The notes below the pieces were generated by a model that was not told the DNA's origin, did not search any database, and was given only the letters and a program-made list of their open reading frames with translations. Of a stretch of 64,000 nucleotides of DNA, positions 1 to 64,000 are shown piece after piece. Where the stretch lies: the NCBI GenBank assembly GCA_946405785.1, contig CAMJIH010000001.1, positions 62,001-126,000 on the forward strand. The letters are read 5' to 3'. The number at the start of each line of letters is the position of its first letter. Position 1 is the first letter of the stretch. Made by a program: the position numbers and the translations under genes. The stretch is from an uncultured bacterium. GTDB taxonomy: Bacteria > Patescibacteriota > Gracilibacteria > Absconditabacterales > Absconditicoccaceae.

Positions 1-605
1 ATTATTGTCTTTAAAATCGGATAAGTATTTATTAGTAAATCAATTCTTTTCATCAAATACCAAAAAAGAGCGATAGTTAATTTAGAATCATAATAAGCAT
101 CATGGAAACTTTCTTCCTCTCATAAATAAGGCTGAACTTTTTGAATAATTTCCTGAAAATCAGACTTTGTTTTCAATAATTCAATCAAAACTTCAAGTGC
201 ATAACTTGGAACATAATGAAGTAATGACTGAGATAAACGGAAAGTATCAATACTATATTTCCATTTTAATGAAGGGAAAAATTTTCTTAGAAACTCTAAA
301 TCAAATCAAATATTATGTCATACTATTACTGTATTTTCTCAAAAAAATGGCTCTAACTGAACTAATAAATCATCACAATGTGGAGCACTTTGCAATTTTT
401 CAACAGAAAGTCCTGTTATAAAACCAACAATACTTCTTAATTCTTTTACAGTCTTTTCTGGATAAATTAAAGATTGAAATCCTCCAATAATATTTCCTTT
501 AGCATCAAACTCTAATAATCAGACTTGGATTGGAACATCATTATGGATATCAAGCCCAGTTGTCTCAAAATCCAATGCAACAAAACGAAGATTATCTCTG
601 AGCAT
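1..605 (-). CDS. DnaQ-like 3'-5' exonuclease (DNA pol III epsilon-type), 3' end outside window
   Basis: Minus frame with TGA=Gly: MLRDNLRFVALDFETTGLDIHNDVPIQVWLLEF..., ExoI motif DFETTGLD; open to the window edge. Confidence 0.85.
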
Positions 606-708
606 CAACTCCAATGACAATATAAAACAACCGAAATTTACAGATTTTACTATTTATTGCAAAGAAAAAAGCTCTCATAAGAGAGCCTTCAAATATATAA
701 TATACAAT

Positions 709-1185
709 TTATAACTTTAACCTTCTCAACAATCTATCTAATGAACTCTGATCGTATTTTTCTAAATAAGGCACAAGCTCAGAGAATTTTGAAAAGAATA
801 ATTCTTGCTGTTTCTTGGTATCTTTCAATGTATAAATCTCAACAGACCTATCAAATACAAGAACAATATTTCTAAATTTTAATGTTTTTTTATCCATTTC
901 AACAACAAACCCCTTTAATTGAGAATAAGGAATAAGTCTTGTTCATATAGTCAATCATTCTGGTTTCAAAACCATTTTTGTCTCAGCATTAGCTCTAGAT
1001 AAGAAAAACAAATAACCTCATACAATCAACAACAAAATAATTACTCAAATAAGGCCATTCAATTTATCTCATGATTCATAAAATAGAGAAACAAAAACGA
1101 CAATACCAATCACAACAAAAAAACAAACATACCATAATGTTGACCTATCAAATACTTCTCAGTTATAAACTTTTAATGAAACCAT
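709..1185 (-). CDS. small membrane protein, PH-like hypothetical
   Basis: TGA=Gly frame MVSLKVYN..., two hydrophobic segments, ends ...LLRRLKL-TAA; contains supplied ORF 709-897. Confidence 0.7.
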
Positions 1186-1219
1186 CTGAATAAAAAAGTT
1201 AAAGTAAAGAGTTCTTTTA

Positions 1220-1846
1220 CTATTCTATGGATTTAATTGTTATATCAAAAACTAATGTTTCTCAAGCTAGTTCATGATTAGCATCATATACAATTTCAGT
1301 ATCTGTTATATCAACAATTTTTGCTGGGATATATCAATTTAAGAATACTTGCATTCCAACCTCTGCTCAAGAAATATCTCAAGCTTGTTCCAAAGGTACA
1401 TGAATAACATATTCTTCACTTCTTTCTCAATATGCCTTATCTGCAGGAATTTCAACAGTTTTAGATTCACCAACTTTCATTCAAATTACAGCCTCATCAA
1501 ATCATTTAATCATTTGACCAGCACCAGCTGTAAATTCCAATCAAGCAGTATAATCTCTACTTGGATTATACTTTCAAGCTTCTTTAGCTACAGATTCAAT
1601 ACTAGTATCAAAAACTGTTCAATCTAAATGTTTTCAAACATAATCTACAACAATTAAATCTCAAGTACTAATAACCTCTTTCATTATTTTATTTTCAGAA
1701 GATAAAGAAGATCCTGTCTCAATTACATTACTATCAGATAAAGATGTTTTAACCTCCGCATCAGAATCTATAACATTTTGTTCACATCAACAAAGGAATA
1801 CAGAAATCCCAAGAACTCAAAACAATAAAATTGAATTTTTTTTCAT
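1220..1846 (-). CDS. FKBP-type peptidyl-prolyl cis-trans isomerase, lipoprotein-like
   Basis: MKKNSILLF(G)VLGISVFLC(G)C signal; ...[40 protein letters not shown]... FKBP/SlyD motif. Confidence 0.85.
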
Positions 1847-2040
1847 AATAAAAACACAAAATAAAAATACAACGAATATATAGTAAAAAAAACACTAATA
1901 TCAATAGATTGATTCCAAAAAATTTTAATAATTCAAGTTATGAACAATTATATAAAAAACAATATAGACAACTAATCTTGAAAATATTAATCATTTTCGT
2001 ATTCTTTTAGCCGAAATTTTATCAATTAAACAAGTAAAAA

Positions 2041-2610
2041 ATGAGAGTACCAATTTGAGTATCAAACAGACATATCCATCTGACACAAGCAGATGCAAAT
2101 ACACTTTTCTGACCAAATCATGAACTAGTAAAAATAAAAGATCTATCTCAACCAGGACAATTTGCTTCAGAAGAATGTGTTATTATAAAATGACCAAAAT
2201 CAGAAATAGCTAAAGTAAGAGTTCTTGGACCTTACAGAAAACAAACTCAAGTAGAAGTTATGGCATGAGATTGTGTTAAATTATGAACACCTGCTCCAAT
2301 TAGAGAATCTTGAGATTTAAAATGATCAGCTCCTATTACTGTAATTTGACCAAATGGAACAATAGAACTAAAAGAAGGAATGATTATTGCTAAAAGACAT
2401 ATCCATATGACAGTAGCAGATGCTAAAAATTTCGGTGTAGAAAATGGACAAATTGTAAAAGTAAAAACTAATGGAGAAAGAGGTTTAATATTTGATAATG
2501 TAGTTATCAGAGTAAGTGATTCATTCGCACTAGACACACATATCGACATAGAAGAAGCCAATGCTGCTGCTCTAAAACAATGAGATTGGTGAGAACTTAT
2601 CTTAGACTAA
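2041..2610 (+). CDS. pduL: Phosphate propanoyltransferase / phosphotransacylase, PduL-like
   Basis: VSNRHIHLTQADANTLF(G)...LSQPGQFASEE...GPYRKQTQVEV...AKRHIHMTVADA; two RHIH metal-binding motifs. Confidence 0.85.
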
Positions 2611-2643
2611 TTAATAGATATTTTATATATTAAGTTTAATTCC

Positions 2644-3906
2644 ATGAGTATAAAAGACATTGAAGTAGAAGAACTTATTCTCTGAGAAGAAAAAAGACAA
2701 CAAGAAGGAATTGAACTTATTGCAAGTGAAAATTATCAATCAAAAGATGTATTAGCTGTTCAATCATCTGTCTTTGCTAATAAATATGCTGAATGATATC
2801 CAGGAAGAAGATATTATTGAGGACAGGAATTCACAGATAAACTCGAAAGTTTAGCTATTGAAAGAGCTAAAAAGATTTTTCATTCAGATCACGCAAACGT
2901 TCAAGCTCTTTCCGGTGCTGCTGCAAATATCTGCTTTTATACAGCAGCAATGAATCCATGAGACAGTATTCTCTGACTTGAAATGTGACATTGAGGACAC
3001 TTAACACACGGTTCTCCTGTTACATTTTTTTCTAAAGTTTTTAACTTCTATGGATATTCAACAAAACCAGATTGAAGCATCGATTACGAACAAATCCGTT
3101 CTTTAGCACATGAACATCATCCAAAAGTAATTTTAGCATGATTTAGTGCCTACCCTAGAGAATTAGACTATGAAAAATTTGTTGAAATAGCTAAAGAGGT
3201 ATGAGCAATTGCATATGCTGATATATCACATATATGATGATTTATTGCTACATGATTATTAAAAAATCCATTAGATTATGGATTTAATGCTATGATGACA
3301 ACAACACATAAATCTCTACGTTGACCAAGATGATCAATAATTCTTAGTAAAGGAATAGTATCAAATCCACTAAAAAAGCCAGAAGATACAATAGAGAATC
3401 TGCCAACAAGAATTGATCGTGCTGTATTCCCATGAATGCAAGGTTGACCTCACATGAACACTATTGCTGGAATTACTGTAGCATTAAAAGAAGTTGAATC
3501 TGAGAATTTTAAAGAATACGCAAAACAAGCACTTATCAATGCACAAATTATGGCTGAAGAATTTTTAAAGTTATGATATAAATTAGTTACATGATGAACA
3601 GATAACCATATGATAATACTAGATTTATCACAAGAAACTTATAACGGTGCAGATGTTGAAATAGCTTTAGATAAGATATGAATATCTGTTTCTAAATCAC
3701 TTATTCCTAATGATACTCGTCCTCCATTCCGTCCATCAGGTGTAAGAATAGGAACGCCAGCAATGACAACAAGATGAGTAAAAGAAAACGATATCAAAAA
3801 GATTGTTGAATTTATAAACAAAGGAATAAAAGAAAGAGATAATGATAAAGAATTAGAAATTTTAAGAAACGAAGTTAAAGAGTTTTCTACTTGTTTTCAG
3901 ATTTAG
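2644..3906 (+). CDS. glyA: Serine hydroxymethyltransferase
   Basis: [16 protein letters not shown]...[15 protein letters not shown]...[15 protein letters not shown]...[11 protein letters not shown]; stop TAG 3904-3906. Confidence 0.95.
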
Positions 3907-5920
3907 TAGTAATGATACCTCATTTATCAATAAATTCTTTATAGTTACGATATTCTTCATTTCCTTTAAGAACATTAGTATAAAATTCTTTGAAACCTGA
4001 AGAATTTTTATCAAACCAATTTTTTATACTAAAGTTCTTCTCATCTTTATTAATTTCTGTACATAAAGCATCCCAATTAGCTTTACCAAAATAGTTATAC
4101 ATAGTTTTATAATAATCCCTATTAGTTGTTTCCAAATCTTTACGTTTTGTAACCCAATCTTGGATCTCTTTCCAAACATCCTCAAATTTTAATGCTCAAT
4201 CATTAGATTTCTTTAATGCATCTAATTTATCAACAAAAACGCTAGGAGCATTATCAGGACGAACTGCACGAATAATATCACCTTTCTGCGTTTCAGTTAC
4301 AGATTTAACCACAAGCTTATCTCATTCTCACAATAGTGCAAGTATAGTTTCCTGAGACTTATCCCTTTTTGTAAATTCTTTCTCAAGTTTACCTTTAGCT
4401 TCAGTAATTAACGGACTATAACCATAATCAGAATCCCATACTTGATTAAATCACATTCTTCCCTTAGGAGTTGGAATAACTCAAATACCTCAAAATACTT
4501 TTCAAGTATTTTTAAGCATCTTATTCATTCTTTGTGATAACTGTGAATTTTCATTAAATCCTCAAATAGATCAAATAGATCATGTCAAAGCCAATTTAAT
4601 TAATTGCCACATCAATACTAAAGTAATCAAAGCCAATACAACATCTTTCAAAGATGTTGCTCAATTTTTCAAATAAACACTCACAATTCAAGCATTTTCA
4701 AGAGTAGAACTAATTTTCGGTATAGCATCCGTTCTAGTTCATGTCTTTGATTTATCTGAAAGTCCAACATTATCAAGGTAAGAAGACGCTGACTGATCAA
4801 AAAGTCTTTGAACAGTAACAACAACAATAAACATCATTGATATCCAGAAAGCAAAAATCACTGGTTTAAAGATTAAAACAATGACTTTCTTTAAATCAAG
4901 AATATCTTTTATATCATTATTCAGTAAATTTCATTTCTTTATTGATGAAAGATCAAGGGCATATATTAAAACAACAATAGGACTTATAGCAATAAATATT
5001 CGCAAAAATGCTAATCTCATAACAAGCAACACTATTAAAAGTGCCAAAGCTATTGAATAAAGAATAACCGTTCAAGATTGTAAAATAAGATTAGTTATAA
5101 CTTTCTCTATTGTATCAACACAATTTGCAGAGACTGGTATTGGTCTAGTAACAAAATCCTGAGCCTTAAAAGCTGTAGCTCAAAGATAAATAAAAGGTCC
5201 TCATAAATTGCTTGCACTAGGTAATAATGCATCCATTGTTTCTTTCTTTGGATCAACTGATCAACCACCTCATTCAGTTTTCTCAATTGAAAACCAAGTA
5301 GAATTATCTCATTCCAAATAATCATCAGTAAATGCGTTTATTACAATAATTTTTTTATCATTTAAAACATCGCTCTTAACCATTTCACTTTTAAATGTTT
5401 CTAACATTTTAGAATCAGCACTCAAAACCTGAGAAGAAAACGAAGAAACTGTTGCTAAACCAATTGTAGAAAGATCTACCAATACCATAACCATAAACCG
5501 ACTGATCTGAACAAGTACTGAAGCAACCAAAATATCCTTTACTTTACCAATTGGAGGTTTATCATCTTTAAAGAAAATATACTTAAAAATATAATAAATA
5601 AACAGAAATCATAATGCATAATTTGCAATAGTTCTCGACATTTGCCATATTTTCCACAAAAATGAATCCAAATGCATAAATTCTCAATATACCATAGCAT
5701 TAGTCATCAATACCCCAGCAAAATTTCAGAGTACTATCCAAATCCAAGAAAAGAATTTTCATAAATTAGTAAGAAATACATAGATGGTATCAAGAGAATC
5801 TTTTGTTACTCAACTACACTTACCATCTGAAGCAAAAGTAGGATAACAAGAGAAAATTATTACCATAACAATGATAATTCCTAACTTAAGATACTGTGAT
5901 AATTTTCTATTGCTGTGCAT
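3887..5920 (-). CDS. Multi-TM membrane protein, TrbL/VirB6-like (copy A)
   Basis: 677 aa, TGA=Gly; MHSNRKLSQYLKLGIIIV...; paralogous to copy B at 5907-8312; VILYSIALALLIVLLVMRLAFL(CGA)IFIAISPIVVL resembles the TrbL/VirB6 core. Confidence 0.65.
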
Positions 5921-8312
5921 CTGTTGTGGTTTCTCATCCTTTTAAAACATATTTATCATCTGATCACTTTTCAATCTTATAATTAGTTCCTCAAATTTCA
6001 CGAGTAATTCCTCCAATCTCAATTTTCTTATCTCACTTTTCATTTACATGTTTTACAATCTGTTCAAGTTTCTCCTTTGTATCCGCATTTCAAATCATCT
6101 CATTATAAACACCTTTAATCATATCAGTTTTTGAAGCCCAATTTTTTGTAGCATACACAGTATCCAATCTTGAAATCATAGCACTAGTATCTGTATATGC
6201 CGACGCATCTATTTTAAAAGCATCATTAAATGAAAGACTCGGATTATTAACAAAAGAACGTCATTTCTTTTCATCACTAGTCTTTCACCAATCCAAAAGT
6301 GACTCTAATCTCTCTTTATCATTAGACATCATATCACTCGTCAATTTCTGATAAATTTGATCAGGAGCATTCTTCAATCAAGACCAAGATAATCAATTCT
6401 TTCAAACCGGAATAATTGGAGTTGTTGAAAGGAATGTTTCTCATAATCCCTGTATTGTTCATCAAATAGACTCTCATACAGCAGTTTGCTTTATAGCCCA
6501 GAATAACAAAAACCAAGTTATTCATAATCAAAAGAACATTGTTAATAACCAAGAAACATTCAACATTGTTGAATCAAGTTTTACCTTAATAAATCATAAT
6601 AAATCCATATCAGATCATGAAAATTTTGCTCCAGTAACTTCAGCAAGATTTTCATAAAATTTAGTAGTTTCAGTCTTAGATAAATAGGCATTCGGGTCTC
6701 CTGTTCAAATTCAAACAGAATTCTTCAAAACTGTCATAAAAATAAGAGAAACTCACACAGCAAAACTAATCAAAACAGGAGCTAACAACAATTTTATTAA
6801 CTGATCAAAACTAATATATTTTTTCAAAGAATCAGGTAAACTAAAGACACCCTCAAAAACATTCACTAAAACAAGGAATGGAGAAAGAGCTATAGCAATC
6901 CACAGTAATCAAACTCTTGCAAAAAGGACAACAACCAATGCTAATAAAGGGAGAACAAGCAACAATGAAAAACATACATTTACAAATGTTATAACAAACT
7001 TTTGCCATAGTCACCTATTCCCCGCATCAAGATTTGAATATACAGACATACTCGAATATAAAGCAGCAAATGGTCATGTCATTGATCCTGCCTTTTTTAT
7101 AATGTTAGCTAATGTTATATCAGGAGATTTAGCTGATGAGTATAAACACTCCCAATCATTCTTTCCTTTCTCTCTCTTTGATGGTACAAAACCTACATTT
7201 CAACCCATACAATCCGAATTTGTATTATTTCAAAAAGTTCTACCATCTACAGAAACACTTCAACCACTAGTCTTTCATTCAGGTAAATATGAGATCTTTC
7301 AATTTGATAAAGGGAAAATAATTCACTTCTCAACAAGCTCCTTAACTGTAGATTCATTCCCGTCTTTTTCAATAATCTTTCTATAGGTATCTAACGTAGA
7401 AGCATAATTTTCATTACCTGTAGAAGCACCATTTACATAAAATTCATTATATGATAACAAAGCTCAATAATACATACAATATCAAGCCATCATTTTATAT
7501 CAATCACCTAAATCAATAAATTTTCTACCTATAGCAAATGATTGTTCCTCATCTCATCATCAAAATTTTACATGTGCAGTTTCACAAGGAGCAATATATT
7601 GATCTCATGACATTTGCCAGTAATACCTTATAGCATCCGAAATATCTCACTGAGTTTCAGGTTTTACCGTATAATCTCAAAGCTCAAAATCAACATTCAT
7701 TTTAAACATTTTAGCATCATCTCATGATCAAAGAGTTTGATCTTTTAATATAGAATAAGGTAATCATCAAATACTATACGTTAAAACTGTTGATAAATCG
7801 ACTAAAACCATCATTATGAACCAACTCGCCTGAATCAAAACACTAGCAATCAATATTTTTTTCAACAAATCAGGAAGTTTTAAGTTTTTTATTCAAGTTT
7901 TTCACGAAAAATTCCAATACAGAATTCAAAATAGAAATAAAAATCATAAAGTATAATTAGCAAAAGTTCTAACAAGTTGCCAGATCTTCCACAAAGAAAC
8001 ATCTAGCCCCATAAAAGAACCATAAATCATAGTATTATCCATAGCCAATCAAGCTAAAGCAACAAGTGGCCAAAGCAACGCAAACGCAATATTAGAAATA
8101 GCCTGCATAAAAGTATCAATTGAAGCCAACTTCTCTTTTTGAGATTGTTGTTCACTCTTATCACTAGTCTCCGCATAAACTTCATTAAAAGAAAAATAGT
8201 TCTGCTGAGGCAAAAATGAAAATCACAATAATAAGATAAATAATGACTTCAATAACAATTTCTTTTTTTGTTTTAATTGTTTTGTTAGAAATGATACAAC
8301 CTTAGATATCAT
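5907..8312 (-). CDS. Multi-TM membrane protein, TrbL/VirB6-like (copy B)
   Basis: 801 aa, TGA=Gly; shares LWKIWQ..RT.ANY.LGFLF and ILIASVLIQASWF..MVLVDLST with copy A; overlaps start of copy A by 14 nt. Confidence 0.65.
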
Positions 8313-8458
8313 ATTAAATTTTCAATAAACTAAAGAATCTTCACTCTTTAGTATCAAGTATAAACAAAAATAAAAATATAGTTAATATTACAAAAAATAT
8401 TCGTCTTTTTCTGGTTGACTTAATAATTTTTATATACAAAATATGTAAGGAATTTTAA

Positions 8459-9463
8459 CTACTCTTCAAAAAAATCCTGAATAATTTTTTTCATCTTTAA
8501 TATCTTCATTTGATAAGGATATACTTTTGTTTCTACACCCAAAAAAGAGGCAACCAAGAACAGATGCAACCTAGCAGTTACAACAATATCAGCATTCTTA
8601 ACATTCTGTGCAAAATTAGCAAAACTCTCCTCCCAATCTAATACTTCAAATTTTGTTAATAATTTCTTTTCTAATACTTCTTTATAATACAAATCATTGT
8701 ATACCTTATTACTTCATTTACTAACAGGAACATATTTTATAGTATATCAATTTGATAACAAAGATTCACATTGAAGTACTAAATCATCAAAAAATTTCTC
8801 ACCATTTTTATTAAGATTTATTAATGCAACTTTACTATGTTCAACTTCTCTTTTAATCCAACTCCATGAATAAGCAAACCAACTAGTATCAACAAAAAAC
8901 TCAGCATTTTTAAATCAATACTCATGAAGTGCTTCAACAGATTCATTATCACGTGCATAAATATATTTCACCTTTGATAACAAAAGATCAAATAACTTAG
9001 TATTCCATTTTTTTTCAGGAATCTGGATTCCTCACATAAGATAAACATTAACTTTATCTAATTTACTCCACAATGGAATTAATCAAGCAAGCCAATACCA
9101 ATAAGAATTAGGGCTTTCTTCTGTCAGAATTTCACCTCATCATATAATAACACTATCAACAGATTTATATATTCTTAATTCTCTTTTAATTTTAGAAAAA
9201 AAGTACCTACAAAAAGAACGTACTCATTTCGGAAATTCATGTAAATAAGTTATTGGCTTTAAATCAGTAAACTGAGAAAAAAAAGATTTCAACCAATTAA
9301 CATCATAAGCAGAAACAACAACTTCTTTTCACTGTTTTTGAAGCAAACGAATCGTTCACAACAAAATAAGTTCATCTCCCATATTTCTATAGGACCAATT
9401 TCCCATAATCAAAACTTTATTTCACTCTATTGGGAGAGTTTTCTCTAATTCCATTCTTTCCAT
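8459..9463 (-). CDS. Polysaccharide pyruvyl transferase family protein (CsaB/WcaK-like)
   Basis: MGNWSYRNMGDELIL...GGEILTEESPNSYWYW...ADIVVTARLHLFLVASFLGV; family-typical RLH motif. Confidence 0.8.
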
Positions 9464-9613
9464 GAGAAAAAGAAATAAGAATAAAGACAACAGATTCTAA
9501 ATAAAAGTATAAGAAAGAAATTAATAATTACAACAAAAAAGTTTTCACTTAGGATTGACTTCTCTTCCTAAAATGGATAAAAATCAAAAACATAAACAAA
9601 AAACAATACTAAT

Positions 9614-10156
9614 ATGCTTAAATTTTTCAAATTTTACAAAAAAGAGCTCCTCTGGAAAATATTCGGATCTTCCATGGGAGCCATCATTTGTGCACTATTC
9701 TATTTCAATCTTCCACAAACAATCGGGAAAACATTGGTGGGGATGTTGTGTTCATTCTGGATAATAATAGTGATATCAACACTGGTATCGCTTATCCTCT
9801 TGTTAATAACTATTCACAAGGGAGAAAACTCCCCCTATCATGCTTTCATCCTTGAACAAAAAATCATTCCACGGTTAATGCAAAAACGTCAACGAGTGAA
9901 GGACAAAATCAAGAAAGCTAAATATAGCATATTGATCGAAGAACTGAATCTCAAACTAACGTCAGATGATAGAGAAAAACTCGAAATACAAAAACGAATC
10001 AACACAATAAAACTATCATCTATCCCATGTACCGAGAAACAAAAGCTCAAGCTCAAAAAAGAGATTAAAGAAATAGAAATAGAGCTGACCAACGACCCCT
10101 CAGAGAAAATGAAATTATCTGAAGAAGTTGAAGCACTTGAAGAATTACTTCAATGA
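9614..10156 (+). CDS. Hypothetical membrane-anchored coiled-coil protein, probably standard-code foreign gene (UGA stop)
   Basis: 180 aa without a single internal TGA; all five Gly are GGN; has one CGG and two CGA codons; TGA followed 8 nt later by a perfect hairpin. Under table 25 it would extend to TAG at 10169-10171, inside the hairpin. Confidence 0.6.
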   Translation: MLKFFKFYKKELLWKIFGSSMGAIICALFYFNLPQTIGKTLVGMLCSFWIIIVISTLVSLILLLITIHKGENSPYHAFILEQKIIPRLMQKRQRVKDKIKKAKYSILIEELNLKLTSDDREKLEIQKRINTIKLSSIPCTEKQKLKLKKEIKEIEIELTNDPSEKMKLSEEVEALEELLQ

Positions 10157-10164
10157 AAAAACAT

Positions 10165-10195
10165 AAACTAGTACCATGTATTATGGTACTAGTTT
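10165..10195. terminator. Bidirectional intrinsic terminator
   Basis: AAACTAGTACCAT-GTATT-ATGGTACTAGTTT, perfect 13-bp stem between convergent genes. Confidence 0.85.
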
Positions 10196-10204
10196 TTGCT
10201 TTAC

Positions 10205-11386
10205 CTAATCTTGTAAAAAATGATTGAAATATTTTACCCTATCTTCATCAATTCAGAAACTTTTTGCAACAATAGGAACCATAAATTCAGAAGGTACTAA
10301 ATGGAGATCTATCTGTTTCTTTAATACTTTAACTAAAAGATTTAAAGAAAAATATTTTCACATAATTAATAACCGTTTTAATGGATTCTTAGTATTAGCA
10401 TGTTTCAAATAATTTTTTAATGTTAACTTTTCAATTCCTTTAGTCTCAAATAATGCATGAGGATACGGAACGAAATATCAAAAATCATGATACATCATCC
10501 ACCTTTTTACCTTAACATTTCTTGTCATCCATAGCGGCATCCGACCTAACCAACGAATCATACTATTATACCATATTAAATCAGGCTTTTCTTTTTTTAT
10601 AAAAGAATAGAATCTTATCGCCTCGTAAAGATTAAAACATCATATTCAAATTCATAACAACTTTTTAATTTTTCCTAAAACTCATTTAGGACAATTACTT
10701 CAATAAAGTACGACTTCATATCAATGACTTTCTAATAACGATTTAACATCATGAATATATGTTTCTATTCATCACACCTTATTAATAAAATCACTAACTA
10801 GTACAATTTTCTTTACTTTAAAATCAAAAGCTAATTTCTGAAATCTTTCATACCATTTCTCCTTTGAATATCTTAAGGCGATTCATTTAGATTTTTCAGC
10901 TAATTTATCATAAAAATGAAAATCATTAGCTTCTCTTTCTTTCTTTAACTTTGATATCATTTCAGAAAATTGAAGAACTTCTGTATTTCATTTACACTTA
11001 TCAATAGCATATTCATCAGGAATAAATGGAACTAATCATCATTTTTTAAATCCTACAACAGGAATTCCCCATTTTAATACATTAATTGCACTCAATCAAA
11101 AAGTTTCAATAAATCTTGAAGGCATAAGACAATAATCAATATTTTCCAAATATCTTTCAACATCAGATAATGGTTTCCATCAAAAATAATGAACATCTTT
11201 AAAACGATGAGATAATTCTAGTACTCATTCTTCATAACTTCAACTTCAAAAAATATATATCTCAAATGGAAGTTCTTTTTCTGGATATTGATTGATAAAA
11301 TCAAAAATTAAATCGAATCCTTTCTCAGTTTCCAACCTTCCTAAAAATAATAATCAAAGTTTATTATGCTTCATATAACTATTCAT
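10205..11386 (-). CDS. GT-B (GT4-like) glycosyltransferase with permuted domain order
   Basis: MNSYMKHNKLGLLFLGRLETEKGFDLIFDFI...MPSRFIETFGLSAINVLKWGIPVVG (C-domain) precedes KKIVLVSDFINKVGGIETYIHDV...VPSEFMVPIVAKSFGIDEDRVKYFNHFLQD (N-domain). Confidence 0.75.
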
Positions 11387-11520
11387 ATGAAAGTATAAAA
11401 CATATAACCATATAAAAGGATATCTATAAATAATTCAAGTACAATTCTAAAACAAAGTTTTCTTGCTTTCTTTTTTAAGATAATTACTCTCATAACAACA
11501 ATTTATCCAATATACAATAT

Positions 11521-12300
11521 ATGGTTAAATCACTTATTGATACTTATCTTCAAACTGATAATAAAAAAGCTGCTGCTTCTAAACATCCAGCATTTTTAGA
11601 GCATCTCTTAGATAGAATAAAATTCCATATCTCAAAATGATGAAAAATACTTCTTATTACACTAACAAAAAAATCATCAGAAGAAGTAACAAGTTTTCTA
11701 ATATCGCAATGATTTAAAGCATTCTATCTTCATAGTGAAATCGCAGCTATTGATCGTTGGGAAATAATCAAAAAATTAAGAACATGAGAAATAGATATTA
11801 TTGTATGAGTTAATCTTTTAAGAGAATGAATTGATCTTCCAGAAGTAACATTAATCTGAGTTTTAGATGCAGATAAAGAATGATTCCTAAGATCAACAAC
11901 ATCTCTAATCCAGATTATTTGACGTGCAGCCAGAAACCCAAATAGTGAAGTTATTCTTTATGCTGATACCTTCACTGAATCTATGATTAAAGCATTACGG
12001 GAAACTTATCGTCGTCGCAATATCCAAGAAAAATTTAATAAAGAACATTGAATTACTCCAAAATTAGCTAAATCTAACGTTAAATCACTAGAAACCGTAA
12101 AAACAGATCTAGATTTAGAACAATCATTCTGAAAACTAGTAAATGATAATAAGACTAAAAAATTAAAAAGGGCAACAAAAGCAGAAAAAGCTATCATCTT
12201 AAAAGATTTAAAAATCCAATTAGATGAAGCTATAAAAGCTTGGGAATTTGAAAAAGCCGCAGTAATCCGCGACCAAATCAAAGAAATATCTTGAGAATAA
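11521..12300 (+). CDS. UvrB C-terminal half (helicase domain 2 plus UVR motif)
   Basis: [19 protein letters not shown]...[15 protein letters not shown]...[45 protein letters not shown]...[16 protein letters not shown]; no Walker A half upstream. Confidence 0.85.
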
Positions 12301-12307
12301 TAAATAT

Positions 12308-15300
12308 CTATCAAAATCTAACTCCTCTTTCTCATGCAACATTAGATAGAATTTTTGCAGGAACTCAAAGACCCTTCAATCTTTTCTGAATAGAAACAAA
12401 ATCTTCATTATAGAATTTATTGCTATCTTTATAATGTCTTTTCTTAAAATTCTTCATTGCCTTATCACGCTTTTTCTGATCAGGAGAGTTCATATCTTCT
12501 TCATCTCAATTAGAGAACAAATCTCAATAATTATTCTCTCATCATGTAACACTTTGATATTCTTCCCAAGGAACAAGTTTCCTTATAGGTAAGTTCTCTC
12601 TTACAGGGAAAACTTCATTCAATAATGCCTGGTCTCAAGCAATTTCATTAAAATGCCCAATAAAATAATCAACAAAAAAATCAAGAACATCATCAACTTG
12701 CTTAGGAGGGGCTGATCTTCACATACTCAATACACGTCCCTTAAACATATACCATATCAAATGTTTATAATCATCAGGGCTATATTTAGCATTTACTGAT
12801 ATAGTTTTTTCTCCTGACATATCAGGAATTACAAAAGAAATAGGTTCTCCTGAACGTTCTTTATCAATTACTTCTTTAATCATTTGAATCATTCTATTGT
12901 TTTCTTCATCATTTCACGTTCAAAACCCTTCATAATTAAAGAGTAATTTAAATTCTTTCAAGAAGAATTTTGGACCAACATTTTCCGTATTTTTAGCATT
13001 TTTCAGAGATTTCAATAAACTCTCCCAAAATGCTGCTTTATCATTTCTTTCATCTGTTTCTCAAGAGAATCAATCCTTATCATATCCTTTGTTCTGACGA
13101 ATAGATTCAGGAGAAGCTAATAACGCATAGTGTCAAGTAATCTTAGGCTTTGATCTCCATTTAGGACTAATTGAATCTGGATTTTGATCCCAAAGAATTT
13201 TTCTAACCTTACTTAACACAGGATCTGATTGTTCTGTAGTCTTCAATGATTCAAAGAACCTATCAATTTGTGAAGAATTAGCAGTCCACCATTCCTTTAA
13301 TGCACCAAATAACTTTTTATAAGGAACATTATCTGAAGTAGCTAAGAATTGTTCCATAGAAAGTCCTTTAGATGCCATAAACTCTTTAAATCAACAATTA
13401 GATTTTTCTAAGATATACCATGCATTTGCTTGATTTTCATTTTTTTCTCAGAAAAAAGCAGTAGGTAACATGTAAGCTCTAGCCAATCCATCGAATCTTG
13501 TTCTTACGCTCTTTCCCTCTTTTCTATTCAAAATTCATGTCAATGTAACAAAGGTCATAGCAACATTCAAATTCACAAAATCTGAATCATTAACGGCCAC
13601 TTCACCTAATCTTTCAATATTTCATAATCATCTATCAATTCTTCATGAAGTAATATTCTTTTCAACTTCTTTAAATACAGGATCAAAAAGATTATACTTT
13701 TTCGTTCCAGTATATCACTTATCCATAGCAGCTTCTCAAACTCATTCATCAACAGCACTACTTAATTGAGAAGCAAATTCATTAGAATACATTAATTTCA
13801 AAGCTTGAACATTATTATCACTTGGAGCTCAGAAATATTCATCCTTACCATGAGAATTCTCAATACAGTTAACCATATATGTAGTTTCTGATTGTACCAA
13901 AAGATCACTTAACTGCTTAACCTTACCTGAATCACCAGCAGCCTCAGCCATTTTAATATCATTCTCAAGTTTTCTTCTCATTTGAAGATATCTCTTATAA
14001 TGATCAGGTCAAAAAAGACATTTAATCCATAAACATTGATTGTCTTGATCAGCTAAACCACGATATAATCATGCACCTTTTTTAATATTAGCAATCATTG
14101 CTGCAGCAATAATAGGCCTTAATTCATCATCTTCTCAAACAAAAGTTCATGAAGAAACAACATCTTTCAATGTTTTAAATCCATGTTTATTTAATACTTT
14201 ATTAAGCATCCTTAATTTTTGTCAACTTGGCACATCTGCTCAATCAGCAAAGAAACTAGCAAAATCTGCCATAGCTGAAAATTCTTTTAACCATGTATCA
14301 ATTCACTCCCATATTGCTTTATCCATTCATTTTTCAGCCTTATCTTGAGCTTGCATAGCCGCTTCTTTTAAAGCAGGAGAAGCCCATCCAAACCATTTAC
14401 CAATCTTATCATAGATTCATTTACTTACTAACCAATTCAAACAATCTTCATTCTGTTTTTTTTGATAATTATCAATTCCATCGCTCAATGATTTCCAAAT
14501 ATTCTTAAATGAATAAATCATAGATCAAATACTAACCCACTTTAATTTAGTAGTTTTATGTGAAACAATATCCTGAATTCTTACTTTTTCTTCTTCTGCA
14601 ATACGCTCAGTTTTTGGGGCAAGACCTTTCTCACTAATAAATATTAGAAAATCAGGATAAGACATTCTTTTTTTGTAGTCAGAAATCGAATTTTTAACCT
14701 TAAAAGAAGAAGATCTTACAGTTACCGTTCCATCGTTATTCCAATCAACTTTATAAACTACTTTACTATCATCAGGAACATTTAATCAAGTACTAAAATA
14801 TTTTACTTCTTCATTATGTTCTTTACCATCCATTCCTCTGCTTCTAAGCATCAACTTTTTACCCTCAAAATGAGCATCTCAAAACATCGTATCTTTACAA
14901 AGTCATTGTTTTGAAAAATTATTAAATGCATCCTCAAAATCTTCTCTAGGAGAAAGAAGCTTAAATGGAGTTCCTCAAACATCAGGATACTTATCTAAGA
15001 AACGTTGTTTAAAAACAGATAATGGCATCTCAATATCTTTATTTTCATATCCTCATATCAAATCAAGTTCAACTCCATTACTTCTCATTGTTATCATTCA
15101 TCTATTCCAATCAACATCTTTAATATAGAGTTTCATCCAATCCTTAGCTACCTCATTTCTAGGAGGCAAAACAGACTCTCACCAAGGCCAATAAAGGATA
15201 GCTCATGGTCAGAATCAACCTTCTTCATCACCTTCTCTGGCTTCATCTCATTTCAAATTCTTCCATTTCTCTAGTATTTCTTGTTTAAAAGACCTTTCAG

Positions 15301-16936
15301 TATCTTCAGGTAATGGATTTTCTTCATCAGGATTCTCAGGATTCTCTTCACCATTTTGTCTATCTTCTTCATCAAGATTACGCTTACTCTTATCAAGCTC
15401 AATATCCTTATTTAATGATTTGAAAAAATTTGTTAATTTTTTTCATTGTTCAGATTCAGGATCATAACTTTCAATAGCTGAAGGAGTTCCCATTAAATAT
15501 AAAATAAGAAGTTTTCAAACTTTAGAATCTTCTAATACAACATCTCTATGAACACTAGCAGGTGTTTCATCAGGATTAGTTGTAGTATTTTCAACAAAAT
15601 CTCATTGAAATAATTTATTAAATAATTGCTGATCATCTATTGAAAGATTTAAATTATCAGCTCATGTAATTGTAAATTTAATAGGCAAATCTTTAGCATT
15701 TAAGAACTCAGTAAAGTTTTTTAAATCTGGATTCGCTCATCATGATTTTAATTCTTTTTCTATATGAAGATTAACACCATTAACAGAAATTTCATTCTTT
15801 GAAAAATCAAAAAGATCCATAAAGAAACGCTTAAATTTCTCTGTATCATTTCAAAATGCTTCAATAGCTCAACTTGCCTCCATAGCTTGAAGTCTTAATT
15901 CTGCTAATTTTGAAAGAAAAATATTTCTATGGGTTGTATCATTATTCAAACAAGCAATATCAAAATTCTTCTCATAAAGATAACCTAAAGCTTGAGCCAC
16001 TAATGGATCAGTAGTCGCTACCTTATTAAGATAAATCTTCCAATATACTTCTTCTAAATTCTCCTCTGTTGCATTTTCTAATTCTTCATAAAATTCAGAC
16101 AAATTATCTCTCGCATATTCCTTTAAACTTTCATATCATTTTTCTCCTATACCAAATTGCTGAGATTGAGGAATAACACTTAAAGATAATGGTAAAGAGA
16201 ATGAATCAGTAATATTCTCTGCAACTGAACCTATCCACTCAACTCTAGAATGTAATCTTGAGATAATAAGCTTACTAAAAAGATAATCAAAACTCTTTTG
16301 TTGACTCTCAGTCCAATCAGAGAAACTCTTAGTATTTAAATTTTCATTAATATTATTATTCGATGAATCATTAATTGGAGCTAGATTATTCTTAATCTGG
16401 ATAAACGTTAAAACAAATTTATTTTTAAACTTTAAATACTTTCATTTATCCTCTCCATTAAGCTGATTTTCAAATAAATTAATAGTAGTTAAAAGCTCAG
16501 ATAAAGTAGTATTATGATATCTTACTGTCTCATTAAACTTACGAGCAATTTCATTCTCTAATCCATGAGAAAACTCATGCTTAATAGCACTAACAATAGC
16601 ATTTTCAATACATGCTCTCATTTCATCTGTTTCCTCCAATCATGGTATTTTATTTAAATTCAATGTTCATAACTCTTCAATAGAAAAATTTTCATGTCAG
16701 AAAAATCAAAAATCTAACGCATTTCTAGAATTCAAAGCTTGTAATAATCCTGTTCAAGATCCTTCATTAATAGCAGTTTCAGCAGCAACCAAAATATCTT
16801 CACCTTGTTTATCAGGATGTGCAGCTTGCAATATATCAAAAATATCTTTCGTAATATGTTCATTTTGAGGATTATCCATCACATTACGTAATTTCACATT
16901 TTCAGCACTTTGATTTCTATTGAAAGGTTTAGCCAT
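12308..16936 (-). CDS. Very large hypothetical protein (1542 aa) with HEFSH motif
   Basis: Single TGA=Gly frame MAKPFNRNQSAENVKLRNVMDN... to ...ILSNVAGERGVRFG-TAG; contains supplied ORFs 13133, 15869, 16442, 16754. Confidence 0.8.
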
Positions 16937-17097
16937 TCCTAATCGCTATAATCCAAATTAAAAGTCTTCACTATATTATATTCAAGAACCAAAAATTTTC
17001 CTAAAAAAACAACAAACTTAAAGAATAAAAGATTGACATATCATCAATTCAATTATTTTATAATATAAAATATTGAATTAGTAAAAAAAACAAAAAA

Positions 17098-17128
17098 TCC
17101 CCCTCTCCAATCCATGAAGTGGGGGAAA
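17098..17128 (-). terminator. Intrinsic terminator downstream of glycosyltransferase
   Basis: Minus strand TCCCCC-A-CTTC-ATGGATT-GGAG-A-GGGGGA followed by TTTTTTGTTTTTTTT. Confidence 0.6.
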
Positions 17129-17334
17129 AACAAATACTAATAAAATTAATATCCGTTTCCGTATCTATATACTACCCCTAGTCATCTCCCATGTATAACA
17201 CAGAATATAGAGGCAAGCATTTTATAACTAAATAAAAGCAAAAGTCAAGAGTAATAGATATGGCAAAAAATACAATTTAAAAGCCATAAATCACTCAATC
17301 ATCAAAAGAAATTTAAAACAAAAATCAAAAATTA

Positions 17335-18471
17335 TTATTTATATTTCAATAATTTTTCTCTAATTCTTTCAGAAATTTCTTTTCTATTCCACTCTTTTCC
17401 TAAGAACTCTTTTAATCACTCTTTCAAAACCTCCATATCCTTAGAATCAACTAATACTCAACACTTTTCATCAACTAATTCAGAAGTAGCTCCCTCTGAA
17501 AATCAGAATACAGGAACTCACATCAATAAAGCCTCAACAGTTCCTATTCAAAAACTTTCTTTTGTTAAATTAATTAATCATGCAGAATCTCTCACAATAT
17601 CTTGCATTCCTTCAGGATTCCACCCTGTAAAAATAATAGTATCTCAAGCTATTGCTTTTAAACTAGCTTCATCTGGTCAAGATCCAATAACAACTAAAGG
17701 TAATTGAAGTTCATTAAATAGTCTAATAATTACTCCTGTTTCTCTTACAAAATTAACTAATCTACCGACATAAACACAATATGGCATAGATTTATAAGCG
17801 ATACCATTAAACCAATAATTATCTGAAATTTTTGGATACTTAATTTTAGCATCTTTTATTCAATAAATCTCCTCTGCTAATTTTTTAGTATATTCACTAT
17901 TACATGTTACAGTTGTAAAGGAAGTATACTTCTTATCCCATTTTCTTAATCTAGGTACAACCCAATTAAATACCCTATTTTTAAACCCAGTTAATTTTTT
18001 ATTATATTCTTCATAATGGCTCCAAATATATTGCATTGGAGAATGAAGATATAAATGCGTTGGAACTCAATCTATTGGAGTAATATTTTTAGCTATAGCA
18101 AATGAAGAAATCTGAATCTCATCAGGCTTCCAAGCTTTTATCTTACGAGATAATAATTTCATTAATTCAGGATAAAACACCATCAAGTTACGATAATCAA
18201 AGATTGATGATAATACCTTAATCTTTCTCTTAGTACAATAAAGAAAAATCTTATTAATCCAATTAGGTAAAGTTTGTACTACTTTTACCTTATAAAATTT
18301 TCCTTCTTTTCAAGGAATAGGGACCTCAATTTCATCGAAATTAGAAATAAGTGTAAACAAACGTATTTCTGCATCTGGTCAATGTTTTCTCAAAGAGTTT
18401 ACTAATAAATCTTGGAGTACATTAAGTACTCCTCATGGCATTGTCCAACAATTAACAAAAGCAACTCTCAT
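17335..18471 (-). CDS. GT4-family glycosyltransferase
   Basis: MRVAFVNCWTMPGGVLNVLQDLLVNSL...PTHLYLHSPMQYIW...YCVYVGRLVNFVRETGVIIRLFNEL...LPLVVIGSGPD...NLTKESFGIGTVEALLMGVPV. Confidence 0.85.
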
Positions 18472-18490
18472 TACACTATTCTAAATAAAA

Positions 18491-20467
18491 CTATTCTAAT
18501 CCATATCTCTTCATCAAAGCATTACTAGACATCTCTCTACCCATAAAATCAAAGAATAATTCTTTTGCAGGTTTACGAGCTCATTGAGCAAGAATAAGAT
18601 CTCTATAACGATATCATATTTCAGGATTAAATATTCAATTCTCTTTTATCTTTGAGAATACATCAGCTTCATACGCTTCAGCCCACATATATGAATAATA
18701 TTTAGCTTCATATCCTCAACCAAAAATATGCAAAAATGCACAATACATTTTATATTCATCTCATCTAACAAACGCAGAATATTTATTCACTTCTCTTAAA
18801 TAAACCTTATCTAGCTCCTCAACATTATCAGAGATCTCATGAGTATAAAAATAATTATCTATTAATGCTAGTTCATTTTGTCTAGCTACCCAATGCGCCA
18901 TCATAAATGTTTCTAATGCTTGAAGTTTATCAATTATTTCTTCTGGTAAAGCTTCTCATGTTTGATAATGTTTAGATAACTTTCTAAGAGATTCTGGTTC
19001 TTTTACCCAATTCTCCATAATCTGACTAGGTAGCTCTACAAAATCCCATTCAATATTAAATCATGATAAATAAGAATATTTAGATTCTGAAGACATCACA
19101 TGTATAGCGTGTCAAAATTCATGAAACAAAGTTTCTACATCCCTTAAATAAAGCAATGTTGCTCCATTTTCATTCTTCTGAAGATTAGCAACATTAAAGA
19201 CAATAGGAATAACTCAGTCTCTTTTTTCTCTCATTACATCAGCCCATGCTCAAGGTCTTTTACCTTTACGATAAAAAGCATCTAAGATATAATAAGAAAT
19301 AAGCTTTCAATCTTTATATACCTCATACCATTTTTCATCTCATCAATCATTATTCTCTATTGGACGTAATTCTATTCAGAAAAAATCTTTAACAAAAGCA
19401 TGTAACCAACTTAAAGTATTCTCATATTCAAAGTATTGTTTAACTTCATTTTCATTTAATGAATATTTCTCTTCCTTATATTTTCTAGAATAATAAGGAA
19501 TATCTTCTGAATTAAGGACCTCTAACTTAAAAAATGACTGTAAATCATCTAATTCTTTTCTTGTTTTTATAAGCGCCTTATCCGAAATACCTTTAATAAA
19601 ATTATATACGGTTTCAGGTTCTTTAGCCATAGTATCCCAAAGAAAATATTCAGCAGCATTTCTATATCAAAGTATCTCTGATTTCTTTTTAGATATTGTT
19701 AATAAATCAATAATATTTCCTCTATTATCAAACTTTCATGAACTAGCCCATGTTTGCATTCTTTCATAAATATCTTTTCTTATCTTAGGATTAGAACAAT
19801 ACTTCAAAACATTTCATAATAATGTTGGATCAGCATCAATAATATAAGCTCAATCTTCTGACTTTTTTATACCATTTAAAAGATCTTTTGGCATTTCATT
19901 CATTGAATCAATATCTTTTATTTCATAAGAAAAACTTGCTTGATCATCAATAACATTATGTTGATAACTCTCTCATTTCTCTGAATATTGTTTATTAAGA
20001 TCTTTTAAAATATTTTGTTTATCTTCTGGTAAATCAATTCACCTTTGTTGATAATTTTTTATCCATAATTCTAGTATTCTTTTTTGATCATTTGTTAAAT
20101 CAAGATTATCTCTCATCCACAATAATTTCTGATAATAAGGATAAGAATAAGCTTCTTCATTTATAAAATCTTCTAATTCTGGTCTAAAATTAGTTATAAT
20201 ATCTCTTAATTGTGGATTATTATAACAACTATCTAAATGATTAATTATTCTCCAAAGATAATCTAATAACGAATCTTCTATAAAATCATCAAATTCTAAA
20301 GTTGTATTTTCTTTATTTAATAATGTAGTAAACTTATCTTTCTCCTCTTGTAATAATACTTTTAGAAGTTCAGGTAAAACATCTAATGACTCTTGTTTCA
20401 TAAAAACTTTTAAATTAGGTATTCATCATTTTTTTAATTCATTAAGAAGTTCAGATTTCATAACCAT
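18491..20467 (-). CDS. M3-family oligoendopeptidase
   Basis: HEF(TGA)HAIH = HEFGHAIH zinc motif; about 658 aa; ...SFEYEIKDID..., [49 protein letters not shown]. Confidence 0.9.
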
Positions 20468-20616
20468 ATTCAACATATAAAACATAAATATAATTAACAA
20501 TATGATTATAAAATGCAATTTATAAAACCATAAATATTCTTGCATTTTAAAAATTTTTGACTAATATAGCACCAACATAAAATATGTGCTATTTTATATC
20601 CTAACATACTTTAAAT

Positions 20617-21921
20617 ATGAACTTTAACAAACTAACAATAAAGGCTAGTGAAGCCATACAAGAAGCAAATAGCGTATGTTCATCTAGAGATAATAACCAA
20701 ATCACTACTGAACATCTTTTTTACGCAATGCTAGAACAATCAGACTGATACATTCCTGCTATTCTAAGAAAATTAGATATTAATAAAGAACAAATAAAAG
20801 CAGAAACTATACTCTTAATAGACAATCTTCCTAAAATCCAATGAAATTCACAAATAGGTATAAGTTCTGAACTCAATAGAATCATTGAAGATAGTGAAAA
20901 AATCATGAAAGAAATGTGAGATAGTTACATCACTACTGAGCACTTTTTCCTATCCATTCTAAACAAAGAAAATAAAGTCAGGAATATGCTAAATAAATTA
21001 TGAATTAATTATGATAATGCATGTACTACAATAAAAAATATGAGAAAATGAGAAAAAATTGAAACTAATGATCCAGAAGTTAGCCTAGAAGTACTATCAA
21101 AATATTGAAAAGATATTACTGCTATTGCAGAAAAATGAAAACTAGATCCAATCATCTGAAGAGATGATGAATTAAGAAGAGTTCTTCAAATTCTTTCTCG
21201 TAGAACAAAAAACAATCCAGTACTTGTAGGAGAACCAGGAGTATGAAAAACAGCTATTATCGAACTTCTCGCTCAAGAAATTGTAAAATGAGAAGTACCT
21301 GATTCTTTAAAAGATAAAAGAATTATAGAACTAGACATGGGTTCACTTATGGCTGGAAGTAAATATAGATGAGATTTCGAAGAAAGATTAAAAGCTATTC
21401 TTAAAGAAGTAGAAAAATCTGATTGAAAAATCATTCTCTTTATCGATGAAATCCATATGGTCGTTTGAGCATGAAAAACTGAAGGATCTATGGATATGTG
21501 AAATATGTTAAAACCAGCTCTTGCTAGATGATCTATTAGAGTAATCTGAGCAACAACAATCAATGAATACCGTCTACATATCGAAAAAGATGCTGCTCTC
21601 GAAAGAAGATTCCAACCTGTAATGGTTAATGAACCTAACAGAGAAGATACTTTAGCTATCCTCCGTTGAATTAAAAAAGCTTATGAAACTCATCACGGAG
21701 TTAAAATATCAGATGATGCTGTTGTTGCAGCAGTAGATCTTTCAATGAGATATATCTCAGATCGTAAATTACCAGATAAAGCTATTGATCTCCTAGATGA
21801 AGCTGCTGCTAGTAAAAAAATGAATCTAACTACAATGCCTGAAGATGTATTACAATTAGAAAAAGAAATCAATAAATTAGAGATAGAAAAACAGGCACTT
21901 ATCAGAGATGAAAACGATTAG
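20617..21921 (+). CDS. ClpB-like N-terminal half (Clp N domain plus first AAA+ domain)
   Basis: [20 protein letters not shown]...[10 protein letters not shown]...[38 protein letters not shown]...[13 protein letters not shown]...[12 protein letters not shown]...; ends RDEND-TAG just before a terminator. Confidence 0.85.
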
Positions 21922-21928
21922 AATAAGT

Positions 21929-21959
21929 AAAAAATCCTAGAATAAATCTAGGATTTTTT
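21929..21959. terminator. Bidirectional terminator
   Basis: AAAAAATCCTAG-AATAAAT-CTAGGATTTTTT, perfect 12-bp stem. Confidence 0.9.
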
Positions 21960-23288
21960 AATATCTCAAGTACTAACATCTCATGTTCATATAACATAAG
22001 CCCAAGATAAAGCTCTAATAGCCTCATCAAATGGTTTTTGTCAACTTGGAGTAGCAACTAATTTTTTATAGAAATCAGATTTTCATTGATCATTTCATGA
22101 GAAATATTCATTAACAACAGGTTCAATAAACTTAATATTCCTTGTTGCATGCCAAGGGACATAATAAGATTTATCATTTATAATAACTTCTTCAACTCAA
22201 AACAATGCTAAGATATTTTTAAAATCTGCTTTAGATTTAGAATAAAGATCCCAGAATCCTTGATAAAACTTATCTAATATATTATTAATAACAGCCCAAT
22301 CTGCTTCTCAAACAGTAGGATATTCTAGTCAATGAGTATAATCTACATTAAAGTAGACAGCTCACATAAAATGATTAGACGATAAGAACTGAGCTAATTG
22401 ACTTAACCATTTATCTTTTCTTGCATCACCTCATGTTCAATCATACATTTCTTTCGATTTTTCTGAATCATAATCTCATGTATACCAAACAGCAGTAGTT
22501 CATACTTCATCAATAAATAATGGTTTATCAAATTTCTTTAATCTTGTCAAAGTATTCCAATCTTTATCATTCAAGATTTGACTAGGAGTTTTCCACTTTC
22601 TATCACTTGTTGCTTTTCACCAGTTATAAAAGGTAACTCAAACAATATCAACATATTTATCTCATGGATAATAATCTTCAAAACGATAACACTCTTTAGA
22701 ATAATCAAGCACCTTTCAACTTAATGGAGTTTCACATCTATATAATACAGCAGATTGAGAAGGTGTTCATTTTGTCGGCATATCCCAATGATTTACAGAA
22801 AAATCAAAAAGGACATCACTCTCTGACAATCATTGTTTACGAGAAAGATTCCAAACATGAATCCAAGCTTCTTTAAAAAGTTTTGGATCAGATGACCAAG
22901 GATACCATCCTCAGTTCATTTCATGCATAGTTCTAAAAATAACTTTTAGATTAAGTTCTCTGATTGTCTTAAAAAATACATTGTATTCAGCATCAAATTT
23001 TCAATCAATAACCTCCTGTGCCGTATAAGAATTAGGAGAAATTGTAATATGATAAATTCTTTTATCTCATAATAATTGTTTTGCTTTTTTTAATTCTCAA
23101 ATAACATCTTGTTGATACCATGGATCAAAAATAAATCCAACTAATGGCAAATAAAGATTATAAGTTTTTTCAATATCGACAATATTTTCTACAGTATTAT
23201 CTGAAGACTTTAATCAAAACACAAAAGCATAACTAGAAATAGGTAATAAGAATAGAATAAGACATATTACCAACAAAAATTTTTTCAT
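21948..23288 (-). CDS. Secreted glycoside hydrolase, GH26 (beta-mannanase)-like
   Basis: Signal peptide MKKFLLVICLILFLLPISSYA; HEMNGGWYPWSSDP; FIDEVGTTAVWY; stop TAG lies in the terminator stem. Confidence 0.7.
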
Positions 23289-23339
23289 ATTTATTTATAA
23301 TTTTATTCTATATTTTAAAATATTATGTTACTTCAAATA

Positions 23340-23939
23340 CTATGCACCAATCTTATATCTGAAAAGTAAGTATAAAGCTATTCCAATAAATACAAGAGAG
23401 AAAAGCATAACAACAAAACTCTTAACTTGTTCATTTCTAACAGCTTCCTTTAATTTAGAAATTCTTTCTTCTAACTTTTGCTTTTCAATGATAGCTTCTT
23501 GTTTTTCTCTATTATAGTCAGGCAATGCAACCATTGTTTGGATTTTAGTTTCAAGTTCTCAAATTCTTTGTTGAAGCATAAAAATAACTTTATTTTTTTC
23601 TTCAATCATCTTATCTTTTTCCTTGAAGATAAGCATAAATTTATCAATTTTTTCTTCAATTGCTTGATCAATATCAGCTCTAACAGCCATTGTTTTAGCA
23701 CGAGTATCACTAGTAGATGAAGAATCTGATGGTACTTCACTAACTAATTCGCTACTTACTTCTTGGTGTAAAGCAGAGAATTCATTTTTCAAATTCTCAA
23801 TTTCTTCTTTTGCTAAAAGAACTTTGTTAGCAACTTTCTTATAAGAAAGTTTTCCACCTTTAACATATCTATCAATTGTTCTTGTAGATACTCAAAGTTC
23901 AATAGCAGCTTTTTCTCTAGTAATTCAATAAGTTTTCAT
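23340..23939 (-). CDS. Helix-turn-helix protein with coiled coil and C-terminal TM helix
   Basis: MKTYGITREKAAIELGVSTRTIDRYVKGGKLSYKKV...coiled coil...VKSFVVMLFSLVFIGIALYLLFRYKIGA-TAG. Confidence 0.75.
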
Positions 23940-24221
23940 CACACATAAAATATCCTAAATAAAATTATAATGGCTTATCCAAATCAAATTTAGATAATTC
24001 AGGCCTCTGCATGTTGCCAAAAAATGACTTAAAGAAAGAAATTAAAAATATTCCTTGCAATAGTCACAAAAAGTTAACAACCAAGACAAGAACCATAGTT
24101 GTTGTCTTCATCCATAAAACAGTTACCTCTCATTTTGAAGAAAGATTTTGGAATCCAATAAGAAGAGCCAATCACAAAAAGACAAAAAACAAAATCAAAT
24201 ATATCCAAAATCACAATTTCA

Positions 24222-24611
24222 TTATTTTAATAGTTTACTAAGTAAAGAATATGCTAAAGATACTACTACAGAGATTATCAACACTCTTACCCAATCTTCA
24301 GAAAGAGTAATAGTAGCAATATCTTTATAATTAGCATTAATATAATATTCAAAGAAATATAATATTCATATGTTAATCACAATAGAGATAAGTCAAAAAC
24401 TTAACCATCTCAAAGGGAAACTCACTAAATTGATAATTTTTTTAAGTCAGAAATTAACAATCCAAAAAATAAAACCAAGTATAAAATAAGCTTCAATTTC
24501 ATTAGCAGTTGAAGTTTGTATAGACATTCAAAAATGATAATAATTCAATCAATACAAAATTCCTGCATTGATAAGAATTGATAATAAGATATCCTTAAGG
24601 AACTTTCGCAT
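24222..24611 (-). CDS. Phage holin family 4-like (PF04020-type) membrane protein
   Basis: 129 aa, four TM: SILINAGILYGLNYYHFG...FILGFIFWIVNFGLKKIINLVSFPLRWLSFGLISIVINIGILYF. Confidence 0.6.
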
Positions 24612-24763
24612 CTACACAAAAAATTTAAAAGACATTTAGTCGACACAAATATACACAAGTGTCTACTAATTTCAACTGGATTTTAGTGCAATCCTTACTT
24701 GAAATTCTCCCCTATTTCAATATATACACTTACTAATAATATTTAACCTCTCCTAATATACTT

Positions 24764-25210
24764 GTGATTGAACAAATAAAAGCACAACTATCTCAATCTA
24801 TCAATCTCCAAAATAAAACTGGAGTATTTTTCTCAGCATTCGATGCTCAAGGACAACTTCTAGCATCAAACTGAGTAATAAAAACAGATAGAACATTAGA
24901 GAATATTCTTCAAAGTTTCTACAATGGAATTATACAAAAAATTGAAACCCAAGTAAAAAGTATAATCTTTGATATTGTTGAAGAAATAAGATTACAAAAC
25001 GATCCAAATGCATTAAGAAATATACCTTTAGATCAATACTGATTATTTCTTGTAGAATGAAATGGACAAAATAGTTGAGTATTATTACCTAATACACAAT
25101 GAGCAACAAGAATCCAAGAAGCATTTTGAGCAATAAAAAAGAAATATAATCTTAATGGACAAGTTTCAGTATTTGTATTTAAAACTAAGAAAATCACTGT
25201 TCAACTTTAA
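24764..25210 (+). CDS. Hypothetical protein, possibly AMMECR1-like
   Basis: GTG start; IEQIKAQLSQSINLQNKTGVFFSAFDAQGQLLASNG...GVLLPNTQGATRIQEAFGAIKKKYNLNGQVSVFVFKTKKITVQL. Confidence 0.6.
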
Positions 25211-25274
25211 TCAAAAAAAACAATATAAAAAAGTAGATAACATGAGTTATCTACTTTTCAGTTTAATTAAATTC

Positions 25275-26150
25275 TTATCTTTTATATACTTTTATCTTCC
25301 ATACTCATTCTGGTAAAGCATTTTGTCTTATCCAAGGATTAAGATATCTAATCTCTGCATAAGTATATCATTTGCCTGCAGCCCAAACAGCTAAATCATC
25401 AGTCTTACCAACTTCTACTTCAACAGTATTAGGTGTTGTATATTGACTTCACCACTTACTTACATCAAAATAACGACTAGGATTCTTATACACTTCTTTA
25501 GCAGCTATAATTCTGAAAATATATCTAGAAGTCTCATTATTTAACCAAAGATCATAGAAAGAACTCTGATACTGAGTTGCCATATCTTTAGCAATACCAC
25601 TAATTCCTCTATTATATGAAGCCATAGCTAATGTCCAATTTCAAAATTTCTCATATGCTTTCTTTAAATATTGAATTGCAGCATCTGTAGCTTTTTCAGC
25701 ATTATATCTTTCATCAATATATTCATCAACTCTTAATCAATAAGTTTTAGCTGTTGATGGCATAAATTGCCAAATTCATGCAGCTCATGCAGTACTAACA
25801 GCTGTTTCTCTTAATGAAGATTCAGCAATAGCTAAATAAAAAATATCCAAAGGTAATCATGCAGCTGATAATTTCTTTTCAATCATAGGCCTAAAAATTC
25901 CTGCTCTTTTCCAGTTCATTTGTACTTGAGCTTCATCCAATCTTACAACAGCTAATTCTCTATCAAATCTTTCAATATTAAATTGATGAAGACTATCAAA
26001 AGGAACAGCTTCTCAAGCTAATGTTTGTTTATATAAATCTGATCAAAAAAGACTCCATCAGAATGCATATTGCATTATTCCTATTGTTCATAGACCAAGA
26101 ACAACTAATGCAGTCATAATAAAACTTTTTTTTCTAATCATTGTTTTCAT
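25275..26150 (-). CDS. Lytic transglycosylase (SLT/MltD-like)
   Basis: PLDIFYLAIAESSLRETAVSTAGAAGIWQFMPSTAKTYGLRVDEYIDERYNAEKATDAAIQYLKKAYEKFGNWTLAMASYNRG. Confidence 0.9.
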
Positions 26151-26173
26151 CACCTAAACACAAAAATATAAAA

Positions 26174-28093
26174 CTATAATTGAACAAGATTATACCATGC
26201 TGTTGTATTTTTACTTTCTTTTACGTTCCATGTTTGAGCAGGTTCTGTTAGTCTAATAGTTCATTGAATAATATTACCATTAGATGCAATAAAGTTTACT
26301 GTTCAAACTTTAGCATCAGTGGCAAAATCATATAAATCACCATACCAAACAAAACTTTCATCTCAAATATCAAATACTGTCATAGCAGTCTTTTTTAACA
26401 TATATCTAACTCATAATAATTCTAGATATCCTTCTTGAAAGAATTGATTCTTTAGAAGATTGCCATCAAGTAAAACTGCATAAGAGTTATCAATATCTCA
26501 TGAAGCAAATCCTCAATCACTATTCTTTACAGAGGAAAGAATCTCATTTTTTAAACTTCAAGTATTTAATCAAGTATTGATAGTATGTTTTAATTGAAAT
26601 CTATAAAACAAAAGTGCTGCTTCATATCTTGTAAGAGATCCTTCAAATGAATTAATATCTCATTTATCTAAAATTCATAGCTCTCCTGCTTTAATAAAAT
26701 AATTAGCCCACCAAGGATTAGTTGTTTCATCCAAACGTTTTCCTTCATATAATCTTATTAACATAGTAATAAATTGAGATTTAGTCATAACAGCATTAGG
26801 AGAGAATTTTCAGTTAGCTCATTGCATTAATCATAATTGACATACTTCTTTTATACTATTTACTAAATTAGGATCAGCATCTTTCAAATCAGTAAAATCA
26901 CAAGATGGATTTTCTTCTAATGGTGTTGTATAACCAAGAGCTTTAGCAAATTGTAAGAACATTTTAGCTGCCTGTTCTCTTGTTAAATATTCAAATGGCA
27001 TATAAGAATTAATATCTTTTGCAGTTGTTAACCCATTATCTCTCATCCAATTAATAGCTTCTACAACTTCTGGACTATTTAAAATACTTAATGAAGTTGT
27101 TGGTCAGAAATCAACTCATGACAAAACTCAAGAATAATCTTTCTCTTCAGTTTGTTGATTATTTGTTGTATTCTCTGTTGTTTGAGTTTGTTTATTGCTC
27201 TCTTCTGGAACATAACTAATAGGATTCTGATTAATAAGAGATAGTTGTTGTTTTGCAGCACTATTAAGATTTGCATCTAATACAATCTTCTTAAATCTAT
27301 AAATTAATAATGCAATTTCTCTTCTAGTTACAGGTCTATCTAAGCTATTAACATCAGATTCATTACTTAAAGCAATACTCTTAGCTTTTACAAAATAAAG
27401 AGTCCACCATGGAGTAAAATCTTCACTACTCAAACCTCATTCTAAGATTCTTATCAACACAGTTAAAGCTTCTGCTTTACTCAATGATTTCTGAGCTAAG
27501 AAACTACCATTACTTCATCTAAAGATTCAATATGAACAAGTATCTGTTATATATGAAGCTAATGATGAATCAAAAGTATCAGCATCTGAGAAACTACAAC
27601 TAGTATTTTTTACATCCTTAGGATATCCTAAAATAATATAAGCTTGACCAATAATTTTAGCAGCTTCTTCTCTTAATAATGGATCATCAGGTCTATAATC
27701 TGTTAAATTATCATATTTTGTTAATCCATTATTATACATCCAATAAAGTGCTTTATCTATTTCCTCTCCTCATTCTAATTCTGCATAAAGAGTACTATTT
27801 TTTTCTTCTTCATTAGAAGATGTTTCAGTAGTTTCAATAGTAGTTACTTCATTAGCACCAGTTGAAACAACTTCTGAAACGCTTCCTGTAGAACTTTCAG
27901 AAACACTGCCACTAGCATTTTCACTAGCTGCTTTTAATGCATCTAAATCTAAATTCTGATCTCAAGATTGTATAATAATTTTCTTAGTAGCAGCATCGAT
28001 AATAACTTTCTGTCCTTCGGCATAAGTTGAAACTCAGAAATATAAACCAGAGAAAAAGCATAAAGCTATCATAATTTTTATTGTTGTTTTCAT
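26174..28093 (-). CDS. SLH-domain (S-layer homology) surface protein
   Basis: Signal peptide; repeats of ALYWMYNNGLTKYDNLTDYRPDDPLLREEAAKIIGQAY / AINWMRDNGLTTAKDINSYMPFEYLTREQAAKMFLQFAKALG. Confidence 0.8.
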
Positions 28094-28176
28094 TTTCTAA
28101 TCCTCCAAAAATAAAAAGAAGAATATTCTTATAAAGATTAATAATATAACTGTCCTTTTCAAGTAAAAAGAAAAGA

Positions 28177-28194
28177 GGGTGATTATTCTCACCC
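28177..28194 (-). promoter_or_regulatory. Hairpin plus U-rich tract in SLH-gene leader (possible attenuator)
   Basis: Minus strand GGGTGA-GAATAA-TCACCC followed by TCTTTTCTTTTT, about 85 nt upstream of the start codon. Confidence 0.4.
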
Positions 28195-28414
28195 CCCATA
28201 TATAGATTGGATTGGATATTTCCCCTCACTTTTGAGGACAACAAGAATATAATGATATAAAATAAAAAGTCAAGAGTATTTGATATATACCAAAAATATG
28301 AGAAAAAGATTATTAAAACTAATTAATTTAAATCACAAATTATAACTACAGCTATTGATTTTTTTAAAATCTTTTCTAAGATAAAGAAAGTTTTATTTAT
28401 TATCCTATATAATA

Positions 28415-29020
28415 ATGAAACAAGTACTGTACATCCACTGATGAACATTAGCCAAAAATAATGATGAGCTTTATGAAACCATGAAAAATTGGGAGATAAA
28501 TCCTTTTGAAGAAAAAAAGAGATGGAGAAAAACTTTAGAAAAAGAACTTCCTGAATATCAAGTTATCAAACCTGAAATGCCAAATAAAGAAATGGCATGT
28601 TATAAAATCTGGAAACTACGATTTGAAAAGCATTTTCCTTATCTAACAGGAGAGGAAATTATTCTTGTTGGACATTCTCTTTGAGCAATGTTTTTATTAA
28701 AATATCTTAGTGAAAATAAGTTTCCTAAAAAGATTAACCAACTTCATTTTGTATCAGCTGCTATAGATGATCAATGACTTCCAGAATGAGATAATTATCT
28801 TTGAGACTTTGAATGTAAAAAAGAAAACATAAAAACGATCCAAGATCAATGTGATAAAATATGGATCTGGCATTCAAAAGACGATCCTGTAGTTCCATTC
28901 AGTCATAGTGAAAGACTAGCAAAAGAACTTCCAAACGCGAATTACATGATTTTTGAAGACAGGCAACATTTCAATCAAGAACATTTTCCAGAACTTATTG
29001 AAACAATAAAAAATAATTAA
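28415..29020 (+). CDS. Alpha/beta hydrolase (RBBP9/YdeN-like)
   Basis: MKQVLYIHGGTLAKNNDEL...EEIILVGHSLGAMFLLKYL...IWHSKDDPVVPFSHSERLAKELPNA...HFNQEHFPEL. Confidence 0.85.
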
Positions 29021-29167
29021 AAAAATGCTTTTCAAAAAAAAGAGGTTATAAAACATAGGTATAAAGCCAACTTTTTAGAGCAAAAATGCGATTTCTCTTG
29101 ATTTTTTTTGATTTTTGACTATATTGCGCCGCGTTTTATTTAAGATAAAAGAAAAAGTCATAAAATT

Positions 29168-29196
29168 TTGTGTTTTTCCCCCTTTTGGAGTATAAT
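29168..29196 (+). promoter_or_regulatory. Sigma70-like promoter of KH-ATPase gene
   Basis: TTGTGT - 17 nt - TATAAT. Confidence 0.5.
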
Positions 29197-29234
29197 TACA
29201 ATGAATATGACTTTTATCTTTTGAAACAAAAATT

Positions 29235-30671
29235 ATGACAGAACAAATTATTGGAAATTCAGTGCTTGATAAATACTTTGATGAGACAACAATGTCTCTT
29301 CATCTAAAAGTAAACAGACCTATTTTAAGAAAGAAGTGAACTCCTGGAAACTGGAATCCTGTTGTTGATCCTAATGAGATTATGACAAAGGAAATGTTTG
29401 ATGATCTCATTGATCAACTTTTTAAAGAAGTTGAAAATAGAGATGATGCTTTCTTAGAAATTAATAGAGAACTATCTAAAGTACTTCAAATTGGTCCATA
29501 TAGAATTGTTATCGTATATCCTGCTCTTTCAGATGGATTAGAACTTACAGCAGTTAAGCCTGTAAAGAAGATGACAATCGAAGAATATAATCTTGATAAA
29601 GACTTATTTGATTTATTAAGAAATAAATCAAAAGGTATTCTTGTATCTTGAGCTCCAGGTAGTGGTAAATCAACATTTACTGCAGCATTAATTGAATTAT
29701 ATCATAAAGATAATCATATTATCAAGACTATTGAATCTCCAAGAGATCTTATGCTAGATGAAGATATTGTTCAATACTCATTCACATATGGAAGTCATGA
29801 TGAAGTAAGAGATATTCTCCTACTTTCAAGACCTGATTATACTATCTATGATGAAGTAAGAAATAAACCAGATTTCGAACTTTATAAAGATCTTAGACTT
29901 ACTTGAATTGGACTTGTTGGAGTTATCCACGCAACAAAACCAGTTGATAGTATCCAAAGATTTATTGGAAGTATCGAAATGGGTATTATCCCTCAAGTTA
30001 TTGATACTGTAATCTTTATTGAAGGATGAAAAATTACTGAAGTATTACAACTAGAACTTACTGCTAAAGTACCTGATGGTATGCTTTCAGAAGAACTTGC
30101 TAGACCAGTAATTGTAGTATCAAGTTTCATTCAAAAGAAACCATTATATGAAATCTATACCTTTGGAGAACAAGTTGTAGTAATGCCTATTGGTTATGAA
30201 GAAGATTGATCTCCAAAGACACCAGCAAAACAACAAATAGTATCATCATATGCTAAAGAAGGAATCCAAAGAAAATTACAACAATTGCTACCATGTGATT
30301 TCCATCTTAGCGTAAAATGAAATGAAATAGATCTCTATATTCCTGAATATTATAAAGGTAAAATTATAGGAAAATGAGGTAGTGCAATAACAAATCTAGA
30401 AAAAGAAATTGGTCTTTGAATTCATGTAAGAACATTTAATGAATTACCTCTTCTAGATGTTAAAGTAGATATTGCATGAGGAGAAAGAAAGAATGAACCA
30501 CTTATTATCTCTTTACCAGAAAGCTTTAGAAACAAAACAGTTCCACTTCTTGTAGATGATGGATTAATCTATGCTAAAGCAGATAATAATGCGAACATTG
30601 TTATTAATAGCAGACAAACATCATCATTAATAAAAAGAAAAGGATTTGTTGTGGTAAACACAGAAGAATAA
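29235..30671 (+). CDS. PilT-type ATPase with C-terminal KH domain
   Basis: GILVSGAPGSGKSTFTAALIELYHKDN...SRPDYTIYDEVR...GLVGVIHATKPVDSIQRF...YYKGKIIGKGGSAITNLEKEIGLGIHV. Confidence 0.8.
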
Positions 30672-30697
30672 ATTTTATTTAAAAATATATCATTTCA

Positions 30698-32104
30698 ATG
30701 AACAACTTCAGATTTACAAAAATTATTGCTGGAGTAAGTCCTACTCTTGCCAAAGAAACTGTGCTTTCAAAAGTTATTAACATGGTTGATGCCTTTAGAA
30801 TTACTCTTTCAAAAGGATACGATGACAACAACAAAAAATACATAGATACATTAATGAAACTTGATAACAGTAAAACAGTTATTCTTGAGACAAAGTGAAT
30901 TGATATAAGAATTAAAAATACAGGAGATATTGCAGTAAAAAAATGAGAAACTTGGACTGCAGAATTTTCTGATTATGCACAAGAAGGAACAACAAAAATC
31001 TATATAGATTATCCTGAACTATGAAATGTTAAAGAAGGAACCGTAATTACATGTCAACAAAGTAAAGTTCAATTTAAAATAAAATCTACAAAAGACGATA
31101 CAGCTGAAGTAGAAATCATTGATGCTGGTAAAGGTAAAATCATTCAATATGACAGAATCCTTTGTAGAGAATTAAATAACTTTGATGAAGATGAAATCTC
31201 AGAAAAAGATAAAAAAGATATTCTTCGAGGATTAGAATATGGTTCTCACGTATTAGGAGTATCATGTACTAATTCAGCAAATCATATTAAGAGTGCTAGA
31301 GAATTCCTAGAAAACAATAATGCTAAAGATATGAAAATCTTTGCAAAGATTGAAACAGAAAACGGATTAAAGAACTTAGACGAAATCATCGCAGCTGCTG
31401 ATGGTATTATCTTCGGATTTGATGCATTTCCTTCTCTTAAAAAGAATGATGTAATTGATGTTATTAGAAAAGTTAAAAATGAAGGTAAACCTATTCTCTT
31501 AACAAAAGTTGCTGTAGAATATGGACAAGATTTTGAAAAAGCTTTCTGAGAAGAAATATTAGACTTCAGTAAAGAAGCTGTTGATGGAATTATGCTTGAA
31601 ACATTCCTTATCGAAGAAGAAGTATTTGATGCTATCGAAAAGACTGGTAATATTCTTTCAGATATCGAAACAAAACTTAATGATAAAGTACTTGAAAGAT
31701 TTGAAAAAGAATGAGATTTTGAAGTAAGAGATTATATTATCTATAACGCATTCAGAAGTTGAAATGAACTTTGAATCAAAACTGCTATCTGTTTTACAGA
31801 AAACGGATATACAGCATCTAGATTCTCATCATTAGCTCCAAGAATTCCTGTTATTACATTTACTCAATCAAAAGAAACTTACAGATATTTAAGTCTCGTT
31901 TGGTGAGTTAAAGGATATAAGATATCTCAATCATTCAACTATGAGAACTTAAAAAAGATCTGAAAAGAAATGATTAGAATGATTTTTAAAGGAAACATCT
32001 CACTTGATGATAAAATTCTTATTCTTCAAGCAAATGAAACAATTAATACTGAAAAATGAGATATGATTAACGGTATTGAACTATATAATTTCAAAAATAT
32101 CTAA
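30698..32104 (+). CDS. pyk: Pyruvate kinase, divergent
   Basis: FRFTKIIAGVSPTLAK...DAFRITLSKG...KDKKDIL(CGA)GLEYGSHVLGVS...MKIFAKIETENGLKNLDEIIAAADGIIFGFD...RIPVITFTQS. Confidence 0.8.
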
Positions 32105-32105
32105 T

Positions 32106-32131
32106 AAAAATAGGAGTTCGCTCCTATTTTT
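32106..32131 (+). terminator. Intrinsic terminator, TTCG tetraloop
   Basis: AAAAATAGGAG-TTCG-CTCCTATTTTT. Confidence 0.85.
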
Positions 32132-32236
32132 TTTATTAAAAAAATTTTTTAACTCAATTTCTATGCTTTAATATTGAAAATAAAAGCTGAATCGCTATCT
32201 TACTAATTGAATTTTTTTAAATTTTGTTATAGTCAC

Positions 32237-32791
32237 ATGGTAAAAATAGATGCTTCAAAAGTAAAAAAATGAACTGTTCTAGAAATGGACGGGCAACTTT
32301 TCGTAGTATTAGATCTTTCTTTCATGCAAATGCAACAAAGACAAGGTTCTTATACTTATAAAGTTAGAAATTTAGCAACTAATGGAGTTCAAAACGTAAC
32401 AGTTAAATCAGGAATTACATTGGATCAAGCTGAAATTTCTACACAAAACGCTGTATATCTTTACAACACAGGAGATACTTACTCTTTCATGGAAAATGAT
32501 ACATGAGAGATTCACGAAATCCAAGCTGATACTATTGAAGATATTACAGGATACCTTAAAGATAATCTAGATGTATATCTACAAATCTATAACGGAAATG
32601 TAATCAACGTTATCCTTCCTTCAACTATTACTTATGTAATTAAAGATACAGTTCCTGGAATTAAAGGAAATAGAGCTCAATCAGGAACAAAACCTGCTAC
32701 TCTTGAAACAGGTATGGAAATCCAAGTTCCTTTACATAAAGAAATTGGAGACACTGTAACACTTAATACATTAACTGGAGGTGTTAGCTAA
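32237..32791 (+). CDS. efp: Elongation factor P
   Basis: KGTVLEMDGQLFVVLDLSFMQMQQRQGSYTYKVRNL...LKDNLDVYLQIYNGNVINVILPSTITYVIKDTVPGIKGN...KPATLETGMEIQVPLHKEIGDTV. Confidence 0.9.
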
Positions 32792-32893
32792 TATATAAGA
32801 AATATTTTTTGTTAAGAGGAGCTCTTCATGAACTCCTCTTTTCAAATGAAAAGAATTCCTTATAACAAAAAAGAATTTATATATCAAAAATAG

Positions 32894-33928
32894 ATGAAGC
32901 TCTGTTTTGCACCAATGGATTGAATTACTAACTGAGCAACTCGTTATATAACCGAGAATATTTTTGAGCAATATAAAGAAAAAGAAGATACACTACAAAC
33001 ACGAACAGAATTTATGAACGCAGATGGATTTGTTATTAACCCATGATGAGTAGCGAAACACCTTCTAACAATCCAAACAAAAAACAAACCAATAGCTCAA
33101 CTCTTTTGATGAAGAAAAGAAAATCTATTAAAAGCTACTTCACTATTAATAGAAAATTTCAAAGAAAATTTTTCTTGAATAGAATTAAATACATGATGTC
33201 CATCGAATACGGTTATGAAATGTTGAGGAGGAAGTGATATGCTAAAACATAGACCAGAAACTTTAGATATTATTAAAGAACTTTCAAACATTCTAAAAGA
33301 CTCTTGATTGACATTCTCTGTCAAATCCAGAGCTGGATTAAATGAAGAAGATAAAAAAGAACAACTTTGATTCTTAATTGAAGTCTCTAAATATACAGAT
33401 CTTTTAACTGTCCACTGAAGAACATTAAAGCAACTCTACATGTGAGAAGCAGACTTTTATTTTATTAAAAAAGTAAAAAAAGAAGCATCTTGTCCAGTAA
33501 TAGCTAATGGATGAATTACTAGCTATGAACAAGCATCAGAAAAATTTAAAGACTTTAATTGAATAATGATTGGTCAATGAGCTATAGGAAATCCTTGGAT
33601 ATTTACTAAACATCAACCAACATTAGACGAAAAAATAGACACAATAAAAAAACATTTATCATTAATGATAACAACAGAATTTCGGTTTGAAAAATATATT
33701 AAACCAATGAAGAACTATACATTTCCACAACCTACTATTAAAGAATTAGAACATTTAGAAAAAGGCATTGATTATAATACTCCTTATCATTCAATTGTTG
33801 AATTTAGAAAATATGCATTCCAATATCTAAAAGGAATACCATGTTCTCGTGAAATAAAACAATGAATACTCCAAAAGAAGACATTCAACGAAATGTTAGA
33901 AATTTTATCTCTATTAAAGAATAAGTAA
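32894..33928 (+). CDS. dus: tRNA-dihydrouridine synthase
   Basis: MKLCFAPMDGITNGATRYIT...IAQLFG...GIELNTGCPSNTVMKCGGGSDML...FSVKSRAGL...LTVHGRT...VIANGGITSYEQA...IMIGQGAIGNPWIF. Confidence 0.85.
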
Positions 33929-33931
33929 TAG

Positions 33932-34990
33932 ATGAATTACGAATGTTTTGATCATTGAGATAAAAAAATATTTCTAGTAGACATGAAAAAAGAGCTAGAT
34001 AAAAATTTTTCTGAACTTTTTGATAAAGGAATAAGAAAATATTTAAGTCAAAAGAAAAAAATAGGAATCTTGATCAATAAAAAAGGATTTGATTCTTGAA
34101 TTATCTGTCATCATTGTTGACACATTCCACAATGTGATCGCTGTTCTATTGCTGTTAATTATCACATCCTTCCTAGCTGAGAAAAGATTTGAATCTGTCA
34201 TATCTGTAAAAAACAATACATCTACCCTAAAACTTGTGAACAATGCTGAAGTGAAGAAATTAAAGAATATGGATTAGGAACTCAAAAATTAGCAACAATA
34301 TTAAAAGAACAATATTGAGCAGAAAGCTTAATTATCGAATCAGAAACCGTTAATTCAAAAAATAAAATAGAGAAATTCGAAAATAAATTAACAGAATTCT
34401 CTAATGATTGAATCACTCCTATTTGTATCGGAACATCATTATTAACTACTCCAATAAAGAATCGAAACTTTGATCTTTTAATCTTCCTTGATGCTGATAT
34501 TGGACTAAATATACCGGACTATAATGCTAATGAAAAGAACTTCTATTTCCTTTATGAAGCATTTACAAAACATTCATGTAAAAGTTTTATAGTACAAACA
34601 TTAAACCCAGAACAATATAGTATTCGCTCAGCATGTAGACTTAATAAAGATGAATTCTTCTCTATAGAAAAAGAATTCCGCCAAGCAAATAATTATCCAC
34701 CATTCTGAGAAATGTGTCTTATCTTATATAAAGATGAAATCGAAGAAAAACTTTATAATAAAGTAGATCAACTCTATAAAGAACTGCTTTATCTCCAAGA
34801 AAAATATCAATTAAAAGATATGGAGATTTTCACAACACCTCCTCTAATTTATAAAGTATTCTGAAAATATAGATACAATATCATCCTAAAATGAAAAGAA
34901 GTTAGAAACTTCATGGATATCGTATATACAAAATTATCCCTCAATAAAAAGGGATTCAAAATTAATTGGATGCCAGAAACAATGGTTTAG
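33932..34990 (+). CDS. PriA-like C-terminal half (Zn-binding plus helicase lobe 2)
   Basis: ICHHCGHIPQCDRC...ICHICKKQYIYPKTCEQCGSEEIKEYGLGTQKLA...PICIGTSLL...DLLIFLDADIGLNIPDYNANEKNF...EKEFRQANNYPPF; no Walker A/DEAD half. Confidence 0.8.
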
Positions 34991-35889
34991 ATTTCTAAAC
35001 AAACTATATTTCAAGAAGGATCTTCAAATTCTAATCTATATGCAGTTAATTGCATAGGAGAAGAACTTTCTTTTCCATAAAGATAATCTCAAACGATAGG
35101 TAATCAATGAGAACTTAAATGATATCTAATTTGATGAGTTCTCCCTGTAAATATCTGTAAATACAATTTAATTTGTTTATCAGATATTTTTTCTATTTTT
35201 TCAATTTGAGTAATTCACATTTTAGGAGTCATATTAGGAACCTTTGCTTTAACAACTTCTTGGATAACATAAGGAAGTTTTCATTCTATCTTTCCTAAAA
35301 ATACTTTTCATTCAGGTAATATTTCAGAAACCGCACGATACCATTTCTTTAATGGTACAACATCTTTTTCTTCAAGACTTTCTGATTCTGATTTTCTTTT
35401 AAACAATTCCTTAAAATGAGCTAATCCTTTTTCAGTTTTAGCAATAATCATTAAACCATCAGTATCTTTATCTAACCTATGTAACAATCCAGCTCTAATA
35501 AAATTTCAGACGCTAGGTAAAGCCGAATAACGATGATATAAGAATCAAACAACACTTGGTATTAAGATATCCCAAATACTATTAGGATGAGATAAAACTC
35601 ATTTAGGTTTATTAATAACTAAATAATCATCTTCCTCTTTTACTATTGGAATATCAATATCTGGAGCTTCATCAAGAATAACAGGAGAAATAAATCTTTC
35701 TAAATCATCTATTTCAATAATATCTCCTTTCTTCAATTTATTTGATTTTTTAACAGCTTTTCAGTTAACAAGAACTCAACCTCTTTCTATAATATGATGG
35801 AAAAAATTTCTTGAATAAGAAAATTGCTTCGTTAACCACGTATCAATTCTTTCAGATTCTCCTTCAAATACTAAAGAAACTTTTTCCAT
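34987..35889 (-). CDS. RluA/RluD-family pseudouridine synthase
   Basis: GESERIDTWLTKQFSYSRNFFHHIIERGVLVNGKAVKKSNKLKKGD...DYLVINKPKGVLSHP...AGLLHRLDKDTDGLMIIAKTEKG...IFTGRTHQIRYHLS. Confidence 0.9.
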
Positions 35890-35903
35890 AATAATCAACT
35901 ATT

Positions 35904-36058
35904 AAAAAAGACCGACTAGCCGTAACAAAGTGTATCATCTCTCCTTAACGGAAAGGTGGGTAGCTCCTCACTATCCATACAGATAGGATTTTCGGCTCCC
36001 AGGTATAAGTTGAGATTTTTGATAGTAAACTTCACTGCGAGATAGTCAGCCTACAATT
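35904..36058 (-). ncRNA. Probable 6S RNA-like structured ncRNA
   Basis: Minus strand: closing stem GGCUGACUA/UAGUCGGUC with G-U pairs that only work on this strand; central CCUGGGAGCCGAAAAUCC resembles 6S CCUGAGCCGAUAUU; UGGGAGC/GCU(A)CCCA stem; ends in U6. Confidence 0.5.
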
Positions 36059-36093
36059 TTTTTAAAGATTAACTTTCTCATTTCAATATCTCT

Positions 36094-36651
36094 TTATTTT
36101 CACATCTCTGAAATAACCCATTTTACAACATTAGGGAGGTTCTCCTCTGTTAATTTCTCAGGATAATTTCTTAATAACTCTTTTACACGGCTACTTTCAA
36201 ATCAGAAATTCTGTAATGATTTAGTAACAGATTTAAATAGCTTTTGATCCTGATCAATTTGAACTGCTTCAAATATCTTAACATTATCTTTTAACTCTAA
36301 TACAATCTTTTTAGCCATTTTAGGACCAACACCTGGTATAGATTGAAAGAATTTTGCATCTAAATTATCTACAGCATCTTTTAATTCATTTAATGGTAAT
36401 TGAACAATTTGAAAAGCTGTCTTAGGTCAAACTCATGAAACTTTTAACATCATTTCAAATACTTCCTTTTGATCATAACTATCAAATGCGAAATATCAGA
36501 AAGTTTTTCTTTGATCATCAAAATAAGGATAAACAAAGAACTCTCCTTCCTTTTTTTCTCAAGAATACATTACTTGAATTCAAAAAGAAGAATTAACTAA
36601 AAAAGTTTCTTTACCTACAGTTTTAACATTTCACATAAAATAATGTAACAT
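36094..36651 (-). CDS. ruvA: Holliday junction branch migration protein RuvA
   Basis: LKVSGVGPKTAFQIVQLPLNELKDAVDNLDAKFFQSIPGVGPKMAKKIVLELKD. Confidence 0.9.
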
Positions 36652-36673
36652 TCTTATATATCAAATATAAATA

Positions 36674-37720
36674 TTATTTTCCCATAAGTTCTTTTATAAG
36701 TCTTAATCATTCAGTAGAAACTTTAAACTTTTTATCTCATAAAAGAAGATCTTCATTTCCTGGATATCATTTAATAATTTCTGCCAATCTATTGAGTACT
36801 GCAACATTATCAGGCAATGGATAACTATGAACTTTTTCTTCTACAGTTTGTTTCTCATCCATCACTTGTTTAAAATCTTTTTCTGCTAATTTCTCTGCCA
36901 GCTTTTCTTCAAATCAACGACGATCAACTCACTCTTTATATTCTAATTCACTCAATCTTTTTCTAGCAAACTTAATATCTTCAACAGCAGGAATATCTTC
37001 AGGCATTGTTCATCATAATTCTTGGATCGTTTGTCTAATCTTTTGCCCTACTTCAAAATGAGCTCTACTAGCATTATCTTGTCATTTAATTGATTCTCTC
37101 TTAATCTTGGCTTCAGCCTGTGTTGCACGAAAAAGGTTAGCAGCTAATTCTTCACTATTCATATGATCCAAAATATTATCCTCAGGATCAAGACGCTTTT
37201 TCTCTATAATTTCTTTCTTCTTTAATCCGTATAATCCTAGATATCAAGAATCATAAAATGTTGCATAATCACTAACTCAAGCACCTCTAGCGGTTTTAAA
37301 TAGTTTCTTATTATGTTTTGTAACTTCATCTCTAAGCTCCAATCTTTTTTGATCTTCAAGATACTGAACAGACAACTCTTGCTGCCTAGTTTGTAAAGCA
37401 AAATAACTTTGTCACAATGCTACAATTTCTTTATTAGGATCAGCATTCTGAATAATAAGATAACATGCATAACGACTTAATTTTCGATTTTTAATTGCTC
37501 TTTTTGCTCAAGAACCAATACTAACTTCCTCAGAAAATTCACTAAAATGGTTCTTTGTGGTCTGTCAACTTTTTACACATGCCGTTTCAGCCTTTTTTAT
37601 TACTTTTGAAAAATTAGTAAAATCAGAATACTCCAGAACTCTTGCTAATTCTCTAGCATGCCAATATTCCTTTCAGTATTCATTAACTCTCTTAATTTTT
37701 TCAAAAACCTGTTCATCCAT
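36674..37720 (-). CDS. dinD: DinD-like DNA-damage-inducible protein
   Basis: WHARELARVLEYSDFTNFSKVIKKAETACVKSGQ...HFSEFSEEVSIGSGAKRAIKN(CGA)KLSRYACYLIIQNADPNKEIVALGQSYFALQTRQQE. Confidence 0.85.
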
Positions 37721-37851
37721 AACGAAACATAATATGGAATAAAACATAATATGTTATATAGAGAAACTACTTGTTTTGTCAAATATAAATAGTTTCTGTT
37801 GAAAACTAAAAGGATTTTATTATATTCACTCTTGCTAAGAAAAGATGGTAT

Positions 37852-37929
37852 GGCGGGCTTAGCTCAGTTGGTTAGAGCATCTGATTGTGGTCCAGAGGGT
37901 CATGGGTTCGAATCCCATAGCCCGCCCCA
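37852..37929 (+). tRNA. tRNA-His (GTG), encoded G-1 and CCA
   Basis: G-GCGGGCTTAGCTCAGTTGGTTAGAGC...CTGATTGTGGTCCAG...GGGTTCGAATCCC...AGCCCGC-C-CCA cloverleaf. Confidence 0.95.
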
Positions 37930-38068
37930 TGTAAATATTAAGGGTATTAGCAATAGCTAATGTCTAATATAATCTAGTAAAATAGCAGCTTAATGCTGTT
38001 ATTTTTTTAATTTAAAAAGTAGAATGATGTAACATTCTACTTTAAACTATATAATATTTATTAAGATT

Positions 38069-38713
38069 TTATTCTTTTACACAAAACAATACCTTTGCAA
38101 ATAAAGGATCTAATTTTATTGCTTCTACAGCACCTTCAGATCACCATTCTGAAGTTTTTCAAGCATTAGCTGTTTGATTACTTCATGCCAAATTATAATC
38201 AGAATCTCACTTATTTGTTGTACCATCCTGTACATTTTTTACAGCAAGAGTTGTACTAGCACTCAATCACTGAGTATCATAACCACCATATAGAATTTTA
38301 TGAGAATGCTTAGGTAAATTCTTTTGTTCAATCTTGAAACTCTCATTTCCTCATAATTTCATTGATGTTCACTCATCTGTTTGTAAAGGTATTATATATC
38401 TATCTTTTCATCATCAAGTCCATTGAGTCCACCCTTTAGGACATGGGTTACCCTCACTTCAAGCATAAATAATAACAGTTCATTTAGGAATTGTTGAATC
38501 TTTTAAATTAGCATTCACTGATGACGTAAATCATCCCATAGCTTCTATTAAACCATTCCACTTTGCTTGTTCTAATACCCTGTTAGGTGGATCAATTCTC
38601 AAACCACTAAGTGTAAATTCAGCAGCAAAAGCACCAAGAAAGAATACTCAACAAACAGCTAGTCATGCAAATATTCATTTCCATGTAGATTTCTCAAAAA
38701 ACGAATTTTTCAT
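38069..38713 (-). CDS. Secreted protein with phage tail-collar-like domain
   Basis: N-terminal TM/signal; IPKGTVIIYAGSEGNPCPKGWTQW...DRYIIPLQTDEGTS...KNLPKHSHKI...LDPLFAKVLFCVKE. Confidence 0.65.
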
Positions 38714-38972
38714 TATTATATATTATTAAATAAAAGTAAACATTATTCACAAAAAGCCGCATTAACACTTCATTCCACTACAAGCACAATATAAACTACA
38801 TTCAAGCAAATTCATATATAATCTTATCTCTAAAAATAAACTTATTATACTTATATCACACACATCTCTTACATTATTGTGATCATCAGTACACCAGTAA
38901 TGATTATCAGCATCACGATACCACAAACCTCCTAAACTTTATATTAGATTAAGATCCCTTTCTTTGAGAGGA

Positions 38973-41900
38973 TTAATTATCTATTTTTAGATTTCATTGA
39001 TCATCAACTGTTCCTACCACAGTTATAGAACTAGGCACACAATCTTCATGTTCAATACCATTTTCATCTTTTCGAGTTGTTGTTTCATCACAACATCGCC
39101 AATTTCTAGCATCATCTTCACAATATTGACCTTGTTTACATTGTACTAATGTAAGATTCCATTCTTTACAATAATTTGGATCATCTGTAGTGAAAGTAAC
39201 TATATCACCATGAACTCAACTAGTTGGTTTACTAAGACTCTTATAGTGAACATATCATTGTCATTTTATTCAATCTCATGGAAGTGTAAAGTAAACCTCT
39301 AACCAAGGATTAGTCCATGTCCTTTCATCTCAATGATATACTCAATTATTAAATACACTTATATGGTGATTATTACGATCTATTAGAATAGAATCATCAT
39401 TTATTTCATTAACACACAAGACATTAGGATTTACATTATCTGTTCAACCTCTACAACCAACACTCTTACAATCCTTTTTTACCCCTCAATTTTCACACTT
39501 CCACTCTACATGATCCAAACGACCCCTATCATAAATTTTATTAAATTCTATCCGAGTTCAAACATCACAATACTTATAAATATTACTTCAAAGTAAACAA
39601 CTATCATAAGCTGATGTCCCTTCTCCATATGCATCAGCACACCACTGAGGAGACTTCCTTCGATTCCAAGTAGAACCATCAGGTTTTCAACATTCAGGAT
39701 CCTTAGCACATTCTGCTCCTTCCTTACATACACACTTTCCATCCTTATATTCATAATTCTCTTTACAAACATAAGCACAAGGTTGACCATCAGCTTCCGC
39801 TTCTGATGCATACAACTTATTACCTTCAGTTGGTTCTTCATTCAATTCACTAAATCTTCATCAAGCAGCAGGTTGAGAATTGTCTGGTTTTGGATCTGTT
39901 GGACAACTAAACTGTATACATTCACCATCAACATATTTATACGCAGGATCACAAATTACAGAACAAGGATGTCCTACAGCCGCACTATATGATGAATATA
40001 ACTCATAATCAGCCTCTTCAGTTAACCAAGTGGTTGGTCAAACATTCACAGTATTAGGAATAGGATTTTGACATGTATAAGAATCATCTCAACATGAATC
40101 ATAAGCACAACTATCATTACTACAATCCCAATGATATTTACCATCAGTTCATGTAGTAACTTCAGAAGGAGTTCCAGATTGACATTGACCATAAACATTA
40201 CCAGAACCATCTGTATACACATCATTTTTACACACCGGATTCTCATAACAATATTCATGACAAGTATGATAACCAGCATCACAAGCATATTCACAATAAT
40301 TATTAGTAGGATCTCAATCTCCTATACGCGTATAGTATAACTTTCATGGAAGATATCATCCTTCACCTTCATCAGAAAATACGTTTTCATAAGGTCACTC
40401 CTTTATATGAGCATGATCAAGATTTGGACGGGGTCCAAAACATTCTGTTGTGATTTTTGTTTTTGTACAACCTTTTCTATAGGTCCACCAACTATATTCA
40501 TTATCACAAAACATACATCGAGTTGAATCTCATCAAAAAGTACCAGGACATTTCCAAATCCATCAATGAGGTGAAGTATTATCTATAAGTTCATCAACCC
40601 TAATTGTTTCCGGTTGTTTATCTTCCACTACAGGAGGACAATTCTTTCCTTCAGTACAATTATTTTTTGGTGTATATTTACATTTTGGATGTACTTCATC
40701 ACCTATATATTCTGGTCAACATTGTCATTTTATAGCCTCTCACTTAACATAAGCAAAACAACTTGCACTATATTTAGGATCATTATTATATCACTTACAA
40801 GTCCATATTGCCAAATACCTTGCAGGATAAGCATAATAACCATGATGGAACTGGAACACTCCATCAACAAAGTAATTAATTTCAATCTCATTACTTATCA
40901 AATCAAATCCAGCATATCACTTATCACTTGAACACAAATCAGATGGATTCAAAGAATCAACTAGCTGTCAATTCTTGGATCCACATTTACCTACTGCTGG
41001 AGGTGTACAATCATCACCATCCCTTGTATAATCTTTAGGACAAGTCCATTCACAAGCACCAAGCTTATCAGGAGTTGTATTAACATACGTCCAACTCATT
41101 TTCCTTGCTACCCACTTATTTCATTCAAGAGTTCAAGCACTAACTCATTTAGCAAGAGATGCTCACTTAATTGCATATGATCACAATGTTCCAGTACATA
41201 CCAAATCGGCAGTATTTGAAATACATCTTGGTTGTCCGCCTATCAACTCCAAATGAGAATCAGTAGGACATTTACAAGATTTTCAATCTTTAACAAATCA
41301 TATTTTTGGATTACAAATCCATTCACAACTTCCAGATCAATTTGTTCATTTTGTAGTATACCAAGAAGCATCTTTAGCAGCTATCGTATAACTATAAGAA
41401 GACTTTCCATCAGCACTCTTATATGAAAAAGAAATATCGGGTTGAACCCTATTTGTACATGCTGCACAAGATCAATTATCTCAAGGATAATCTCATCATG
41501 GAGAATACGTTCATATTGCACATTCTATACACTTATTTCCTGTTTCTGTACCATTATAAGAATACATATATCAAGAAGCACACTCAAAATCACAACCATA
41601 TTCACCAATAGAAGAGAATGTTTTAAAACTTCTAAAATATGGTTCTCCCGTTCAAGTTGTTCAATTCCACATAACTCATCAAGTAAAAACAAGTCATCAA
41701 GTTAATAAAAGAGATTTTGCAGATATTCAAACAGGAACTTCACATTGATTACATAACATAGCCTGGTTTCCTGTTTCTGTCCATCCTCATGTACCACATG
41801 CAGTACATCTACCTGCCTCAGTCTCAGCCCATTTATTGTACTTATATCATCAATGACACGCAAATTCACAGTCATTTATTCCTGTACCTGGAGAAATATA

Positions 41901-43307
41901 GCTTCAATTCAATAACTCAGAACATGCTATACAATTACCTGTAAACCATCATTTAGCACTTTTATGATTTGGATGATATCATACAGCACAAGTATAAGAA
42001 CACTCTCTTTCTTCTACAGAATTAAGACTTGGAATTCACATATATGTCCAACTTAAATTAATCCACTCTCATCTTCATCCATTTGCATCTTCATCCCATC
42101 TTGGTTTTCCTTTTGTTTCTTCATGAAGTATTACAGATCCATCAAAACTACCTTCACAAACTCTAGCATCTACCTTAGATTCTGCACATAAAGCTTGCTC
42201 ATTTGCATCAGATGACATTGGCATCCAAATCTTACCGTTACATCAACAGAATGCTCATAGTCAACCAGTCTGAACATAAGCAACAGTTCATCTAAATTTT
42301 TCAACAATAACTTCATCCGGACAAGTAATACCATCAGCTCCTCATTCAGAAAACTGCATAGTATTATTCTGAACTCATAATGCGCTTCTTACTCTCAATG
42401 GTCCTGCAGATCTAAAATCGAATGTCAATCTTGGTGTAGACGTATTTAATCAAAAACCATTCTTTACATTAACATAAAATCATGCATGTCATCACAGATT
42501 TCATCCATGTAACGCAAAACCACTATTCCCTGGAGAATATGCAAAAGCCTGAGCAACAGCACTACTATAGTGTCATCCTCAGTGAGTATTAATTCAACTT
42601 CATATTAAAAAAGTATATTTATCTCAATGGTTATTATATCACATATCAATTGAATTCCAATCCTGAGCATTAAGAGAACTCTTTCTAGATCACAAAGCAA
42701 CAGATCTGTGTCAAGCCAAAGAACTATCAACACCTCAAATCATTGTAGAATCAGTATAATGAACAGTACTATTTCTTCATCAAATGATTACACCTCATGC
42801 AGAACTAGCTGAATTTTTCACTCATCAAATTGCTACAGCACTATCATTCTTTCCATTTCTAGTTCATGTATAATCTCAATAATCATCAAGAATTTCTTGA
42901 CCTCTCATATTTAATACATTTCATGATCATCAAACCATTACACTTCAAACAACTCATTCTCAGAATGTGTTATATCAAATACCCATAGCATTTGCATTAA
43001 TAGAAGAATTAATAAGTAACGCATTCAATTCAGGATCATATCTCATATTAACGGAAGTTGAAGATTTAGGATCTGTTACATACAAATACAATGAAGTCAA
43101 ATATTCAACTGTATTAGCAACTCACGTAACTACGATATAATCTCAATCAACAAGATAATTAGGTTCTCATTCTGGTTCTGTTTCTGCAGCAAATCAGAAC
43201 TGAGTCACAGTATAAGAAAAAAATAATACACTTAAGCACAAAAACACTAATGGAAGCCATCATGACATCCTAGTTTTCAACTTCTTTTTTGTTCTTAATG
43301 AATTCAT
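38973..43307 (-). CDS. Giant Cys-rich secreted surface protein (1444 aa)
   Basis: Signal anchor MNSLRTKKKLKTRMSGWLPLVFLCLSVLFFSYTVTQFGFAA; many C-x2-C/CEYACDAGYH, CEFACHGGYK, CEWTCPKDY modules in one TGA=Gly frame. Confidence 0.8.
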
Positions 43308-43520
43308 TTTATGTATTTATTATTAAAAGCTCTACTCAATTTTAGAGTTTTTTTTAAATTTGTCAAAAAACGAACCAGTAAATAAACCCAAGAAAAATCA
43401 TTATCATCTAATTTTCTAACGATATTAAGCCATTTGTCAAACAAAAAAATAAAAAATACCTTTACATAAAAGATATTTTCCATTTTTTGTATCAATTTTC
43501 AGAATAATTATCAAAGAAAA

Positions 43521-43913
43521 TTACATATCATAGTATAATTTACCATCATATTGATTAGCTTCTTGAGATTCCTTAAAGAAATTTCACAACAAACTAGCTT
43601 TACTAAGAATCTTTCACATATATGTAAAAACATTTTTTGCTGTATATTGTTCTGCACCTCTTACATCCATAAATTTCAAAAGACCTGGTGCTGCAAATAG
43701 AAACAAAATAGTAAAGAACATTCATAAAATCATATATCTTATACTACTCCATGCAGCTTGAATCTTTTCGTTTTTTCAATTAGAAAAAACAAACAATATA
43801 ATAGCTCTAAAAAAAGCATAAATACAACCCAAACAAATAATTAGAACAATTCATGCTAAAATATATAATACAACTTCTTCAAAAGAAGAATCGACAGCTG
43901 GAAGATTATACAT
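43521..43913 (-). CDS. Small two-TM protein, possibly VirB2/TrbC pilin-like
   Basis: MYNLPAVDSSFEEVVLYILAGIVLIICLGCIYAFFRAIILFVFSNGKNEKIQAAWSSIRYMILGMFFTILFLFAAPG. Confidence 0.5.
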
Positions 43914-43937
43914 TCCTTTTTTATTTTAATATAAAAG

Positions 43938-43960
43938 AAAAAATCCCATAAGGATTTTTT
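43938..43960 (-). terminator. Intrinsic terminator, overlaps rpsP stop codon
   Basis: AAAAAATCC-CATAA-GGATTTTTT. Confidence 0.75.
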
Positions 43961-44258
43961 ACTCTTTATCTGCATTCTTAGGTAAACTTTTTCTTTCTCT
44001 CATTTCATAGAATTTTTGGAAAAGAGCATCATTTGTTTCTTTGTATAACAATTTAGCAACTCTTTCAGACATTTGAGAACCTTTAGAAACCCAAGCTTTA
44101 ATAGCTTCAACATCAGCTTCCAATTTATGATGCAATGGATCATATGAACCTAAAACTTCTTTATATCAAAACTTAGCAGGCTTTGTATGTTCAGTCAAAA
44201 CAATTCTATAAAAAGGTCTCTTAGATCTTCCATGTCTTGATAATCTGATAGTTAACAT
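43959..44258 (-). CDS. rpsP: Ribosomal protein bS16
   Basis: MLTIRLSRHGRSKRPFYRIVLTEHTKPAKFGYKEVLGSYDP. Confidence 0.95.
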
Positions 44259-44292
44259 GTTTAGAACTTCATAAAAAAACTAAAATCAAATA

Positions 44293-44469
44293 CTACTTCA
44301 ACTTTTCTTTTGAAGTATGTTCAGTATGTTTTCTACAATGCTTACAATACTTTTGTTGAGCAAGCTTTGGAGTAACAGCTTTATTAATACTTGTAAAATA
44401 ATTTGTAGCCTTACATTCACTACAAACCATTGCAACCTTAATTACTCCACTTTTCTTTTTTGCGGCCAT
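44293..44469 (-). CDS. rpmG: Ribosomal protein bL33
   Basis: MAAKKKSGVIKVAMVCSECKATNYFTSINKAVTPKLAQQKYCKHCRKHTEHTSKEKLK; CxxC...CxxC. Confidence 0.9.
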   Translation of the reverse strand: MAAKKKSGVIKVAMVCSECKATNYFTSINKAVTPKLAQQKYCKHCRKHTEHTSKEKLK

Positions 44470-44529
44470 TTTACAACATTTGCAAATAAATAAAATATTT
44501 TGAATGACTTTTGAGATGATCTAATTTAT

Positions 44530-44603
44530 TGGCACTAGGTAGACTCGAACCACCGACCTCGCCCTTATGAGAGGCGCGCTCTAACCTGCTGAGCTATAGT
44601 GCC
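44530..44603 (-). tRNA. tRNA with CAT anticodon (elongator Met or Ile2)
   Basis: GGCACTATAGCTCAGCAGGTTAGAGCGCGCCTCTCATAAGGGCGAGGTCGGTGGTTCGAGTCTACCTAGTGCCA; G1-C72 argues against initiator; CCA not encoded. Confidence 0.9.
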
Positions 44604-44749
44604 ATCACACATATTAAAAAAAATATGAGACTGATATGTCTTATAACTATTAGAAACTAAAAATCAACTGTTTTTCTTTAGAAAAAATCTCTTGCTATTT
44701 TTATTATAATCACTAGCAATTAATCTGAAATTTATATTAAAAAATCTAA

Positions 44750-45022
44750 ATGAGCATTACAGAAAAAGAGCTAGATCACCTAGCAACACTATGTAAATTA
44801 AAACTTAATACTGAAGAAAAAGAAAAATTCTTATGAAATATGGATAGCATTATAAATTTCTTAGATGCTTTAAAAGTTTCTAAAAAATCAGATTATAATG
44901 AATGAAAAAAACTAAATTGTTTCAATTCTTGAGCATCATTTGAAAATCCGAAAAAACTATTAGAAAATAGTGCTCATCAAAAATGAAGTTTAATTGGAGT
45001 AAAAACATCATTCAATAAATAA
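44750..45022 (+). CDS. gatC: Asp/Glu-tRNA amidotransferase subunit C
   Basis: MSITEKELDHLATLCKLKLNTEEKEKFLGNMDSIINFLDALK. Confidence 0.85.
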
Positions 45023-45051
45023 AGTTTTTTATTCTTAAAAATAATAATACC

Positions 45052-45804
45052 ATGGCACGAGGAATAATCGTCATTATCGCTTTCATTCTTTTAACAATGG
45101 TTAGAGTTGTTAATCAATATGAAAGAAAGGTTGTATTAACTCTATGAAAATTCAGTAGAGTATTAACTCCTTGATTAAACCTTATTATCCCTATTTTAGA
45201 ACAAACTATTAGTGTAGATATCAGAGAAAAGGCTGTAGACTTACCATCTCAAGAAGCTATGACTAAAGATAATATCGCTTGTTGAGTAAATGCAGTAATC
45301 TATTATAGAGTTAAAGAAGATCAAGTTGATAAAGCAGTACTTAATGTAAAGAATCTTGATTATGCTATGACTCAATTTGCTCTTACTACTATGAGAAATA
45401 TTGTTGGTCAATTTGAACTTGATGAATTATTAGCTAAGAGAGAAGAAGCTGCTGATAAAATTAAAACTATTGTAGATACAAAATCTGATTCTTGGGGAGT
45501 TGATATCCTATCTGTAGAATTAAAAGATATTAATATTCCTGATGATCTTAAAAGAACTATCTGAAAACAAGCTGAAGCTGAAAGAGAAAAGAGAGCTAAA
45601 ATTATCACATCTGAATGAGAATTAGCTAGTGCTGAAAATCTCAGAAAAGCTGCCGTTATGCTTGCTGAAGCACCAGGTGCTTTACACTTAAGAACTCTTC
45701 AATCTATTAATGATTTAAGTTCTGATCAATCTAATACAACTATTTGGATGATTCCTATGGAAGTATTAGAAGCTATTAAATGATTTTGAAATTCTTCAAA
45801 ATAA
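45052..45804 (+). CDS. SPFH/stomatin-like (slipin) protein
   Basis: RVVNQYERKVVLTLGKFSRVLTPGLNLIIPILE...VDIREKAVDLPSQEAMTKDNIACGVNAVIYYRV...FALTTMRNIVGQFELDELLAKREE. Confidence 0.9.
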
Positions 45805-45825
45805 TTAAAACGAACACAACAATAA

Positions 45826-45853
45826 AAATAAGAGTTCAAATGAACTCTTATTT
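45826..45853. terminator. Bidirectional terminator between convergent genes
   Basis: AAATAAGAGTTCA-AA-TGAACTCTTATTT. Confidence 0.85.
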
Positions 45854-45869
45854 TTTATTATTAAAGGAA

Positions 45870-47831
45870 TTAATTAACTGGAACTCATCAAATCTTTTTC
45901 ATAACTGATCAACTCATCATAGCACTAATTTCATTTCTTCATCCATTAGCTATTTCACCATTATCAACTCAATTAGGATTTGGAGCTATTCTGAATGGAT
46001 AATCTTCAGGGATATAGAATCATTTTATCTTTGAAAGACATTTTTGAACATTAGATTGCCAATTAATTGGACTAGATGCATAAATCTTTCAATCTTCATT
46101 ACCATATCTTGATAATTGTTTAATAGTGTGATAATTTCACAAATATTGATTATTTAATGTTAAAGGAATCAATCTTGCTCAGTTATAAGGATTATTATAA
46201 GCAACACGATCTCATCTATCGTTATTTCATACGTTACCGATGTTATTATCTGTAGATAAGAATCTTCCTAATGTAGATTCAGCAAATGCAATACAAATAA
46301 CCATATCTCTATCAATATTCGTTCACTTTACAACTTCATCCCAGAATGCTAGACTTCTATATGTTCATACAGCATATGAATTAAGAAATGTTTGTGCTCT
46401 AGCATCAACAGTATCTCATTTAATTAATGCCAAATTAGATACATCAATAGGTCTAATCATTTGGTCATTAAAATACTTTAAACGATATTCTTCAGGAAGT
46501 ACAGTATCTCTATCTTGTACAACACTTAAATCAAGAACAGTTAATGGATCAATAGCTACACCATCTTTAAAAAGAGAGAAAGTTAGATTAGCACCTTTTG
46601 AAATAAATCACGCTCATTGAGTTCAAGATTCTCATCAACTCTTTGCAATAACTTGTCCTCTTTTTACATAATCTCATTGTTCTACATAAATTGTACTAAG
46701 ATATGCATATGTAGAAACATATCAATCAGTGTGCATAATTAGTAACCAATTCAAATTTCAAACTCAATTATTTACATAATAAACAACACCATCTCTCATA
46801 GCATAAACAGGGGTTCATTGTTCAACTGATAATTTAATTGAGAAATTCTTAAATCCATATTCTCTTTCAAAAGCAGGATCTTTAAAGATAGTTAATATTT
46901 GAGTAATAGGATATGTTGGCCAAGCAACAGGGCTATTCTCATTATCAGAACTATCAACATGATGATTCAAATCTGCAATTTTTGTTAATAATCAATTAGT
47001 TCATAAATATTTTCTTTGAGCAATATCAGCAACCATTCAATTAATTAAATTATGCAATTTTCATTCATCTCATGCAGTATCAAAATCAATATAATCTTGT
47101 AATTTTTTCTCACTATATAATTGCATAAAACTCATAAGATATGCTCTCTTTTGATCTAATTTTTGCATTTCTGTTTTATAATAATCAAGAGACTTTTGAG
47201 CAGAAACTTTTAATTCAGTTAAACGTTTAACAGTCTCTGTTTTTTGTTGTTCTTGAGCTGAAGTCTTTTGAAGTAAAGTATTAATTTGATTCAAAAGAAT
47301 TCTTAATGTATCATCTCATGCCAACAATTGAGGCATAACATCAGATTTTACAAAAGTTTTTAACAAATCTACTTCATCTCAAGTATCATTATAAATTTCT
47401 CTTTCCATCTTATAAACCATAAAAAGAAGTTGACTAAGATATTTCTTTGCAACCTCTAAATGGTATTTAGTTTCATCCAAAATTTTTATATTTTTTTGCA
47501 ATTCTTCTCTAAACTTATATAGAGTTTGAATTGTTGTTGTCATCTTTTGAGTAGAAGCACTAATATCTTGGATTACTCTAACAATTTCTGTTCTTATCTC
47601 TTTATATTGTTCATCCATTTCTCAATTGTGATTTCCTTTTGATGCTTCATCCATTTCAGCTAATCTTTCTTTGAAAACAAGTAATGAATTTTTCAAACTT
47701 GAAACTTGTTCAATTGCATTTCTAAAAGAAATATCTTTCGAAAAATCAGAATCTGTAGAATCTCAAGCTGCAAAGCAAGGAGAAATAGAAAAAATCATAG
47801 TTAGAATCATTAAATACTTAATTTTTCACAT
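45870..47831 (-). CDS. M23 peptidase with coiled coil and C-terminal lysozyme-like domain
   Basis: EnvC-like coiled coil; TPVYAMRDGVVYYVNN...LLIMHTDGYVSTYAYLSTIYVEQGDYVKRGQVIAKSGGES; then ICIAFAESTLGRFLSTDNNIGNVGNNDRGDRVAYNNPYNGAR. Confidence 0.75.
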
Positions 47832-47999
47832 AGATATCTTCAATAAAATAAAAGATAACCTAAGTATACATAAAAAGAATAAAATTTAAAAAAAATAACC
47901 ACTATACATTACGATTATTGTGGCTATTTTTTCAGGAAAGTATTTATATATTGACAATATAAAAAAGAGTAAATATTTTATATATTACTCTTTTTTACT

Positions 48000-50213
48000 T
48001 TAATTAGATGGTTGAAGCAATCATGCAAAAGGATCTCATGAACTTTCATAATTTTGAACTGGTTCATACTCTCATGTATAAACTGGTTCATACTCTCATG
48101 TATAAACTTCTTCAACAACATTTCATGTTTCAATTTCTCAAGAAAGAACCTCAATATCATTACCCTCTTCTGATTCATTTCACTTAAAGAAATTTAAGTG
48201 TAAATCATCAAAAGACAATTCAATTTTATTCATAACATAAGAAACAAAATCTTTAACAGCTAATAATTTTGAGAAATCAAGATTCTTTGACCTAATCAAA
48301 GACACATGATCATACAAATAATTTCTCCAATTATATTCATACAAGAAACCAGTTGTTCACAAAGCAGAATCTACAAATTCAGCCTTTAAGTTAACAAATG
48401 AATAAGGGTATCCGACAATTACAAATGGCATATCTTGAGCATAAATTGCATTAATTTGACCCAAAATCTCATCCTTTTGAGAAGCCTTTGTATATTGTTT
48501 AAACAAACTTGTTAGATTTGGATTAGTATACAATGATGGATTAACCAAAGCATCACTTGTTGTAAGGATTCTTAATACATCTTTCTTCATTCAAAGATTA
48601 ATAGTATTCAACATAATATCATAATCCTCCATAATAAGTTTTGCCTCCAAAGCTTCTGGTGAACTTACTTGTTCAAACATAAAGTTTTCAATAATTCACG
48701 CATCCTCTAATATTTTCTTAAACTGTTTTATAGAAAAATTAGATTCAAGATTATTATAATAAACAACTTTTATCTTCCAATCATTCTGAGAATCAGGCTC
48801 TTGTGATCATTCAATGTTAATCATATACAAATCAATATTAGCAATTGTATAAGTTTTTCATTTAATCGTTCATACAATAGTATATTGATTAAGTCATTGA
48901 TTTAAGTTCTTTCAAACCTCCAATGGATAAACAATTTTCTTATCAGTTTTCTTATAATTTTTGGGACTAAATTGATTTCACTTAGTATCAGTTACTTTAA
49001 TATTTTCAAATTGATTAGAGAATCTAATTTCAAAATCAAAGTTCTCTGTTCTTGTAGGAGTATAGAAAATAAATTTTCTCTCTACTCAATTAATACTAAT
49101 AGGCGTCTTTAAAACTTGTACTCCACTATCTTCCAATTCCTGTTTTCATACTCATTCATCTTTTTCTGTTAATGAAACACGATTAATAAATTCCTTAATA
49201 TTACTTCCATCTGAATAAAATGATGTTAACAATGGTTCTCTATACATTTTAAGGAACTTTCCATATTCATCTCAAACATAGAATTTAGCATTTATTAATC
49301 CACCTAATGCTCTTCTCAATCTAACTTTCATTTTAGGAGACTTAGTATTGAAGAAAAAACTAAGCATATCACTTCTAATTATATTTCTTCTTTCGTAATC
49401 TCATAATTGAAGTTGATGAGCATACATATCAACAATTCTATTTCACTCTTCTATTACAGATTTTGAAAATACTTCAAAGTTATCATAATTCTTAATCTGA
49501 TAATATCACAAATTAGTATCTTCACATCCCATCAAATTAAATACTAAGCTTTGATCATCATTAGATTTAGGCTGTAATTTACCACAAGAACTAGTTATTG
49601 GAGCTGCTGCAAAAGCTCAGATATAATCACCGTATACAGCAGATCACAAAATATGATTAGGTAAAATATAGTTTGTGAAGAAATAATTATTATCTGTTGT
49701 ACTTGTTGGGAATATAACCTTAATACGTCATTCTTCTTTTTCTATTTTTAAACTTTGATATGATGTCAAAGACTTAATATCCCAAGCATTTTGACGAATA
49801 ATCTTATCATAAGTAAAGAAAACATCATCAATTGACCAAGGAGTACCATCAGACCATTGTTTTCATGTTCCCTCAACTGAAACATAATAAGTTTGATAAT
49901 CTTGGGTTATTATCTTACAATTAGTTCATTCCAATCAATCCTCATTAAGAGTGTTATAATCTATACAAGCATCAAATAAAAAAGACTGATAAAAAACACT
50001 TTGTCAGTCATTTTTTAAATAAGGCAAATAAGATATTTGATCGAAAATAGCTTCAACAAACGTTCATCATTTTTTATTTACAACTTCTCAATTATCACTA
50101 ACAAATTGATAACAAAGAATTGATGTAATAAGAACCCGAAAACCACAAACCACGAAGAAAAGATAGGTCAAAATTCTCTTAGGAGAACTAGATTCATATG
50201 AACGATACCACAT
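48000..50213 (-). CDS. Family 5 extracellular solute-binding protein (Opp/Dpp-like), N-terminal TM
   Basis: ILTYLFFVVCGF(CGG)VLITSILC; ...TFVEAIFDQISYLPYLKNDGQSVFYQSFLFDACIDYN...KQWSDGTPWSIDDVFFTYDKI. Confidence 0.75.
48058..48106 (+). repeat. 24-nt tandem duplication encoding TGEYEPVY near SBP C-terminus
   Basis: ACTGGTTCATACTCTCATGTATAA repeated twice in tandem. Confidence 0.85.
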
Positions 50214-50446
50214 TATTTAACATAAGGATAAACCACAACAATGGCAACAAAAAGTATAGCACAACATAATGATATGATTTTTAATTTTCATTCCATTGTT
50301 TTTTTGCTTCAATATTCATTACTTCATCCAGCAGAAGCTCAACCAATTCACATACCAATACCTCCTCATTTTGGAGATTGAAGAAGAACGCTTCATACAA
50401 ATATAATTCCAATGATAATCATCAATGCAACCAAAACTGTTCTCAT
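50213..50446 (-). CDS. secG: Preprotein translocase subunit SecG
   Basis: MRTVLVALMIIIGIIFVGSVLLQSPKGGGIGM...SNEYGSKKTMEGKLKIISLCCAILFVAIVVVYPYVK; TAA overlaps next ATG. Confidence 0.8.
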
Positions 50447-50612
50447 TTTAGATAACAAACAAAAAATAAAGAGTTTTCATAACAAGTTGAGTTTAAGGAT
50501 TTACAAATAAAATTCAAGCTATCACAAACACTAAAAAATATCAAATGAAATGCCTTGAAAAAAAGACTATTGTCTTTATATATACTACATATATTTTATT
50601 ATTCAAAATACC

Positions 50613-51287
50613 ATGCTCTATCTTATTCCTACGCCAATTTGAAATACAGATGATATCACCATCAGAGCATTAAATCTACTAAAAGAATTACCCATTCTAA
50701 TTTGTGAAGATACGAGAACAACAAAAAAATTACTTAACATTCTCAATATATGATACGAGAACAAACAATTTTTCTCTTTAACAAGTTTTACAGATAAAGG
50801 AAAATTAAACCACTATCTTAACCTATTAAAAGAGAATGATATATGAATGGTATCAGACGCATGAACTCCATGATTATCTGATCCAGGAAAACAACTTATC
50901 CAAATATGTGTAGAAAACAATCTTCCATATACTATCCTACCATGAGCAAACGCATTAGTTCCTGCTGTTGTATGATCATGATTTGATACCTCATCATTTT
51001 GTTATATATGATTTTTACCACAAAAAAAAGGAAGACAAACAGCATTAAAAGAATGTATTCAAAGAGATATACCAACATTCTTTTATGAATCTGTTCATAG
51101 AATAGAAAAGCTTATCAAAGAACTAGATGAACTCAATTATTCTTGAAAAATATCAATGACAAGAGAAATTAGTAAACTCTTTGAAGAACATATTACCTGT
51201 ACTTTTGAAGAATTAAAAACCAAAATAGAGAAAAAAGAAATACAAATAAAAGGTGAATTTGTTATTGGATTATATCCAATAAAATAA
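50613..51287 (+). CDS. rsmI: 16S rRNA 2'-O-ribose C1402 methyltransferase
   Basis: MLYLIPTPIGNTDDITIRALNLLKELPILICEDTRTTKKLL...MVSDAGTPGLSDPGKQLI...PGANALVPAVVGSG. Confidence 0.95.
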
Positions 51288-51380
51288 AAAGATGTCAAGT
51301 TTTTGTTTGAATTAGCATCATAAATCAATATCTTAAAACAAATAAAAAAACTATATGTGTTTTAAATATGGATATATGCA

Positions 51381-52400
51381 ATGTATTCTCTTTATCAAAG
51401 TCCAATTCGAAAGACACTTCAAATAGATATCTATAAAAAACAATACGGTTTTGTTAATCTTTTCTGAAAAGACTATTTTTATCTTATCAAAGAGAAAAAA
51501 ATCTGACCATTTAAGTTCAGAGAATTCCAAATAATGGGATTACAGATACCCGAAGACAATTGGAATATGGTAAGGAAAGAACTAAAAAAGCTAAAAAAAC
51601 AATTCTGAAAAAATCGATGAAATATATTCTTTCAACTCGGTATTGTTAACGAAATAACAAGTTTTGATAATGCTTGGGCAAGAGAACAAAACATTGTAGG
51701 AAAAGTAAGATGAATGAGGCTTCGTACAAGAGAGATAGTAAAAAAAGAAACAGGGTTAAAAGTTTCTTTTAAAGAGAACATGCCCCAAACAACAATACTA
51801 ATCAATCTTAAAAAAACTGATGAAGAATTATTAAAAGAGATGAATAATGGTTGTGCAGACAGAGTAAAAAAAGCGATAAAAAAAGGAGTTATAGTTAGAG
51901 AATGAAACCTTTATGATTACGATGTTTTCTTTGATAAATGGCAAATAACTGCATGATGAAAAGGTTTCTCAACAATAACAAGATCTCAATATGATAAACT
52001 CATTAGAATTCTAACGAAAACAAAAAGATGAAACATGTTTGTTTCTGAATTAGAATGAGATATCATTGCTTGAAGTATTTGTCTATTCCATGAAAAAAAT
52101 ATTGTATATCTTTATGGATTTACAGATAGAAAATATACAAATCTCTGAGGACATCATTACTTAAAATACTGAATGTTTGAATGGGCAAGAGATCATGGAT
52201 TCCAATTCTGTGATTTAATGTGAGGAGCTCCAACATGATTTCCAGATCATCCTCTAGTCTGAGTTAGTAAATTTAAAGAATCTTTATGAGGAATGAAATG
52301 TGAATACTATTGAAATTTTGATTTAGTATTAAATCCTCTCCTATATTATTCATTTAAGTTTCTTACTTGGCTAAAAAATAAAATTAAAAAAGAACATTAA
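51381..52400 (+). CDS. FemAB/FemX-like peptidoglycan interpeptide bridge protein
   Basis: MYSLYQSPI(CGA)KTLQID...; TTILINLKKTDEELLKEMNNGCADRVKKAIKKGV; YLYGFTDRKYTNLGGHHYLKYGMFEWARDHGFQFCDLMGG. Confidence 0.85.
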
Positions 52401-52424
52401 TTATTCAAAGAATACTACTTATAA

Positions 52425-52452
52425 AAAAACATCTCCAATAGGAGATGTTTTT
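52425..52452. terminator. Bidirectional terminator
   Basis: AAAAACATCTCC-AATA-GGAGATGTTTTT. Confidence 0.85.
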
Positions 52453-52475
52453 ATTATATTACTAAATATGGTTTA

Positions 52476-54695
52476 TTAATCTTTTCTTCCTCTATAAACA
52501 GTCTCTAACATTTCTTCAATAAATGGAACATTAACACATAGAGTCAAAAGAGCTGTCAAAACGATCATAGAACCAAATCACTTAAACATATTAATACCAT
52601 AAGCAAATAGCAATATTCAGATTAATAATGTTGAGATTTGACCATCTCTAATAGCTGACCAACTTCTCTTTCTAGCAGATTTTATAGCTGATAGATAAGT
52701 CTTCCCTTCTTTAACTTCTTCATTCATTCTTTCAAATACAAGGATATTTGCATCAACAGCCATACCAATAGAAAGGATAATTGCAGCAATTCCACTTAAT
52801 GAAAGAGCATAATCAATTAACTTTAAGATAGCAGCAAGAACAACGATAAACATAATCATTGTAGCAGCTGTTACGATAGCCTTTCTTATTCCATATATAA
52901 AGAAGATATAAAGGACAATTGCCAAGATACCAACAAGTGTAGCAATTAAAGCTCATTGGAATGCATAATCTCATAATGATGGACTAACCTTCTCTTCTTG
53001 TAAAAGAATCAAAGGAGCAGGCATATTTCAAGAATTTAATTCTTTAGCAGTTTCTTGTGCTCTCTCTTTGTCAAATCCTCAAGAAATTTGAGCTCTACCA
53101 TCACAAATTCTTGTTTGGATTGTAGCGATTGTTGCAGGAACTCATCAAATAAATATTCCCATACTTCTACCAATATTATTTGAAGTTACTTCACAAAAGA
53201 TATCTTTTCATGCTCCATTAAATTCAATACCAACACTTGGTTCTCATAATTGTGTAGTTTCAGGTCTTGCAAATGAGAAATAAGCTCAGTTCAATGGACT
53301 ACCATCATTTCCTTGTGCTATTTTCCATAACATTCTATCTTGAACAAAGATTTCATCAATAGTATATATTGTTTGATTCTTTAATGTATCCTCGAATACA
53401 ACTGAATCTTCAATACTATCAATTTCAACAAAAGAATATACACTTTCACCTTCTTCCTTAACATCTTCTGTATATACAACATAAGTTGAAGTTGCAGCTG
53501 AATAAACTTTTGCTTCTTTAAGAGCTGGATCAAATTCTCCAACGTATGATTCTATATTTTCTTCAGTTAGATAACCATTTGCTAATTCACTTCATGTTTG
53601 AATAACAGCCTCTGGATTAGCTTGCAATACTGATTGAACAGAAGCTACCAAAGCATCAAAATCTGAATCTATTTGTTCAATTTCTTCATCAGTCTTTCAT
53701 AATGTTGATTCCTTATCTAATTGAATGATTCTAACTTTATATGCTTTTTTATCTGCATCAACTGATGATCATAAATTATACATTAATTTATTTCACTCAA
53801 TTTTATATTCACCTTCTGCAATACCATTATCATCTTTTTCATCAGCAACTTTATATGTTAATCATAATTGATTAGCTACAGATACAATATCAGATGGAGA
53901 ATATGATGTTTTTTCTTGAGCATCTCTTCATGTAACACGGAATACTAAGAAACCATCAACATTTTCACTAGATATACTTCCATCTTCTGCTTGAGAAAGA
54001 GATGTTGTATATGTTCATTCTATAAGATTAGAAACTTGATTAAGTGGAATAGAATTTAAAGTATCTACATTTTCTTTATATATTTCAGGAAGCTCAGACA
54101 ATGTTCATGAAATAGTATAAGCATAAATATTTTCAGATGCTTTATTTTCATAATTTTCAACCATTTTATCAGGATTTAGAACAGCTTCAGCTCTTATCTT
54201 CTCAGCCAATTGCTTTCTTTGTGCAATAGTTTCTGGAGTTACATCATCATCGTTAGCTAATCTGAATTCCAATTCAACAGTCTTTCCAATAATTTCCTTA
54301 GCTTGATCAAGATCAGCAACACCTCATATTTCAACAACAACTTGAGATTCATCAGCCAACTTTTGAATATAAGATTTATAATCACTTACTCATAATGAAG
54401 AAATTCTTGTATCAATATTTCTTAGAATAACTTCTTCTATACTTTTCTTTGCAGCAACTAAATCTGAAGCTGAATAAATTTCTTCATACTTGCTATAATC
54501 TATTTTATAAACAAGTTTTGTTCATCAAGAGATATCCAATCACTTTCTAAAATAATTAACTCAATCTTTTGTAATAATCCAATCTCTTTCGAAAGTTTCT
54601 TTATTAAATGTTCTACCAACAAATAAAACAAAGAAAAGACAGATTATAAAAACACAAGCAAATACAATTCTCCTTGTTGTCCAAAATCCTTTCAT
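52476..54695 (-). CDS. secD: Protein translocase subunit SecD
   Basis: DISWGTKLVYKIDY...VVVEIGGVADLDQAKEIIGKTVELEFR...LSLSGIAAIILSIGMAVDANILVFERMNEEVKEGKTYLSAIKSARKRSWSAIRDGQISTLL. Confidence 0.9.
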
Positions 54696-54816
54696 ACTAC
54701 ACATAAAAAATATCTAAAAATAACGATTAGAAATATATAGTTTTTGATTATGAATACAAGTGAATCTTGACAAAGAAAAAAGTATTTATTATAAACGTTT
54801 TACCTTAATATAAGTA

Positions 54817-55863
54817 TTATTGAATAGAGAAAACTATTCAATCATGATCAGATCAATCAACATGAACTTTCCTAAAATCTGCAACATGGATATTATTACT
54901 AACAAAAATATGATCAATATGGCTCCAAATAATTGGGAAATATCAAACATATTCTCTAAACCATTCTGGTAAGAAATCAAAATCATCATGAATCTTTAAC
55001 ATTTCAGCTCAATTCCATGAGAAGAATGCAGCTTTAGATCTAGTAATATTCTCAAATAATGGGAAAGATTGAGCGAATCTTTTATAAAAGATAGACCAAG
55101 GACTAACATTAAAATCACCTAACATAATAATCTTTGAATCTTTATCTCTATATTCCTCATGTTGAGTATAATAATCTTTCTTAATTGTAATTAATTGCTG
55201 ATTTCTCTTTTGAAAATCAAAATCAGTTACTGGAGAACTTGTATGTACAAGATAAAAATAATATTTTTCATTATTCTTTTCTATCATATAATACCCATAT
55301 TTCCAAGAATCTTCTTGTACAAATTCAGTATTAAAATTAGTTATAGGATATTTACTGATAACAACACTACCACCATAAATTTTTGACCAATTTGTTTTAT
55401 CATAATATTTATATGATTTAGCAGCAAAATCTTTTAATGCCTTTTCGTGATCATCAGAAAATTCAACAAACATTACAGCATCTGGATTTTCTTGTTCAAT
55501 TAAATTAATTATTCATGAAAAGTTTTTATTATCTTTATAAATATTGGCATACATAATTTTCATTGGATCTCACAACCCTTCAACAACAAAATCTTGGTTA
55601 TAAAAAATTCTGAATTCTGAAAAATATAAAAAGAAAACAATTCAACAAAGAATAAGAAATATAGGAGAATACTTAACACTTAAAGGAACTATAACTTTCT
55701 TTGTAAATATTTTTTTTCAGACCAAAACAAGCCAATAAATTACCATAAGCAACAAAATTCCTCAAATATATGGCAAAAAACTTATTATCAATTCTGATAT
55801 ATACGCTTCTCTATAAAAATAAAGAAAAGAAAAACCTATTAAGCACAATAAAGTAAAAAACAT
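54817..55863 (-). CDS. Endonuclease/exonuclease/phosphatase family membrane protein
   Basis: N-terminal TMs; MYANIYKDNKNFSGIINLIEQENPDAVMFVEFSDDHEKAL...SKIIMLGDFNVSPWS...SHIDHIFVSNN...VDGSDHDGIVFSIQ. Confidence 0.85.
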
Positions 55864-55924
55864 TTTTTATTTATTAATGATAAACATGGTTACTATATTT
55901 TTTCCTCTCAATATTTCAAATTAA

Positions 55925-55952
55925 AAAATCTCCCCGATGATGAGGAGATTTT
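55925..55952 (-). terminator. Intrinsic terminator
   Basis: AAAATCTCC-(CCGATGATGA)-GGAGATTTT. Confidence 0.7.
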
Positions 55953-55967
55953 ATAAATAGATAACTA

Positions 55968-58523
55968 TTATCTTGTTCTAGTTGTATAGCTTAACCAATC
56001 CATAAATCATTCATAAAAATCAGACCAATTTCTAAATGATGAAGAACGACTATCTGTTAAAATATCTTTCATATCTCTCTTAAAAGTATCTGATCTACTT
56101 CTCCATGAAGAACTATTCCTCAAATTTGGATAGTCTCTCTCTAATGAAGAAATAACGTTATCCCAAATATCATATATAGCTCTAATTTTCTTTAATTCAG
56201 AATCTGTAAAGTTTCCATAATAACTTGAAGATCTATTATAATAATAATCATCATAGTAATAACTAGAACTAGAGCTATATCCTCCAACATTTATTGTCCT
56301 TGTTCCATAAACTGAGCTGTCATTATCTTCTGTAAACTTTAGTCTAAATTCTCAATTTGTTCTAAATCTTACTAATGAACTAAATGTCTTTACTCAATTA
56401 TCTGATGTTGAGAATGTATATGTAGATCTATCCAAATCATAATCAGATGAGCTAGCGCTTCTCCATGATCCATTTCTATATTCTTGTACTTCTATTCTTA
56501 CCCTTTTATTGTAATTACTTGCGATACTTCAGTTACTAGCAATTGCCCTTAAGGTTACATTTATCCATTGATATGTTGATGGACTTGAAGATGATACTGA
56601 ATACACATAAAGCTCTTTCGCACTATATGATGAGCTATAACTTGAAGAACTTGATGATCATCCTACATTTATTGTTTTTGTTCAATAAACTGAACTGTCA
56701 TTATCTTCTGTAAACTTTAGTCTAAATTCTCAATTTGTTCTAAATCTTACTAATGAACTAAATGTCTTTACTCAATTATCTGATGTTGAGAATGTATATG
56801 TAGATCTATCCAAATCATAATCAGATGAGCTAGCGCTTCTCCATGATCCATTTCTATATTCTTGTACTTCTATTCTTACTCTTTTATTATAATTACTTGC
56901 AATACTTCAGTTACTAGCAATTGCTCTTAATGTTACATTTATCCATTGATAAGTTGATGGATTTGAAGATGATACTGAATAGACATAAAGTTCTTTTGCA
57001 TTATATGATGAGCTATAACTTGAAGAACTTGATGAACCAACATTTATTGTTCTTGATCAATAAACTGAACTATCATTATCTTCTGTAAACATCAATCTAA
57101 ATTCTCATGATGTTCTAAATCTTACTAGTGAATTAAATGTTTTAATTCAATTATCTGATGTTGAAAATGTATATGAAGTTTTATCCAAATCATAATCAGA
57201 TGAACTAGCACTTCTCCATGATCCATTTCTATATTCTTGAACTTCTATTCTTACTCTCTTATTATAATTACTTGCAACACTTCCATTGCTAGCAATTGCT
57301 CTTAATGTTACATTAATCCATTGATAAGTTGATGGATTTGAAGATGACACAGAATAAACAGAAAGTTCTTTTGCGTTATAAGACGAACTACTATAATATG
57401 AATTATCATTTGAACTAGTTGTATCAACATTAATAGTCTTTGTACCATAAACACTACTATCATATTCCTCTGTAAACTTTAATCTATATTCTCAAGTTCT
57501 TCTAAACCTAACTAAAGAATTAAATGTCTTTCTTCAATCATCTGATGTTGAAAAAGTATAAGATTCTTGACTTAAATCATAATCAGAGAAAGAAGCAGTC
57601 TTCCATGAACCATTTGTATATTGTTGAACTTCAATTTTTACTCTCTTATTATAATTACTTGCAATATTTCAGTTACTAGCAATCGCTCTAATACTAACAT
57701 CAACCCATTCATAAGTTGAAGGATTTGATGGAGATATAGAATAAACAGAGATTTCTCTTGCACTATATGATGATGAAGAAGAACTATTATCTGAATAATA
57801 TCAATCTACATTAAAAGTTTCATATGTTTTTTCTCCATTATCACGAAGTTCTGCAACCAATCTATACTCTCAAGATTCTCTAAATCTTACGAAACTATAA
57901 AATCTTTTTTCTCACCAATCTGAACGTGAAAATGTATAAGTAGATTTGTCTAAATCATATTCATAACTAGAAGCCCTTGACCATGAACCTCAATTATATC
58001 TTTCAACATAAAAATCAACTCTTCAATCATAATAATCATAAGATGAACTAGATCTTTTTACTTTTAATGTAACATCAACCCATTGATCTCTACTAGGTCT
58101 AGAATTAGAAATTGAAGAAAATTCAGGATAATAATCATTATAATAACTTGAACTTGAAGAACTATAACTTCAATCAAAGGTTCAATTTCTAAAATCATAA
58201 TTTGTAAGCAAATCATATGATGTTCTTCATGTTGCTCTTAAATGAATACCTCAAACATCATTACCATCATAAGTAAACCTTCATTCACAATTAGAAAGAG
58301 TAACTGTTCTATTATTTGGCAATGTTAGAGTACAAGAAATTGATGAAGATGTAGACTTTGAACTAACCTGAGCATCAAATGTCTTTGAATCAACTTTCTT
58401 AATATCGAAACAAAAACGACTACCATCAGAAAAACGAATATCCTGACAACTTGCAGAAGCTGTTCAAGAGAAAATGCACATTCATCATACAAGAAATGTT
58501 GCTAATAAAAGAAGTTTTTTCAT
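55968..58523 (-). CDS. Secreted tandem-repeat adhesin-like protein (851 aa)
   Basis: Signal peptide; about five 125-aa repeats: STYQWINVTLRAIASN.S.ASNYNKRVRIEVQEYRNGSWRSASSSDYDLD.S.YTFSTSDN..KTF.SLVRFRT..EFRL.FTEDNDSSVYG..TINVG with Ser/Tyr-rich linkers. Confidence 0.85.
56287..58190 (-). repeat. About five tandem repeats, period about 375-387 nt
   Basis: Anchor 'cat(t)ta' following Ser-rich linker at about 56288, 56666, 57041, 57428, 57809; units at 56287 and 56665 almost identical at DNA level. Confidence 0.85.
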
Positions 58524-58800
58524 TGTAATATAATACAAAAGATAAAAGGTTTTTTTATCAAACAATATATTATATATATATTTAAAAAGAAATGTCAATA
58601 GTATTATGAACAACAACATACTGAAAATACAATTCACTCTATTGTTAAATTTGTTGGAGAAAAAAGCAAGGACAATAGGCTTATTACTACTAATTTTTTA
58701 CATATTTCCCAATTTGTCAAATGATTTTTTTCATAAATATTTGTAATCAATTAAAAAATAAATAATTAATTGCTGAAATTCTTTATTCCATCGTTTTGAT

Positions 58801-59190
58801 ATGCCTTTAAAAAAAGACAAAAAAAATACAGAGAACAAGAAAGATGAAAAGCTAAAAGTAAAAAAAGATAGTAGCAAGAAAATAAGCACTAAAAAAATTA
58901 CAAAAAAAGACAATCAAGAATGAACTAATATAATTAACTCAAAAAATTGAAATTATAAAACCCGAATAAGAGTAATTATAATATTCTTAATATCGATAAA
59001 TCTCATACTAACTCTGGTTCTAATAAATAAAATAAATCAGATTAACAAATGGACGCTTCTATATAACTGAGGAACAGAAAATTATAATAATCTAAAATCA
59101 GTATATGAAAGTCAGGAATATAAAGAATATATTGAAAATGAGATTAACGACTTAAAAAAGCAATTAGATAATAAAGAAATAGTAGAATAA
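58801..59190 (+). CDS. Lys-rich N-terminus single-TM hypothetical protein
   Basis: MPLKKDKKNTENKKDEKLKVKKDSSKKISTKKITKKDNQEG...VIIIFLISINLILTLVLINKINQ... TAA 59188. Confidence 0.6.
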
Positions 59191-59225
59191 TAACTAAGTT
59201 TATTTTATCTTCATTATAATAAATT

Positions 59226-60179
59226 ATGGAAAAAAAAGAAAAAACTTGTGACTGCAATTGAAGTTGCAACTGTTGTAGCAATGGAACATGAATAGCTACA
59301 ATCATTTTAGTTATCATTGGTCTTATATGAGGAGCATGCCTATGAACAAATTTGAGCAATAAAGTTGATCAAATGGGAGAGAAAATTGATCAAATGCACA
59401 AATTAATTATCGAAATGTCATACGGATCAACAGAAAACTTCAACAAAGTTTACGAAAAAGTTATGACTGACGAGTACATAGAATCTATCAACTCTCAAAT
59501 CAATGCTCAATTAGAAAGCATGGGAGACTGATCAGAAGGATCTTCAGAAACAACTACAGGAGAATTAGTAAATCCTACAGATGAAGAATGGAACGGTACA
59601 GATGATGAAGCTTATAAATTATTCGGATTAAGCTGAACACCAGGTAATGCAATTATCAATACAAAAAATCGTATGTATAAAGCTATTGGTGGTGCTTATC
59701 CTAAATCAAGTTTTGATGAAGCTATTGCTCAATTAAAAGAAGGATCTGCTCAAACTGACGAAATCGGTAATGCAGGATACCTTACTGAAACTCAATTAGC
59801 AAAACTTCTAGATTGAGCATACTACAAAAACGACAATAAAGATGCTGAAATCGTTATCGTAGAATATTCTGATCTTATTTGTCCTTATTGTCAAAGACAT
59901 TTCGACAATCAAACACTTGAAAGTATCGTAGAAGAAGATAGTTCAGTTGCTTTAGTATTCAAAAACATGCCTCTTTCATTCCACCCAACAGCTGACTTAG
60001 GAGCTAAAGGAGTTGAATGTGCTGGAGAAATTGCAGGAACTGATGCTTATTACAACTTCCTAACTAAAGCATTTGCTACTGCTGAACAAGATGGAGAATT
60101 CACAAATGAATCTCTTGCAAACATCGCTAAAGAATTAAAAATCGATGCTAAAAAGTTTGATTCTTGCTTGAATGGTTAG
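59226..60179 (+). CDS. DsbA-family thioredoxin-fold protein, membrane anchored
   Basis: TM segment then AEIVIVEYSDLICPYCQRHFDNQTLESIVEEDSSVALVFKNMPLSFHPTADLGAKGVECAGEI; CPYC active site. Confidence 0.85.
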
Positions 60180-60221
60180 ACAAACAAAAAGCCAAAAATA
60201 TCAATACAAAATGGCAAAAAC

Positions 60222-60249
60222 AAAAGCTGCTACTTCGGTAGCAGTTTTT
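60222..60249 (+). terminator. Intrinsic terminator, TTCG loop
   Basis: CTGCTAC-TTCG-GTAGCAG-TTTTTT. Confidence 0.85.
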
Positions 60250-60398
60250 TATTATTGAAAACTCCTTTAAGAAAAGTATATATTAATCGGTTTTTATTTT
60301 GTTTTTGAAGTATGTATTTTCATACGCACCATGTCCCCACGAAATAATAATACTAAAAATTTCAGATAATTTTATTTTTTTCATTTATTAATCATAAA

Positions 60399-61910
<1,512 letters not shown>

Positions 61911-61913
61911 TTT

Positions 61914-62351
61914 TTAAGCACGATCAAATTGCTCAATTTGATTTGAATTATCAACATCATGTGGAGTATCAATATCTTTAACATCTCCAACATTAATATC
62001 TGCTGTACTACGAATAAATGGTTTATCAAAACGATCATTTTTTGCTATTACTTGTTCTTTCCAATTTTCATTCATTCCAGGTAATTTACCAGAATTTGGT
62101 TCTAGTACTCATCCTTCACTCATACCAGGAAAAAGCATTTTAGCTAGCTTTGAAGATTCTGTAGTACTTTCTATTAACTTAGTAATTGCATCTTCTTGAG
62201 AAGCCATAGTATTTTGAAGATGTTCTCCATATAATACTGGATCATCTATCATAGCTTTAAGATGAAACTCTGATCTAGAATCAACTTGATCTAGCTTATT
62301 CTCAAGAGTTTCATTGGTTTCATTACCTTTATATTGTTCAACTCATCACAT
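61914..62351 (-). CDS. Hypothetical protein
   Basis: TGA=Gly frame MGGVEQYKGNETNETLENKLDQVDSRSEFHLKAMIDDPVLYGE...NQIEQFDRA-TAA. Confidence 0.55.
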
Positions 62352-62375
62352 CTTTATGAAAAACAAGAAATAAAA

Positions 62376-62900
62376 TTATTTATCTTTAAATTTCATCTTA
62401 AAACACTTTCCTTCTTTTACCAATTGATATGTAAACTCTACATCATTAATTTTCATGGTATAATGATTATCTCATTCAGGCAAACGATAAATTACTTCTT
62501 CTCCATCGGGCATCACCTCAATAATCAATAGGATAGTTCTTCTTTGTCAAGCATACCAAAAATTCACAGGGACAATACAATCTCAATTAGGACTTAAAGT
62601 AGGAATAACATCAGTTCATACTCATTCAAAACCAAAATCTATATCATCTCTTCTTCCACTCTCAAAAGAAAGGAATTCAGGATTTTGTATATCTTCTTTA
62701 ACTTTATTAATAATCAATGTAATTTCTGAAGGAGTTAACTGTCTTTCTTTATTTGAAAGCTTATCTTCAAAGCTTAAAAGTCCTTCTAATCCAGCTCAAT
62801 CTCAAGCTTCTTGAATAAGATTAAGAATAGCTTGATCTAATGACTTTTTTTCTTCCATAGGGACATTATTATTCCCTACCACTTTTTTTGTTCTTTTCAT
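62376..62900 (-). CDS. Hypothetical protein
   Basis: MKRTKKVVGNNNVPMEEKKSLDQAILNLIQEAGD...MKFKDK-TAA. Confidence 0.6.
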
Positions 62901-62926
62901 GATTCAAATTTGATAGGAAATAAAAA

Positions 62927-63199
62927 CTATATAGACGAAATCATCGCATCTAAATTAACAGCTTCTTCTGATTGTTCTTCTTGTTGCTTCATAGCATTAA
63001 CTTGATCCATTCTTAGTTGCATTTGTTCCTGTTGAACTTCACTATAAGTTTGATTTACAGAATTCTTAAAAATTTCATACAACTTTTCGAACACATCAGG
63101 ATCTAGTTGATCATTTTGAATTAATGCTTTTAATCCCCACCCCATTTTCCAATTAGGAAGAGCATCAATTACTTTCAACATAAACTCTTTTTTTGTCAT
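62927..63199 (-). CDS. Hypothetical protein
   Basis: 90-aa ORF MTKKEFMLKVIDALPNWKMGWGLKALIQNDQLDP..., ends TAG; same strand and spacing as neighbours. Confidence 0.6.
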   Translation of the reverse strand: MTKKEFMLKVIDALPNWKMGWGLKALIQNDQLDPDVFEKLYEIFKNSVNQTYSEVQQEQMQLRMDQVNAMKQQEEQSEEAVNLDAMISSI

Positions 63200-63382
63200 T
63201 ATTTTTTTGTTTGCTGAAATAAAAATTTCACAAATAAATTTTAATCAAAAAATTTTATATGTCAAAAAACCGCTACTATTTTAATAAAATACCTAAAAAA
63301 TAGAGAAATTATTGTAAAATAGAAAAACTTATTTATAATTATATTAAATTATGGGAATTTTTATTTTAAGTCTAATTAAATT

Positions 63383-64000
63383 ATGAAAAAATTAATCAAG
63401 AAGGTGTTATGTTATGATAAAATATACCCAATAATCAAAGATTCATCATTATACCATCTTTACAAAAAAAGCCAATGAGATATTGCAAATTCACTATACA
63501 ATAATCCATGAAACAACTTTTTCATAATTGGTGTAACTTGAACTAACGGAAAAACAACAACCGTAAATCTCCTTCAAAAAATTCTTAATGATAATGTCGC
63601 ACCAACAATTTCAATTAGTACAGCAGATATCAGAATAGATACCCAAAGAAAAGAGAATTCAAAAAAAATGACTTCTCTTAACGTTTTTGATTTACATTCT
63701 TATCTTACAACAGCTAAAGATAGCTGATGTAGAATTGCTGTATTAGAAGCATCATCACAATGATTAGATCAACATAGATTTGAAGGAATCGATTTCGATG
63801 CTGCAGTATTAACAAATATTACACACGATCATCTTGATTACCACTGAGATATGGAAAGATATGCTAATGCAAAAAAAATCCTTTTTAAAAATGTATTATC
63901 AAATAAAAAACAGACAAAAATATGAGTCTTCCCTACTGATGATACATACTGAAGAAAATGGTTTGAAGAAATGCCATTAGATAAAAAAATTAGTTATTCA
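63383..64000 (+). CDS. murE: Mur ligase, MurE-like, 3' end outside window
   Basis: IIGVT(TGA)TNGKTTTVNLL = [61 protein letters not shown]. Confidence 0.9.

Follow-up and report, generated by a model that had tools for sequence, protein, structure and literature searches.

Standard-code-like genes in the recoded genomes of an Absconditicoccaceae genus, exemplified by an old 180-amino-acid gene

How does a gene that looks as if it were written in the standard genetic code come to stand in a genome that uses another one? The question is raised by the open reading frame at 9614–10156 (+ strand, TGA stop included) of the window, the 64,000-nucleotide stretch of DNA analysed here, which belongs to the genome we call G000. 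From the ATG at 9614, 180 codons run to 10153 and are followed by a TGA at 10154–10156, the stop in the standard code and a Gly codon in the resident one. An earlier note, made from the sequence alone, had proposed that this gene obeys the standard code, and the features on which it relied were all found. The ORF contains no internal TGA and its five Gly codons are GGA (three) and GGG (two), in a window where 780 of 1340 Gly codons (58%) are TGA. Its GC3 is 0.387 versus 0.105–0.226 in every other window ORF of at least 90 aa, which bears out the impression that it is richer in GC than its surroundings, and it is the sole convincing GC3 outlier on the 157-kb contig (117 ORFs, mean 0.168, sd 0.039). 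One CGG codon (residue 87, 9872–9874, +) and two CGA codons (residue 94, 9893–9895, +; residue 128, 9995–9997, +) lie where the note judged Arg to fit. The TGA precedes by 8 nt a terminator-like hairpin at 10165–10195 (+) that is predicted to work on both strands; read with table 25, the frame extends via GKNIN to a TAG at 10169–10171 (+), the earliest stop for the resident code, in the 5' arm of this hairpin. Five non-TGA glycines would arise by chance with a probability of 0.42^5 = 1%, which is weak evidence taken singly. The pattern exceeds chance because the orthologues described below are also free of TGA and class-wide tests gave P values of 1 × 10−6 to 1 × 10−28.

The published code of Absconditabacteria reads TGA as Gly and CGA and CGG as Trp (PMC8629427), and the resident genes match it. 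In alignments of reciprocal-best native orthologues among the three genomes of the genus (G000, G001 and G002, each a draft assembly), CGA/CGG aligned with TGG 482 times, with one another 286 times and with AGA, AGG, CGT or CGC 8 times (999 cells); these codons therefore mean Trp. A tRNA-CCG (G000, G001) and a tRNA-UCG (G001) share G73 and a first pair A1:U72 or G1:U72 with tRNA-Trp; the tRNAs that read AGA/AGG have A73. No RF2 was found in the three genomes, the one match in each being RF1-like and under the RF2 cut-off. To decode in the standard way a cell needs RF2 as well as a tRNA that brings Arg to CGA/CGG, but no RF2 was found in the resident and its tRNAs for these codons look like Trp acceptors; as anticipated earlier, the resident tRNAs would mistranslate the 180-aa gene, putting Gly at its TGA and Trp at its CGA and CGG. 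This gene and the class to which it belongs show neither reassignment. Among native genes, those of the highly expressed type (L7/L12, S2, EF-Ts, EF-Tu and enolase, seen in G001 at locus L022, contig C2, ~175–179 kb, and in G027) steer clear of TGA for Gly and of CGA/CGG, all of them sense codons in the resident code.

The note had further suggested a recent transfer from a standard-code organism, and here the evidence went the other way. Orthologues were found in both other genus genomes examined, 66% identical in G002 and 40% in G001 (alignment), and in no other family genome examined. All three adjoin the same native glycosyltransferase, at 10205–11386 (−) in the window with 21 TGA-coded glycines; the native neighbour on the other side, a polysaccharide pyruvyl transferase at 8459–9490 (−), has 11. 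Internal TGA at conserved Gly, or a composition identical to that of the genome, had been named as signs against a standard-code gene. Neither was seen: TGA accounts for 0/5, 0/6 and 0/8 of the glycines in the three copies, and the window ORF is the GC3 outlier given above. Arg 87, in an invariant IPRL motif, is CGG in G000, AGA in G002 and CGA in G001; residue 94 is CGA also in G002 and AAA (Lys) in G001; residue 128 varies between CGA and AGA, the latter in G002. The stop codons are TGA, TAA and TAG, the TGA of the window matching the TAA of G002. The variation at residues 87 and 128 and at the stop is silent in the standard code, but in the resident code it would amount to Arg/Trp changes or stop loss.

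The 5' region and the terminator are also conserved between G000 and G002, the latter keeping the stem with altered pairs, and the above-chance identity of synonymous codons, 0.27, is close to a native median of 0.20. Because locus, 5' region and terminator are shared and synonymous divergence is native-like, the sequences mark the 180-aa gene as an old resident of the genus and no recent arrival. A search for a donor lineage found no homologue in 50,697 phages, 72,556 plasmids and 2.9 million viral contigs, and none in other Patescibacteria, where weak matches within the phylum span the helical C-terminus alone. A scan of genome-collection contigs gave G002 as the only one among the matches listed, and a weak match in G024 was dropped, having nine stops of all kinds and being missed by the profile. 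GC3 across the three copies is 0.39, 0.35 and 0.27; when conserved third positions were compared with those that had changed, their GC3 was compatible with amelioration and with equilibrium alike.

Two technical readings were considered at this point. A chimeric assembly or a binning error might be suspected where all genomes of the genus are drafts, and a check for a chimera had been advised. In three separate assemblies, however, the gene has the same native gene next to it, and genes of its class are embedded in long native contigs; we reject an assembly chimera because of this common synteny, and consider an artefact of either kind extremely improbable. An antisense ORF runs in phase at 9835–10164; the 180-aa ORF shows the codon-position identities (0.72/0.89/0.55) of an ordinary sense gene.

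The 180-aa gene is not alone. We identified 117 standard-code-like ORFs in ~2 Mb of the three genus genomes (ORFs of at least 90 aa, GC3 > 0.26, TGA at most 20% of Gly codons), a mechanical list based on ORF calling that will hold some false entries. Sequence comparison supports the class well. In pairs where both orthologues belong to it, CGA/CGG aligned with Arg codons in 19 of 60 cells and with TGG in none (Fisher test versus native, P = 1 × 10−28). Shared Gly columns contained no TGA in 72, 34 and 22 columns (0/128 pairwise), whereas native Gly columns switch from GGN to TGA in 34–59% (P = 3 × 10−19, 2 × 10−8 and 1 × 10−6 versus the class). With low-TGA native genes as the yardstick (10–15% switching), the strictly syntenic class members by themselves, with 29 Gly columns, gave no more than a marginal P of ~0.02. 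The in-frame TGAs of the class cluster at the 3' end, 18 of 32 within the last 20 codons where 4.9 were expected, and thus behave as true stops would.

Class genes are short (median 148 aa), seldom lie in close same-strand runs (8% versus 41% of native genes) and more often have at least two hydrophobic segments (36% versus 17%). They are scattered singly among native genes on contigs of up to 470 kb and form no one transferable unit. The few that could be named are PhoH2 (twice), thymidylate synthase, nucleoside diphosphate kinase, a PAP2 phosphatase, a deoxyribonucleotidase, an acyltransferase and TldD. Their turnover is faster than that of native genes: 36 of the 117 have a genus orthologue, and between G000 and G001 the neighbour was kept in 3 of 12 class pairs versus 289 of 394 native pairs. 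Class genes also relocate, since the second class gene that adjoins the orthologue in G001 (L014, 4151–4714, −) has its G000 counterpart elsewhere (G000_C27, 6154–6750).

Expression level or protein type could in principle set the use of TGA and the choice of codons in what would then be native genes, with CGA/CGG as tolerated Trp, and TGA is indeed avoided by native genes of the highly expressed type. Yet such genes have low GC3, contain 4 CGA/CGG in 12,869 codons and carry the leader typical of the class, AACAAA, in 0 of 41 cases, with a U-run instead; and CGA/CGG in the class never align with TGG. Expression-driven avoidance of TGA as the sole cause is refuted by the GC3, CGA/CGG content and leader of these genes, and we hold a native effect of this kind to be very unlikely. 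Native genes of all three genus genomes have a U-run at about −23 to −15 and almost no Shine-Dalgarno sequence; this run is possibly the native start signal of the lineage.

The leader sets the class apart as clearly as its codons. Upstream of the 180-aa gene lie a promoter-like element, TTGACT-N17-TAAAAA (9555–9583, +), conserved in G002, and the class-specific A-rich leader (9590–9613, +), with AACAAA at 9595–9600, AAAA at −14 to −11, A at −6 and T at −1. In the 40 nt before the ATG, 75% of class genes have AACAAA versus 8% of native ones. When genes were chosen by the leader alone, zero TGA was found in 49 of 74, versus 48 of 1189 others (P = 3 × 10−42); two definitions independent of each other thus tie leader to code. 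A at −14 to −11, a signature of Bacteroidetes (PMC6847099), had a frequency of 0.77 in the class, 0.67 in Bacteroidales and 0.40 in native genes, where the Bacteroidales sample consists of 59 genes from two records. A pyrimidine at −1 followed the same order (0.82, 0.81 and 0.53), and Shine-Dalgarno sequences were rare throughout (0.06, 0.05 and 0.04). The class thus has a Bacteroidota-type initiation region: like the start context described for that phylum (PMC6847099), it shows A at −14 to −11 and at −6, a pyrimidine at −1 and no Shine-Dalgarno sequence. The start contexts of Bacillus and Geoalkalibacter, compared in the same way, did not match the class leader.

The resemblance has limits. 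AACAAA was present in just 3% of the sampled Bacteroidales versus the 75% of class leaders, and the class promoters are not of the Bacteroidota type: TAnnTTTG preceded 6% of class leaders and 9% of native ones. TTGACA and TTGAC were found upstream of 20% and 25% of class genes versus 7% and 13% of those native genes that have a gap of at least 80 nt. Judged from their sequence, class promoters look like ordinary sigma-70 types, unlike the TAnnTTTG of Bacteroidota.

If the class were made up of imports from a standard-code donor, such as the host or its phages, that are lost or slowly recoded, the 180-aa gene would be an older import, not yet fully adapted. That class genes turn over fast and seldom keep their neighbours is in keeping with such an inflow, as are the phage-type enzymes among its named members (PhoH2, thymidylate synthase, deoxyribonucleotidase), the 126 horizontally transferred genes reported in Vampirococcus (PMC8080830) and the code-11-compatible phages reported as targets of Absconditabacteria spacers (PMC10746230). 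The fall in GC3 across the three copies of the 180-aa gene could also be amelioration. Against this stand the native-like synonymous turnover of a gene that has nevertheless changed no Gly to TGA and in which CGR is still interchangeable with AGA, the conservation of leader and terminator at one locus, and the lack of a donor homologue in phages, plasmids, viral contigs and Patescibacteria.

PhoH2 extends the comparison beyond the genus. Of 49 genomes of the family, 17, from 5 genera, contain it; TGA makes up 1 of the 473 Gly codons in these copies, while its neighbours were mostly TGA-rich. At its conserved Arg columns CGA/CGG are mixed with AGA and CGT, and its leaders in the other genera are mostly A-rich also. 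The copy in G016 has a native GC3 (0.16) and yet no TGA among 26 glycines, and the PhoH2 pairs in genera g15 and g4, with orthologous neighbours on both sides and saturated synonymous sites, retain GGN at 18/18 and 20/20 positions. A lag in composition alone does not account for this. The class PhoH2 has distant phage homologues, and the closest plasmid-borne PhoH2, from Bacteroidales at 43–44% identity, fits an inflow; the G000 PhoH2 had no relative in the 2.9 million viral contigs. On balance we regard passive inflow as somewhat unlikely. Even if it were correct, the class would measure how a recoded genome takes in foreign genes.

Sequence establishes that the class exists, which code and leader it uses, and that the 180-aa gene has long been retained vertically. 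On this footing we favour, with a probability of about one half, the reading that class genes are selected to remain legible to ribosomes that use the standard code, most likely those of a partner cell or those met through shuttling elements. The genus would then hold a second dialect, in which TGA is stop and CGA/CGG are Arg, with a higher GC3 and a Bacteroidota-like A-rich start context. That the class stays in the standard code suggests that part of the selection on it, or more, acts during standard-code translation. Because selection would act on the standard-code product and the resident lacks the parts to decode it, a standard-code ribosome would have to read these genes on some occasions at least. 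The likeliest site of such translation would be a partner, host or prey, with Bacteroidota-type ribosomes, which the genes might reach as DNA or mRNA delivered by the epibiont or on elements that shuttle between the two. Import of host DNA has been proposed for predators of the Vampirococcus type (PMC8080830), and spacers of Absconditabacteria reportedly target code-11-compatible phages (PMC10746230), which makes it plausible that the lineage meets standard-code genes. That a parasite or predator with a private code keeps partner-code genes for expression inside its partner, reprogramming the host much as a virus does, is a more specific and rather doubtful version of this idea.

The second of these routes shades into another explanation, in which phages or plasmids replicate both in the epibiont and in a standard-code host and the chromosomal copies are captured and refreshed. 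Such elements would fit the Bacteroidota-like start context, the stand-alone promoters and the coherence of the class, and code-11-compatible phages targeted by both CPR and non-CPR bacteria are among those covered in PMC10746230. Neither the 180-aa gene nor the G000 PhoH2 has a relative among the viral contigs searched, though, and the former has none among the phages and plasmids; class genes stand singly among native ones; and the epibiont would still misread CGA and CGG. We think it quite unlikely that shuttling elements account for the class.

The class has partial parallels in phages. The code-11-compatible phages predicted for Gracilibacteria and Absconditabacteria (PMC10746230) likewise have no in-frame TGA and end in a TGA stop with a close backup stop, and they too may be usable in two kinds of host. 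The compatibility described for them concerns TGA, whereas the class is chromosomal, single and partly syntenic, uses CGA/CGG as Arg and has a common leader. Code-switching phages carry recoded late genes in a standard-code host and supply suppressor tRNAs or release factors (PMC10746230); there too one genome holds two codes, but in the genus the carrier is a cell and no decoder was found in it.

If the class is indeed selected for reading by standard-code ribosomes, one chromosome would hold two dialects, differing in code, start signal and codon usage, that have stayed separate over genus-level time. The class would offer a sequence-only handle on epibiont genes that act outside their own cell, the recoding barrier could be tested as a parasite–host firewall, and annotation with code 25 would mistranslate a whole class of proteins. 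The T-DNA of Agrobacterium is a case of bacterial genes written for expression in a partner cell. The analogy is functional only: class genes are scattered and have no shown borders or transfer genes.

The product of the 180-aa gene gave sub-threshold Pfam matches only. An AlphaFold model from three sequences (mean pLDDT 86) has seven helices: two long N-terminal ones (2–32 and 37–72) with membrane-type sequence and five more, the final four helices forming two hairpins. A PDB structure search with this model returned no significant match. The predicted protein would have two helices in the membrane and, on the cytosolic side, stacked helical hairpins, and the plainest guess from the model is a membrane-anchored helical scaffold.

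In a further genome, G027, TGA use is lower (27%) and the class is not cleanly separable. On its contig C1 there are TGA-poor genes with signal peptides ending in NAQ, CAQ, FAQ or SQQ, Bacteroidota-like (for example 130352–131113, 189414–189794, 254865–255434, 303698–304159 and 320953–321537), and these could be a clue to which partner that genus has.

Other features of the locus concern native genes. Two large membrane proteins beside the 180-aa gene (3887–8357, −) had no Pfam or NCBIfam matches and are among the least conserved native pairs, with 53% and 62% identity between G000 and G002 versus a median of 83%. In the glycosyltransferase at 10205–11386, TGA-coded homologues of which occur in many family genomes, a GT1-type domain (8–151) precedes an N-terminal-type Glyco_transf_4 domain (204–385), an order like that of a circular permutation. 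At 11521–12300 (+) lies a lone C-terminal half of UvrB (259 aa; Helicase_C, UvrB and UVR domains), and a very similar stand-alone half was seen in another genus, at 188606–189370 of G027 contig C1.
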